The notes beneath the pieces were generated by a model. The model searched no databases. It was not told the DNA's origin and saw nothing but the letters and a program-made list of their open reading frames with translations. Below, in pieces: positions 1 to 64,000 of a stretch of 64,000 nucleotides of DNA (position 1 is the first letter of the stretch; every line of letters begins with the position of its first letter). Made by a program: the position numbers and the translations under genes. The DNA is taken from the NCBI GenBank assembly GCA_964030785.1, contig OZ034968.1, positions 48,693,230 through 48,757,229 on the forward strand. The letters run 5' to 3'. The DNA comes from Siderastrea siderea. Taxonomy: Eukaryota > Cnidaria > Anthozoa > Scleractinia > Rhizangiidae.

Positions 1-581
1 TGGAAAGGTCTATAAACACAGCTCTTAATGAATTTTTAAAAGCTTTATTTACCTTGTAAAATGAAGTAACTGTTTGCTTGTTGTTTTTGTTTTCTTTTTT
101 TTTTTTTAATTTTGCTGCTGTTTTGAAGTTTGAAAGTTTTACATGAAAAGTGGGTGGAGCTTATACTGCTGGATCCCTTTTAAAGATTTCATCCTTTGAG
201 AAAGCATCTTGACAACTGAGTTTTAATTTTCTGTGTGCACAGATGAAAAAAGGTTTTATTATACAAATGGCACCAGACTTCCACACTTTTTGTCAATACT
301 GAGTTGGGTTATAGAAAGAAGTTATTGGAGTGCAGTGATGACTCAGCATTAAAAGTGGGTAAAGTTTGTTGTTGGTTATCCTCCTTGCTCCAAGTAAATT
401 TCTATGGGTTCTTCTTAGTGCCATCTTATCTTATTAACATGAAGATCTATGTTCTATACACCAGACAATGGGATAACATTTCATTTGCCAAAAGTTAATC
501 TTGAATGTTTTAAGAATATGTTAATTTTAAATCTAAATGTTAATAAAATCAAAAATATTGTTTTCCTGCTCTGGAAACATG
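1..581. other. No gene recognised; AT-rich spacer or intron
   Basis: AT-rich sequence with homopolymer T runs (around 95-112). Only short open frames are present and none has a recognisable domain or convincing splice sites. It precedes the Penelope inverted repeat and is probably intron of the gene whose exons lie at 2537-2655 and 8738-9010. Confidence 0.4.
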
Positions 582-1205
582 ATTTTAAAATAATAAAATA
601 TTTCCTGACTCAGAGCGCAGTAAAAATTAAAAAACTGTTGACGTGGAATATTTCGTCCGGATCAACCGAACTTCATCAGCCACGGTAGAAATGTGAATAT
701 TAAGAAGGGTTATATCACTTCATAAGGGTCTCAAGGGGCCTAAAATAGTGTTATAGATGTTGGCTAATTCCAAGCCATTGTCTCTATTCAAAGAGGGCTT
801 TCGTAACCGGATCTCAATTGCTTCCCTTATACGGCGTTTGAACGTGTTGCTTTCCGTGGCGAGAACTTTTGTTTTGCTGGAATCCACCGAATGTCCCGTG
901 AGCTGGCAATGTTCGTGAACGGCTGATGAGTCCCTTGAAAGATGTTCCTTAATTCTGGTTTCAAGCACGCGAGAAGTTTCGCCAATATATTGTTTGTTGC
1001 ATTGATCACAATGAATGTGATAAACTGTGCCACACTTCTTTAGGTTTTCAGTTTTGTCTTTAACCTGTACCAGTTGCGATCTGAGAGAATTGACAGGCTT
1101 GTGGACGATTGTGACCTCGCGTGATTTAAATGCTCTATGTAGGCGTTCCGAAATGCCTTTGATGTATGGTACTGAGGCATATACTCTCTTCTCGTTACGG
1201 GATTC
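582..1205. repeat. Left arm of a 624-bp inverted repeat (Penelope 3' region)
   Basis: The reverse complement of this arm recurs at 1476-2099 with only scattered mismatches, starting at the AATAATAAAATATTTCCTGA stretch and ending at a GAATCCCGTAACGAG boundary. It carries the GIY-YIG coding end and the downstream untranslated sequence of a Penelope-like element. The two arms face each other across 270 bp, so the locus can fold into a hairpin. Inverted or tandem partial copies are a known feature of Penelope-like insertions. Confidence 0.9.
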
Positions 1206-1457
1206 TTTGGACTCTCTCGTGTCGGATTCAGTGTTCGGTATTGTTAGTATCCAATCTGGATAGTTGTTAGTTTTCAAAGCTTGCTTAACATGCTGAATTT
1301 CATGTACTCTGTCATCTTCAGAAACCAAGGTCTTAGCTCGAAGTAGCAGAGTGTTAACCACAGCTCTTTTATGTTGTAGGTGGTGGTTAGAGTGGAAATT
1401 CAGGTACTGATCCGTATGGGTTGGTTTCCGGTACACTGTGACTTCTTGTTGACCCAT
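720..1457 (-). pseudogene. Penelope-like element, 5'-truncated: RT thumb end plus GIY-YIG endonuclease
   Basis: The 245-residue frame begins inside the reverse transcriptase thumb region, seen as YRKPTHTDQYLNFHSNHH followed by HKRAVVNTLLLRAKTL, which is a hallmark of Penelope-like elements. The C-terminal third is a GIY-YIG nuclease domain: VYHIHCDQCNKQYIGETSR, a downstream Arg, and HLSRDSSAVHEHCQLTGHS. In this family the RT copies the element and the GIY-YIG nuclease nicks the target. The fingers and palm (YVDD core) are missing, so the copy is dead. The frame closes with the shared 3' sequence that continues to position 582. The retained part is open without internal stops. Confidence 0.88.
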
Positions 1458-1475
1458 CTTGGTTCACGTGTAAGC

Positions 1476-2099
1476 AGAATCCCGTAACGAGAAGAGAGTA
1501 TACGCCTCAGTACCATACATCAAAGGCATTTCGGAACGCCTACAAAGAGCATTTAAATCACACGAGGTCACAATCATCCAAAAGCCTGTCAATTCTCTCA
1601 GATCGCAATTGGTACAGGTTAAAGACAAAACTGAAAACCTAAAGAAGTGTGGCACAGTTTATCACATTCATTGTGATCAATGCAACAAACAATATATTGG
1701 CGAAACTTCTCGCTTGCTTGAAACCAGAATTAAGGAACATCTTTCAAGGGACTCATCAGCCGTTCACGAACATTGCCAGCTCACGGGACATTCGGTGGAT
1801 TCCAGCAAAACAAAAGTTCTCGCCACGGAAAGCAACACGTTCAAACGCCGTATAAGGGAATCAATTGAGATCCGGTTACGAAAGCCCTCTTTGAATAGAG
1901 ACAATGGCTTGGAATTAGCCAACATCTATAACACTATTTTAGGCCCCTTGAGACCCTTATGAAGTGATATAACCCTTCTTAATATTCACATTTCTACCGT
2001 GGCTGATGAAGCTCGGTTGGTCCGGACGAAATATTCCACTTCAACAGTTTTTAATTTTTACTGCGCTCTGAGTCAGGAAATATTTTATTATTTTAAAAT
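1476..2099. repeat. Right arm of the Penelope inverted repeat
   Basis: Reverse-complement partner of 582-1205. The match breaks at 2100, where the flanks diverge. The arm is shorter than the left insertion because it stops before the RT thumb segment found at 1206-1457. Confidence 0.9.
1480..1962 (+). pseudogene. Penelope-like element fragment: GIY-YIG domain only
   Basis: Second, oppositely oriented copy of the GIY-YIG end. From about 1609 the frame reads VQVKDKTENLKKCGTVYHIH, then the YIGETSR motif, the HLSRDSSAVHEHCQLTGHS segment and a terminal LGPLRPL, nearly identical to the minus-strand copy at 720-1457. It has no RT sequence. Since both copies share 3' ends that point outward, the pair looks like two partial reverse-transcription products joined head to head, or one copy inserted beside another. 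Confidence 0.85.
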
Positions 2100-2536
2100 A
2101 AATGTTAATAGTTTTAATGGTGTATTTAATAAATGGATTTATTTTACAGAAGTAGCCCTTTGGTATAGTTTATATATGAATTTTTTCAATGAACGTGTCA
2201 GCTTTTAACTAATTATTATTTTGATATCAGAGATTTAATGTAAATGGGTAGATTTTAAATTGTAGTCAAATCAACAATGGTCTGGTAGGCTTTATATTGG
2301 TGTTATTATCATTATTATTTTTATTCTTATTTGCTGTTTTAAATTAAGTTTTGTTTCCTGATATTTTACCTGCAAAAATTGTGAAATTCTGATGTTTAGT
2401 TTTCAGTTTGTAACAAAATGTGTAACTTTCTAATTACCACTACCACACCAGGTCCAGTGCCCAACCCATCATGTGTAAATAAAGCATCTACCTATCAGTA
2501 CATTGGGTTTGACCAGGTCTTTAAAATGTTTTTCAG
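2100..2536. other. No gene recognised; intron sequence
   Basis: AT-rich unique-looking sequence ending in the acceptor TTTTTCAG at 2529-2536. Nothing else is recognised. Confidence 0.4.
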
Positions 2537-2655
2537 GTAACAGACAGACCTTCTTTGCCAGCCAAGCTACACGCTATGCAGATTTGTATGCTGCTTCATG
2601 TGTGAACTTACTACACTATCCTTTTAGCTACCTCTTCAGAGCTCCACCACAACTG
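2537..2655 (+). CDS. Internal exon (penultimate) of an unrecognised protein-coding gene
   Basis: A 119-nt exon bounded by acceptor TTTTTCAG (ends 2536) and donor GTGAG (from 2656). One frame is open throughout: two bases finish a split codon, then 39 codons starting [17 protein letters not shown] and ending YLFRAPPQL. The exon ends in phase 0, matching the phase 0 start of the exon at 8738. The peptide is aromatic and mildly hydrophobic in its second half, which could be membrane- or interface-associated. I do not recognise the family. Earlier exons must lie upstream of the window. The intron after it (2656-8737) holds a microsatellite, a TTAA MITE and a hAT-like element. Confidence 0.6.
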
Positions 2656-2684
2656 GTGAGGTCTTCATAAACCAAAAACTAGGG

Positions 2685-2705
2685 ATAATAATAATAATAA
2701 TAATA

Positions 2706-2764
<59 letters not shown>

Positions 2765-2765
2765 C
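2685..2765. repeat. (AAT)n/(ATT)n palindromic microsatellite
   Basis: About eight ATA/ATA units switch directly to about nineteen ATT units, so the tract is itself a snap-back palindrome. It sits just inside the intron after the exon ending at 2655. Confidence 0.95.
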
Positions 2766-3952
2766 ATTGTGTTATGTAATATTAATTTGTTACGTGGAAG
2801 TTGTCATTAAAATGTGCATCAAATGTGCATTAACTAAGAATAATTATACCAGTCTGATGCACGGCATGTGCATCAATCACTCTACGCTCAATGCTAGTAA
2901 CAAGCACTTGCTTTTCTTGGGCTACAGTAGTCGTGAAGTGTGTACGCAAACACATTTTTGGCTTTATGGGATAAGTTTTTGGTCTGGCGACTGACAGTTC
3001 AGTTGTCAATCAACCTCGGTAGAGTGCACATCTCCGATATCTGTCAACACGGGAGGTGGCGTTGATATTGACGTGTGAGTGAGAGTCTCAGGGGGGGTGA
3101 GGAGCACAAGTGGGGCATTTGACTTTTTAGAAGAATGTTTTTGTCAAACTCCCCCCCCCTGGGGCCCGAAAAAATGGTAAAATCAGGTCAAATTCCCCTA
3201 CCTGGAATGGCTAGGTCTCCGAATAGTAACACAATCCTATCCTGGTCTATAAGTTTCAGAAGCGGCATTGATCCTCAAAGTTGTCTAAACATTTACTGAC
3301 TGACAACAATGAAATAAAAAGCTTCATAATACCCACAACTTGCGGTACCCAATTAATTTATTATTGTAGCAAGTAGTGAAAAGAGAGGTGGTTGTTTTTT
3401 CGTTGAAAAGGAGTGATTACCTTCAGTAGCCCTTCCAGAGGTCTTGAGTAGTCTTTTTGTCGTCCTTAGCTTGTTGCCAAGATGGTCACTATGAGGAGCA
3501 AGAGAGTCGGTTCCAGTCCTCCTCAGAAAAAAATCAAACATCCCCACTCTGGGGCCCAGACTCAGTCAAATTCCTGAAGGAAAGGATGGCAAGAGAATTC
3601 AAATCCCTCAAGTAGGCCCCCCCACTCCCTCCTCGGGCTTAACATTGATAGGTGCATAAAGAACAGAGAATCCACATTCGCTAAGGTTTCCCTTCACCAA
3701 CCCACCCCCCCCCCCCCGGCCCTGTCAAAACAAGTACTTGAAGCTTGAATCTAGAGCTAGCAGGCTAAAAACTAAACTTAACTCAAAACAGGTACGAAAT
3801 TGCATTCAAAGCCTGTATGGTAATTACAAAGCAGGTGCAAGAAAAAATTATTTGCGGGTGGAACCACCAATTTACCATGTCTGTGAACAAGTCTTGAAAA
3901 AATTTGTATTGCAATTATCATTTTTCAGTCTGTTTGTAGCTCATATGTCGCC
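2766..3952. other. Intron sequence with C/G homopolymer repeats, no gene
   Basis: Contains C runs near 3151 and 3703 and repeated GGGGCCC and TCAAATTCC words near 3155-3200 and 3550-3580, consistent with decayed repeats. I could not define element ends. No coding potential recognised. Confidence 0.4.
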
Positions 3953-4150
3953 TTAAGGACGGTGCCTCCTAATTCAGAGGTATTCTTCAAAGGTTATGAC
4001 TATGGGGAAAAAGTAGATCTTATCAAGGGTTATTGGAATCCAAAAAGAAAAATGTGGGTAACCGCGCATTATTCAGATAATTCTAAAAAAGCATTAAAAT
4101 ACAAAGAATGTATGGCAATTTCTTTCCAAATTTAAGCTCAATTATCTCTG

Positions 4151-4186
<36 letters not shown>

Positions 4187-4338
4187 TCTGATAGCCCTTG
4201 TCAAGATCTGCTTTTTCCACATAGCCATAAACCACATAAAAATATTTTCATATTAGTTGGTCAAATTCCTTAAGAAACCCGAATATCCCGAGATGCTCAG
4301 AACGTATGCACAGTAACAAAAGGAGGCACCGTCCTTAA
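3953..4338. mobile_element. MITE with TTAA ends (piggyBac- or Kolobok-type)
   Basis: Starts TTAAGGACGGTGCCTCCT and ends with its exact reverse complement (4321-4338). The similarity extends far inward: a stretch around 4000-4080 (ATCTTATCAAGGGTTATTGG) pairs with 4130-4230, so most of the 386-bp unit folds back. TTAA at both ends fits the TTAA target duplication of piggyBac or Kolobok transposons. No coding sequence. Confidence 0.82.
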
Positions 4339-4480
4339 CCAGCCTAACCATCTTTGTCCGTCAATTCCAGTGTGCAACTGAGGCGTGAAGTGGGGGAGGG
4401 ACTTGTCCTTTAGACTGAAACTTCCTGTTTAAGATACATGAAAATTGGGTAGCTGCAGGTGACAGCTTATTACGCGGGAT

Positions 4481-6900
4481 CAGTGCTGGAAATAATTTTT
4501 CTTACTTAGCAGGTCATGTGTCCTTTCAAATCTTCAGTTTGGTCGGACATATTACAAATTTGATCGGACACTAATTAGCATAATATAATTTGCATACGAA
4601 CAAGAAGAAACTTGTGTCAATCTGAATTACTAGATTTATAATGCAATTTAGAATAGGAGTTGAACACCACTCTCAAAGGCTATACTTTGTTTATCTATTC
4701 GCCACAAAATATATAATTGTATATATTTTTTACAATCATTATTGTTTAGATGATACCACTGACTTCTGATACCAAGCCTTAAATTTCTTTTCCTTTATAC
4801 CCGCGGGTACTTGAGTTCAGTTTCTCACTAGTGTTATGACTGACGTATTTTATTGAAGGCTCTTGTCAAAGTCTTTTCAAAGTAATTGTAGAAATTCGAA
4901 AAGCGAGACATTTTTCTTGTGTTGAGATATTTCGTGACACATTTTGGTATTGTGTGACATTGTTGCGTGCACCGGGCATGCGAGTAATGCATGGATTTTT
5001 GCCATATTTGGCTTATTTTCTCTCGGAATCGGCGTTACGTAGATTGTAGATGGGAGGTGCGAGACTAGCACTTGTTGACGCGAATACTGCTAAAAGCTTG
5101 ATAGATTGATAGTATGAAAGCGAATTGAAATCTCTTGCATTGGAGCTATCGGAGTGGTTAATAGATACAGTCCTGAACAGTAATTATTGAGTGTTAAAAC
5201 CAGTGTAAGGCTACATTTGAACCTCCAGAAATGGCTATTTTATCTACTATTAGCCTGACTGAAAGTCAGGGAATTCAAACCTGAGCTGGGCGAGTAGAAT
5301 TATTTTGTTTGTATATTAAACTTGTACATTGTCTTGATAGTGAGATCCATCCATCGTCGAAACGTCGTCACTTCTTTTGCGTAGCTTTTATGGTTGTTAA
5401 ATTAAAAAAATCGATTCAAATATTTATCCCTGACAGTTTTGAAAACTACATCTGTCACATTTCGACACATTGATTAAAAACGAGAGAATTGAACTCTGCA
5501 TAACATAAATGCCTCGTGCAACAATGTAACTTTTACTTCTTGCAGCTGTAATGGTCTAAGTCATTACGTAGAAAATACAATGTAGTACTTACATATATAG
5601 TAACACAGTAATAACGTACTGACGTATGAAAAACGCCGAGAAGACGACTAAAAACGTATGAACATACTGACATGTAGAGAAACGCGGAGATGACGAGACG
5701 TATATCATGTGGACAAAGTAACTTACGAAAAAGAAGGAATGCATACGAATAAATGTTGAACGACAAGACTGGTACTGTATGGGCATTCCACGTTACGGGA
5801 AACATCCGTAAAACAAGATTGAATTAATACGTTACGATCGAACTAACGTACCGAGAAGTGCCGAGAAGATAAAGCATAATACGGTAGAGGGTACGAACGA
5901 ACTAACCGGTATGGTGAAATGTTGAAAACATAAGACTAACACTGTACAAACGAACTAGCGTACCAAGAAACGTTAAAAAGATAACACTATTGAGAAACAT
6001 TGTAAAGAGAAGACTAATACTGTACGAACGAACTATCGTACCAGATAACACTAATACTGTACAATCGAACCAACGTACCAAAAAACGTTGGCGGAGAAGA
6101 TGACACTAAAAATTACAAACGAACTCACGTACCGAGACTGTACAAACGATCTAACGCACGGAGAAACGTTGAGATAAGACTAATTACTGCACAAACGAAC
6201 TACCGTACGGAGAAACATAGAGAAGACAAGACTAATACGGCACAAACCAACTAACGTACAGAGAAACGTTGAGAAGACAAGACTAATAATGTAAAAACAA
6301 AATAGCGAACGGAGAAACGTTGAGAAGAATGATAAGACTAATACAGTAACTGAACAAACGAACTAATGAAGGAGAATAACTTTGAGAATACTAATGCTGT
6401 ACAAACGAATTAACGTAGCGAGAAATGTTGAGAAGATAAGATTAATCAAGACTGTACAAATGAACTAACGACGGAGAAACGTTGACAAGGTAAGACTAAT
6501 ACTGCAAAAACGAACTAACGTGCGGAGAAACTTTGAGAAGATAAGACTAATACTGTATAAACGAACTAACGAACCAAGAACCATTGATATGACAACAGTA
6601 ATACAAGAGATGGGAACGTACTATGATATGGAGAAACGTCCAGAGAAGACTAATACCGTAAGAACGGACTAATGTACGGGGAAACGTCAAAAAGACCGTG
6701 AAGACTTATACTGTACAAACGAACTATCAGTTATCATTTCAATATGGTTTTAAAGCAAATGTAATCACTAAATAAAATTTTCAATGGAACAGACGTTTTT
6801 CGTGTTCGGACATCATGTCCGACCATATGGCAAAATTGGTCGGACAATTTCGAAATTTGGTCGGACAATGTCCGATGACCGACTGTTATTTCCAGCACTG
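4481..6900. mobile_element. Non-autonomous hAT-like DNA transposon, 2420 bp, 6-bp TSD
   Basis: Terminal inverted repeats CAGTGCTGGAAATAA (4481-4495) and TTATTTCCAGCACTG (6886-6900) are perfect. Both sides are flanked by CGGGAT (4475-4480 and 6901-6906), a 6-bp target-site duplication. Subterminal GGTCGGACA words occur at both ends (about 4540-4570 and 6820-6880). The interior has no transposase; much of it is a degenerate tandem array. The CAG start with short TIRs suggests the hAT superfamily, in which 5-6-bp duplications occur in some lineages, but IS3EU or Dada-type elements also make 6-bp duplications. A related element is at 58453-60334 and a lone end at 26296. Confidence 0.78.
5590..6726. 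repeat. Degenerate ~50-bp minisatellite inside the hAT-like element
   Basis: About twenty divergent units built around AACGAACTAACGTACCGAGA followed by AACGTTGAGAAGATAAGAC and TAATACTGTAC. Unit length drifts from roughly 37 to 80 bp. The array lies wholly between the transposon ends, so it moves with the element. Confidence 0.85.
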
Positions 6901-7121
6901 CGGGATGACGTAGTCAGCCAGCGTCTAGGTTTCGGTTGATGGAATTTTTTCATCGGTGTCACAAATTGGCATGTTTTTTTAACTTTCCCATTTCCCGTGC
7001 CCTTGGCACAAGGCTCAAGGGACATCCCGGAAAATTGTGCGATTTTATTGGCTGTAACTTCGAATCACGTGCAAGTCAGAAGTACAAAGTTGTTATCATA
7101 CGTTTTTGTTGGCACGCGTGC

Positions 7122-7477
7122 CATGTAAACATAGCATTGACTGTGATAAAAAATAATACAAGAATACTCAACACATCAGTGAAGCGCAGCCTTAAGTTAT
7201 AGAGTATTTTCCCGTTTCAAGCGATTTCTTAGACCCAGTAGAACCTGAGATAAATAAATATCTCAGGCACCTGCTCAATTCATGGTGGCGCATAATTAGT
7301 AGAATGTGATGAAAAACATGATTGTCGGCAAGCATGTAAACAAAACATTGACAGCGATAAAAATAATACAAGAATACTCGACTCATCAGTGAAATATTCA
7401 CAGCAAGCAAGCTGCATTGATTTAGGAAGTATTTTCCCATTTCAAGCGATTTCTTAGACCCAGTGGATACTGAGATA
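7122..7477. repeat. Direct duplication of a ~140-bp segment
   Basis: 7122-7252 and 7333-7477 both run from CATGTAAACA through TAATACAAGAATACTC to CAAGCGATTTCTTAGACCCA and a final GAGATA. The second copy has a short extra segment (ATTCACAGCAAGCAAGCTGC region) in the middle. Copies have diverged by point changes, so the duplication is not recent. Confidence 0.85.
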
Positions 7478-8008
7478 TTGTTTTTTTGAGAAAATTGCGA
7501 ATTCTCAATGAACATAAAAAACAATAGGTGTGAAATTTACTAATTGCACGCTAAAAAAGTATTTTGTTAACAAAAACAATGGATAAAGTTTTCTTTGATC
7601 CTAAACATTATAAAAAGGTAACTGACTCAATAAGTATTACAAGCATCGATCATTTACGATAAGTGTATCCACAAGTCATGATCAGTGATGACGGAGTTAC
7701 GAGTTAAATTGAAAAAATGCCTGCTTTGAAACGCCCACGTCAAAGTTTCACATTTGAGTTCTCGAACTTTTTAGCGCGATTTTTTGTTTTTTTGGGGGGT
7801 TATTCACCAGTGCGGGTAATCTGCTGATTCTTTTTTTCCCCTTTTGGCTAAAATCCACCGGTGCGGGTAAACGGCCGGAAATTACGGTAATCGTTAAAAA
7901 CCTTTTCTAATAAACATAATGTTAACATTACGTTCAAAATCCGTTTTTGTCGCCACTCAAAAATAATTGAATTTCTTCACGCTCACTTCATTCTAACCAT
8001 GTCTTCTT

Positions 8009-8083
8009 CTAGTCCAGTTCTGGCCCCTCTCTCTCTGTCACCCAATGCCGGCGTGGCCTGGAGAGGGGCCAGAACTGGACTAG
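8009..8083. repeat. Perfect hairpin with 23-bp arms
   Basis: Arms 8009-8031 and 8061-8083 are exact reverse complements (CTAGTCCAGTTCTGGCCCCT and following bases) with a 29-bp loop. TCTTCTT lies on both outer sides. It could be a short foldback element or a structured intronic RNA segment. It sits 655 bp upstream of the last exon at 8738. Confidence 0.8.
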
Positions 8084-8737
8084 TCTTCTTCTTGTTTATA
8101 TCCTTTTACACTCTAATACTGAACATCTCCGTTTCTTTTTCACATATCGTACCAACCCATGTACTCAACAACCGTCCAACTCCGTTCAAAATAGTCCTTA
8201 CATACACTAGCACATCCCCCGTAAACGCCTTCAGGCGTCTTCTTGTTTTGCAAAAATTCAAGCTTTTCTCTCCCTCTGCATGTACGTTTACAAAGTGTGC
8301 CTCGTGCTGGGCTAATCAATCCTAGGAGTTTGTAATACACAAATAAAGGGGTCAGTTGCTAAAGAAACTGTGGTGCTGCATCTGTGGGTTCTCCATGTAA
8401 ACTAAGCACACAACCCACAATTCCTTGTTTCTCTCTGACAAAAGGCTAACACTTGAAACCTCAGCTTTCAATTTCCCTATGGTAGCCAAATTACCTTATC
8501 AACTCAGTTGATAAATCCAAATTTTTGAGTTTATAATATTCAAACAAGCCCTTTCTTTTAACCAAGAAGAAGAAACATCTTGGAGCATATTAGTTATCTC
8601 TTGTATTCAAGTAATGTTTCACACTTCAATGAGATATCTAAGGATGCTGGAGTTATTAGTATTGAATTAAATGGTACAAACACATACAAGTGGCATAGAA
8701 GGAACCTTGCATGACAGAAAATTATTTGTTCCTGCAG

Positions 8738-9010
8738 ATGCCTCATGAGTCAACAGTGGAGCATACAGGTGAAGTGTTTGAGCCTACAGAGAGCAGTGCC
8801 TTTGCCCCTCGAGGCTTTTCCTTTTCTGAAGACACATTCAGTACTCTGCAGAGGTCCAATTCCACTGGGAGCACCACATGGAGGTGTGATGATGATGATG
8901 ATGATGATGACGACGATGACGATGACGATGATTATGACAAAGTGCAGAATGGAGAAGGACCTGCTCAGCATTCCCTCGAGACAGTCCATGAAGAAAAAAC
9001 AAGTGTTTGA
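8738..9010 (+). CDS. Last exon of an unrecognised gene; acidic tract and PDZ-ligand-like C-terminus
   Basis: The acceptor TTTGTTCCTGCAG ends at 8737; the frame opens in phase 0 as MPHESTVEHTGEVFEPTESS and joins in frame to the exon ending at 2655. The 90 codons include a Ser/Thr-rich stretch (FSEDTFSTLQRSNSTGSTTW, possible phosphorylation), then about fifteen consecutive Asp encoded by a GAT/GAC trinucleotide run (8887-8935), and end KTSV before TGA at 9008-9010. S/T-X-V at the C-terminus fits a class I PDZ ligand. I do not recognise the family; with the preceding exon it may be the cytosolic tail of a membrane or scaffold protein, which is inference. Confidence 0.62.
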   Translation: MPHESTVEHTGEVFEPTESSAFAPRGFSFSEDTFSTLQRSNSTGSTTWRCDDDDDDDDDDDDDDDYDKVQNGEGPAQHSLETVHEEKTSV

Positions 9011-10836
9011 TGTGAGATGTCAATAACACTGCATCAGCCACAATTGCACAAGAATGCTCATTACAAACAATTTTACCAGAATAATAAGCAACCTGCTGCA
9101 GCTTGACATGAACAATTCCTGGTGGTTAAACAATCATAATTGTGATGGATAATTTCAATATTTTATATTGTAACATTTTTATGGGATAAATGTTATTGGC
9201 CTTGCTAGTCCCATGATAAGATTGTGTCAGGGTTATGTTTTTGAGATAATGTGAGGTTTTTTACCTGTGCAGGGTTTTAGGTTTTTATCAGACACACATG
9301 TACTGGTTGTACAAGCTGGACCGGTTGTATGAAAGCTGCTTGAAACCAATTCAGAGCTAAAAGTTAACTACAGGCTGGTTGTTTGGAAGCTGCTTAACAA
9401 CAATAAATATTTTATTCAGAGTTGAAGGTTAAGTGGAAATTTGATTCCACTTGTAATGAAGTGTTCCTGGAGAGGAGTGTACCTGGTTAGTCAAAATTGG
9501 AGGCCATAAGAAGTTCAAAAGTTTTCATTTTTAAGGTAGAACCCAAACATAAGTTGGCTTGCCCTTGCTTTGAACAGTCCAGCCCTTACTGCTTGTTTGT
9601 AATGAGGTAGTGTGCATACTAAGCAGTAAGGGAGATATGTATGCTGATTGGGCAAATTAGTGAAAATTAGTGCATGCATGCTAAACTCAGGAAATCATGA
9701 TGTTACAGGAATCAATATCATTGATGCAGATTTGAACACAATACAAAACATTTTTATTTCTCTTAATTTTTGAAGTTAAATGCAAAATGGGTTAAATGAA
9801 GTAGGGGTTTAAGTATTTACAATCATTTTAAATTAAGAGAACATTAATGACTGGAAAACATATAACATACCAAAACGTTGCTTTTTGTAAGTTAAGGTTA
9901 AAGTTAGCAAAAGGCATTTTTTGCTTGCTCGGCGAGATGAAGATGCATGGACAAGCATGTGCTCTAACTTCTTTTCTAAATCATTTGCTGCTAATCCGGT
10001 TGTAGCTCAAGCTTGTGTTAACTTAAGAAATGCCATTGACCAGAGTTCAAACCATGGTAAATCATGTTTAGTTTACTAATGCAGAGTATTAAAGTTAACA
10101 TGTTAGTTTGTTTGTCAAGTTTTAAAGGGATTTTGCGATAAATAATGGTAACTATTTCTTGTGTTTTTAACATCTAAAAACCTTCACATATATTTTTGTT
10201 GTATTCTTGTATTGTCCTGTTTTGTTCTTTGGTGAGTGGTACATGTAAAGGGTATTTCTGTCAGCTTTTTGTTTTGTTTTTTCTCGTAAAACATGAAATG
10301 ACTATTTTTCATCGTAAAAGTGATCTGTTTTGAGCAATAAGTGGTTGTGAACTGAGAGTTAGGTACTATTTTTATTTATCGTAAAATGTAATTTAATATT
10401 GCATAGCCACCAAACTGTCTTGCTTTCTGCAAGGCATAGTCTGGACTGCACTTGTTTAAATTGATGTTTTTTAAGGTTTTCATTTTCAACATTCATATTT
10501 ATTAAATTTAGGCTTATGCTGCAATTTTATGATACACTGGGCTATATTTTATTTTAAACAACCAATCATTAAATTCAAGGGGACTTTTTTAATGTGGCTC
10601 TCTGTTGTCATTCTTTATATTCAAAGCTCTCCCTCTTCTTTTGTGTGTCTCATACTGCATTCACATCAGGCCAAATGAAACATGATTCGCTATGTTAAGG
10701 TGTTCAGATCAGGTGATGCATTGTGTGACTCGTGATCCCAATATCTGATTGAGACTACCTCATGAGGTAGATGAAACAGGTTAAATGTGCCGGACAGAGC
10801 AGAGAGGAACTGTGTGCCCAAAAGATCCTAAATTAG
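9011..10836 (+). other. 3' UTR and downstream spacer
   Basis: Non-coding AT-rich sequence after the stop codon at 9008. An AATAAA hexamer at 9402-9407 is a candidate poly(A) signal. Further downstream no gene or defined repeat is seen until the Mutator-type MITE. Confidence 0.5.
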
Positions 10837-10845
10837 GACTACCAT

Positions 10846-11004
10846 TAGCCTGTTCCAGGCGTTCAGATAGTGGAGCGCGAGCGAAAAAGAAAGCGAGCGA
10901 AAGAGTGGGAAAAAACGAGGGCAGTCTCCCCTCGTTTTTTCCCACTCTTTCGCTCGCTTTATTGTTCGCTCGCGCTCCACTATCTGAACGCCTGGAACAG
11001 GCTA
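10846..11004. mobile_element. Mutator-type (MULE) MITE, 159 bp, 9-bp TSD
   Basis: Near-perfect foldback: it begins TAGCCTGTTCCAGGCGTTCA and ends with the reverse complement, with complementarity almost to the centre (around 10925). It is flanked by an exact 9-bp direct repeat, GACTACCAT (10837-10845 and 11005-11013). Long TIRs plus a 9-bp duplication are diagnostic for Mutator-like elements. The TAGCCTG terminus is shared with the larger element at 55262-56907. Confidence 0.88.
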
Positions 11005-11051
11005 GACTACCATGAGACATGATTTTGGATACAGCTTAATGAAGAGATACA

Positions 11052-11290
11052 ATGGCAGTTATCAGTGATGATGCAGACTTAAGGCCTTGTAAAATAAGAA
11101 ATCCCAATCCAGTAAGCACTGTAAATGTTGCTGGGGCTGTAGATAATGGAATATCTGCTACCAAAGATAGCACAGATGCTGTCTCCTTGATGAATGCTGG
11201 AAGGCTGTTCACCTTTGAAGGGCTAAGTGAGATTAAACCACAGAATGAATGCAACAGCAAGTTCCTGCTCCATTTTTGGGTTAGTATAAG
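11052..11290 (+). CDS. Possible isolated exon, unrecognised
   Basis: Open from ATG at 11052 (MAVISDDADLRPCKIRNPNP) through FTFEGLSEIKPQNECNSK, with a candidate donor GTTAGT near 11280. The peptide is not low-complexity and looks coding, but I see no clear acceptor and recognise no family. It could be a first exon, or a fragment of a gene interrupted by the Gypsy element that starts 50 bp further on. The opposite strand is also open over this stretch. Confidence 0.25.
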
Positions 11291-11340
11291 TATCAAGATT
11301 TTATGTATAACCAGGCGTGAAGTGTGTTTGAAACTGACAC

Positions 11341-11533
11341 TGTAGACGGATTTGCGGGGGAATAAAGAGTGACCACAGCGGAATGAACTAACACAACTTT
11401 ATAACTGTAAACTGTAAACAAGGTAAACGCTGACAAGACTGACAATGCTCGATCCCCCAACTTCGATTCCCTCGACTCTCGCTCCATGTGCTCTTGTGTC
11501 ACGTGACTATTTGAATCCCATAATTCCACTACA
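11341..11533 (-). repeat. 3' LTR of the Gypsy element (left on the plus strand)
   Basis: Begins TGTAGACGGATTTGCGGGGG and ends CCATAATTCCACTACA on the plus strand. I see no difference from the LTR at 17725-17917. Confidence 0.93.
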
Positions 11534-11668
11534 GTCCACACCTTCTTAAAGGGAGTAACTTACGACAAAAGCTAACAATGTACATAGTGAATAAATTTGA
11601 AACGAAGTTAACAAGAAAATCTTAACAGTCTATAATCCACATGAGTCCACCCCTTCTTAAAAGGGATT

Positions 11669-14600
11669 TTAGTTTTCCGAAACTAAAGTTGCAAACATGT
11701 CTTTGTCAAGTTTTAACAAGTAAGTTCCTCCATGTAAGCCTCCAGACATGGATAGATAAGGGCACTTTGAAATCAGTCCTTTAAGTTTTCCGCAACGTTT
11801 CAAAATTTCCTGGGCATCTGGAATCTGCTGGTACACCACTTTGCAGGCTTCTGATGCATATGCCTTTGCACCTGGTAGACTGTTCAAATAATGTCCAAAA
11901 GCAAATGCTAACTTTGCCAAATCAGGGTCAATCGCTGCACTCTTTAGAGTGGGTAATTCAGGAGGGGTAACTGTCTCTGTGTTAGATGGTGGTTCTTCAT
12001 TATTTCTGAGATCATAATCTACTTCTTCTGAAAGTTCATCTGGGACAACAATAATCTTTTCAATGTTTACTGTTTTAATCTCATCCTGAGTGAATTTGTG
12101 TCGAAGTCGCAATAGATCCTGGCGACCATGGACATGTCCAATAACAGTGTAAGGACCATCAAATCGACGAATGAACCGTGTGGCTGATCCTTTTGGTTGT
12201 GAACTTGGAGGTGGTCTTCTAACATAAACTTGCTTTCCTTCTGCAATGTTAAGTTCCCTGGATGATTTATCATAATATTCTCTTTGAGTCCTCTTCATGT
12301 CTGCTTTGATGCTGTTGAACTGTTTTTGTGCTTCACGCATACGAGACACAAGCTGCTCTGCATAGGTGCTTCTTGAGGGGCTTTCTCCAGGTAAGTCAAG
12401 AGAAATGACTTCAGGCGATGGTGCGTTGCGGCCAAATACCAAGAAGAATGGACTAAGTTGACTCGTACCAGGAATTGGAGATACATTGTGAGCATATACA
12501 GCTGGCTGCAGGAATTCTTCCCAGCGTTACTGGTGTTTCTCACAATAAATTGCTATTGCTGCATTCAGCCATCGGTGAACACGTTCTGTACTTCCATTAA
12601 GGCGTGGACGGTAACTTGTAACAATGTGTTCAATTGAGAGAAGTTTTGTTAGTTGGCGTGATACCGCATTAAGCCATTCTCCTCCTTGATCGCTTTGTAA
12701 GACTGCTGGAAATCCGTATTGCAGGAAAACATCATTAAACAAAGCTCGTGCTGCAGTAGTTGCTTGTTTGTCTGGGACCGGAATTGCCCGCAAGAAATTA
12801 GAGTAGGGACAAACAGCAGTCAGAATCCATTTGTTACCAGCTGGGGTAGAAGGCAATTGTCCAACATAGTCAATACCAATGGTGCTGAAGGGACGGTCGT
12901 ATATGCGAATTTGCATTGGTCCATGTTTGGGATCAGCTGACTTAAATTTGATACAGGCAGGGCAACGCCTGATCCAGTTCCTCACATGCTTAGTCATATT
13001 TCGCCAATAAAAGTCATAAGAAAGAGATCCATAAGTAGCTTCGCGTCCACGATGCATTCCCACAGGTGAATCATGATATACACGTAAGAGATGACGTTGA
13101 AGTTGAATGTCATTGGGAACCATAATACGATAGTGATTTGGGTCCTCCATAAATTCATCTCGATACATTAACAAACCGTCAATAACAGCTGAGCGCTTTG
13201 CCATTTGTTTAACCCATTGCAAGTGTTCCTTAGGAATGTTCTTAAATGCAGAAAGATCTTGATTTGAGCTGTGAAACTTGATTAGCAGATTTAACCAGTA
13301 ATCCTGTAGCTGTCTCTTAGCAAACTTTGATCGATTCCGGTTTAAAGATTCCAAATTTTCGAAGTCTTGAAAGTCGCAGTCTAAAGATGGACTTTGTTGA
13401 GATGTACCAACTTGAGGAGTCTTGGTCTGGTTAGTAACTGAAGTTTTGCTTTGAGTTTCCTTCGCACATTTGTTTCTCTTTGCGGCAATAGCCAGACAAA
13501 CTGGGTCGAGGCAATGAGCTTGAGGTATAAGGCATGCATTGTGTAAACAAGCCATGGTATTGTTAAATGTTCCATGAACAAGTTCAGGGGTGTGGTACGG
13601 AACATCAACTGAGGTTGCAATGATCATAAATGCGATAACACTGTTCTCTGGAGGTATAACAACATTGTCTTCAGGAATGTTCTCTTTTACAGGGTGACGG
13701 CTGAGAACATCAGGAACAACATTTCTTTCCCCTTTTCTGTGTTCGATGAAAACGTCAAACTCAGCCATGCTCATGCACCATCTTGCAACTTTTGCCTGTT
13801 GTGGTGCCATGGTAGTCAACCATTTAAGATTCGCATGATCGGTTACAACTTTCACTCTTCGGCCTAGTATGTAAGAGCGAAACTGTTCAAGTCCCCATTT
13901 CACCGCAAAGAGTTCCTGGTGCATCGTTGTCCAACGTGATTCAGCTTGTGTAAATGCTCGGGATGCAAATCTTACAGGGCGAAGTATGCCATCCTTCTCT
14001 TGAGCCAACATTGCACCACATCCTAGCTTGCTAGCATCCACATGTAATTCAAACTGAGCATTCCAATCAGGATGGAATAACATAACATCTGAGCCAGTGA
14101 TTGCTTGCTTCAAGTCTTGAAACTCTCTTGCTGTTTCTTCGGTCCACTGAAATGACACACCCTTCTTGAGAAGAGATCGCAAGGCTTGTGTTCGGGTAGA
14201 CATGCATGGAATAAAGTCTCTAAAATATCCACAAAGTCCAAGAAAACGCTTGACTGCAGAAGTGTTAGTTGGTGTGGGCATAGATAAGATTGCTTCTACT
14301 CCTTTGCTTAGTGGTGTTCGACCTTCTTGTGTGATCCGATGTCCCAGTATTTCGATTTCCTTTGCGAAGAATGTACACTTGGTAGGTTTTAGTTGCATAC
14401 CAACTTTAACCAATCTCTGAAACAACAATGAATAATGTTCAAGGGCCTCCTCGTCTGTCGTTGCCCACTGAATTATGTCATCCACATAAACAACCAGCCA
14501 CTTGTGCAAGTAATCTGCAAATACAGTGTTTAAAATCCGCTGAAAGGTGTTTGGTGCTGTTTTCAATCCGAAGGGGAGTCTGAGAAACTCATACAGTCCC

Positions 14601-17600
14601 AGGTGTGTACAAAATGCAGTTTTTTGTTGATCCGATTTCCGGATAGGAATTTGCCAGTAACCACTGACCAAGTCACATTTCGCAAATACTTTTCCTTGGC
14701 TAACAGCATCAAGAACGCTAGAGATAGAGGGGATAGGGTAACCATCCCCTTGTGTCACACTGTTGAGGCGGCGATAGTCCACCACAAATCTTGGAGGTTG
14801 CAGTTTACCCTTTTCTGGAGGTTTGCGGACCAGGATGCATGGGGAACCCCATTCTGAATGACTTGGTTGTATTATCTTGAGCTTAAGCATCCGCTCGATT
14901 TCTGTTTTGATTGCTCTGAGTTCCTCTGGGCTTTTCTTGTACGGGTGACGATAGATGGGAGGGGCATCAGCTGTGTCAATTCTGTGCTCAAACCCCTTTA
15001 CTGCTCCAAGTGGACTACCAGGGAGGACAAATGCAGTAGGATACTGACGGATAAGTTCCTTAAATCTCTTCATGATATCTTCATCAACATTAAAATACTC
15101 TGGGCCATCTAAATCCAAGGCATGAAATATAGCATCACTGTAAGCAGATGAGTAAGGGTCACAGGTTAGCTCCTCTGCTGGAGGAAACTCAGGACCTTGA
15201 CAGTCAAATTCTGGTAGCGCATCACAGAAAGGAGACAATATGGATGAGTTGAGACCAGAATCTTCCATTTCTTTCACTTGGACTGAAAGTTGCCATTGCT
15301 TTGGAGCACAAAAGTCTAAGTCACAATGTTTATGTTCAGTGTCCTTTGGAGTTTGCAATGAAGGAGGTGGCTGCTGAGTATTTGCCCAAGTAAGCCATCC
15401 ATCTGCAAGTTGTTTTGCAGTAGTGTCAGCTGCTTCTTCAAGAACAGCATCATCATCCTTTGTCATGTCTCTAACATTTCCTAGAATGACATTCTCAGGG
15501 ATACTTGTCTTCTTCAACTTAGATTCCACTGCCAGTGTTGTGCAGTATGTGATGTGCATGTCAGGAGTTTCTTCTGTTAGAACTGATTCTGGTGTTTCAG
15601 CAAGGTCTATGAGCTGAGCATTGTAGCATGGATCACTGCTAGGGCGTGCTGTTTCAGGTGTCACATTACTTGAAATTTGGCTGAGATCAAAGGGACCACT
15701 GAGAACCTTGACGCCTGGTTGAATGTCTTTACCCTCAATCCAAAGTGGTTGACGGATTACTTGGTATCCCATTAAAGCTGCAGAAAGGGTGACACAGACT
15801 GTAACAAAATTAAGGCCACGGTGAAGGGATTGTGAATGCTTGTTAACACCCAGTGGCGGTGCTCCGGTAAGAAGGCATGTAATACTAACATGAGGCTTCT
15901 GCGCTGTTGATCCACTTTCACATGATGAGGAGCTATTGTGTACAGAGATGTTTGCGAAGCCTTGAAGTGGATTGTCAAGAGAGCACTGGACCCGAAACTG
16001 CATACTCGGATGGCGAAAGGTGATGGACGGAGCATAATGATCAACCAATGCTTGAGTCGCATGAAGGTGGTTCTCTCCAAAGAGCATTGGCCATACGAGA
16101 CCTGGAACTACGAGCATAGTAAAGACAGTTTCTGTTTGGTTTTCCCATGTGATGGGGATTTGCATAGTGGCAACTGCTTTAAGATCAGACTTTGAATCGG
16201 CAGAGGTAACAGAAATGGGTTCTTCAAGGGCACAATACTTGAGGTCAGGTCGATTGGATGCAACACAATCAGCATGTACTTTGCTCACAAGGGATACAGA
16301 ACAGCAACTATCCAATGGCAAGGGCAGTGGTTCACCTGCAGATGTAACAGAGGTCCACAAGATATTACGCTGACATAACTGAGTTTCTGGCTTTCCTGAA
16401 TGTGCTGGGATGGTAACGGCAGGTAATCCAAATAATGGAGTAGATGTCGATGGCTGATCAAATGAAGCTGGAGGTGGTGGTCGTGAAGCGGAGGGTGATG
16501 TTTGGTTTTCAGACCCTGCAGGAATGGAAGTCGAGGATTTCTCCGTACACTGAGCTTCGTATTTTTCCAGACGAGTAGATAAGACTACGAGTTGCTGTCT
16601 AAGAGAATTTACCTCATCAGATGGAACAGTGCTGCGAGATGTGCTTGATGGGCGATTTTCCGAGTGTTTGATAGCTTTACAGCCCCACTTGTTACAGCGT
16701 TGGCACTTGTGTTGTCGGCCATAAGAGCATTTGTTGCCGTCTTCCTCGCAATTAGATTTGGGAAATCGATTGTAATTTCTGCATATCTCCGGTTGTTTTG
16801 GAGTGTCTTTGCGGTATTTTGGACAGTACCTTGACAGATGAGTAGTTTCTCCGCAAGTGTAACAAGCCCTCTGCTGTCGTTGGGAGTGCTGATATTGAGA
16901 CTTCACCGAGGTCGAGGAAACAAACGCATTCGGTGGTGTAACTTTCCATTCATCGAGCGACTGATTTGGTTTCGAGGCGGTGGGCGAAGTTTGAAATGAC
17001 AACTCAACACGACGAGCCGCTTCGACTGCCTTATCGAGTGTTTCAAATTCTGATGCTTTCACAACGAGCTGCTGAGCAATACTAGGCTTGACTTTAGAAA
17101 TAAACTGGGATATAACAAAGGTAGGACAATCCTTCGCAATCTTTTCGCCAAGTTTCTCCAATTGATGCAGTAGTTTCTTGTATTTGAACGCAAACTGTTC
17201 CACTGACTCGCCATGCTCTTGTTGAATGGCGCTTAACTCGGCTGCTAATCGGCGGCACTTGTCTTCTTTCGATTCACCGAATTCTGCACGTAATCGTTCG
17301 ATGCAAATGTTAAGTTGGTCTTCTACCGCTTTATCTGCGTAGCCCTCTGTGGTTTTAGCTATTGACAACACAGATCTCGGCCAGTCGCCAACACACTGTT
17401 GTTCAAGAAGGGAGAAACGTGTTCCGGCGGGAAGATGTGAGGTTTGTTGATTGAACCGCTCGAGAAATTCCGAGATATCGTCTTGTACCACACTATCTCG
17501 ACGAAACGAAGGAAGCTGGATGGAAGGCATACGAAGACCTTGTGTATTTTCGTGTTGAACTGGTGCTGGAACGGCCTCGGCCATGTTGCCGACTGTTTGG

Positions 17601-17689
17601 TTTACTTGAGTTACATTTGTTGTTAAGTCTTTCACAACGCTGACAAGTCCAGCCACGATGCCTTGCAATTCTTCAATCGTAGCTGGCAT
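11669..17689 (-). pseudogene. Gag-Pol polyprotein gene with one in-frame stop in integrase
   Basis: One continuous frame runs from ATG at 17689 to 11669, broken only by a TAA at 12529-12527. Order: Gag helical region; a CCHC knuckle CYTCGETTHLSRYC near residue 277; a second Cys/His cluster (305-336); an aspartic protease site LPLDSCCSVSLV near 458, with DSC where DSG or DTG is usual; RT with YVDDI near 1068; RNase H at LHVDASKLGCGAM near 1215; the integrase H2C2 zinc region near 1535-1580; and catalytic D, D and E at IDYVG, SDQGG and STERVH (about 1610, 1668, 1702). The stop falls just after the catalytic Glu; about 286 more codons follow in the same frame, including an RFDGPYTVIG GPY/F motif. 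Gag and Pol are fused without a frameshift. This copy probably cannot make full-length integrase unless the stop is read through. Confidence 0.9.
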
Positions 17690-17724
17690 GATGAGTCCGA
17701 CGAAATTTTGGGTTCTCCACCACT

Positions 17725-17917
17725 TGTAGACGGATTTGCGGGGGAATAAAGAGTGACCACAGCGGAATGAACTAACACAACTTTATAACTGTAAACTGTA
17801 AACAAGGTAAACGCTGACAAGACTGACAATGCTCGATCCCCCAACTTCGATTCCCTCGACTCTCGCTCCATGTGCTCTTGTGTCACGTGACTATTTGAAT
17901 CCCATAATTCCACTACA
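17725..17917 (-). repeat. 5' LTR of the Gypsy element (right on the plus strand)
   Basis: Matches 11341-11533 throughout. On the coding strand it is the upstream LTR and would hold the promoter for the gene ending at 11669. Confidence 0.93.
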
Positions 17918-17921
17918 ACAC

Positions 17922-18166
17922 TGGGGGGGGGGGTACTCCGTATTGTGTGCTATATAGGGAGGTTCTGCCCGAAAGGGGCGCCTTTTGTGCTTGCAGTATA
18001 CAAAAGGGTAAGGAAATTTACCGTTTTAGTGTGTTAAAGGGTACACCGAACACAGTTTAAACTGAAAGAGATAGGACCAAGTCTCAGTACCAAACATCTT
18101 GACATAAATCACATAATGCAAAATGTACGAAAGCTTGCAGCCTTCGAGAGACTAATTCCCGCAATA
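17922..18166. repeat. Left half of a palindromic G-rich repeat split by the DD34E transposon
   Basis: Opens with a G run then GTACTCCGTATTGTGTGCTA and AGGGAGGTTCTGCCC, matching the reverse complement of the end of the intact repeat at 23560-24006. The remainder continues at 21989-22087, which ends with GGGCGGAGCCTCC and a C run. The DD34E element therefore landed in a pre-existing copy of this repeat, and the Gypsy element sits immediately to its left. Confidence 0.7.
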
Positions 18167-18196
18167 GAGCGATTTTCGTCGGACCATGAAACAGTT
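18167..18196 (+). repeat. Left terminal inverted repeat of the DD34E transposon
   Basis: GAGCGATTTTCGTCGGACCA followed by TGAAACAGTT, preceded by TA at 18165-18166. Partner at 21957-21986. Confidence 0.9.
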
Positions 18197-18423
18197 TCTA
18201 GTAGTTAGTGAATAATAGTATCTATTAAAGTGTATTAGTCTAGTCTAATCTTTAGATCAGACTACAGTCTATCAATAGGTCTAATGACTAGGTCTATTCC
18301 TTACAACAAACCCTTTTGTCTAAAAACTCACAAGTTTATTGTAATTCAGAACTGTTCAGAATTACGTTAATAAAATAATCACTGGTCCAGCTTGCTTGAG
18401 TTCATTGCTTTCGACACTTTATT

Positions 18424-19437
18424 CTACAGAAGCACTCTCCAAGATCGTTGGTGAAAGTGTCTTACGTTTAAAGGGCTGATTTGTTCAAATGCAATCACAA
18501 TTGCCAACATGGTATTTTCTTTCAAGAAACCAGGGGTGAAACGAGCAATTGCTTTTGCTTGTCCAAAGACCATTTCGATGGGATTTAAATCATAACTATA
18601 GCCTGGCAGTTTAACAAGAGTAATGTTCTTTCTAGCTAAAATTCTGCATAATACGATTTCATTATGTACACTTGCATTATCAGCCACCAAATAACTGTTC
18701 GCGGGCAAGAGTGGCAGCACTTGGTTCTCTATTACATCAGTTATTAGATCTGCTGTGAAATTTCCTTCAACTGGAATTGCCTGCAAGACTCCCTCGTTAA
18801 ATCCACAAACGCCTAGAGTGGAAAACTTTCCAGCTCGTGCTCTGCTTTTCTGACGAAGGACCGGACCTGCAAATCCTGAGTCTGTCCTTCCATATTCACG
18901 CTCATCAGTCTCGCAATTAAAGTGTGTCTCGTCGAAAAAATAAACTTTAGCTGGGTCAACAGTCCTTCGCCATTGAAAGAAAAGTTGACGACAATGGAGA
19001 TTGTAGGGTGTCATCCTTTCCTGAGCCACGTGAATGCATTTCTTTCGAGTGATGCGGAGCCTTATGAACAGTTTCGCTATTGATGCCATAGATGGAACAT
19101 CGCCGGGAGCCATATGGAAATCGCTCGCAAGTATCTGTTGCAGCTCACGAAGGTAGAGAGTGGGGTACATTCTGACAAGAGCTTCAAGATATGCTGCCTT
19201 CCACCATGTCATTTGTCTTGGACGCACATTATTGCATACCGAAGGTATCAATGTTGCCCTTTGTTGAAATAATCGCACATATTGGTCTACACAATTGTAG
19301 GAAACCCGACAAATTCTTGACGTGTTAGCTATGGAAAACGTTTCCAAAAACGTCACAATGATCTGAAGTATTTTTTGTGTCGGGTAAGAACTTCCAAAAC
19401 GGCAGCAACCGTGGTTCTGGTTTATACGCCACGACAT
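18424..19437 (-). CDS. DDE transposase, IS630/Tc1-mariner superfamily (DD34E)
   Basis: An uninterrupted 337-residue frame. The N-terminal half has two helix-turn-helix-like segments expected of a bipartite paired-like DNA-binding region: about 18-60 (TQKILQIIVTFLETFSIANT) and about 77-135. The catalytic half shows VYFFDETHFN with D169, SYLVADNASVHNE with D253, and SYDLNPIEMVFGQAK with E288. The second D and E are separated by exactly 34 residues, giving DD34E. The length is normal for the superfamily. ATG at 19437 is the first Met of the frame and faces the DM gene across 237 bp. All catalytic residues are present, so it may be active. It would bind the 30-bp TIRs and cut and paste the element. 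Confidence 0.9.
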   Translation of the reverse strand: MSWRINQNHGCCRFGSSYPTQKILQIIVTFLETFSIANTSRICRVSYNCVDQYVRLFQQRATLIPSVCNNVRPRQMTWWKAAYLEALVRMYPTLYLRELQQILASDFHMAPGDVPSMASIAKLFIRLRITRKKCIHVAQERMTPYNLHCRQLFFQWRRTVDPAKVYFFDETHFNCETDEREYGRTDSGFAGPVLRQKSRARAGKFSTLGVCGFNEGVLQAIPVEGNFTADLITDVIENQVLPLLPANSYLVADNASVHNEIVLCRILARKNITLVKLPGYSYDLNPIEMVFGQAKAIARFTPGFLKENTMLAIVIAFEQISPLNVRHFHQRSWRVLL

Positions 19438-19674
19438 TCTAAAAATTAAATGTCATGTTTTGAATCATATAAAAACAAATACTCGAATGTATTTGTGAAT
19501 GTATAGAGCAAACAATGGAGGGAGCTAGAGGCAATTAAAAAAGACAATGAAACTTGTGTTGCACGTGCAACATATCGTAGATGCAAATAAAATTTATTGT
19601 GAAGATTACACGTTGGGGATTTTGAACAGTTTGTATTCAGTCGCACCGTGTGTACCACACATATTTGCTTTAGT
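19438..19674. promoter_or_regulatory. Shared divergent promoter between transposase and DM-domain gene
   Basis: The 237 bp between the two start codons must hold both promoters. It is AT-rich, with CATATAAAAACAAA near 19467 as a possible TATA-like element for the minus strand and CAAATAAAATTTATTG near 19584 for the plus strand. A 16-bp perfect palindrome lies at 19557-19572, and ACAATG, the core of DM-domain binding sites, occurs near 19511 and 19544. Use of these sites is inference. Confidence 0.6.
19557..19572. promoter_or_regulatory. 16-bp perfect palindrome with DM-like half-sites and an E-box
   Basis: TGTTGCACGTGCAACA reads the same on both strands. Its outer hexamers TGTTGC and GCAACA are the half-sites of Doublesex/DMRT consensus sites, but arranged facing outward; the centre is CACGTG, an E-box. 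It lies mid-way between the divergent genes. It could be an autoregulatory operator for the DM protein, or simply an E-box. Confidence 0.45.
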
Positions 19675-21720
19675 ATGTCGGGGAGGACATGTGGTAAATG
19701 CCGCTTACACGGCCAAGTCGAGCTGCTAAAAGGACATAAAAGAAATTGTCCTTATGCAAACTGTTCCTGCCCTAAATGTGCAAGTCACGAGCACCTCCTC
19801 GCACTTCGAATGACAGATCGTCATTCGAATGAGGACAAGGGAAAACGCTGGCGCACTAACCTGACGCATTCCTGCACAGCAAAGAAAGCAGAAGACCACC
19901 AAGCTGTACGGTTTCCAGAAATGACCGCTCAACTGGATAGTGAACCTATGTTTGCTCTGAAGGTGGCAAATTTTGAAGCAGCAAAGAAGGCAATGGAGAA
20001 AAGCAAGCCAAAGTCAGAGCAAAGGAAAGGTAAACATGTTTACAACGACTAACTATCCCGACTTAAAATTAAGGCGTTGAGTATTTCAAGGGGAATTTTG
20101 ATCTTCTAGAGGACCTCGTCACTATTTTACTCCGGTACCGATACAAATTCAAGCTTTGTAACGGAGGGGTACATTGGGGTTTGCGGGATTACGGTTCTGA
20201 GCGATTTTTCTTACGGTTTTACGGTATTTTCGATTCACAACTGCGGGATTGCGGTTTCATCCAGTACGACGGTACGCGTTATTTTAGCATTTTGAGCAGG
20301 TGTGTTCGGTAAAATGTCTAATTTTGTACGGTATTCCGGTGAGGGAACTTTCCTTACAATGTTAGTAAGAGAAGGAATTTTGCGCAAGTTTCAGTGCGGT
20401 TTTCGGTAACCTGCGATCAGGCGAATTATTTCGCGCTCTCATTTACTCTCTGTCTTTTTGTGGTCGCGCGAAAAATCCCGTAAGAGAATGTAAGGAACGT
20501 GAAAATTTGGCCTGATCGCAGGTTAGGTTTTCGGTATTTGAGAGGATATCTTGCGGTTTTACGGCACGGTTTGGAGACCCCCAGTGTTCCCTCAGTAAAA
20601 GAAATGAGTAAACGGGATGTAAATAGGCTATAGCCCAGCCTATTTTTATTTGCATACTTGTCTGTGTTCAAAATAGTTTTAATATTGTCTGTGTAAGATT
20701 AGACCTATTTCCCTAGTATAAAATTGAAAAATATTGTAATTTAATTACAATTTCAGCTAAACAACAGGAGCAGCTTGAGAAACACCGGCACCTATACAAC
20801 AGCATTAATTCGTAATCACAAGAAATCACCACCACAGTGAAAGACGTCAACCCAGTGACCGTGTTAAAAACGGCAATTCAGTTGCACCAAAGACAGCCCA
20901 GACGAGAGAGACACCTCGGCGCGTCAAGCACTGCGACAGTCACTACTTTCTCCCCAACGGCTCCAGCACATCCGTCCCCTTCGCCAGCAGCACTTTACTC
21001 AGAAGTTGGAAAACTTGAAAAAGGTCTTGCCATTCGCAAATGAGGTAAAATTAGCCTCCCTTCTTGCTCGAGCACAAGGGGATATGGATGCAGTCGTTCA
21101 AGAAATCTTGGACTCGTCTAACGATCCGAAAGTTGAGCACACTCACGATGCAGCAGGTGAAGCGGAGAATCTAAGAATCATCGACCTTACAGGCCCGGAC
21201 GATGACGAGAAATGCTTCACCGAAACCACCACGGCAAAGTCCGCAGAAAGAATCGGGTCTTTCTGCAGGTACCGGAGCACATTGTCCTTCTTTTGTTTGT
21301 GAGACAATGTGTTTTGGTTCTATTCTGGAGTTGAATTGTTTTCTGCCTTTTGTTTCTTTTGTTTTACATCATTCGTTCTCCGGTACTCACAGAAGGAACC
21401 AAAGAATCAAGCAACTGGCCAGCATGCCAGTTGAAACAGCAGCATTGAGAGATATTATCAAGACCGTCGAAGAAAACGATGCAGCGAAAGCTAATTTTAA
21501 TTTATATTCTTTTCATAAGCCAGAGAAAAGTGCAACAAATGTAAATGTTTTCAAAAGTATGGAAGAGAATAGATATTCGCAACAACTCTCGACCATGCAA
21601 CATGTAAACCCGCGTGGGTGCCCTTACTGCTTTAAAAGTATTTCCACTGACCAACAAGGCAGTTTTTGTAACTTCTGTGGAGGAATTTTCCCAAAAAATT
21701 ACAGAGGTGGTAAAAATTAA
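19675..21720 (+). CDS. DM-domain (DMRT-like) protein encoded within the DD34E transposon, four exons
   Basis: Model: exons 19675-20029, 20757-20811, 20882-21268 and 21393-21720, each junction GT/AG; the sum is 1125 nt, 374 codons plus TAA. Residues 6-35 form a DM domain: C6, C9, H12, H21, C25, C30, C32 and C35 have exactly the spacing of the Doublesex zinc module, with CGKCRLHG and LKGHKRNC recognisable. A basic and Lys-rich linker follows. Residues about 181-215 (VLPFANEVKLASLL, then GDMDAVVQEIL) resemble the DMA/CUE-like helical motif found C-terminal to DM domains in some DMRT proteins. An acidic stretch (near 240) and a zinc ribbon CPYC-x12-CNFC (342-361) end the protein. Family knowledge: DM proteins bind the minor groove as dimers and act as transcription factors. 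Here it may bind the transposon itself or host genes. The second intron is only 70 bp with a weak pyrimidine tract and is the least certain junction. Confidence 0.78.
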
Positions 21721-21956
21721 TGTCGCAACAAGTATCATATACATGTGCATTTCCGCTGTCGTAACATGACTCGAGAATCAGTAATAAAGGAAAAATAAAC
21801 CACACGTTCACTGTATATTTGTGCTTGTCCATTTTGTGTTGTTTTTCTTGTTTTTTGATTTAGACTAATCTCCTTTAGGGAATAGAAGCTAACAGACCTC
21901 AGCCGTCCCTTGACTAGCAGCAACTAATTTGGCGTAACAGTATATCCTTGCACAGT
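21721..21956. other. 3' flank of the DM gene inside the transposon
   Basis: Non-coding. AATAAA at 21783-21788 and again within AAAAATAAACC (21792 on) lie 60-80 bp after the stop and are good poly(A) signals. Confidence 0.6.
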
Positions 21957-21986
21957 AACTGTTTCACGGTCCGAGGAAAATCGCTC
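21957..21986 (-). repeat. Right terminal inverted repeat of the DD34E transposon
   Basis: Inverted copy of 18167-18196 with two mismatches, followed by TA at 21987-21988. Confidence 0.9.
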
Positions 21987-21988
21987 TA

Positions 21989-22087
21989 ATTTACTGTTTT
22001 TGGCTTATTTTTGAGGTATAAAAGAGATGCAAGCATCAGGGCGGAGCCTCCTCGTATGAACCTTTAATGAATCTCCCCCCTCCCCGG
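21989..22087. repeat. Right half of the palindromic G-rich repeat split by the transposon
   Basis: Contains AGGGCGGAGCCTCCTCGTAT and ends in C runs, the mirror of the start of 17922-18166. Together the halves make one copy of the family intact at 23560-24006. Confidence 0.65.
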
Positions 22088-23058
22088 GACTGGCTCCTAA
22101 TATTTGACGGCCCAGTGTCAAAAGAGGCAAATCTGAAAAAATTTGAAAAAAACAAATTTCAAAAAAGCTGACAGAGGTCCTTCAGGCAGCCAACTTCTCA
22201 ACTGTGAACAATGCAGTTATCATATTTTGATCACGCAATAACCGGTTCAGATCTTTTATCCAGCGATAATGAAAATTCCCAGCTTTTTCAATCAACATTA
22301 AGTTAATCCTTAAACCATCCTGCTAATTGTATGAGCAATAACGCTCCACTTCGAGTCCATTTTCTAATAATAATAATAATAATAATAATAACTTTATTAA
22401 CGTGTCAAAACTGTAGTAGCTGAGGGGAAAAGTCCTGTTACCGAAGAGAATCGAATTTATTAAGGTAGGAAAAGCTATGTTCAGTGCCTTATCAACCTCG
22501 TTTGCATTTAAAAGAGCTTAATTCTTGCTTAGTACGTAACACAGGATCAGTGAACTCTTCAGCAATACCATCAGGATGATCCTTCTGAAGCGGTACTTTG
22601 AGAGCATGCTGAAACTTGACACTGCAGAGCCGCAATCTCTTCTTCGAGTTTTTGACGAATAACCAAGCTAAGGAAGCCTTCGAGTCTAGTAAGAAGGTAT
22701 TCTTTTGGAACATCTAATTGCCAGCCAGAATGCGCCAAATTGCATTAGAGCATCTCTAGATTTTCAAAGTTTTCCAGAGGAGGATACCCCTGGAACCCCT
22801 ACCAGAAAATTACCTTTAGTGCTCCTGAAGAACTGATTCTAAACTACAATGTTTGTTGAAATTGACTTGACTTCAATATAAGCTTGATAAGTTCTTGATT
22901 TATATTATCATTTTTCTTTTTTTTGGGGGGGGGGGAAGGGTCATCCCAAATATTTAAGACTACAAGGGGGGGGGGGCGGTAAAGCTTTTGTTTCCCCCTA
23001 CTAATACCATAAGGAGAGATCGGGGACCTCAAACTTCTTATACGCTGCACAGGCTACT
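22088..23058. other. Spacer with (TAA)n tract and G runs; no firm gene
   Basis: A (TAA)n tract lies at 22365-22391 and G-rich runs at 22925-22940 and 22967-22977. The minus strand is open at 22713-22492 and encodes a basic 73-residue peptide that I do not recognise; it may be an exon relic. Confidence 0.35.
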
Positions 23059-23060
23059 TA

Positions 23061-23500
23061 CCATAAAATCCAGATTATAAGCCCCCCTGTTTCTTACCCC
23101 CCCCCCCCTGCCGTCTACGTGTTGACAAAAATAATATTCCGATTATAAGCCCCCCCTCCTCCATTGATTCTTGTTCCTTTAACATAAGTACTTTAACAGA
23201 ACAACGAACAACTTCAAATTGAAATTAGGAAAGTATAATACAAGTAGAGTGCGGAACAATAATTTTAATTATACGGATGTTCCAAAAAGTATTTGGAACG
23301 TTGATCAAATAGCGGTATCAACTAAATTCCCGATTTCTTGTGACGCTTCAAAGCACAAAGATGTGACGGCAAATGAAAACTTCTTCTCTGTTCATTCCGA
23401 AACAATTTTTTTATTCCGTTTATAACCCCCCCCCCCCCCCCTCCGTTTATAAGCCCACCCAAAACCCTAATTTGTCAATTAAAGCCCAGGGATTTTATGG
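23061..23500. mobile_element. TA-flanked MITE (Tc1/mariner-type), 440 bp
   Basis: Inverted ends CCATAAAATCC (23061) and GGATTTTATGG (ending 23500) are each flanked by TA. The subterminal word TATAAGCCCCCC recurs several times and C runs break the interior (23097-23108 and 23427-23440). No coding sequence. Confidence 0.8.
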
Positions 23501-23559
23501 TATATCATTATTGCATTAAAGGTAAGATGGGAGCTCAAAATTCTTTTTGTGCTCATCCC

Positions 23560-24006
23560 GGGGGGGGGAGGGGGTTACTCAATAAAGTTTTCTACGGGGA
23601 GGCTCCGCCCTGAGGTTCAAACCCTTACCCTTTAATATACCAATTTCAACTACAACGGTACCCCTTTCATCTACCTAGAGCAAAATTGCACCCCTCCAGA
23701 ATAAGCCAAAACAATAGAATTTCCTATAAATGCCACATTTTCCCGGGCTTTTAGTCGTTCTGGTTCAGTTGCTCAAAGTGTGCAAGCTTTATGTGTATCG
23801 CCTTGTCATTTTGCCAAAATTTGGCACCCTTTGATACACTTCACTGTAGCCACCATTAGTCCACATTGCAGCCGATTTTTTGACCCTTTCATATACTAAA
23901 ATGGTAACTTTCCCTACCATTTAGTATGCTGCGAGCTTAGAAAAAGTACCCCTTTTGGGCGGAGCCTTCCTGTATAGCCCACTATAGGGAGTACTCCCCC
24001 CCCCCT
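23560..24006. mobile_element. Intact copy of the palindromic G-run/TACTCC repeat, 447 bp
   Basis: Starts with a G run then TTACTC and GGGAGGCTCCGCCC, and ends with GGGCGGAGCCTTCCTGTATA, GCCCACTATAGGGAGTACTC and a C run; the two ends are inverted repeats of one another. ACCCTTT words recur through the interior. Non-coding; probably a non-autonomous DNA transposon. Another copy is split at 17922-18166 and 21989-22087. Confidence 0.72.
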
Positions 24007-24359
24007 CCAAGGGCATTTATGTTCTTTCCTAATGCTCTTTGTTTACAAAAAAAAATTAATAGAAGGGGAGATAAGTGCTTAGGCTAATTTCACTGGACTA
24101 AAATTAGCAAAGGAGGTGAGATGTGAATTCACACTTCTCAGACACCTAAGTGTATAAACTGCTAGCTAGGTTGTATGATTCGTGCGATAGTTTCAGAAGT
24201 CCCTTTGATGTAAGGTATAGTCGCAGTAGTAACAGGCGTTGAGTTGGTGTTCATGTTCGTAACGTTAGGTTCAGAGTTTCTATAAGTGTTGCGTCCAGTA
24301 AAGTTTCAGTTTTAATTGTTCTTGAGAGACTTCAATGTAAACTTAACAGCAAAGTACTG

Positions 24360-24900
24360 CTATTGACATTCAACACTACAACAGACTGCAATGCCGTGTA
24401 CCACCGAAACTCCATGGACTACCGAAACTGCACAAATCCAACATACCTATGCAACCCATGTGGGCATCCCAATTACCAACTGCCAAAACACTTGACTACC
24501 GTATTGAAACCTTTGACCGATGAATATCAACACAAACTAGTCTACTGAGGACGTTATTGACGTAATCAAGACAGCACAGATACCTGACAATAATAAACCA
24601 CTGTGTTGACGTGAAATCACTGTTCACGAGTATTCCACTTCAACTGCCTCTAGACTGCACCGAGACCGACATCAAGAACTCTAATATTTAAATAGAATCT
24701 GCTGTAACTTTGCTTCTTGGGATGCTGGCAGTCCATAGATCAGACTCTTGCAACTGTCTAATTTTGAAGTCACAAAAGCATGGACTAGTCTCTCAGTGTC
24801 ATTCTGACTTAAGTATCGTCAATGTCGTCACAAACAGTCCTTCTCAGGACTACACTCACCCGGACGATCATACTTCACCCACTATTACATGAAATATGAA
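24360..24900 (+). pseudogene. Penelope-like element, degraded fragment
   Basis: Conceptual translation with frameshifts shows RT N-terminal signatures: a HGLPKLHKSNIPMQP segment (near 24400) and VDVKSLFTSIPLQLPLD (near 24608). The palm and GIY-YIG regions are deleted, and the end (CAAACAGTCCTTCTCAGGAC near 24834) matches the end of the copy at 54903-58025. It lies just downstream of the ARL10-like stop codon. Confidence 0.72.
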
Positions 24901-24968
24901 TGAAATAAGTTATAACATGAATGTGTTGAACATCACATGTACAAAAAGTGGACTTTGAGAAAAGCCTT

Positions 24969-25312
24969 CTATTGTTTACAAAAGTTCAAGATAAGTTTCT
25001 TGGCTTCTTGCAATCCAGTGACATTTCCATTGGCTAAGATTTTAACGGCAGCAATTCCCGTTTGTCGATCAGAGGAAAGTTCACGGAGTTCAAAGAATGA
25101 TGCAACTTCCTCTTGTGGTTTTGCTCCTTGTAGGTCTTGCTTGCAAACAAGCAGCACCAGGGGTACCCCCTTGAGTTTGACATCTGATAGAACCTCTAAC
25201 AAGGCATTCTTTGACTTTTGAAATTGTTCCGTATCACTACTGTCAATGACATAAACAATCACGTTGGTGCCAGTGACAAAGTTAGGCCAGTAGGATTGAA
25301 ATGTTCCTCCAA
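24969..25312 (-). CDS. ARL10: ARL10-like small GTPase, exon 2 (C-terminal half)
   Basis: The coding strand reads the acceptor TTTGTTTCTTTCGCAG, then TTGGAGGAACATTT. Joined to exon 1 this gives IWEIGGTFQSYWPNFVTG, the ARF/ARL switch 2 region in which ARL10 also has EIGG instead of the usual D-x-GG. Then VIVYVIDSSDTEQF (conserved ARF core), LLVCKQDLQGA (G4, with Cys for the usual Asn of NKxD) and a C-terminal helix ending LNFCKQ. 344 nt including the stop; with exon 1 the coding length is exactly 232 codons. No AATAAA is obvious after the stop. Confidence 0.85.
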
Positions 25313-26219
25313 CTGCGAAAGAAACAAAACCTATCACCTACAAAATCCCTCAATTCATTCGCCAGTTAAATTGGTCTCCAGTTCTCTCTAATTTTCCATA
25401 AACATTTGGAGGAGAGCCACACACAGATAAGCCACACTTTGAGCTAAAAAACTTAAATTTTGGTAAACATTTTAAATAAAATCTTTGAGTCTTACAAAGT
25501 AGTTTGACTGCTTTACTGAAACTAAACTCTTGCCATTCATTCATACCAGAGAAAAAGGAACTGAGGTAATGCAAGCAATTGAGCTTTGAAATATCACCTG
25601 TCTGCCTTCTTGTACTTTAACTGGAATTTTTGCAAGAAAGACAGAACAAACAGCTATTTCAATTAAGGTTGTCGGATCAACTCAAGCTTGTGCGACAAGA
25701 CCGACGGATAGTGTGGGTAGTTGCAAATCAGTCTTGGTTTCACGGTTGTCAGAAGTTGGTCAGGAACTTTGAATTTCCTAGTGCAAGTAGTAAATGGGCA
25801 CCATCCGATTACTGGCGGTGGCAATCCCGATTTGCCTTTGTTAGTTCTCGATATGAAGTGCGAAAATTCATGTTCCATAGTTTTCATGATGCATTTTTCC
25901 TACTTCTAATTTACATAACCATGCAAATTTGTTACAATGCTACGTGTACCCACATAATATAAAATTTGCATTTTTAACCAAGTTATATGAGTGGGATTGA
26001 AAAATGAGAACTCTATTTAAAAAATAGAGTTCTTCTGTCGAAGGCACTATCGTGTGTTAGGTTGCCCAAGAAAATTTGATGTTCACAACGAACCTATCAT
26101 ACATAGGGCCTGAGATACAGGTCTGTAGAAGGACTCTATTGTTTTTCTTGTACAATGCTAGATTTTCGCGAAAATTGCCAAAAACGGGCACTATGCCCTG
26201 ATAGGCGTCAGCTGAGGAG
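25313..26219. other. ARL10 intron: no gene; short hairpin
   Basis: Contains a hairpin AGAACTCTATTT/AAAATAGAGTTCT near 26007-26034. Both strands are open over 25663-25960, but no domain is recognisable and I do not call a gene. Confidence 0.4.
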
Positions 26220-26296
26220 AGACACTATCGCATCACATGATTTTAGCCGATTTTAGCCGGACATTGTCCAATGACTGGCAGTTATTTGCAGCTCTG
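26220..26296. mobile_element. Lone end of a hAT-like element
   Basis: TTATTTGCAGCTCTG (26282-26296) preceded by GGACATTGTCCAATGACTGG matches the end of 4481-6900 (TTATTTCCAGCACTG preceded by TGTCCGATGACCG). No partner end was found upstream, so the copy is truncated or rearranged. Confidence 0.55.
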
Positions 26297-26430
26297 AATA
26301 TGGGAGAACAGCAGCTTTAAACAGTTGTAATTTGTTATCTACAGGTCCCCTACACACTGACTGCTCTTCATAAGGAAGTGGTATTATGCTCATCAAATCT
26401 AAGGTTACTACCAATTACAAGCCCAAGGAG

Positions 26431-27345
26431 TTTCAAACAGTTATTAGTCCGCTCTACGGACACCCGTATCTAACGGACAGTTTCGTTTGTCCCGACAAAA
26501 AGCTCATATGTTTTCTCTAAAATTAACCCGCTTAATACGGACACCGGTTAATACGGACAACGGACACTTCCCTGTGTCCCGAGTCACAAACTCTCCTCAA
26601 CCCCACTTTACGGACACTGGTTATCTGCGCATTGCGATGTGAGTTCCGGGTCTCGCTCAGATGTACCTTATTTATTTATTTACTTATTTCACCACAAACG
26701 AATTGCATTAGAAGATAGAATAGAAGACAAATACACTTAAAAGCAGATTCTACTCTGCCAATGTGCACCGAGCTGAACGCTAACTGGTAGGAGGAATTTT
26801 TCTCCAGTCTATCAGCATCCACCTCTCAGAATCCACAAGACGACGACAGTGAGGAGGATATTATTGCGGTAAATGCCGAGTTGAAGGAGCCTAAAGTCAA
26901 ACCACTGAAAGAAGCTATGATAATGCCCGAGGACGTGACTGAATATCTTACCAGTGATGACCTAACAGAAATGGCGAATGACCTTTCAAAGGTTCTGTCT
27001 AATATTCAGTCCACCTGGCTAAGTCGCAAACTAAAAGCGTCAGCACAAAGTAAAGTCAAGGACTTTTTCAAATGATTCCATTCAGTCGTGTCTCAAGAAC
27101 AATACTTAAAAGTAATTTTAGTCTGAGACTATGATAAATGATGGTGAGGTTTCTTTAGGATGACCTTGTTACAGTTACAGTTAAGAAATTAAATGTGTTC
27201 TCCGTGAAAATACCTGCTTTAGTCTTTATATCGATAAAACATGTGTCCGTGACGTTTTTTCTGACAGCCCGCTTAATATGGACACCCGGATAATACGGAC
27301 AATATGGCATGTCCCCTTGGTGTCCGTATTAACCGGGTTCCACTG
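26431..27345 (+). mobile_element. Pogo/Tigger-type transposon remnant
   Basis: The right end, GTGTCCGTATTAACCGGGTT then CCACTG (ending 27345) followed by TA, is the classic pogo/Tigger terminus. Subterminal TACGGACA words recur at 26450-26620 and 27280-27310. The 5' part with the DDE domain is missing; only the transposase C-terminus remains (26881-27075). Confidence 0.75.
26881..27075 (+). pseudogene. C-terminal tail of a pogo/Tigger transposase
   Basis: The frame is open upstream through an acidic stretch (DDDSEEDIIAVNAELKEP) and continues with EYLTSDDLTEMANDLSKVL to a terminal AQSKVKDFFK stop. Pogo-family transposases end in a similar tail; Q-x-x-V-x-x-F-F resembles a PCNA-interacting (PIP) box, an interaction documented for pogo. 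The catalytic domain is absent, so this is a relic. Confidence 0.6.
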
Positions 27346-27687
27346 TATCTGAGTGATGACACTTTTGGATGGGGCTATTTTTAGTTCCTAATGTCATGGT
27401 CTGATACCGGTACTAATCAAATTTTCCCTTTAACCCACTCCTAAAGTGGCCAAAGCAAAAAATTCACCAAAAATTCAAAATTTCATTTCGTAAAATCCTA
27501 AGAAATAAATAGTCCTATGCAATGGTCCTGCCAAAGAGGTTTCATTTGAATGGTAACATGATAGGATTTTGTCAACAGATTAAAAAGTTAGAGTGACAAA
27601 TCATCTTGAGCACCATAAATAGCCATAAATAGCCAACAAGAAAAAGTTCCAATTTTAACAACATTTTGAAGTCCATTCAAAACGTTC

Positions 27688-29063
27688 ATGTGGAAATGGA
27701 GAGGTCTTACACTACTCGGTAGGATTCAGATCGTCAAGACATTTGCTATTCCCAAATTTATGTATAAAGCCTCACTAATCTCGGTCTCAGAGGATCTTAT
27801 AAAAGATGTAAATAAACTGCTCTATGGTTTTATTTGGAGAGGAAACGATAAGATAAAACGATCTGCCCTTCAACGATATTGAAAATGGTGGCCTTAAGAT
27901 GCTCGATATTCAATCTATGATTTTATCACAGAGAATTATTACCTTGAAAAGATATATTGAGGAGTATAGTAACCCATGGAAAAATATTCTTGATACTTTC
28001 TTAGGCGAAGTTGGCGGAAAATTCATTTTGCACTGTAACTTTGACACCCGTAAACTTCCTATCTATCTTCCGGATTTCTACAAAGAATGCCTCGAGGCAT
28101 GGTCTGATTTGAACGCAACAAACGTGGTTTCCTATGACGATGTTGTGAATCAAACAATATGGAACAATAAGCATATTCTTATTGAAAAAAAAGTCGTGTT
28201 TCATAAAACATTTGATCGATCACGGAATCGTCAAAATAGGAGACCTAATATCTAATACTGGCAGGTTTCTCGAAAGTGAAAAGATTTTGCACTTGCAATT
28301 ATCTCCTATTCATTATTTCAAATTAATGGGGATCATCAATGCCATTCCCAACGAATGGAGACTAATTATCAAACAAAGACAACAGCACGTTTATTCTCCT
28401 TCAAATGAGACTATTCAAATTAACATAGATGGCGTTAATGTCGATCTATTGAAAGTTACATCTAAAATGATTTACAATGAATTCAAACGTAAAAAACAAA
28501 CTACGCCTTCCGCTCAAATAAAACTAAATAAAAAATACCCCGAACTCTCTGTGGAGTGGAAAAAGATCTACTCTCTACCCTTTACTGTTACAACCGAAAC
28601 AAAAATTAGAGAATTTCAGTACAAACTGTTAAATAACATTGTATTTACAAATGACAAACTATTTAGATTTAGAATGATTGATTCGCCATTTTGCGCCTTC
28701 TGTCAAACAGAGGTTGAATCCCTTGAGCAATTATTTTTCCATTGCAATGTAACAAAAACATTCTGGAATTTGCTCTCTTCTTGGCTAATTAAACAAAAGA
28801 TAATTACAACTTCCTTAACATTAGAAAATGTCCTCTTCGGAGTTTTTAATGTCATAGAAGACTTTCTTATTTTACATCATCTTTTATTATTAGCTAAATT
28901 CTACATCTATAGGTGTAAATTAGACATTATACATCCATCTCTAAATGTCTTCATAGCGAAGATTAGGGCAAATTTCCAGATCGAGCAAAATATTGCTTCT
29001 AAGAATAATAAACTTGACAAACATTACAAAAAATGGAACAAAGTCCTACCCTGTTTCACTTAA
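27688..29063 (+). pseudogene. ORF2 C-terminal fragment of an L1/Tx1-like element, frameshifted
   Basis: Three consecutive frames: 27688-27882 (thumb region, GFIWRGNDKIKR), 27886-28255 (GGLKMLDIQSMILSQRI), and 28182-29063 (KELPSVEW-like region followed by the CxxC...HxxxC zinc motif). Frame breaks near 27880 and 28190 make it non-functional. The EN domain and RT core are absent. Confidence 0.85.
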
Positions 29064-29129
29064 TTGATAGCTTTTTTCTGTGTGATCGAGAATGTTGATA
29101 TTTACCCTATTTGTCTTCTCCCTGCTTGT

Positions 29130-29245
29130 TGTTTTATGTAAAACTGTAAATATGCATATTATTGTAAGTGTTTGTTATTTTTTCATGTTTTTTTTTATGT
29201 AAAACTGTAAATATGCATATTATTGTAAGTGTTATTCTTTGTTTG
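29130..29245 (+). repeat. Tandem duplication in the L1-like 3' UTR
   Basis: TTTATGTAAAACTGTAAATA followed by TGCATATTATTGTAAGTGTT occurs twice in succession (from about 29133 and 29197), about 64 bp apart. 3' tandem repeats are common in L1-like elements. Confidence 0.8.
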
Positions 29246-29392
29246 TACTCTTTGTTAAAACATATAACAAAGATTAATAAAATACAAAAAAAAAATTGGT
29301 CTAGGAGTGAAAGGGTTGTGAAATTAGCACAGAAACTGATTCTCCACTAGCTGTCAATTAATCACACACCTGTGATGGTGCTGCCTATAGCT

Positions 29393-29690
29393 ATGGCATT
29401 CCGTTGCGGACAAAAACATATCAATGATAAAAACGCGTCGAAAAACTTAAAATGTAAGTCGAGAATTGTAATATGCATCAAAGTTTACAAAAAAAGGTAA
29501 GTCGAAGTTTGCAAAATAATTGTAATCAGATGTCGTGGCAAGAAACACAATTTGAAATTCGAGTCGAAGTGAAAAAAATTGGAGTCCAAAAAATATGAGT
29601 CGAGTTTGTACAATTCGTGTCGAAAAAAAGGAGTCGAGATTTGAAATTCGAGTCGAAAAAAATTAGGCGTAGTAATTATTCTCGGGGCTT
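29393..29690. repeat. Left arm of a long inverted repeat with GTCGAA units
   Basis: Begins TGGCATTCCGTTGCGGACAA and contains AAGTCGA and GAGTCGA units every 15-30 bp. The reverse complement is at 35895-36262, including TTGTCCGCAACGGAACGCCA. The arms diverge by point changes and unit number. Confidence 0.75.
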
Positions 29691-30404
29691 ATAGAATTTC
29701 GCAAAACTTATTTCCCTCAAAATATTTCAATGTAAGCAACCTTTTTTCCACAATTTGTCAACTCTGTGGAATTTGCAACACTAAGTTGACTATCAACTTG
29801 ACCTTCCATCAATAGCGAACTTTCTTCAGCTGTATACTTTCCACGGCGGGTAGTTTTCTTCTCAACTCAGCATTTCACTTGCACGCCGATGCTGGTAGCC
29901 TTTCTGAAGTGTTTACGATCTATACTCGCCCGCCTTCATTTTTGTTAAACAGAGCCTACGCAGCAGTTATTTGGGTCGTCTCGAAGGAGCGTTCCATGAT
30001 TACCCAAATGCATAGGAGACTACACTGATCAGTTTCCCAAAACTAGAAATTGTGGTTCCCGGTGCACGTGCGGAATAATTTTTATTTCCAACATCGCCTG
30101 CTTGCAGACATGAATTTTTTTTTTCTCTCGAAGATAATAGCTCAACAGGGCTACACTGATAATTCGAGAGGAAATAATTAAAAGTGAATGTTATGTTATG
30201 TGATATGTTATTCCTTCCGATAATTCGTGTACGTACGCAGGCTACATACGTGAAATTAATTTGTTTCTTTTTCGTCTTCCCACTTTGTTTCGATTTATTC
30301 ATTTTTTCATTTTGTTTAGTTCCATTCGATTCCGTGTTCGCAGTTCAACAAATTACAGTTTCTTTACAAATAAATGGAAAAACTGCGCTGGAAAAACTGC
30401 TCAG
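29691..30404. other. Spacer between inverted-repeat arm and L1-like element; no gene
   Basis: AT-rich, no defined domain. A short repeat TGGAAAAACTGC occurs twice at the L1-like 5' junction (30373-30403), a common mark of 5' truncation. Confidence 0.4.
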
Positions 30405-33400
30405 GGAAGATCAGATGTAGGCTAGACTTTTGGCTCATCTCAAAACAGTTATTAGATCGGGTTTCAAAAACCGACATCGGCGCGTACTACGACTCAGATC
30501 ATTCCCCCGTCATTATTTCAATTAAACCAGAGGAAACACAGGAAAAAAGAGGACCAGGTTACTGGAAGTTTAACAATTCTCTTCTGGAGAACGAAGAATT
30601 TGTCACAAAAATGAGCTTTATTATCAAACATGCTTGTGAAAACCACAAAGGTACTGCTGACAAAAGGCTTTATTGGGAAATGTTAAAAATGGAGATTCGG
30701 ATGTTCGCCATCCGTTTTGCCAAAAGGAAAGCTAACGCAGAAAGAAACTCGGAACAAAATCTTTCCCAAAAATTAGACGAAATAAACTCACGTATCGACG
30801 CATTCCCAGAAAACATTTCCCTTGCAAACGAGGCCAAGAAACTCAAAATTGAATTAGACGAAATTGCTGTGCAGAAAACCAAAGGCTCCATAATTAGGAG
30901 CAGAGCAAGATGGTACGAGTTGGGTGAGAAATGTAACAAATACTTCTTTAACCTAGAAAAAAGAAGTTATGAAAAAAGACATATCACAAAATTAAAGACG
31001 CTCGAGGGTATTACTGTTAAGGACCCAACGTCCATTTTAAGGGCCATGAAAAACTTTTACAACCAGCTTTATACCTCTCAAAAACCGCTAGCAGCTGCAG
31101 ACCCATTATCTTTCTGTGAATATGAATCTCTACCTAGACTGGACGACGAGAAACAAAGCCTTTGCGAAGGTTTAATAACCGCAGAAGAATGCCTCGCCGC
31201 TTTAAAAACTTTTCAACATAATAAGTCGCCGGGCACGGACGGTTTATCTGCAGAGTTCTATCTACGCTTCTGGAAGGAGCTGTCGGGCCCTCTGATTGAG
31301 TGTCTCAACCATGGCGCCTTACTGGGGGAGCTTTCTATCTCGCAGAGACAAGGAATCATCTCCCTGATCCCAAAAAAGAACAAAGATCCTTTACTGCTTA
31401 AAAACTGGCGCCCCCTCTCTCTCTTAAATACCGACTATAAATTAGCAACGAAATGTATTGCAAGGCGTTTAGAAAAGGTACTCCCTCTGTTAATAGAGCG
31501 GGACCAAACAGGGTACATTAAAGGCAGATACATCGGTGAAAACATCCGCCTAATTACAGACATAATTGAACAATATGAAAATAAGGAAGGTATGATACTC
31601 TTTCTAGATTTTGAAAAGGCCTTCGACTCCTTAGAGTGGGACTACCTTTTTAAGGTTCTCGACACTATGAACTTTGGCCCAAGCTTTCTCAACTGGATTC
31701 GCACATTCTACAGCAATATTTCTAGCTGCGTTACTAACAATGGTCACTCTTCTGAGTTTTTTTCTTTACAAAGAGGAGTGAGACAGGGGTGTCCTCTTTC
31801 AGGATTGCTCTTCGTTCTCGCTTTAGAACCACTTGCACACCAAATAAGAATCACCGATTCCATTAAAGGTCTTGAAAACGGGAATAAGATCACTAAACTT
31901 AGTTTGTATGCAGACGACACCACCGCCTTTATCCGCGACGACCCTTCTGCAGTGTCTCTATTTGCACTCCTTGATCGGTTTAGCAATCTATCAGGTCTGA
32001 AAATTAATAGATCAAAAACTGAGGGTCTGTGGCTAGGTCGTTGGAAAAGCAGATTAGGAAAAGACGATCCTTTTGGTATTTCGTGGCCGAAAGAATATGT
32101 CACTGCACTTGGAATAACTTTCCCTTACAACGCTAATGTTGGAATTAAATTAAACTTTGAAGAAAAGCTTGCGAAACTTAAAAAAGTTCTTAACATCTGG
32201 TGCAAAAGACATCTAACCATCCTAGGCAGAATAGCCATTGTAAAGAATTTAGCAATCGCCAAACTTGTTTACTGCTGCTCCGTCTTAAACGTTCCTGCCG
32301 AATTCGTTAAAGAGGTCAACAGCACCATCTTCTCCTTTATCTGGAATTTCAAACCTGATAAAATTAAAAGAAAAACGTTGATTGGCCCAGTCTGCAAAGG
32401 CGGTTTAAATATGATTAACTCCGAGGATGTCGTAAAATCTCTCAAGTTTACCTGGGTAAATCGTTATTGCGAATCGGCCGGCAGTCACTGGTGTGCCCGC
32501 CTTGATTCCTTATTAAGCAAAGTCGGAGGAGCTTTCCTATTTCAATGTAATTTCGACCTAAAATTTTTGAACCTCAATAATTTACCACCTTTCTATAAAA
32601 ATATTCTAAAGGTGTGGCAAGAACTGAATTTCAAGGAACCGCTAAATGCAAACGAATTCAAACAAGAATTTTTATGGAACAACCGGTTTATAAAAACAAA
32701 TGGTAAGACGATATATTACAAAACATGGGTCAATAAAGACATTTTAAAAATAAGTGATCTCCTCGACAATCACGACCAATTCCTTTCTTTCGAAAGTTTT
32801 AAGCGCAAATTCAGCGTTCGATGCACTTTCCTCGACTACGCAGGCGTTCTTGCTGCTATCCCTAAAGCGTGGAAAAATGAAATCACGAGCAACATTGTCT
32901 GTGGTGTTAGCGAACTCTCAAAGGCTGTTTCTAATAGCGATGACATGATTTCCACAAAAAAAGCCCGTTTGATGCTTACGGAAAGGTCCTTCTCTCCCCC
33001 AATTGTCGAAATCACACTAAGAAATCTAGTGTCAAACGTAAAGGATGTCTACGAACTTCCTTTTAGAGTCACCGTTGAAAATAAATTAAGAAGCTTTCAG
33101 TATAAACTCGTGCACAACATCATACCTACCAACCTTTCACTGTATAAAATGAAAATAAAAGAGTCACCACACTGCGAACACTGCCGCTGTCAAAATGAAA
33201 CACTTCTTCATAGGTTTTGCGAATGCCCCGAAGTTAAACTTTTTTGGGAAGACGTCATAGAATGGTGGAATACAAATCGCTCTGAAAATTTCAATCCTAC
33301 TTGGTCGGAAATCCTTTATGGATACAGACCTGAGAACACCAGCCTTCACGCTTTTAATCACTATCTTCTTATTGCTAAATATCATGTATACCTCGCAAGA

Positions 33401-33568
33401 AATCTGTCAGAGACTCCTAGCATAAAGGTCTTTCTTGCCTTACTGGAAAGTAGAGTCAAATGTGAAAGACAAATGGCTATTAAAAACTCTAGTTTTAAAA
33501 AATATGAAGCAAAGTGGACCACTCTCTGCATAAGCGATGCGGTAGCTTTTGCACCACTATCAAAATAA
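30405..33568 (+). pseudogene. L1/Tx1-like ORF2: endonuclease end, reverse transcriptase, zinc C-terminus
   Basis: About 1050 residues without a stop. Order: last part of the APE endonuclease (RLDFWLISK, then YYDSDHSPVIISI); linker; RT motifs SPGTDGLSAEFYL, LKNWRPLSLLNTDYKL, FLDFEKAFDSLEWDY, GVRQGCPLSGLLF and SLYADDTTAFI (catalytic YADD near 31910); thumb (LGRIAIVKNLAIAKLVYC); and a C-terminal CEHCRCQNETLLHRFCEC zinc motif near 33175-33230. The endonuclease N-terminus and any ORF1 are missing, so it cannot act alone. The ATG at 30374 lies in flanking DNA. Confidence 0.88.
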
Positions 33569-33855
33569 AGGAACCAGGTTAAGGTGCTTTTTTTTCCCAA
33601 CACTTTTTTGTCTGTTTTATTTTTCCTTTTCATTTGAGCCTACTGTAAAGGTATATTTATCTTTGTCATTTTACTTTGACTGTATATTCCTACTTGCCCT
33701 GTTGTCAAAGTAAGGTGTTATATTGTTTCAGTTGTAATTAAGTCCTTCTTTTGTAAGTGTTTGTATTAGTTCTGTAAATTAGCTCCTGTGTTTATGCTTT
33801 GTACTAGTCTTGTAAACTAGCTCTTTTGTTAAGTTGAGTATATTAAAAAAAAAAA
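30405..33855 (+). mobile_element. 5'-truncated L1/Tx1-like element with a long open ORF2
   Basis: Starts inside the endonuclease domain and ends in a 290-bp 3' UTR with a poly(A) tail (33846-33855). An AATGGAA word lies just before the 5' junction (30371-30377) and right after the tail, a possible short target duplication. The open coding frame suggests a fairly young insertion, dead on arrival through 5' truncation. Confidence 0.87.
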
Positions 33856-34184
33856 TGGAATATTTAAGCGCTGCTTAAATATCCGAACTTGATTTGGGAA
33901 GTCACCTTATGCTTTACGCTCCAGGTTACCGAATGAGTCGATCTGCTCAAGTAAGCCAAAGAGACTCCGGTGATTACAGCAAATACGTTTTTCACGTGTA
34001 TATAGCCTCACAGATGCTACCTGGCTCCACAGGCCTGTTGAGTACAGATAAGCAGGGATATATCAGCCGCATCACAGCTGTTGCAAGTAATTTACCTTTC
34101 AAGCAGAGATTTTAATAACGCGAACTCTGAATTTCACAACCAAACTGATGACCGCTTTTGTTTCCCTGCCAACAATCATAGTTA
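33856..34184. other. Spacer, no gene
   Basis: No recognised element or domain between the L1-like poly(A) and the next MITE. Confidence 0.4.
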
Positions 34185-34600
34185 CTATCGATCTCAGACA
34201 TTTTTTGAGGGGGAGGGGGAGGGTCAATTTTTCGCCCGCTTCATGGGTCATTGATTTCACTCCGTGCGTTTGAAAAGAATGATCACGTGATCACAAGTTC
34301 GATCCCCAAGATCTATAAACTTGAAAATGCGATAAATGAATTTCAGCTCGCAATCATCATTAATACTCTCAAATAACGTCGTTCCTAAGATAAAAAGTCG
34401 CCCTATGCTAGTTGTAAACATTACCTGGAGGATAAATTTAAGAGGCCAAGAAATGTGACGGTGACTAAAAATTCATTTATCGAAAGTTGAGGTCCATAAA
34501 CTTGTGATCACGCGGTCATTTTTTTCAAACTGCGGAGTGAAATCAACGGTCCATGAAGGGAGCTAAAAAGCCCTTCTTGACGGACATCTGAGATTCGATC
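34185..34600. mobile_element. MITE-like foldback, ~415 bp
   Basis: GGGTCATTGATTTCACTCCG and GATCACGTGATCACAAGTT (about 34243-34300) are mirrored by ACTTGTGATCACGCGGTCAT and GGAGTGAAATCAACGGTCC (34501-34553). Outer ends near GATCTCAGACA and GACATCTGAGATTCGATC are imperfectly inverted. Exact ends and TSD are unclear. Confidence 0.6.
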
Positions 34601-34732
34601 GTACTGTACATCGACAGCTAGCCTGCCAGCCATGAAAACGAGAAACCTACAAAGTGATCAAAATCTATCATTTATAGTGCGCGACCTTGACCTTTTGACC
34701 CCGATGCTATGATTTGAGGTTTGCCACTTCAG

Positions 34733-34920
34733 ATGTTCCCCATTTTAGAGATTCCCTGTTTTAGAGATTCCCCATTTTAGAGATTCCCCATTTTAGAGAT
34801 TCCCCATTTTACAGATTCCCTATTTTAGAGATTCCCCTTTTTAGAGACTCGCTATTTTAGAGATTTCCCATTCCCCATTCCCCGTTCCTCGATTCCCCGT
34901 TCCTCGATTCCACATTCCCG
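34733..34920. repeat. 17-bp minisatellite passing into a 15-bp one
   Basis: About eight units of TTCCCCATTTTAGAGA (34735-34870), then shorter CCCCGTTCCTCGATT units to about 34915. Located just left of the MITE at 34936. Confidence 0.9.
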
Positions 34921-34935
34921 CTTTTAGACGGATTA

Positions 34936-35869
34936 GGGAAGGTACGTTTTTTCTTGGGGGGGGGGGGGAGGGCTGGGGAATTTTGGTGTTTTTTTCCCAA
35001 AAAAGTGTTGGCCCTCTCTTGCGTTTTAATAAAAAAAACTCCTGACCCCCCACCTTTAGGTGACTGACAAAAGCACGACCCTCCCCTCACTACTACATGG
35101 TATGTTCCATGCTTTAGAAACCTCAGAACGTTTCGCTTGTGAACGCAAAGTGTTTGAAAATGAATATATCTCGATATTGAGTGTGTGCGTGCTGAAACAA
35201 GGAAAATGCGAACAATCCGTGTGGGATATTTACGTTTTATAGCTGAAGTTTGAATATGGAAGTATTTGAGTATTATAAAAGTTTTGAACATAAAATATCT
35301 AAGGGAAAATACACGCGCTTCTTTCTCCGACTAGCTGGCATTGCCGTTGGTTATTTTAACAGAAAGGTCTATTTGTTTAGCGTGCGAAATCTGCCTCTCA
35401 AAAACAAATATTTCCAACATTTCCGACAGGGTAGAGCGCATTGTTGGATCTACTAGTAACTCTTCAGAACTAAATGACTCAGGAGATCAGGCAGCGGATA
35501 GCCAACAGCAATAAGCTGAAGAAATGATACCTGAGTCAAGTACTTCTCGATACGGACGAAAAAGGACACGAGTCCTCTGAGACTGAAAACTATGTGCCAT
35601 GGCATAATATACATGCAAAAATATAACCTAGTACCTATAATAAAACACCAAATTAAATCAAAGTAGGAGAAAAGAAAAACTTAATCTGTAAGAAAAATGG
35701 AAAGCAACATCACAAAAATCCTCATTAAAAAATTGTAGAAAAGATGTGTGACCCTCCCTTGAATAGCTCACATGAGGTATGGCCCTCCCCCTTTGGTGCT
35801 CACTTTCACTGATGACCCTCCCCTCTGAGGCCCCAGCCCTCCCCCCCCCAAGAAAAAACGTACCTTCCC
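34936..35869. mobile_element. Non-autonomous DNA transposon with TTA flanks, 934 bp
   Basis: TIR GGGAAGGTACGTTTTTTCTT at 34936 is mirrored at 35850-35869; TTA flanks both ends (34933-34935 and 35870-35872). Next to each TIR lie a G or C run and further inverted matches (GACCCTCCC words at 35078 and 35751). No coding sequence. A 3-bp duplication would fit CACTA/EnSpm-like elements, but the terminus is not CACTA, so the superfamily is open. Confidence 0.68.
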
Positions 35870-35894
35870 TTAGCAGCAAGCGTCTTGACTCAAG

Positions 35895-36262
35895 GTTTTA
35901 TTTAACTGGAATTTCAAATCTCGACTCATTTTTTTCGATTCGAATTAAAATCTCAACTCATATTTTTTTCGCCTCGAGTTTCAAATCTCGACTCACATTT
36001 TTTCGACTCAAATTTTTTTAAGTCGACTCGACTCCTACTTTTTTTCGACTCGCATTTTTTGTCACTTCGACTCGAATTTAAAATTTCGACTCATGTTTCT
36101 TGCCACGATATCTGATAACTATTATATCATTTGTGAACTTTTATTTTGCAAACTTCGACTTACCTTTTTTATAAACTTTGATGCATTTTACAATTATCGA
36201 CTTATGTTTTTCAACGCGTTTATATCATCGATATGTTTTTGTCCGCAACGGAACGCCATATA
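35895..36262. repeat. Right arm of the long inverted repeat with TCGACT units
   Basis: Reverse-complement partner of 29393-29690, with TCGACTC units and the conserved outer end TGTTTTTGTCCGCAACGGAA. The interval between arms is 6.2 kb and holds an L1-like element and two MITEs. Confidence 0.75.
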
Positions 36263-37685
36263 TAGCATAGAATTGATGGTCATCTGCGCACATGTTGAGG
36301 TTTAAAAGTCAACACTATAGGTCAGATATCATTTTGAAAAATGTTCAAGCCAATGGCCCAAATGCGGATTCCTGAGAATGCCCTGCTCTTTTGATTTTCA
36401 ACCATTCACTGACTACAGGTCCTAGTTTCACTCAACTGCAGCGATCAGTAAAATGAGTCCATCCATTTTAAACTGTTTTCCTCAACACCACAGATGTTAA
36501 GCCTTTCCAGCATCAGTCGATGATACAACCTTGCTCGTATCAGTGGAGAGAATATCAACAACCTTCTGATTATCTAAAACCATCTTCCAATTCTCAGTCA
36601 GATGATTCCTTCTATAGGCAGTCAGTTTAATTTGTCACGTTTATCAATGAAACCATAACTTAGTAGTAATTTGCAAATGGCTGCTCAAAGATTTTGTTAA
36701 CAGTGACATGGACAGTTGTAGGCTTAAATGTATAGTTGAATTATAGAGGGAAGTAAGATCAGTTCTCATCCCATCTAGTGCACTTGCTGGTATTTAAGAC
36801 TTTGTAGTACACCTCAGCAAACTCAATAAACAATGCAGCACCCTTTACAGGTTCATTTGAAGTAATTATTAATCCAAATGTTTGGACAAGAGGTGGCGAC
36901 TTATGTTTTGCTGAAGTGTTAGCAGGGATAGTTTGATTGCAGTTCAAAAACAATTCAAAGCACTTTTCCCCCCATCCTTTTTTTCCATTGGCAATCTCAA
37001 CAAAATAGTAACAATATTTGCTACTTTTTAGAAACTTGTTTGAAGGAAAATACTCCAAATGCTCAGACAGAACAAGAACTTTCTATATATTTATGCTGAA
37101 TTAACAGTGTTGAAGATTTGACGGTAATTTCCGTTTTTTACTTTGCAAAACAACAAGAGAAATTCAAAACAACTTTGTATACATGTAGCATGTGCCGATA
37201 CACAGGTGCACATTTTAATCACAAACTTGCCAAAAACACAACGAAATTGTTAACAACTTTTTTAACACAATATTAACCTTGTGTGGCTATGTGACACATA
37301 CACTCATCTTGCCCTCAGAAGTCTGCATGCAAACCAATCCAATTGATTTGTTTCGTCATTAAAATATCTCATTAGATCCACAGATATTTTGTGAGTTTGA
37401 TTGGTTTGATGACCGAACTAAACCAAACTCAATAACCAAATGATCGAGTACGATATTGTTTAATTGAGTTAGATTTACTAAGTGTTCGATGTGATATGTA
37501 GGGTGTTTTTGTGGGTGTTTTTTCTGATCAAACACTAACTGGAACATGATTTGTACTGTACACAATAGGTACAAAACAAGTTCCTTCTAGTTAACTTGTT
37601 AAACTCCCCGATGAAGTCTGAGTTTACTCGTAGCATGAGTCAAGTTCGAGCCCGAGTCATCTTCGAGTCATGAGTCAAGTTCGAG
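36263..37685. other. ARL10 intron, no gene called
   Basis: The minus strand is open at 37058-36759 (about 100 residues, NCNQTIPANTSAKHKSPP), without recognisable domain or clear splice sites. Otherwise AT-rich with no defined repeat. Confidence 0.35.
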
Positions 37686-38590
37686 TCAGGTTAATAAAAA
37701 ATCTGTTTTCTAACTTTATTTTAATTTCTTTTGATTGCGATTCTTGCTTTCATATTAAATATTAAATGTTGCGCCAACTGATGCTCAAAACATCAACAGT
37801 CCAAGAGATATTTTCCTGTCGAGCGATCCCGAGAGTTCATTCCCAGTGTTGGTACCAACTTATTGAAGAAAATTAACCCCATTCCTCGCTATTAATTTTC
37901 CTGAAAGGTTTGGATCAGTTTTGTTGGTGGCCAAAGCTCAAAGATCCAACTGTTCACCATGGTTTCGGAAGCCTCAGCTGGTAATATGTAACTTACCTTT
38001 CGGATAACTTACCTAGCGGCACTTTAATATCATACAAGTTTCCATAGAGTCCCTTTCGCTACCGTCTCTTGACACAGGTATGGCCCAAGACAGACAAAAT
38101 ACTTCTAATACTCTTGAGATAATTTACCTCGAAAGCCCGTGGACAAGGAGAAGATTAAGGTTCATATCCTACTGAAATACTGGAAAACAATAAGGTCTCC
38201 CAACATTTTCTCCGCGAAGGAAATAGATTGTATCGGAATGATGTCTTAGGTTCCCTGTAGACGCAACAAGATGGCACTCGAGTGGCACAAACGGTAATAG
38301 TTATTCACATCAGTTTTCTCGCTTGGTGTATTGTGAAAATGGGACCTCTTCTTCAGCTGTATGCAAAACGATTTAATTCTTTCAGGAAAATTTAAAAATA
38401 ATATGAGATGTCGTATCTTTGTAAAGCAGGCTTCGAATCGTAGCTCAAATGACGCTCGTGATCGATCGATCAAGATCTCAGACCAGACTGTTTAATAATC
38501 TTACTGTTTACCACTGCCACATCATCCTGAAAGCAAGAATCGCAATCAAAAGAAATTAATAAAAAAAAAAAAAGATTTTTTAACCTGACA
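37686..38590. mobile_element. Foldback/MITE-like element with ~65-bp inverted arms
   Basis: CAGGTTAATAAAAAATCT and AATTTCTTTTGATTGCGATT (37686-37752) are mirrored by GAATCGCAATCAAAAGAAATT and GATTTTTTAACCTG (38527-38590). About 770 bp lie between. No coding sequence; TSD not clear. Confidence 0.6.
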
Positions 38591-39815
38591 TCAGCCTCCA
38601 GTAGATGGACCTCTGTGGCCCATGGAGAGGGAGGGTGCACACGCACCCTTCACACTCCCCCTCCCTACGGGCCTGTACATTTTAGTGGCTCACCGGCTAG
38701 GCAGCTCACCAGTCGTGTTCATACATCAGTTTGAAGAATGAAGTAGGTGTATATTTTAGTGGTTCACTGTCTCTCCAGTTGCACAAAAAGATATGTTAGC
38801 TTATTAAGAGCGGCTTGCTGTAACGATCACCTATACCTATGCAAGATAGAAAAATTCGATTTTCTCAAACTTTGTCACAATAAAGGGTTTTGCTACCTTG
38901 TTTCAAAACTGCAACTCTGAAGTTGTTTGGATTTTTATTTTTTTGTCAAGACGGTGTTTTGTATTTGCCCACCAAAAGGACCTGAAATCGACCCTAAAAT
39001 CTCACTTTTGTCGAAAGCTATCTAGCCAACATAATATCCGTAGCAGGAAAATCTAACCCATAGCATTATAATGCAATCTTTCAACAGTTATTCAGCGCTA
39101 CCAGAACCGAAGGTAATTTGAACCCAAATTTTTTATTAAATTTTAAAAATTATGGCCTACGACGGCGTTGCGTTACTTTGAAAATTAGGTCAAATTCCTG
39201 GGCCAAAAAGTCAACGTGGTACATAGATTTACCTATCAAAACTATTATTCATGACAAAAGTATCCCCCCTCTTAGCTTTTATCGTAAAACTGGCTTGGGT
39301 AAATAAAACGAAAAATTTTGAGTGTCTTCGAAAGATGGCACTTGAGCTTGTTGATTGACATTTTGACCTTTTACTCTGCGAGTGCTATCACAAACATCAA
39401 TCCAGAAATCAGCACATCGAGAAACATTGATTGTAAACAAAATACATGGAAGTATTTCTTACCTTGATCCAGCCTAGAGAGATGGTGATATTACCGCTCA
39501 AGCTTAAATGAAACGTGAACGAAACGTTCGCTGCTTCGAAACATTTGCCAGGTTACATATTAACTGGCAGACACAGGCATCCCAAGCTCGTGCAAGCTGA
39601 GAGTGTCTTTCTTGTGCCTCGCATTTTACAGGCTACATATCAAACACTTAGAGAAGCCAAGATGTGTTCACTTATAAATACGATTGCAAACTAAGAACTT
39701 GATTTCTTATTGTTGTAAGCAGTAATCACTTCTGCATTGTGGTAGCTATAGGCTTCTGCGTACGTTTATAAGCCTCACTTAATGGCTATGTACCTAAATA
39801 CTGTTATTATTAGTA
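38591..39815. other. ARL10 intron, no gene or defined repeat
   Basis: A CCCCCTCC-rich palindromic stretch lies near 38620-38665 (GGAGAGGGAGGGTGCACACG then CACCCTTCACACTCCCCCTC). Nothing else is recognised. Confidence 0.35.
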
Positions 39816-40243
39816 TACACTCCTTTTTTTTTATAAGAACGTCAATTCTTTTAGCTGAGGCTGAACTGAAACCGAATGTTCTTATTTTTTTGGCGATATG
39901 AGCCTGACACGTTCTTGTATATTATTTCAGTAAATCAGTTCTAAATGAAAGAAAGAACAAATAGGTCAAGTTCTACCAATTCCCTAAATGTTGTACGTGT
40001 TTCAGGTGTTTGCTTTATTAAAATTCTAGCATTTGAGGCTCAAATAGGCTGTAAAATACTCTGACCAAGTTATTACACTGTAGTTTATTCTCACATATCT
40101 TAGTGTACAAATATGAAGACAACGTAAAGGCGTTCTTAACAAAATCTTAGCCTGGGTATGTTCTTAGCATGTTCTTAAAATTTTGGTCAATCCCAGCCTC
40201 GACGTTCTTATAGAAAAAGGGTTCTTATATAAAAAAGAGTGTA
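39816..40243. mobile_element. TA-flanked MITE with repeated GTTCTTA words, 428 bp
   Basis: TACACTC then T-rich and ATAAGAACG at the left, mirrored by CGTTCTTATA, A-rich, then GAGTGTA at the right, with TA on both outer sides. GTTCTTA or its complement recurs at least eight times inside, probably subterminal transposase sites. A Tc1/mariner-type origin is likely. Confidence 0.75.
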
Positions 40244-42333
40244 TATAATTTAGATAAAAATAAAATTAATGAAAAAATACTGAAAAAGATGTAGCGAATA
40301 ATACGTTGTGGGAAAAAGAAAGAAATCTGGCGAAGTCTTTAACCGGCGGGCAGTCGACAAGCGCTTCAAACAGCAGGCGATTTTCGCGCTCGATTTTTCA
40401 CGACCATCCCTGAGCAGAAAGAGAGACTGTTCGTCGTCTGACTAGGTTCGATTTATATGTGGAAAGCGTCCTGCATACTACTAGTGTCAGCAATGTCGAA
40501 ATCGATCTGACCCGTGTGGTAATAAAGAAAAAAATATGGTAGACCAAGAAATAAAAAAAAACTAGGAAAAATAAGAAAAGTGTAATTTCATAAAGCATCT
40601 CCTAGTCCCGCAAGCACAAGAGTCGTTGCTTTTGCTTCCATTAATTGTGCAACTCAGCACGTGCCTCAACCCATTTTTTTGGTATCGCCCTTCTGCACGA
40701 GAAGGGGAACTGAATCAGTTTCACAGCTTGAGTGCCACCACTGCTAGGTGACACCACTGGAAATGGCTTCTGAATCCAAGCGGCCCAGTGCACCGAGCTG
40801 ATAGAGAAATTGTTTCTTCAAGTTGAAGGCACATCACTCCTACACCTTTCTCATCAATACCCGCATCAGTTGAAAGCCAAGCAAAAATAATGTGAAATTG
40901 ATTCAAAGTAATCGGTTTGTTTGCATTCGCACACGAGCCACTTCATCATATGATGCTATCAAAAAAGTAAAAATCTTAACCTTATGGCATTTTCTGTTTT
41001 TATGCACTGGATTTGTTCTTGGGTTTCCTCCAAGAAACGTGGAAAATGGCGTATTTCGAGCGTGTAGCACATCCTAGAATCAAACAATCGCAGAGTCCCT
41101 AGCAACCACGATAAACAATGACACTGCGGTCTTTTTGTCAGCGGTGACAACGTGCACAAGTCACTACGCACATATGTCACACGTGTTTGAGGAAGCTATC
41201 GAGTATTCACGTGGGCGTTTGGTTTCGTCGGCGAAAGAGATTTGATCGAAACAGTTTTTCTTTCGTTTATCGGAAGAATTTTTTCGTGTTGAATGGACTG
41301 TGAAAGGGAAGCGAAATGTTCTGTAAAATCGTTGGCCTTCTCTCACGTTCACAGCATTCAAGAAGTTTGATTTTTCTTATTTTCGTACGATCAAATATGT
41401 AGACATGATAATATTTTGGCTGGCTTCAGTATACGTGCAACAAGTAGGCAGCTTACATTCGTCTGAAGAGACTCTAAAACTTTCAAAGATGCGGTAGATT
41501 GATTTATTTGTATCTGATATAAATCTGTTCACAAGGTAGTCATATGTCGATGTCGGGTTAATATCAGGAGTTTATCAGGGAAACATTCAGCTGTGGACCG
41601 CATGAGGATGCATAATTTTGAACCAAAGATTGAAGATCTTACCGGCTTTAATAATTATGGAGATACTCTGATGAAAGAGGAGTTTATGTACCTGGGTAAT
41701 ACTTCTAGTATGAGGTAGTTGTGGCCGACAAGTGTGATATTGCTCTTTTGATTTGTCGACTTTACCTTGCTGCATGAATGCGCGGTACGCTTTTCGTCTT
41801 ATTGTGTATGAATATGCCCGTGTTATGATAAACTGAGCTTGCTTTTTTCTTATGCCAGGGATATCACCAAAAAGTCTGTTAGTATTCTGGTTGATATAGC
41901 TTGTCGTTATGTTTTCATTTACATCGTACTCTCAATACCTTTAGCTTCGCCGCTGTAGATTCAAAGACATCCAGCAGTGCGCGAGACCGGAAGGGAGTCT
42001 ACACGCAAAATTCCAAGATGGCGGCTCAAAATGGCGGCCTAACAACGAATTTCAACCCTCTTTTTCTCGGAAACTAGCGATCACTGAGCCGTTATTTTGT
42101 AAATAACAACATAACAGTACATCAACTACACAATAAGCGAAATAACAAGAAAAAATTTTTTTGGACCTTTAGCCAATCGTACCACCTTAAATAGTAATTT
42201 TTAAAATAATTCTGCAAAAGTGGCCCTATATTCTAGTGTAGCTGTGTGTACATATGCAGCTAGTATTTCCCTTACATTCTTACTCATTTAAAACTTTATC
42301 TAATCCTCCTACAAGTTGATATGTCATACTTAC
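40244..42333. other. ARL10 intron, first part after exon 1; no gene
   Basis: GC content is slightly higher than around, and a CCAAGATGGCGGCTCAAAAT motif lies near 42012. ATTGGCTAAAGGTCC and GGTACCACCTTAA-like sequence near 42165-42190 resembles MITE ends, but no partner was found. Confidence 0.35.
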
Positions 42334-42685
42334 TCTCCCAAATATTCAGGTTGACCCCTTCAGTTGAAACGCAAACCACATGAAAACCCTGGGTCGGTGT
42401 AGCGGCTTCTCCGGTAGCCGCTCCGGGGCTGTCAGGCTGTGCCAGTGCTGCAAGAAAAGTACTCTTTCCCGCGCTTGCTAATCCCAAGACCAAAACCTTT
42501 TTGTCCGATGTTTCACTCATTGTTTCATCGTGAAGAGATTTCTGTTGATCTTTCGACTGTTGTGCATGGTGAACATAAAATGCGTACAGCCCATAGGCGC
42601 TTGTAGCTGCCGCAACACCACCGAGAATACCGATCGAAATTTTCCATGGGACTCCGAGATCGCAAAACCAACTTGAAAGACCCAT
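42334..42685 (-). CDS. ARL10: ARL10-like small GTPase, exon 1 (N-terminal half)
   Basis: Starts MGLSSWFCDLGVPWKISIGI at 42685 and reads into a hydrophobic segment ILGGVAAATSAYGLYAFYV (about residues 19-38), a probable N-terminal membrane anchor as in vertebrate ARL10. Then a polar linker, KKVLVLGLASAGKSTFLAAL with the P-loop GLASAGKS (G1), and TPTQGFHV carrying the switch 1 Thr. The exon ends in NIWE plus one base before donor GTAAGT (42333-42328). The donor phase matches exon 2 at 25312, giving a 231-residue protein. ARL10 is an atypical, membrane-anchored ARF-like GTPase of poorly known function; orthology is inferred from anchor plus EIGG motif. A 17-kb intron separates the exons. Confidence 0.83.
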
Positions 42686-42900
42686 CTCTAGTTTAGATAA
42701 CTGTTCTTGATACTTTCACTTCCGTCGGTTATAAAACTTGGTTTGTAGACTGATTTTTGGCTGTAACAATATTAAAGCACTCAAATTGTATTCACACACT
42801 CGCATGTGCACTTGCATTTCTGCCCAAAGAGCCTGGGAACGGGAGCTGGCTCCCGCGCTTCGTCCAAGCTAATCCCAGCAGTTATTCGCAGAAAAACAAC
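42686..42900. promoter_or_regulatory. Bidirectional promoter between the ARL10-like gene and the gene at 42901
   Basis: The start codons are 215 bp apart, head to head. The interval contains CACTTCCGTCGG near 42717, an ETS-like CTTCCG site frequent in bidirectional housekeeping promoters, and a GAGCTGGCTCCCGC palindromic stretch near 42843. No TATA box is clear. Confidence 0.6.
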
Positions 42901-43068
42901 ATGGCGAATGGAAAGAAAGATTTGGCAGCTGAGGTATCAAGATTCAGTGTGTCGCTACGTATGTGCGAGCTATTGTGGGATTGGACAAAATTTCGATTTC
43001 TTTTTCCTTTAGGTTCAATATGGTGGAGGATATGGTTCTGAGTTTGACGAACAAGAAACATCTGAGAG
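42901..43068 (+). CDS. First two coding exons of an unrecognised gene (MANGKKDLAAE...)
   Basis: Exon 1 coding part 42901-42933 (ATGGCGAATGGAAAGAAAGA and on) has a purine-rich Kozak context (ACAACATGG) and ends at donor GAG/GTATCA. Exon 2 is 43013-43068, after acceptor TTTCTTTTTCCTTTAG, and ends at donor AG/GTACAT. Joined they read MANGKKDLAAE, then VQYGGGYGSEFDEQETSE. The total is 89 nt, ending in phase 2. The Gly/Tyr- and acid-rich start is probably disordered; I do not recognise the protein. Later exons are not seen: 43069 onward is satellite and transposons, so they lie in a long intron's far side or beyond the window. Confidence 0.62.
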
Positions 43069-43129
43069 GTACATGTATAAGCGTGTTTTGATAATCACGA
43101 AATAGGCCGCCATCTTCGTCTGTATATAA

Positions 43130-44195
43130 GAACGATTTTAAGGCCGTTATCCTCGTCGGTTATATACACCGAACCAAATGAGGCCGTTATCCCATGACTT
43201 AACGGCCTCGTTTCGCTCAGTGTATACTAACATATACCGAACCAAATGAGGCCGTTATCCCCTTGACTTAACGGCCTCCTTTTGCTCAGTGTATACTAAC
43301 ATATACCGAACCAAACGAGGCCGTTATCCCCTTGACCTAACTGCCTCGTTTCGCTCAGTGTATACTAACATATACCGAACCAAATGAGGCCGTCATCCCC
43401 TTGACTTAACGGCCTCGTTTCGCTCAGTGTATACTAACATATACCGAACCAAATGAGGCCGTTATCCCCTTGACTTAACGGCCTCGTTTCGCTCAGTGTA
43501 TACTAACATATACCGAACCGAATGAGGCCGTCATCCCCTTGACTTAACGGCCTCGTTTCGCTCAGTGTATACTAACATATACCGAACCGAATGAGGCCGT
43601 CATCCCCTTGACTTAACGGCCTCGTTTCGCTCAGTGTATACTAACATATACCGAACCAAATGAGGCCGTCATCCCCTTGACTTAGCGGCCTCGTTTCGCT
43701 CAGTGTATACTAACATATACCGAACCAAATGAGGCCGTCATCCCCTTGACTTAGCGGCCTCGTTTCGCTCAGTGTATACTAACATATACCGAACCGAATG
43801 AGGCCGTCATCCCCTTGACTTAACGGCCTCGTTTCGCTCAGTGTATACTAACATATACCGAACCAAATGAGGCCGTTATCCCCTTGACTTAACAGCCTCG
43901 TTTCGCTCAGTGTATACTAACATATACCGAACCAAATGAGGCCGTTATCCCATGACTTAACGGCCTCGTTTCGCTCAGTGTATACTAACATATACCGAAC
44001 CAAAGGAGGCCGTCATCCCATGACTTAACAGCCTCGTTTCGCTCAGTGTATACTAACATATACCGAACCAAATGAGGCCGTCATCCCCTTGACTTAACGG
44101 CCTCGTTTCGCTCAGTGTATACTAACATATACCGAACCAAATGAGGCCGTTATCCCATGACTTAACGGCCTCCTTTCGCTCAGTATATACTAACA
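43130..44195. repeat. 69-bp satellite array, ~15 units, each with an internal dyad
   Basis: The unit runs AACATATACCGAACCAAATG, AGGCCGTTATCCCCTTGACT, TAACGGCCTCGTTTCGCTCA, GTGTATACT. GAGGCCGTTA and TAACGGCCTC are inverted repeats within each unit, so every repeat can form a small cruciform. Units differ by a few substitutions (GTTATC/GTCATC) and a 1-bp-shorter CCCATGAC variant. Two more units lie at 53516-53640 and diverged ones at 51215-51310 and 51880-51990. It sits in intron 2 of the gene at 42901. Confidence 0.95.
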
Positions 44196-44519
44196 TGTAC
44201 CTTTAATCTTTATCTTTAATAAGTATACTCCTAAAACAGTGAAACTATACTAGGAGTTTAAAAGCAAAAATTAAATAAATAAGTAAATAAATAATTAAAC
44301 ATATATAAATATATATATGAACACGCAATAAAATCTAATAAAATGAATATGAATCAAATATAAAAATACAATAGTATCCTACATGCTAGAGATAATGGCC
44401 TTAAATTCATCTAATGAATCAGGAATTAGAAGGGTACACTGTTCCAAGTTCTTATAGCTCTAGGGTAAAAAGAGTATTTATAAGTATCATTCAGTGTGGC
44501 AAGTTGGTGAAATGGTCAA
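44196..44519. other. AT-rich spacer, no gene
   Basis: AT-rich (AATAAATAAGTAAATAAATA near 44271). The segment TGTTCCAAGTTCTTATAGCT near 44442 may be a decayed non-LTR remnant. Confidence 0.35.
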
Positions 44520-44589
44520 CTGTGTCGTGTTTTTGCACACTCAAATGTGCGTAGAGATTCTAGTAGAGCACTACGCTTCTACGGCCGTC

Positions 44590-44820
44590 TATAATTTTTA
44601 TATTTGTGTCCAAAACGTATAGTCGTAGATCGTAGAGCGTAGAGTAATGTTTTACTAAACAATGAACTGAAATGGGAAAAAAACGTATAGTTGTAGATCG
44701 TACATGTAGATCGTAGAGTACTTTTTCACTAGACAATGCACTGAAATGGGAAAAAAACGTATAGTTGTAGATCGTAGAGTAATGTTTTACTAGACAAGAC
44801 AATGCACTGAAATGGGAAAG
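44590..44820. repeat. ~80-bp tandem units in the outer palindrome arm
   Basis: Three units of GTATAGTTGTAGATCGTAGA, GTAATGTTTTACTAGACAAT and GCACTGAAATGGGAAAAAAAC. The mirror copies are at 53030-53240. Confidence 0.85.
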
Positions 44821-44899
44821 GGGATTACTGAAACACTTTACTGGTTCTACAACTTAGTCCTGTTCTACACCTGTGGACGATTGTGCACATTACGTTTGT

Positions 44900-45378
44900 A
44901 CAGCTCACTTCGCTTTTACAGCACTGGATGATTCTCGGCATCTACGATGCTACTGTACGCCGACTGGCAGTGTTGTTTTATATCACTGTACATTTCTATG
45001 GCCCACTTTGCTTTTACACCACTGTACGATTCTACGCATCTACGATGCTACTGTACGCCGACTGTCAGTTTTGTTTTATACCACTGTATGTTTATAGCAT
45101 CTACGCTTCTACGGCTTTCTTTGCTTTTACACAACTGGACGATTCTACGCATCTACGATGCTACTGTATGCCAACTGTCAATTTTATTTTACACCACTGT
45201 ATGTTTATATGGCCCACTTTGCTTTTACACCACTGTACGATTCTATGCATCTACAATGCTACTGTACACCAACTGTCAGTTTTGTTTTATACCACTGTTC
45301 GTTTATACGCATCTACGCTTCTACTGCTTTCTTTGCTTTTACATGACTGGACGATTCTACGCATCTACGATGCTACTG
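44900..45378. repeat. ~100-bp tandem units in the outer palindrome arm
   Basis: About five units built on GATTCTACGCATCTACGATG, CTACTGTACGCCGACTGTCA and GTTTTGTTTTATACCACTGT. The opposite arm (52640-52960) has about three, so copy number changed after the arms formed. Confidence 0.85.
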
Positions 45379-45380
45379 TA

Positions 45381-48300
45381 CAGTATTGTGCAAAAGTAAT
45401 GAGAACGAATTTCGACGAAAAGCTTCGAAAATCTTCGAAAATGAGCGATATTTCGAACCAAACGAATTTTCTTCGAATTTTCGAAGCTGCTATTGTTTTG
45501 CCATTTGCGAAAAATCGCGCTAATCCACGAAAAGTTGGGCGAAAATTTCGAACGCCATTTCGCAGACAGTAGCGAATTTTCGCAACTAAATTCGAAGAGG
45601 GCTTCGAAATTTCGAATACTGTTTCGAAAAGTGCTTAAAAAATTCGAAGACTGCTTCGAAACATCGAAGTGCTTGTGACCCGAAGATCGTGACTGCTGCG
45701 TTACTCATTACTGAAATGCAATACGCTAATGTGTTCTTATGCAAATTTATTACACTCACCGCGGAAAGTTACAGTTGCCTTCATACGGGAAAATACTCTG
45801 TTTTTGAAGGCCCAATTTGTAATAAAGATTACTACTATGCACCCAGTATTTCTTGGCAGTGTATTGCGTGCGAAATTATATAATGTTTTAGCAAACATTA
45901 GACGTTGATGAGCGGGTCAGTAGAGCTTTTGTTTGCAAGCGTCACGGCAAATTTATAAAAAGTCATAACTCCGGGTTTAAAAGGTCTATAAAGATGATTG
46001 AAACGGGAAAACACTCCGCATTTAGAGGCACAATTTGTAATAAGGATTACGTGATGCGTCAAGTATTTCTCAGCACCATATTGCGAGCGAATGGTATATT
46101 TTTTTCTCGTAAACAGCCGCTGATGCGCACGTCAGTAGCGCCTTTGTTTTGCAAGCGTCACTCCGGTTTTAAAAGACCTTTAAAGATGATTGAAACAGGA
46201 AAATACTCTACATTTAAAGGTCCGATTTCTAATAGAGATTACCACGATGCAGCATTTCTCGGTACTTTATTGCAAACGAATTCCAGTTTTTTCTTCACAC
46301 TTGTGTAAGCATGGTCACTCAAGTGAGAAGGAATATAAATATCCAAAGACTTTGAATAGAAAGCCACGTATTAATGTTTGCGAAAATATTTTCATTCATT
46401 ACGCTGAAGTCTATGTCACATAGTCATTAATCTTCGCAGAAGACGAAAAAAAAATCCGAACAAAACTCTGTGATCTAAAAGCTAATTCGAGACCTCAATT
46501 CTATCCACAGACACAAATACACCGTATGCAAATTTAGCATGATTTGCATGAATGACATTCTGTAACGCAATGAATAGTTCGCAAAGCCGTCAAGACAGCA
46601 AATTACCTTCTCAGCTGTGTTGGAAGGCGATGGTGTTGCTTATATATTTCTGTGCTATTTCTTGGAGTATTATTGTTTTGCTGGGATAATTAAAGTGGTA
46701 AAGATGCAAAGATCTTGGCCAATTCATCCACGAGACCATCAGACAATTGGCCGTGACCTCCTGCACGTGGTTCCAATGAACTTGTAATGTAAGTCGTGTT
46801 TTGTCTTGCCACAGGACACCCAAGCATAACATTTGAATATTATTAAAAATGGCGTTTCAAAATATAAGACTTTGTATGGGATTTCGAAGCGAACATTTTG
46901 AGCAATACATAACAGCAAACTAACTGAATAAAGTTCATGAAACATTACATGGTGTTGTTTGCTATCCTTACAACGCATTTTGAGCAATTTTAGGTCCATT
47001 TACCTTACTGTGTATTAGTACATGTATAATACATTTGACAAGGAAGGAGTCATTTGGCCCGATTTAGCCACTATCACCGCTCGACACGTTTCGGAATTGG
47101 CTCGAATTTACCCACAAATCTAGTTCAGGCTCCCATTCTGACTTAGCGACTTGACAAAAGGAAGACATACAAGTGATTTTCTCAAAACCAATTGCACATA
47201 CCTCGTGTCCCAAAAGAATTATCCACTGCACAAAATCTTAATTTCATCTCAAAATAGGCCGCCATGGATCCGTGAGGATCCCGATAGCCCCGTTTGACCG
47301 CGGTCGGCACTGGACACCAGTCAAATCATGCCCTTATCGGGAGGGCCACGCTCGTTTTGGTCGTGTTACAATTGTAGTAACTATGACCCGGTACGGACAC
47401 AAAATTGTCGCTCCAACGTAGTCTGGTTCGCGTGAGAAAACTGCTGCGTGTTACAAGCGGGTAGCAAAAATAAATCATTCCCATTTCTGAATTTATATCC
47501 ATTTTCAGGGTGTATATTTTCTTTTTTTTTAAATAAGTAGGTTACCTGACCGGCTTCATGCAAATATAGAAATAGATATTGTATATACAATTATAACAAT
47601 TTTAAAATAAAACATTTTCACGCGCGTGTGGATATGAATTTAAATGAATTTGCTGACTTCGGTTCGAAAAAATATACCTCAGTGGTATATAAAACCTATC
47701 GACGATTCCAAAAAATTGAACACATTCAATTCATGCAGAGTACATATTTAAAATTAACGCAGTAGACTGACCTGTATTACAAACGTTTTGTACATCAACG
47801 CAAATGTGTTCATTTTACCACGCATGAATAGAAATATAGGAGGAAGGAGAAACGCGGTTCACTTTCTCTTTTTCTTGACTCGTTTTCAGTTTCTAACGGC
47901 CAAGACCGTTTTAATTTCTTTTGATAACTTAATTCTCTCCATAAGGTCATGGAGTCCCGCGCAGCGGTTCCACCATTCTCGCGCGAACCAGACTACGTCG
48001 GTGCGACAATTTTGTGTCCGTACCGGGTCATAGTTACTACAATTGTAACACGACCAAAACAAGCATGGCCCTCCCCATAAGGGCATGATTTGACTGGTGT
48101 CCAGTGCCGACCGCAGTCAAACGGGGCTATCGGGATCCTCACGGATCCATGGCGGCCTATTTTGAGATGCTATTATGATTTTGCACAGTGGATAATTCTT
48201 TTGGGACACGAGGTATGTGCAATTGGTTTTGAGAAAATCACTTGTATGTCTTCCTTTTGTCAAGTCGCTAAGTCAGAATGGGAGCCTGAACTATATTTGT

Positions 48301-48878
48301 GGGTAAATTCGAGGGAATTCCGAAACGTGTCGAGCGGTGATAGTGGCTAAATCGGGCCAAATGACTCCTTCCTTGTCAATGTATTATACACGTACTAACA
48401 CAGTTAAGTAAATGGACCTAAAATTGCCCAAAATGCTTTGTAAGGATAACAAACAACACCATGTAATGTTTCATGAACTTAATTCAGTTAGTTCGTTGTT
48501 ATGTATTGCTCAAAATGTTCGCTTCGAAATCCCATACAAAGACTTATATTTTGAAATGCCATTTTAATGATATTCAAATATTATGCTTGGGCTTCCTATG
48601 GTTTATCTTGCAGTCGGAAAGTTGGCGGATAGTAGATTGGATTTGAAGCGAATTTTCTTTGATATTTCGCTGGTTCGAAAATTCAAAGAAGCGATTTTTC
48701 GATTATCCTTGCGAGTTTTCGATTCGATTTTTCGCTTGCCTTGGCGAATTGTCGTCGAAATTTCGTTTAATTGTCCCGCGAACGCTGCAAAATATCGATC
48801 GAAAGTTTGGCGATATTTCAAAGAGAACAAAGGGCGAAATTCGTTGAAATTCGCTCTCATTACTTTTGCACAGTACTG
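45381..48878. mobile_element. Non-autonomous TA-flanked DNA transposon, 3498 bp, inserted in the palindrome
   Basis: TIRs start CAGTATTGTGCAAAAGTAAT then GAGAACGAATTTCGACG at 45381, mirrored to CAGTACTG at 48878; TA lies outside both (45379-45380 and 48879-48880). TTCGAA/CGAAAATT words fill both subterminal regions (45400-45670 and 48650-48850). The mirrored arm near 52725 has an uninterrupted ACTGTATGCCAACTGTCAG (reverse strand), the empty site. No transposase is visible. CAGT ends plus TA suggest a Tc1/mariner or pogo-related family. Confidence 0.82.
46812..48598. repeat. Inner palindrome with ~640-bp arms inside the TA element
   Basis: 46812-47452 pairs with 47960-48598: CCCAAGCATAACATTTGAAT against ATTCAAATATTATGCTTGGG at the outside, and GGTACGGACACAAAATTGTC against GACAATTTTGTGTCCGTACC near the inside. 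The loop is about 500 bp. Arms look roughly 95 percent identical. Confidence 0.85.
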
Positions 48879-48966
48879 TATGCTGACTGTCAGTTTTATT
48901 TTACACCACTGTGCGTTTATACGGCTCACTTTACATCATAACAGCGTATTGAACAGAAGCCCAGGG

Positions 48967-50619
48967 TTAAGGTGGCTAGACCCGGTTTTTCACTAATCAT
49001 ACCCACTCTCTTTGAACATCAAATACAAAGATGCCTCAAACGAAACAGGAAATCTAGTTATACCTATTTGTAGGGCATAGATTGAAGTTTTAAAAAAGTG
49101 GGGTTTTTTCAAGATCGACGAATCCATAGCAACACAGTGACGTCATTGCTATTTTTATTTTTCCTTAATTTGTAAGAAATCCAGACATTCGTTTTTAAAG
49201 CCATTTATAGGACTTGTAGTTCATATAATTGTCTTCAGCTGTACCGATTTTAAACATTTTTTATTGAGAGCGTTTTCGAGAAATAGTTGACTGAAGTTTT
49301 TAGCTGCTGCTAACAAACGGATCATAAACAATTCTATTCGCGTTCCTCAAACTGACATTTATCCTGACCGTGGAAAGAAAACCTTGGCCTCAAATTGTTT
49401 CTAGAGATTTCAGCTATCCTGCAGGAGTAGATGAAAGAAATCGCTTCATTCGATTTCCAATAATGTGAACGTAATTAAAAGCAACATTCCACCTTTTTGC
49501 CATAAATTACCTTGCTGTTAAGTTCCAAGGTAGTAATAAAAAAGCTGTTGGATGGATTTATTTGAAACTCCGGTGGCCTTTTTTTCTTTGTTGTATTTTA
49601 CATGACCTCCAATTTTCAAGTGCTTTGAAATACTTTCACCTCTGCAAGGTACTAAAATAAAGTCAGGAAACTTGATGTTGGTGTTTCGAGGCAAGTTGGC
49701 AATTTGTTTGTTATTGGCGGCTTTGCTTGTTGCATAAGGCTATTGTCTAGTTTTTTCATGCACATGTGGATTCCATTTCATTTATCGCTTGATTGCCCTC
49801 GGAGAACGAACCTGAATATGATAATTTGTCAGGTAAGCATTACAGTGACAATGGAAAATCACACAATCCGGGGGGCATAGATAATAGGTTTCTGGGATTT
49901 TCCATTGTCACCTTAATGCCGACCTGAACACCAATGTCTAGAACACCAATGTCTAGTTTCCTGACTTTATTTTAGTACCTTGCAGAGGTAAAAGTATTTT
50001 AAAGCACTTGGAAATTGGTGGTCATGTAATATACAACATAAAAAAGGCCAAAGGAGTTTCAAATAAATCCATCCAACAGCCTTTTTTATAATTATTATTA
50101 TCTTGGAACTTAACAGCAAGGTAATTTATGTCAAAAAGGTGGAATGTTGCTTTCAATTACGTTCACATTATTGGAACGCGAATGACACAATTTCTTTCAT
50201 CTATTCCTGCAGGATAGCTGAAATCTCTAGAAACAATTTGAGGCCAAGGTTTTCTTTCCACGGTCAGGGTAAATGTCAGTTTGTGGAACGCGAATAGAAT
50301 TGTTTATGATTCTTTTGTTAGCAGCAGCTAAAAAATTCAGTCAATTATTTCTCCAAAACGCTCTTCATAAAAAGTCCTATAAATGGCTTAAAAAACAAAT
50401 GTCTGGATTTCTTACAAATTAAGGAAAAATAAAAATAGCAATGACGTCACTGTGTTGCTATGGATACGTCGATCTCGAACAAAACCCACTTTTTTAAACT
50501 TCGATCTATACCCTACGAATAGGTATAACTCGATTTCCTGTTTCGTTTGAGGCATCTTTGTATTTCATGTTCAAAGAGAGTAGTTATGGTTAGGGAAAAA
50601 CCGGGTCTAGCCACCTTAA
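48967..50619. mobile_element. 1.65-kb foldback element with TTAA ends, inserted in the palindrome
   Basis: Starts TTAAGGTGGCTAGACCCGGT and ends with the reverse complement, ACCGGGTCTAGCCACCTTAA less one base (to 50619). Arms 48967-49685 and 49930-50619 pair almost completely; the centre has its own hairpin (GTGACAATGGAAAATC at 49843 against GATTTTCCATTGTCAC at 49897). The TTAA ends fit a piggyBac/Kolobok-type origin. The empty site is preserved in the opposite arm near 52613-52630 (CCAAGGGTAAAACTGACACA on the reverse strand). No coding sequence. Confidence 0.85.
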
Positions 50620-50984
50620 ACTGACACAGCATAATAAAATAAACTGGGGAACTGGTTGACGTGTGTATAATATTGGACGTAACGTTGTAGGATTGCCTTT
50701 CACCCAACATTTATTGGCAAACTTTGATAAAGAAAATTTTTTTATGTCATCTTGTTGAAAATTTTAACACTTTTTTATGTACTTATAGTGTTTGCTGTGG
50801 CGATGGTAATTCTTGTTCCGCCAAAATAATAGGTATAATCAATTCGTCCAACACAAGAAAAACATGACGTTTCCATGTTACGACATTACTACATAAATTT
50901 AACCTGTTTGCCAGAACATTAATCAATCGGTACACGCAACTACTTATTAGTCGTCCAATATCATATCTGTTAACACGTTACGTG

Positions 50985-51195
50985 TTACGATGCTAAGATG
51001 TTACGATATTACAATTTTAAGAATTTAAGATGTTACGGTGTTACGCTGTTACGATGTTACTCTTACGATGTTACGCTCTTACGATGTTACGCTGTTGCAA
51101 TGTTACGATATTAAGATGTTACGATATTACGATGTTACGCTCTTACCATGTTACGCTCTCACGATGTTACGACGTTACAATGTTACGATGTTACG
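50985..51195. repeat. ~11-bp GTTACGATGTT minisatellite, left of the palindrome centre
   Basis: About eighteen units of TGTTACGATGT, CTGTTACGATG and similar. The mirror array of CGTAACATCGTAACAGTG units is at 52075-52268. Confidence 0.9.
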
Positions 51196-51534
51196 ACCGC
51201 GTGTGGACTTCCTCTATGTACCGACCGAAACGAAGCTGTTAAGTCATGGAATAACGGCTGCGTTTGGTGTTCTTCTATATACCGAAGGAAACGAGGCTGC
51301 TAAATCATGGAATCAAGGGCACCCAATGAGAAAAAGTTTAGCAAAACACTTGAAACATTATCTTTGTTTCAGAGCTTTTTAAAGGCATCTTTGTGTAAGC
51401 CAATACAAATTAATCTGTTCGGCGTTTTTAGCTGAAAATTTAGGCCGCACAAAAATATTACGAAACAGAATCTAACCCGCCGAATTTCCGAGCTGCTGAC
51501 GGCTCTCCGAAAATGCTAGCTGACCTTATTTTGC

Positions 51535-51710
51535 ACTGATACGGACCGTTATTTGCGGTTGACGGTCCGTACATTTTGCACGGACTGTCATCCTTGCTTA
51601 CGGACCGTTATTTGCAGGAGGTCCAATGGTTGAGCACGGTCCGTACATTATTCACACGGTCCGTCATCCTTGCTTACGGACCGTCATTTACGATTGACGG
51701 TCGGTATGTG
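51535..51710. repeat. Array of ACGGACCGT/ACGGTCCGT dyads at the palindrome centre
   Basis: TACGGACCGTTATTTGCGGT, TGACGGTCCGTACATT, GCACGGACTGTCATCCTTGC and related words repeat about every 30-60 bp. ACGGACCGT and ACGGTCCGT are inverted forms of each other, so this core is a cluster of short palindromes. Confidence 0.8.
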
Positions 51711-52074
51711 GAGGTACAAATAGCCAATACAAGTACATTTATGCCTGGCTATTAAGCGCACGTACAAAGCAAGCGAGATACACGAAAGCTGGAGCCGGCC
51801 GCTTTTGGCTCGGTATTATATGCAGAAAGAAACAAAGCTGTCAAGTCATGTGTAACTGCCACTTTTGGCTCAGTATTATATAGCGAACGAAACGAAGCCG
51901 TTTTGTCATGGGATAACGGCCGCTTTTGGCTCAGTATCATATACCGAACGAAACGAAGCCGTTAAGTCATGGGAAAAAGGCCGCTTTTGGCGCGGTATTA
52001 TAGCGTGTTTTGATAATAACGAAATAAGGCCTCGTTTTGTTCCGTACATAAAGGAAGTCCACACGTGGTCGTAA

Positions 52075-52268
52075 CATCATAACAGTGTATTAAACATCGT
52101 AAGAGTGTAACATTGTAACAGTGTAATATCTTAATATCATCTTAATATCGTAACATTGCAACAGCGTAACATTGTAAGAGCAACGTTGTCACAGCGTAAC
52201 ATCGTAACATCTGTAATTCTCAACATCGTAATATCGTAACATCTTAGCGTCTTAACAGTGTAACGTGT
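52075..52268. repeat. Mirror minisatellite, right of the palindrome centre
   Basis: CGTAACATCGTAACA and AACAGTGTAACATTGT units, the inverted counterpart of 50985-51195. Confidence 0.88.
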
Positions 52269-53329
52269 TAACAGATATGATATTGGACGACTAATAATTA
52301 GTTGTGTGTACCGATCGACTCATGTTCTGGCAAACAGGTTAAATTTATGTAGTAATGTCGTAACACGGAAACGTCGTGTTTTTCTTGTGTTGGACGAATT
52401 GATTACCAATTATTTTGGCGGAACAAGAATTACCATGGTCACAGCAAACACTATAAGTACATGAAAAAGTGTTAAAATTTTCAACAAGATAACAAAAAAA
52501 TCTTTCTTTATCAAAGTTTGCCAATAAATGAAAGGCACTCCAACAACGTTACGTCCAATATTATACACAAGTGAACCTGTTACGCAATTCTATTTTATTA
52601 CGCTGTGTCAGTTTTACCCTTGGTTTCTGTTCAGTACGCTGTTTCAATGTAAAGTGAGCCGTAGAAACATAGATGCATAGAAACGTACAGTGGTATAAAA
52701 CAAAACTGACAGTTGGCATACAGTAGCATCGTAGATGCGTAGAATCGTACAATGGTGTAAACCCAAAGTCAGCCATAGAAACCTAGATGCGTAGAAACAT
52801 TCATTGGTATAAAACAAAATTGCCAGTCGACGTACAGTAGCATCGTAGATGCATAGAATCGTACAGTGTTGTAAAACAAAACTGACAGTCGGCGTACAGT
52901 AGCATCGTAGATGCGTAGAATCGTCCAGTCATGTAAAAGCAAAGTGAGTTGTACAAACGTAATGCGCACAATCATCCACAGGCGTAGAAAAGAACTAAGT
53001 CGTAGAACCAGTTAAGTGTTTCAGTAATCCCCTTTCCCATTTCAGTGCATCGTCTAGTAAAACATTACTCTATGATCTACGATCTACAACTATACGTTTT
53101 TTTCCCATTTCAGTGCATTGTCTAGTAAAACATTACTCTGTGATCTATGATCTACAGCTGCTAATAATACGTTTTTTCCCATTTCAGTTAATTGTCTAGT
53201 AAAACATTACTCTACGATCTATGATCTACAACCATACATTTTTGACATAGATATAAAATAGACAGCCGTAGAAGCGTAGTGCTCTACGGGAATCTCTACC
53301 CACATTTGAGTGTCCAAAAACGTGACAGG

Positions 53330-53515
53330 TATAGTTCCAAGGAGTCCCATCCCAGTGCTTTAATCATTGGAAAGACGTGGCTGTAACGGGAATAATCGTT
53401 ATAGACAAATCTGGCCACACGGCACTGAACCATCTCTATCTTATCGATGTTACACTGCGTGTGAGGGTTCCATGCACTACTGGCATACTCCAGTTTGGGG
53501 CGTACAAGTGTACCG
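53330..53515 (-). pseudogene. Fragment of a CR1/Jockey-like non-LTR reverse transcriptase
   Basis: The minus strand reads TLVRPKLEYASSAWNPHTQ, then NIDKIEMVQCRVARFVYNDY, then a SHVFPMIKALGWDSLELYLS segment. This is the conserved RT thumb block of CR1/Jockey-type elements. It is abutted upstream by 69-bp satellite units, and nothing else of the element remains. Confidence 0.75.
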
Positions 53516-53640
53516 AACCAAATGAGGCCGTTATCCCATGACTTAACGGCCTCGTTTCGATCAGTATATACTAACATATACCAAACCAAACACGGCCGTA
53601 TTCCATGACTTAACGGCCTCGTTTCGTTCGGTATAAAGAG
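53516..53640. repeat. Two further units of the 69-bp satellite
   Basis: GTACCGAACCAAATGAGGCC followed by a second unit GTATATACTAACATATACCA, matching the array at 43130-44195. They lie just outside the right end of the big palindrome. Confidence 0.88.
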
Positions 53641-54902
53641 AAGGTTCAAAGGTGGCCGTTATCCCATGACTTTGGCCTTTAACTCTCATAAACTCTAATT
53701 GACTCTCTTACACTCTCAAAGAGCGTGAACTCTGATTTAACCTCTCTCTGATTTGGCCTGGGGTTAACGGATTGTCATGGTCATTAATTAAAAAATGGTT
53801 TGCAAAATTTTTTACATGCTTCCTCAAATTGTTTGAACAGCTACTAAATGGAGAGCAAACAGATCTGTTAGAAAATTTCCCAAATGTGGTTACAATTTAT
53901 TTATTCTGAGGTGTGAAAACATGTGGTCATCCCCCCCCCCCCCCCCCCCAAAAGAGAGGAACTCATCCACTGCCAACCTTTTTTGGATGTATCCCCTACT
54001 TTAAAAGTAGGCTTAATTCCACCACCTGTTCTCCCAGAATACTGAACTGACATTGTTTATTTTGATCTACTCAGTCTAAAAAGGACTTCATTTTCGATTG
54101 CTTTAATTATAAACGTTCTAAAAAAGGATTCACATTTTTGAGAATCTTGTTACAATATACAGGGCATGCCTGTTTTGTGGACATTGGCAACAGCCAACAC
54201 TTCATGACAGCAGTTTTGTGTACTACTAAAAAATCCAGTTTATTTTTTTATGTCTGGCATTATTTGTGCTTTGTTTTTGCAGGGAGCATCTTGAACTAAT
54301 CTTTCAGCATTTCCAGTAGAGTGAAGGCAAAAGTTTACAAACTGTTTTATTTAATTATCCAAGGAGGAGGCTAGAGGGCCACAGGGCATAAATATTCTTT
54401 TATTAATCTTCTTGAGAAGTATTTTATGATATTGAAGAGGAAAATCAGTAAAACACCGAACAACATATCTCCTTCCAGGCATCCCAAATTAGGCTGATTT
54501 GTCTGAGAACAGGGCTCACAATTTCAACAATAACATTATTTTCAAAATTATGAAGAAATGTAAAAGGTTCATAAGTCAGTGAAACTTGAGGACATATTTA
54601 CACAAGGCAAAGATTACATGGTGGTGGAGTTTAATCTTGCTGCTACTGGTCTGAAGAATGATATTCCTATAAGTGCAAAAAGCACTGGAAAATTGAGCAC
54701 ACATACTCTATGTGGCTAGACAGTGTTTCAGGGTGGCGAATGGTAAATTCCAGACTTTGCGATGTGATCATTTTTGTGTGCGAGCCTGAGATCCTTTCAA
54801 TTTTTAAATTGTGAGTCTGAGCTTTTAGAGTTTTCTTAATGTGAGCCCAAATTTTTAGGACACAAAAATTTGAACCTGGGACTTTCAGTTCAGTTTTTGG
54901 GC
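53641..54902. other. Spacer, no gene; C run
   Basis: A run of about nineteen C lies at 53931-53949 and CTCTCATAAACTCT words at 53675-53720. No coding sequence recognised. Confidence 0.35.
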
Positions 54903-55261
54903 CACTTCAACTGGCTCTAGACTGCACTGAGATCGCCATCAACAACTCTACTATTAAACTACCGCTACCTACAGACAACTTAATGGACCTACTGAACTTT
55001 TGTTTTACTTCTACTTACTTTCAGTACAATGGCAAACACTACAGACAGTTGCATGGAACAGTTGTGGGTTCACCGGTTTCCGTTGTTAATGCAGAAATCG
55101 TTATGCAAAACAACGAGGAACGAGCCCTCGCAACTTACAAACGAACACTACCACTCTGGCTATGCTACGTTGACGTTGCCTTTACAGCCATACACAAAGA
55201 CGAAATAGATGATTTTAATGAACACCTCAACAGGCAAAACGCCGACATACAGTCTACTAAG
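54903..55261 (+). pseudogene. Penelope-like element RT, upstream part (before the MULE insertion)
   Basis: The frame reads YFQYNGKHYRQLHGTVVGSP (RT motif region), then LWLCYVDVAFTAIHKDEIDD, where the catalytic YVDD reads YVDV, so an active-site Asp is lost. It continues to HLNRQNADIQST and is cut by the element at 55262. The remainder resumes at 56917. 5' truncated at about 54903. Confidence 0.85.
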
Positions 55262-56907
55262 TAGCCTGAATTTCAGCCGTCCCCTCTGCTCGCTCACTCC
55301 CGAGAGAGACGTCTGAATCAATGAGCCACTAATGCTGTCCAGTGATGTCACTGTCCAAAAACCAGACAGCGGTGTTGATTGGCTGATTCTCGATTATTCC
55401 CATAAATTATTTCATTAGTTATTCAAAGTGCGAGGAATGTTTACAAAGTGGCGGTTACGGGGATTCCACTTTGTGCGAAGGCTTTCAAAGAAGCAGTATC
55501 GAATCTTGGGGTTAACTAAGTTATACCCCGAACAGGTAAACGCTCTCTTTCACTTCCTGTCGAGGGAAAATGTTTTCGTTAATCTTCCGACGAGCCATGG
55601 CAGCTAAATTTGCCAGATTGCACTTGTTGCGAGTGAACTCTCCAATCGTGTACACAATTTGAAGCACACTGTATCATTGTTATTTCTCCCTTGGTTGCTC
55701 TCATGAATGACCAAGTGGTATGTAGAAATCCTGTTTTGTGTAGAAAGCCACGTTTTTGTGAAGGCGGCGAAGAGTTCGAATCTTGGGGTTAACTAAGTTA
55801 TACCCCGAACAGGTAAACGCTCTCTTTCACTTCCTGTCGAGGGAAAATGTTTTCGTTAATCTTCCGACGAGCTATGGCAGCTAAATTTGCCAGATTGCAC
55901 TTGTTGCGAGTGAACTCTCCAATCGTGTACACAATTTGAAGCACACTGTATCATTGTTATTTCTCCCTTGGTTGCTCTCATGAATGACCAAGTGGTATGT
56001 AGAAATCCTGTTTTGTGTAGAAAGCCACGTTTTTGTGAAGGCGGCGAAGAGTTTGAAAGCAAGTGAAGGTAAATTATCTTGAATTGCTACCGATACGTTT
56101 CTCAGAATACTTTTAGCAATTCCTGGAACTGTGCAGTATTATTAAATTCGATGTTTTATCAAGGATTCTTCTATTTTGTTGTATTTATTTCATTGAGTCA
56201 TTAATCGATTCAGAAAGAAAACACACCATTTTAACGTTGGAACCTTAAAGAACACTTGACCGTCGGTAAAGTGGGATTTGGAAAACTTTTAGCAGTGAAA
56301 TCCTGTTTCATGTCGGAAGCCACGTTTTTGCGAAGGCGGCGAAGAGTTTGAAAGCAGGTGAAGAAAGCGTTTTGCACGATGAAGGGAGGATTGAACACGA
56401 TTCGTTTTTTGAGGTAAAGCAGTTCTTATCTGGGTAAACACTTTTTTAAGCAAAGCAGGTCTCCTCTGAGTCAAATATTACCTAAAAATAATTGTTGTAC
56501 TTCATTCTCCGTTCTTTCATTCACGACGAAGATTTGGGGGAAAAACCTACTCGTCAGGTCTGTGTCACGGATGCGTCAGTGACGTCCGTCACGCGTTTCA
56601 CCAACGACCAAAATATTTGTGAATAATTCACTTTTGGCCGTTAACCCACTGCATGTGCTTTACCCGCAGCACTTCACTTTCCAGTAGAAGCAAAACAAAA
56701 GGTACTTGACCCTTGCCATCGAGTGACAGGCGTGCGTCTATCATCGACTCACGGGCGGCAAAAGCTGAATTTTTCGCGGGAACAGAAATAATTTGCATAA
56801 ATTAACATTGATTCGCCGTGACGTCACTGGACGGCATTAGCGGCTCATTGATTCAGACGTCTCTCTCGGGAGTGAGCGACCAGAGGAGACGGCTGAAATT
56901 CAGGCTA
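55262..56907. mobile_element. Non-autonomous Mutator-type (MULE) element, 1646 bp, in a Penelope RT
   Basis: TIRs of about 90 bp begin TAGCCTGAATTTCAGCCGTC and are mirrored at the right end. The flanks are an exact 9-bp duplication, TCTACTAAG (55253-55261 and 56908-56916), diagnostic of Mutator. The interruption falls inside the Penelope coding frame, so the order of events is clear. The interior contains a tandem 277-bp duplication and no transposase. TAGCCTG termini are shared with the 159-bp MITE at 10846. Confidence 0.9.
55501..56054. repeat. 277-bp tandem duplication inside the MULE
   Basis: GAATCTTGGGGTTAACTAAG begins at 55501 and again at 55778; the two units are almost identical to AAGGCGGCGAAGAGTT. 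A third, partial and diverged copy of the unit end lies near 56297-56365. Confidence 0.92.
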
Positions 56908-56916
56908 TCTACTAAG

Positions 56917-58025
56917 GAGATAGAGGAAAATGGAAAAATGTCTTTTCTAGACTGTTTAGTTACCCGTGACAATAAGAAACTACAGACGACAATTTACAGA
57001 AAACTGGCACATACCGACAGACTACTCGACCAATCATCTTACAACCCTATTTCTCACAAAGTAACGACTATACGGACCTCAACAAGACGCGCGCAACTAG
57101 TTTGTGTCTCACCTGACAGTTTAACGGAGAAATCAAGTGCTAAGACAATGTTTTCAGCAAGAACAATTACAGCCGGGACTTTGTTAGCCACAACACTTAC
57201 AGAAACTCTGAGCCGAACACTACGAACACTAACGCGACACCTGTCACTGCTGTAACCATACCTTACATCAAAGGGACTTCTGAAACTATCACACAAATCC
57301 TACAACCCTACAACATCCCCGTTGCTCACAAACCTATTACTACTTTGCACCAACTACTGACGAATGTTAAGGACAAAGACGAACCAAACAACAGACAGGG
57401 AGCAGTTTATAAGATCAAATGCTGCGACTGCCAGGCCACTTATATTGGTGAGACCGGCAGAAATTTGAACATCCGACTGACTGAACATAAACGAGCGACT
57501 AGAAATGGTGGCATCAACAATCACATTGCTGAGCACCATTTAAAAACAAACCACAGATTCGACTGGGACTTTGCTAAATGCATTACCTAAAGTATGAACT
57601 TCTTTCATCGAATCACTCTGGAAAGCTGGTTTACTAACTTAGAACGAACACCAATGAACCATTGCCAACAACTACCTGCACCTTACAAATGACTTATTGA
57701 CGAAAACAACAAGACAAACAAACAATAGACAAACCAACTAATTTTACTTACGGATATTGGAATAACAAAAGATGGATCGAAACACACCAATTGCGTTTTA
57801 CAGTCTTCACAGCCAATAACATCACGGCTTAACTGACAGACGACCGATTTCATCGCAAGTTCGTTGACCATTCAGGACAATAACCACAGAACTGATACCA
57901 TCTACTGACGATTCACTTGACTCTGATGATGACTTCCACTCAGGTTGTCGAAACGTCAGTCAATGTCACCTCAAACAGTCCTTCTCAGGACTACACTCGC
58001 CCAGACGAACGTAATTTACCAACGT
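56917..58025 (+). pseudogene. Penelope-like element, downstream part: RT thumb and GIY-YIG nuclease
   Basis: Resumes as EIEENGKMSFLDCLVTRDNK, then TTIYRKLAHTDRLLDQSSYN (thumb motif), with a frame change near 57100. The frame starting near 57345 encodes GAVYKIKCCDCQATYIGETG, the GIY-YIG motif, and HKRATRNGGINNHIAEHHL. A further stop near 57588 truncates the nuclease. The 3' end CAAACAGTCCTTCTCAGGAC near 57973 matches the fragment at 24360-24900. It belongs to a different Penelope subfamily from the copies at 720-1962. Confidence 0.87.
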
Positions 58026-58452
58026 ATGATATGACTCCTGGGTTCAAACCATTTACAGTGTAAAGATGTTGCCTAAGCAAATCAGAACTTTGAGATTCAT
58101 TTTATAGCCTTCTTAAACCTCATAACTCTAGGTGGCTTTGCACAAAGATAGAGCTCCTGAGACGGCTAGTAGGTCGGAAAAAACGAGATTCTGAGACTGT
58201 TTTGCCGAAAATTCGAGACTCGGAGATGCAAAGAATCACTCAAAAAACTAGACTGCGATACAGTTTTCACAATTCAGCTGAAGTTTTGCGAGACCTTAAT
58301 TTTTGCTGCCCTCTTGTTTTAGGTAATGCTATGGTAAAACAATAGTCCTGTGGCACTAGCAACTGATACTGCCCTTCCCATGGGAATTTGTTAATAACTT
58401 TAAATAAGTCAGTCTCATTGGATGAAATTTGTACACATAGAACTCTTCAACC

Positions 58453-60334
58453 CAAGCTTGCAAATAATTTTTGTCCGTAAGCAGTTCATTTGTCAGGCCA
58501 GGGTCAAGTTTTGGCCGGACAAGAAGCCAGTCTGGTCCGTCTGGTCGGACAAAAATAATTTTCATAGTTAGAAATTCAAAATTAAAGAGTGCAATCCATT
58601 TCACGTGTTTCAATATTTTAATTTCCCTTCAGCTTGAGATATTAATTTCCTAAAATACACAGCACTACTGACAGTAACTCTTTTTTGGGGGGGGCATCAT
58701 GCAGACAAAATGGTTTAATAATAGTCTGTGTCTTCCTCTTCGCTTTTGAAGTCTCCTCAGATTTTTCTGATGAACTGAGGTCCCCAGAAGAATCTTGCTT
58801 TAGGACAGGTTTGGCTGGTCGTTGTGTGTAGACTTTCCTGTGTTTTTTATTTTTTGTCTGGAAGAAGTGTTTGGCCGTCACTTCATCGTAGTTCCTGGAC
58901 ACTCGAAACTTCAGTCAAGGTTTTTCTTCAGTAACTTAACCGTTGAAAAAAATCCATCGCTTGTTAACCAAACAAATTTTCAAGGATTATCGAAGCTATT
59001 AAATACAAACACAAGTCTACGGTCTACAGACTTTGACAGTTTGTTTTTCACTCACTCACTCACATTCACGTTCTCTCTCTGTTTTCCCACGTATTTTCCC
59101 ACGGTGACAACTACGGAAAATTTACATATAATACTGAAGTAATGATGCGATAGGCAGCTTGTCAGCTTGGCACAAATTTCACCAGATGGAATATGAAAAC
59201 TCACAATAACATTCTGAGAGCTGAAATTGGTTGAAGTGAATTCTTCGACACTCTCTGGCGATTCCCTTCTCCGACAGTAATTTTTCCATGAAAGATTGGA
59301 CATTGTTTTCAGTGTACAAACCGAACAGAAAAAAATCCAAAAGCATTGTTGCGTATTTAGCACGCTGAAACTATCTAGTGTCGTTAACTGTCTTCCCCTT
59401 CACATACATGTAACAAACGTTTTAAAGGGGCATAGTCACGCTATTTTACTTCACTTTAAAAATCAAAAATATGTCCTCACATCAATGAACGCCCACAAAT
59501 AATGGTCTAGTTTTGTTACGAAAGACTATATTATTTCACTGAAACTAATTTCTGTCGTCTGTTGCTACGGATGGCACGGATGGAAATGGATTGCAACTTG
59601 AAAAAATTAGGCTAAACTTTTCAAATTCTTTCAGCGTATTGACATTAAATCGATATTAAATGGTCATGATTTGTTTTCTCTTAATGAAATTAAATTAGTA
59701 TATTCCTTTAAATGTTCAAACAAAATGTTGGGCGTGGATTAAGCTCGCTACCGATAATTTTAGCACAGTTTTGACCAAAAATCTGTGAAATCTTCATGAC
59801 TATGCCCCTTTAAACCAATGGATGGCACTTTTTTTCAACTGAAATTGTGAGCTTGAATTGAAAAATAAAATTGTATTTGGCGTTGAAATTGATTGTGACT
59901 AGGAAGCGTGACTAATTGCACATTCGCGCTTTTCGCAAAAAAAATGTCACTTCACGATAGGAAATAATATTATTTGAACCAAAGACATTTCTAAAACTGA
60001 CCTGCAGACAGCAGACAACAAGTAATAAAGTAAGCCCTGAAATTTCGTCGAATATAATTCACATTAAATGCAGCCTGATTATCTTTTAGGATGTGACTGC
60101 AAATTGTGCCAATTAACATGGAACATATTGGCGCCTGTTTAGTACGTGGCTTGAGACGGACACGAGGCGCGTGATAAAATTACGTTGTATTGTAATTGGC
60201 CACAAAGTTCAAGTTTTTTTTTTACTAAATCAGAAATCCCCAGTCAGAGTGTCTGACCAGGCTAAGCTTTCGCCGGTCAAAACCTAACATTTGCCAGACA
60301 TTTGTCCGATGACCGGCTGTTATTTGCGAGCTTG
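58453..60334. mobile_element. Second hAT-like non-autonomous element, 1.88 kb
   Basis: CAAGCTTGCAAATAA (58453) and TTATTTGCGAGCTTG (to 60334) are inverted repeats with one mismatch. Subterminal GTCGGACAAA (58543) and TTGTCCGATGACCGGCTGTT (60302) match the element at 4481-6900. The flanks CAACC and CGACC are an imperfect possible TSD. The interior holds a TTAA MITE and a lysine-rich minus-strand open frame of unknown meaning (58902-58642). Confidence 0.65.
59422..59813. mobile_element. TTAA-flanked MITE, 392 bp, nested in the hAT-like element
   Basis: TTAAAGGGGCATAGTCA at the left is mirrored by TGACTATGCCCCTTTAA at the right. It is a separate family from 3953-4338 and 48967-50619, sharing only the TTAA ends. 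Non-coding, AT-rich interior. Confidence 0.8.
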
Positions 60335-61448
60335 CGACCACTGCAACAGTACATTTCAGTGTCTTTATTATCCCATAAGACTTGTTGTCAATAAAGCATG
60401 AAAAAATTTGTATGTGAGGAACTCGATGTTTTTGTTTTAAACTTGCATATGTCATAACTTTTAGAGGCTTATCAATATTCTTGACAGCATCAAATTGTTT
60501 TTGTAATTAGGACAACAGGATACATGTTGTTGATATCTGATAAGCCTCTTAAAAGTAAAACAAATGCAAGATAGACTATCATGTTTGGTGGGATGTTGGG
60601 CTGGAAACTCTTTTGACCTGGTTTATATCTGGCACTAAAAGTCAAACCAAAACATAAAAAATATCAGTCAATGCAGCTAGAACAGTTAACGATTACTCAT
60701 TGTCTACTGGGGTTTCTATGGTGTATGAAAAATGTTTTTTACATTTTGTGTCATCCTAAGTCTGTTTTTGCTGAGCCCATGGGCTTAACTGCACTTTGAT
60801 CAAAATAGATCTTTGCCTTATCACTTTGTCATTAATTTGTCCTTGGCTGTTTCACAATCAAGGGTACCTTTTGGCAGTCAGTTAGGGTCAAAAATAAATT
60901 TCTACATTTCCACAAATAAATCTTTTGTGCAAGAAACTTGGCATCTGTGGCACACATGCCTGAAAGATCTTCGCACAAACTTCTTTTTTTCCAGCTAAAC
61001 AAAACACCCCTTTCAAATGACCCTCTGGGGGTACGGACACTACATTGTCAAGATAACAGTGTTTTGACTTGACAGATAAAAGGTTTAGATCCTATTCCAC
61101 GCACATTTTGATGTAAACTCCTATAGTTTGTGCTTCATTTATGAAAGAAAATAGTTTTTTTTCTAACTCCACTTAATTGGTAGGAATCGACATGGTTGTC
61201 TTCCAATGTAACTACTAAAGTAGAAGAAATTTTTCAAGAGAGCAAGAGAGTATTTTACTTAAGGGAGTAAAAGCAACCTCAGTGACATGTAATCGTTCAT
61301 ATTATCAAAAATGGCATATCATTAGAAAGAAAGAAACTATAAATAGCCTTCAATTCACTGATATTGAGGCACAAGTTTGCTAAGATCTAGCTGTGCCAAA
61401 GGGGTACAGACACTGCAACATCACAGAACTTACCACCTGAACTCTAAT
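60335..61448. other. Spacer, no gene recognised
   Basis: A GGTACGGACACTACA word near 61031 recurs near 61400 and 62332, perhaps part of an old repeat. AGAGGCTTATCAATATTCTT (60463) and GATATCTGATAAGCCTCTTA (60532) form a 100-bp hairpin-like pair. Confidence 0.35.
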
Positions 61449-61638
61449 GTGTAGTTCCAGAAAATATCCATACTCCCCCCACAGAAGGTTTTTTGTTTTG
61501 CACCCCCACACCCCCCAGGAAATTCCACTTTAGCTTCATATTGTCCTTCTAATAGTTTGGCTCTTAAATCCCCCCTCCCCCTAGGAATTTCCAATGACCT
61601 TCCGTGGGGATAGTATGGATAATTTCTGGAACCACACA
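61449..61638. mobile_element. Short MITE, ~190 bp
   Basis: GTAGTTCCAGAAAATATCCA (61451) then TACTCCCC is mirrored by GGGGATAGTATGGATAATTT and CTGGAACCAC (61609-61633). C-rich tracts fill the interior. TSD not clear. Confidence 0.7.
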
Positions 61639-62534
61639 ATGGAAGCAAATAATAATAATAGACATATTGAAATACATTCTTTCCAAATGAAATATAGTTA
61701 TTCTATAACAAGAGAAAGCATTTTGTGTATTTTTTGAAGCATAGTGTGTAGAAATGGCACTTGACCATGATAATCAAATGACTTCAGGCATACAAGGCGG
61801 GGTGGATACCACCCCCTCCCATGAGGTTTCTTGCCAGTTTTATCAAGAGGAATTTTTATCAGAACATGCCATTTTCAGTAGCTGTACGCATATCCCTAAG
61901 ACACATTTTGATATAGGTTTGGTGAGAATTGGTTCCTATGGCTATGAGATATAATGTCATAAGTAGCAGGCTCAAGCCTGTATCGAATAAAAATGCATGT
62001 TTTCATCTCTTTTCTGTGAAAAAAGCACAGAAAGCAGCAACATGTTTAATTACATCATATTTTTCATGTCTAACATTAGAAAATTTTAATTTCCTCCCTC
62101 TTTTGACGTCTTTTAAATCCTGAGTAAAATCCAAGATGGCCGCCATCTTGGCCACCATTTTGGATTATGTCACTGGCCCCCAGCAGTTCAACAACCCATA
62201 ATATTTACCTCAATCTTAATTTATCTTTCACTTTTTATCAGTAGCTTAACTACAGTCAGTTTTGGGGGGGCATATTTTATTTGAGACAATGTGCTGCTAG
62301 GAATGGTGATGGACACATTATTTTTTAGGGGGACGGACACTACATTTGGCAACAAATCTTAATATATTTTCTTACTTGTTGAAGCCAGCAATCACATTTA
62401 TATGTCACTTGTATATGACAACTGTAAGCAAACATGATGTGCCTTTGTTGGCTAAAAGCAGATAATAGACAGAGGGATAACAGTTGGGGGACGGATCGAT
62501 CAACACAGTGGGTCTATCTAGTTTTGCTGTGTTT
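61639..62534. other. Spacer with a short hairpin, no gene
   Basis: CCAAGATGGCCGCCATCTTGG at 62131-62151 is a near-perfect palindrome set inside a wider one (AATCCAAG against TTTTGGATT). Otherwise nothing is recognised. Confidence 0.4.
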
Positions 62535-62790
62535 TTTAATTTTTACAGTACGATTTTTCACGATTATTTATCGGCAAATGCGTTCTTTGTCCCTAATAAT
62601 CGTGAAAAGAGGTACTTTGTAGTTATTAATCGCGAAACGCGTGAATTGCGATTAATAATCGTGGATCTTACAGTTAATAATCGTAAACCCCACGATTATT
62701 AACTACGTCTGACAGATTCTACAGTTAATAATCGTACATTGCGCGATTATTAATCGCAAGTGACGGTCAATGTAGTTATTAATCGCAAGT
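62535..62790. repeat. Cluster of TTAATAATCG / CGATTATTAA dyads
   Basis: At least ten copies of TTAATAATCG or its complement in both orientations over about 250 bp, several as immediate palindromes (GCGATTAATAATCG at 62648; GCGATTATTAATCGC at 62739). Spacing varies from about 15 to 35 bp. This may be a degenerate MITE or a protein-binding cluster. Confidence 0.75.
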
Positions 62791-64000
62791 TGCTGACCTT
62801 GGGCGAAAAGACCATTGAAAAACAAATTTGACTTTACCAGCCGCCATTGCGAAAGAAAATTCAAACCCAAGCAGAACTCTTCACGGGGCTTGTTGTAAAA
62901 TAAAAACAACGAAAGTTGGTTCTTGAAGTGACAAAGTCTCCTCGCGTATTTAGTTTTACTTCGGTAAGTCGTTTAGAAATGGTATTTTCCTTTTCTTTCT
63001 CTCTTCGACGAAGCACGACGCGAGCAAGATCGAAGAAGTCATGGATAAGAACAGCGCGTGACAGATGCATGCAGAGTGAGTGATTTAAAATTGTCAACTT
63101 CCAAACGACACTGAACTCTTCAAAATCTCCAATAAAGGAAATGAAAATAACTATTTCATCAATCGAAAGTTCAATTCATTTTTCACTCGAATATTTTTTT
63201 CGATATGACATTTTTTTAATGCGAACAATCACACGAACAAAACCATCGCGATCCGATGCAAAGCGAGCGATACAAAGAAAAATGATTAACCCTCATGAAA
63301 CGGCACTCCTTCAACCACCTAAACACACAAGGAAATCAGATAACCATTATACAAAAGATAAATTTATTTGCTTGGCCATTTCAACAACTTGACTTTGTTT
63401 GTTTTTCTTTTCATGTCAACAATCTGGCAACCATAATTTCAAACGCCGTAAAGCTGAAAGCCGTGCCTGAAATTCACAAATTGATCACGACGTAAACAAA
63501 CCGTTGTAATAAGAAAACGCGTCGGAAATTTCGCAGTGGAAAGGAGTTTTATTAATCACTTTTGAATCCTTACATATTCTGATTAAACATAAAATAATTT
63601 TCCAGCGCAAACATTTCCATTCACGAGCGGAAAAACCGAAAGCCACAAAAAGGTCCAAGGGTTATTAACTACGCTTGTACTTAAGCTTATATAGCTGCAG
63701 TGGTTGCATTTTCAGGTTATGAAAAGTATTTTCAGGTTAGCAATGCAATAATTGTATAATAGCTTCGTTCTCCTTCTTTAAGTGACCGTTCACATAACCA
63801 CAACGGAAAAGAACTCTATTTATAGCCCTTCGGTATTCCTTTCGCCGCGAGTTGAAATTGAAATATGAGAACATGCCGTCTAATGATGTGATATGCAAAT
63901 TTCATTGAGAATATTCGCTTAATACGTTTCGCTTTGTGTTTGCAAAAAGCTGGTTTGGTGGAAGAGTGTTAAACTGTCTCCAAAAGAAACGTTTTATACG
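62791..64000. other. Spacer, no gene called
   Basis: Only short open frames in AT-rich DNA. No domains, splice pairs or defined repeats recognised before the window ends. Confidence 0.35.

What the first reader, a model, noticed from the sequence alone, without database searches (positions are those of the whole stretch)
18167..21986. A Tc1/mariner-IS630 transposon carrying a DM-domain (DMRT-like) gene as cargo
Seen: 30-bp TIRs with TA duplications enclose exactly two divergent genes, an uninterrupted DD34E transposase and a DM-domain gene. DM domains are known from animal sex-determination and developmental transcription factors; I do not recall one as the second gene of a mariner-type element. 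Inference: the DM protein may be an accessory DNA-binding subunit (compare two-gene Harbinger or En/Spm systems), a regulator of the transposase, or a captured host DMRT gene being spread. It also raises the possibility that some host DM genes came from transposons.
Basis: partly seen in the sequence, partly recalled or inferred. Interest (0 to 1): 0.96.

Follow-up and report, generated by a model that had tools for sequence, protein, structure and literature searches.

The report
Jumping gene carrying a DM gene
A jumping DNA element in this genome (likely a coral or sea-anemone relative) carries, beside the gene for its predicted cut-and-paste enzyme, a gene of the DM family that animals use in sex determination; the pair is repeated in dozens of copies, and the DM protein likely helps or controls the jumping.

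Summary
Window 18165-21988 is a 3.8-kb DNA transposon with 35-bp, 91% inverted ends and TA duplications. It holds a 337-aa DD34E (IS630/Tc1-mariner-type) transposase and, head to head with it, a DM-domain gene. The pair is mobile: 17 of 20 further family loci fetched are full length, one with a clean single-TA empty site. Of 74 DM matches in the genome, 60 sit head to head with a related transposase (median gap 250 bp); 11 are ordinary DMRT-like genes. Degraded relatives keep the same pair between their own diverged ends, so the partnership is old. In intact copies the DM protein is a predicted two-exon, 390-aa DM + CUE-like + zinc-ribbon protein. A host DMRT has the same order of parts, so capture from the host is likely. 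An Exaiptasia protein annotated "DMRT A1" is of the transposon type. In the window copy the DM gene is dead (stop codon and 146-bp insert). What the DM protein does is inferred: most likely it binds subterminal repeats or the shared promoter and assists or regulates the transposase, as the Myb-like protein of Harbinger does. Ten text searches gave no report of a DM gene in a transposon.

The parts
18165..21988 (.). Whole element with its TA duplication (18165-18166 and 21987-21988)
   Evidence: inverted repeats; same ends in 17 further full-length copies; TA at both ends in 16 of 18 copies
18165..18199 (+). Left terminal inverted repeat
21954..21988 (-). Right terminal inverted repeat
18238..18322 (.). 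Left subterminal cluster of six GTCTA motifs (one TAGAC at 21861 on the right); candidate protein-binding sites, inferred
   Evidence: 7 in 392 subterminal bp against 1.26 expected, 0 of 1000 shuffles as high; motif chosen after inspection
18424..19437 (-). Transposase gene, 337 aa plus stop, DD34E, paired-box-like N-terminus
   Evidence: DDE_3 1.7e-17; IS630 3.9e-20, 72.5 bits under a cut-off of 100; catalytic spacing
19438..19674 (.). 237-bp intergenic stretch between the two start codons, presumed two-way promoter; holds a 16-bp palindrome at 19557-19572
   Evidence: promoter role inferred
19675..20029 (+). DM gene, predicted exon 1 (DM domain)
   Evidence: DM 2.9e-12; donor site present in 18 of 18 copies; junction matched by P0076
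20030..20756 (+). Predicted phase-1 intron, 727 bp
20757..21722 (+). DM gene, predicted exon 2 (CUE-like from about 21009; C-terminal zinc ribbon about 21610-21700); broken in this copy by a stop at 20813 and by the insert at 21255-21400
21255..21400 (.). 146-bp insert with 8-bp duplication AAAGAATC (hAT-like short element, inferred), absent from the other copies aligned

Best explanation
It is a two-gene DNA transposon of the Tc1/mariner-IS630 type, in which a DD34E transposase gene and a predicted two-exon DM-domain gene sit head to head between TA-flanked inverted ends, and whose DM protein likely works as the element's own DNA-binding helper or regulator of the transposase. Shown: the pair moves as a unit and is kept together in diverged families. 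Inferred: the DM gene was captured from a host DMRT gene of the DM + DMA/CUE + zinc-ribbon type. Inferred: its protein binds short repeats near the ends and/or the shared promoter, brings the transposase to the ends or sets its expression, and its level is tied to ubiquitin through the CUE-like part. The nearest working model is PIF/Harbinger, where a second, Myb-like protein binds a subterminal 9-bp motif and is needed for transposition.
For: Mobility: 17 of 20 further family loci fetched are full length, TA at both ends in 16 of 18 copies and an empty site with one TA; 60 of 74 DM matches paired, median gap 250 bp; 66 of 68 transposase clusters at 60% identity or more carry exon 1 or exon 2. 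Old partnership: L030, L035 and L036 keep both genes inside diverged TIRs. DM protein: DM, CUE at 4e-4 in relative L036, conserved C-terminal ribbon; a host DMRT with DM, DMA and ribbon and NvDMRT F with DMA and zf-ribbon-3 (PMC4433094, passages). Mechanism: subterminal GTCTA cluster in families A and B; Harbinger precedent (PMC9710019, passages); ubiquitin binding by DMA domains (PMC7538159, passages).
Against: No binding, expression or transposition data. The DM gene is broken in the window copy, and both genes are full length in only 4 of 18 copies. Within the family, private changes look neutral (ratio 1.04 and 0.87) and shared ones are too few to show selection (transposase 0 silent, 7 replacing; DM 5 and 3). 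The GTCTA motif was picked after looking at family A and is not enriched in family C (2 found, 214 of 1000 shuffles as high). Pfam finds no CUE or DMA in the family A protein itself or in P0002; DM matches stop at position 36 of 47, so DNA recognition has changed. L030 has lost zinc ligands. Structure models were unusable.
Confidence: 0.6

Rival explanations
1. The DM protein acts mainly on expression and on the host rather than in the transposition complex: as a DMRT mimic it would switch on the two-way promoter in germ-line or gonad cells, compete with host DMRT proteins, or repress the transposase when copies are many.
For: Head-to-head genes share 237 bp, with a 16-bp palindrome in it; DMRT proteins regulate sexual development (PMC4433094, passages); a ubiquitin-linked domain fits dose control (PMC7538159, passages).
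Against: The DNA-reading helix of the DM domain is not conserved (match ends at 36 of 47), so host DMRT targets need not be bound; no expression data; the palindrome was not found in the three relatives scanned.
Confidence: 0.2
2. The DM gene is passive cargo: a captured host gene that is merely carried and has no role for the element.
For: Copies show neutral private changes, and many DM readings are broken.
Against: The same gene pair, gene order and reading frames are kept in families whose transposase HSPs are only about 45-74% identical; 66 of 68 clusters at 60% or more retain DM-gene sequence; relatives of both exons exist in other public sequence sets. Passive cargo should be lost over such a time.
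Confidence: 0.15
3. The direction is reversed: DM + CUE + zinc-ribbon genes of cnidarian hosts (DMRT F type) descend from the transposon.
For: P0076, annotated as a DMRT of Exaiptasia, is of the transposon type.
Against: The transposon DM domains form one long-branched clade (100/100) apart from host DMs, and the host gene L005 has a full DMA (4e-16), which the transposon protein has lost or changed. Whether P0076 is a host gene or an element copy was not tested.
Confidence: 0.04
4. Chance neighbourhood of a host DM gene and a transposase gene.
For: The window alone shows a single locus.
Against: 60 of 74 DM matches paired, 18 full-length copies with the same ends, empty site.
Confidence: 0.01

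Closest known systems
Tc1/mariner (IS630-Tc1-mariner) DNA transposons
   Same: TA duplication, about 30-bp TIRs, DDE transposase with DD34E spacing
   Different: Typical Tc1 and mariner elements are about 1.2-1.3 kb with a single ORF (PMC7325037, passages); this one is about 3.7 kb with a second, DM-domain gene
TBE elements of ciliates (Tc1/mariner group)
   Same: DD34E transposase plus further ORFs, one a zinc-finger protein (PMC7325037, passages)
   Different: No DM domain is mentioned there; hosts are ciliates. The proteins were not compared here
PIF/Harbinger two-gene transposons
   Same: Transposase plus a separate DNA-binding protein gene; subterminal motif bound by the second protein (PMC9710019, passages)
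   Different: Transposase of another family, Myb/MADF instead of DM; 3-bp instead of TA duplication (passages)
DMRT proteins, NvDMRT F type (DM + DMA + zinc ribbon)
   Same: Order of three parts; zinc ligands of the DM domain
   Different: Carried by a transposon; DNA-reading helix and DMA changed
dm-W of Xenopus
   Same: A DM gene joined to DNA-transposon sequence (PMC9250109, title and start of abstract in listings)
   Different: There a host gene took up non-coding transposon DNA; here a transposon carries a DM gene

Membership tests
Tc1/mariner (IS630-Tc1-mariner) superfamily | TA target-site duplication | tested here: met
   TA at both ends in 16 of 18 copies; single TA at the empty site
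Tc1/mariner (IS630-Tc1-mariner) superfamily | Terminal inverted repeats | tested here: met
   35 nt, 91%; same TIRs in 17 further copies
Tc1/mariner (IS630-Tc1-mariner) superfamily | DDE transposase of the IS630/Tc1 kind with a DD34E triad | tested here: met
   DDE_3 1.7e-17, above cut-off; D169, D253, E288; the bacterial IS630 equivalog model is matched at 72.5 bits, under its cut-off of 100
Tc1/mariner (IS630-Tc1-mariner) superfamily | Place in a named family (Tc1, mariner, Gambol and so on) | not tested
   No reference transposases of the named families were at hand for a tree
Tc1/mariner (IS630-Tc1-mariner) superfamily | Single ORF (typical, not defining; TBE and Tec have more) | tested here: not met
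   Two genes in 60 DM-transposase pairs; PMC7325037 passages
DMRT (DM-domain) proteins | DM zinc module | tested here: met
   43.7 bits against a cut-off of 27 in L016; eight ligands
DMRT (DM-domain) proteins | Conserved DNA-reading helix after the zinc module | tested here: not met
   Profile match ends at 36 of 47
DMRTA-type (DMA) proteins | DMA motif PF03474 | tested here: inconclusive
   No DMA match in the transposon proteins scanned; the related CUE model matches L036 at 4e-4, 20.4 bits against 21.1
PIF/Harbinger two-gene elements | PIF/Harbinger transposase with Myb-like/MADF partner | tested here: not met
   The transposase matches DDE_3/IS630 and the partner matches DM
PIF/Harbinger two-gene elements | Second protein binds subterminal sites and is needed for transposition (works like) | not testable with these tools
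   Only a candidate motif cluster was seen

The most novel reading that the evidence does not exclude
A mariner-type transposon turned an animal DMRT gene into an obligatory second subunit of its transposition machinery, and this happened or was rearranged at least twice: head to head in families A-D and tail to tail in family E, whose inverted ends also mark some two thousand short elements. Part of the DMRT gene counts of corals and anemones would then be transposon genes.
Probability: 0.3. Interest if true: 0.95.

Novelty: new variant of a known kind. Interest (0 to 1): 0.85.

Why it matters
DM-domain genes are known as conserved regulators of sex and neurons in animals; in this genome 60 of 74 DM matches belong to a transposon. 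That changes how DMRT family expansions in cnidarians should be read. It gives a second protein to a Tc1/mariner-type element, a group whose typical member has one gene, and offers a testable case of a developmental transcription factor made into a transposition factor.

Tried and rejected
Chance association: rejected by the copies. Host synteny of the DM gene: rejected; the printed flanks of the 17 full-length copies differ from one another. L029/L037 as ordinary host genes: my first reading (note), dropped when perfect 25-bp TIRs were found round the C12 locus, and later at the homologous right end of the C1:13.16-Mb copy and near the C1:58.69-Mb copy.

Structure predictions of exon-2 relatives and of exon 1 were too poor to use (mean pLDDT 44 and 51); no fold search was made. 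Scans of prokaryote contigs with the transposase alignment, and of viral contigs with both alignments, found no relative. The selection test within the family had too few shared changes. The search for more copies of the family E transposase did not complete. A scan for DMA (PF03474) over the genome did not complete and was not repeated.
Full report
What is in the window. Inverted arms at 18165-18199 and 21954-21988 (35 nt, 91%) begin and end with TA. Between them, on the minus strand, lies an uninterrupted 337-aa transposase (19437-18427): DDE_3 1.7e-17, paired-box-like N-terminus 8.3e-6, IS630 profile 72.5 bits against a cut-off of 100, D169, D253 and E288 with 34 residues between the last two. 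Head to head with it, 237 bp away, is a DM-domain gene on the plus strand from ATG 19675, DM E=2.9e-12. One correction: in this copy the DM gene is dead. The predicted spliced reading ends after 137 codons (stop at 20813), and a 146-bp insert with an 8-bp duplication sits at 21255-21400.

The element moves as a unit. The window lies in an 830.9-Mb assembly of 402 contigs. Twenty more loci of this family were fetched; 17 are full length between the same TIRs with different flanks, 3 are incomplete in the stretch held. TA stands at both ends in 16 of 18 copies, window included; the insertion site of copy L011 exists empty, with one TA, in L014 (99.3% over 302 bp) and in L021 (91.6%). The 18 copies are 99.1-99.5% identical to the majority base, which looks like a young burst. 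Both genes are full length in 4 of 18 copies (L015, L016, L018, L026; L016 has two extra residues in the D-E spacing, L018 is five residues short); the DM reading reaches its normal end in 10 of 18 (nine of 390 aa, one of 387); the others are broken or cut.

How many. Of 74 DM matches in the genome, 60 lie head to head with a transposase match, median gap 250 bp; the 14 others are 11 high-scoring DMRT-like genes (57-88 bits), L034, and L029/L037. The transposase search gave 127 matches, a lower bound because 119 of 368 candidates were scored. They fall into 87 clusters, of which 60 pair with a DM match and 9 more with exon 2 of the DM gene. By best identity, 66 of 68 clusters at 60% or more, 3 of 10 at 40-60% and 0 of 9 below 40% carry the head-to-head gene. 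The 18 unpaired clusters are seven copies of a 28-29% relative, two at 36%, one at 40% (C12:3388445), six on C6 at 9.27-10.06 Mb, C12:8470530 and C8:48640390; some of these belong to family E below. The TIR pattern has 110 + 121 matches against 7 + 6 for the reversed control.

An old partnership. Degraded elements L030, L035 and L036 carry transposase pieces and DM-gene pieces inside TIRs of their own (TAGAGTGATTTCACTTAACCCGTGAAAC and similar; 3.8, 3.6 and 4.2 kb). Against the intact L015 proteins, the main transposase alignments run at about 45-74% identity and the DM-gene exon alignments at about 35-63%. L034 keeps a DM domain (52%) and a transposase remnant (48% over 54 residues). In a transposase tree the window, L035 and L036 rows fall in one clade of nine rows, 100/100, apart from L039 (20 of 57 rows of the search and three own-genome rows, two of them pieced together). 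Public protein sets hold 56 relatives of the transposase, 10 of exon 2 and 13 of exon 1. Three bear an organism's name, all sea anemones (P0065 Actinostola, P0066 and P0076 Exaiptasia; the first two match the transposase over 22-23% of its length only). [quoted passage not shown] The host of the window is named by no tool; a hexacoral is my inference.

What the DM protein is. In intact copies: DM domain, then a CUE-like stretch, then a C-terminal CxxC...CxxC ribbon. CUE is found at 4e-4 in relative L036, just under Pfam's cut-off (20.4 against 21.1 bits), and weakly in P0008 (0.009); in the family A protein and in P0002 Pfam finds none, so there it rests on the alignment. Host gene L005 has a DM exon and an exon with DMA (4e-16) followed by a zinc ribbon (4.5e-4, under its cut-off), and NvDMRT F is reported with DMA and zf-ribbon-3 (PMC4433094, passages). 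The same order of three parts points to capture of such a host gene; this is inference. The DM tree puts the five transposon DMs in one clade (100/100) on a long branch apart from the 12 rows that I had labelled host (one of them, L029, turned out later to be transposon-borne); 11 of 16 inner branches are open, and it does not show which host gene was the source. DM matches stop at profile position 36 of 47, so the DNA-reading helix has changed.

How it probably works. GTCTA/TAGAC occurs 7-8 times in 392 subterminal bp in three family A copies and in both family B copies, against means of 0.9-1.4 in shuffles and 0 of 1000 as high; family C has 2 (214 of 1000 as high). The motif was picked after looking at family A, and A and B share descent. 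In Harbinger3_DR the second, Myb-like protein binds a 9-bp subterminal motif and interacts with the transposase, and both proteins are required (PMC9710019, passages). By analogy the DM protein is likely the element's end-binding helper or regulator; the CUE-like part may tie its level to ubiquitin, as reported for DMA domains (PMC7538159, passages). None of this was tested. Private changes in copies look neutral and shared ones are too few to show selection; the case for a function is the long joint retention.

A second arrangement. At C12:3388053-3396953 perfect 25-bp TIRs (TAGAGCAGTTTTCAATTGAGTGTCG) enclose an intact sister-clade transposase (42%) and a DM + CUE-like + zinc-ribbon gene, tail to tail. 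The second exon of that DM gene gives six matches at five loci, two of them (C1:58.69 and 59.12 Mb) alike. A perfect TIR lies at the homologous right end of the C1:13.16-Mb copy and 885 bp from exon 2 at C1:58.69 Mb, where one search lists no DM exon. This TIR has 2147 + 2157 matches against 0 + 0 for the control (only the first 100 places are listed), most of them probably short non-autonomous elements. Transposase matches at 36% (C1:58706867 and 59136506) lie about 10.6 kb from those two DM-gene copies, again convergent. More copies of this transposase could not be searched.

Novelty. Typical Tc1 and mariner elements have one ORF; TBE elements of ciliates carry three, one a zinc-finger protein (PMC7325037, passages). 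Ten text searches (listings, in an open-licence library that lacks most subscription journals) gave no report of a DM domain in a transposon. I file it as a new variant of a known kind.

Noticed in passing
L039/L037, C12:3388053-3396953; also C1:13.16 Mb (L029), C1:58.69 and 59.12 Mb, C5:17.748 Mb: Family E: perfect 25-bp TIRs round an intact sister-clade transposase and a DM + CUE-like + zinc-ribbon gene arranged tail to tail, 8.9 kb; the DM gene's second exon is found at five loci.
   Followed up: partly
whole genome: The 25-bp TIR of family E has 2147 forward and 2157 reverse matches (up to 3 mismatches) against none for the control: a large population of probably short non-autonomous elements.
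   Followed up: partly
[quoted passage not shown] its locus was not seen.
   Followed up: partly
window 21255-21400: 146-bp insert with an 8-bp duplication (AAAGAATC) and imperfect inverted ends inside exon 2 of the DM gene, a hAT-like short element by its duplication; no other match in the loci held.
   Followed up: partly
window 12527-17782, minus strand: Open frame of 1751 aa that looks by eye like a retrotransposon gag-pol, next to the element; only listed.
   Followed up: no
C6:9.27-10.06 Mb: Six transposase matches (40-51%) within 0.8 Mb and no DM gene beside them: tandem spread or a domesticated gene.
   Followed up: no
C3:21334628, C6:48638064, C12:39315265, C13:23736937, C14:5268786, C14:30137744, C10:19859488: Seven nearly equal transposase matches at 28-29% identity with open frames of 345-346 aa and no DM gene: another family, apparently young.
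   Followed up: no
L034, minus strand, reverse-complement coordinates 3755-4129: A THAP-like open frame (named by eye) between the DM gene and the transposase remnant of a degraded copy, perhaps a nested element.
   Followed up: no
window 19557-19572: Perfect 16-bp palindrome TGTTGCACGTGCAACA between the two start codons; not found in the three relatives scanned.
   Followed up: partly
L029 about 1011-1310 and C12 region L039/L037 about 5257-5487: A short nested element of about 230 bp with TIR-like ends, shared by both copies of the family E DM gene.
   Followed up: no
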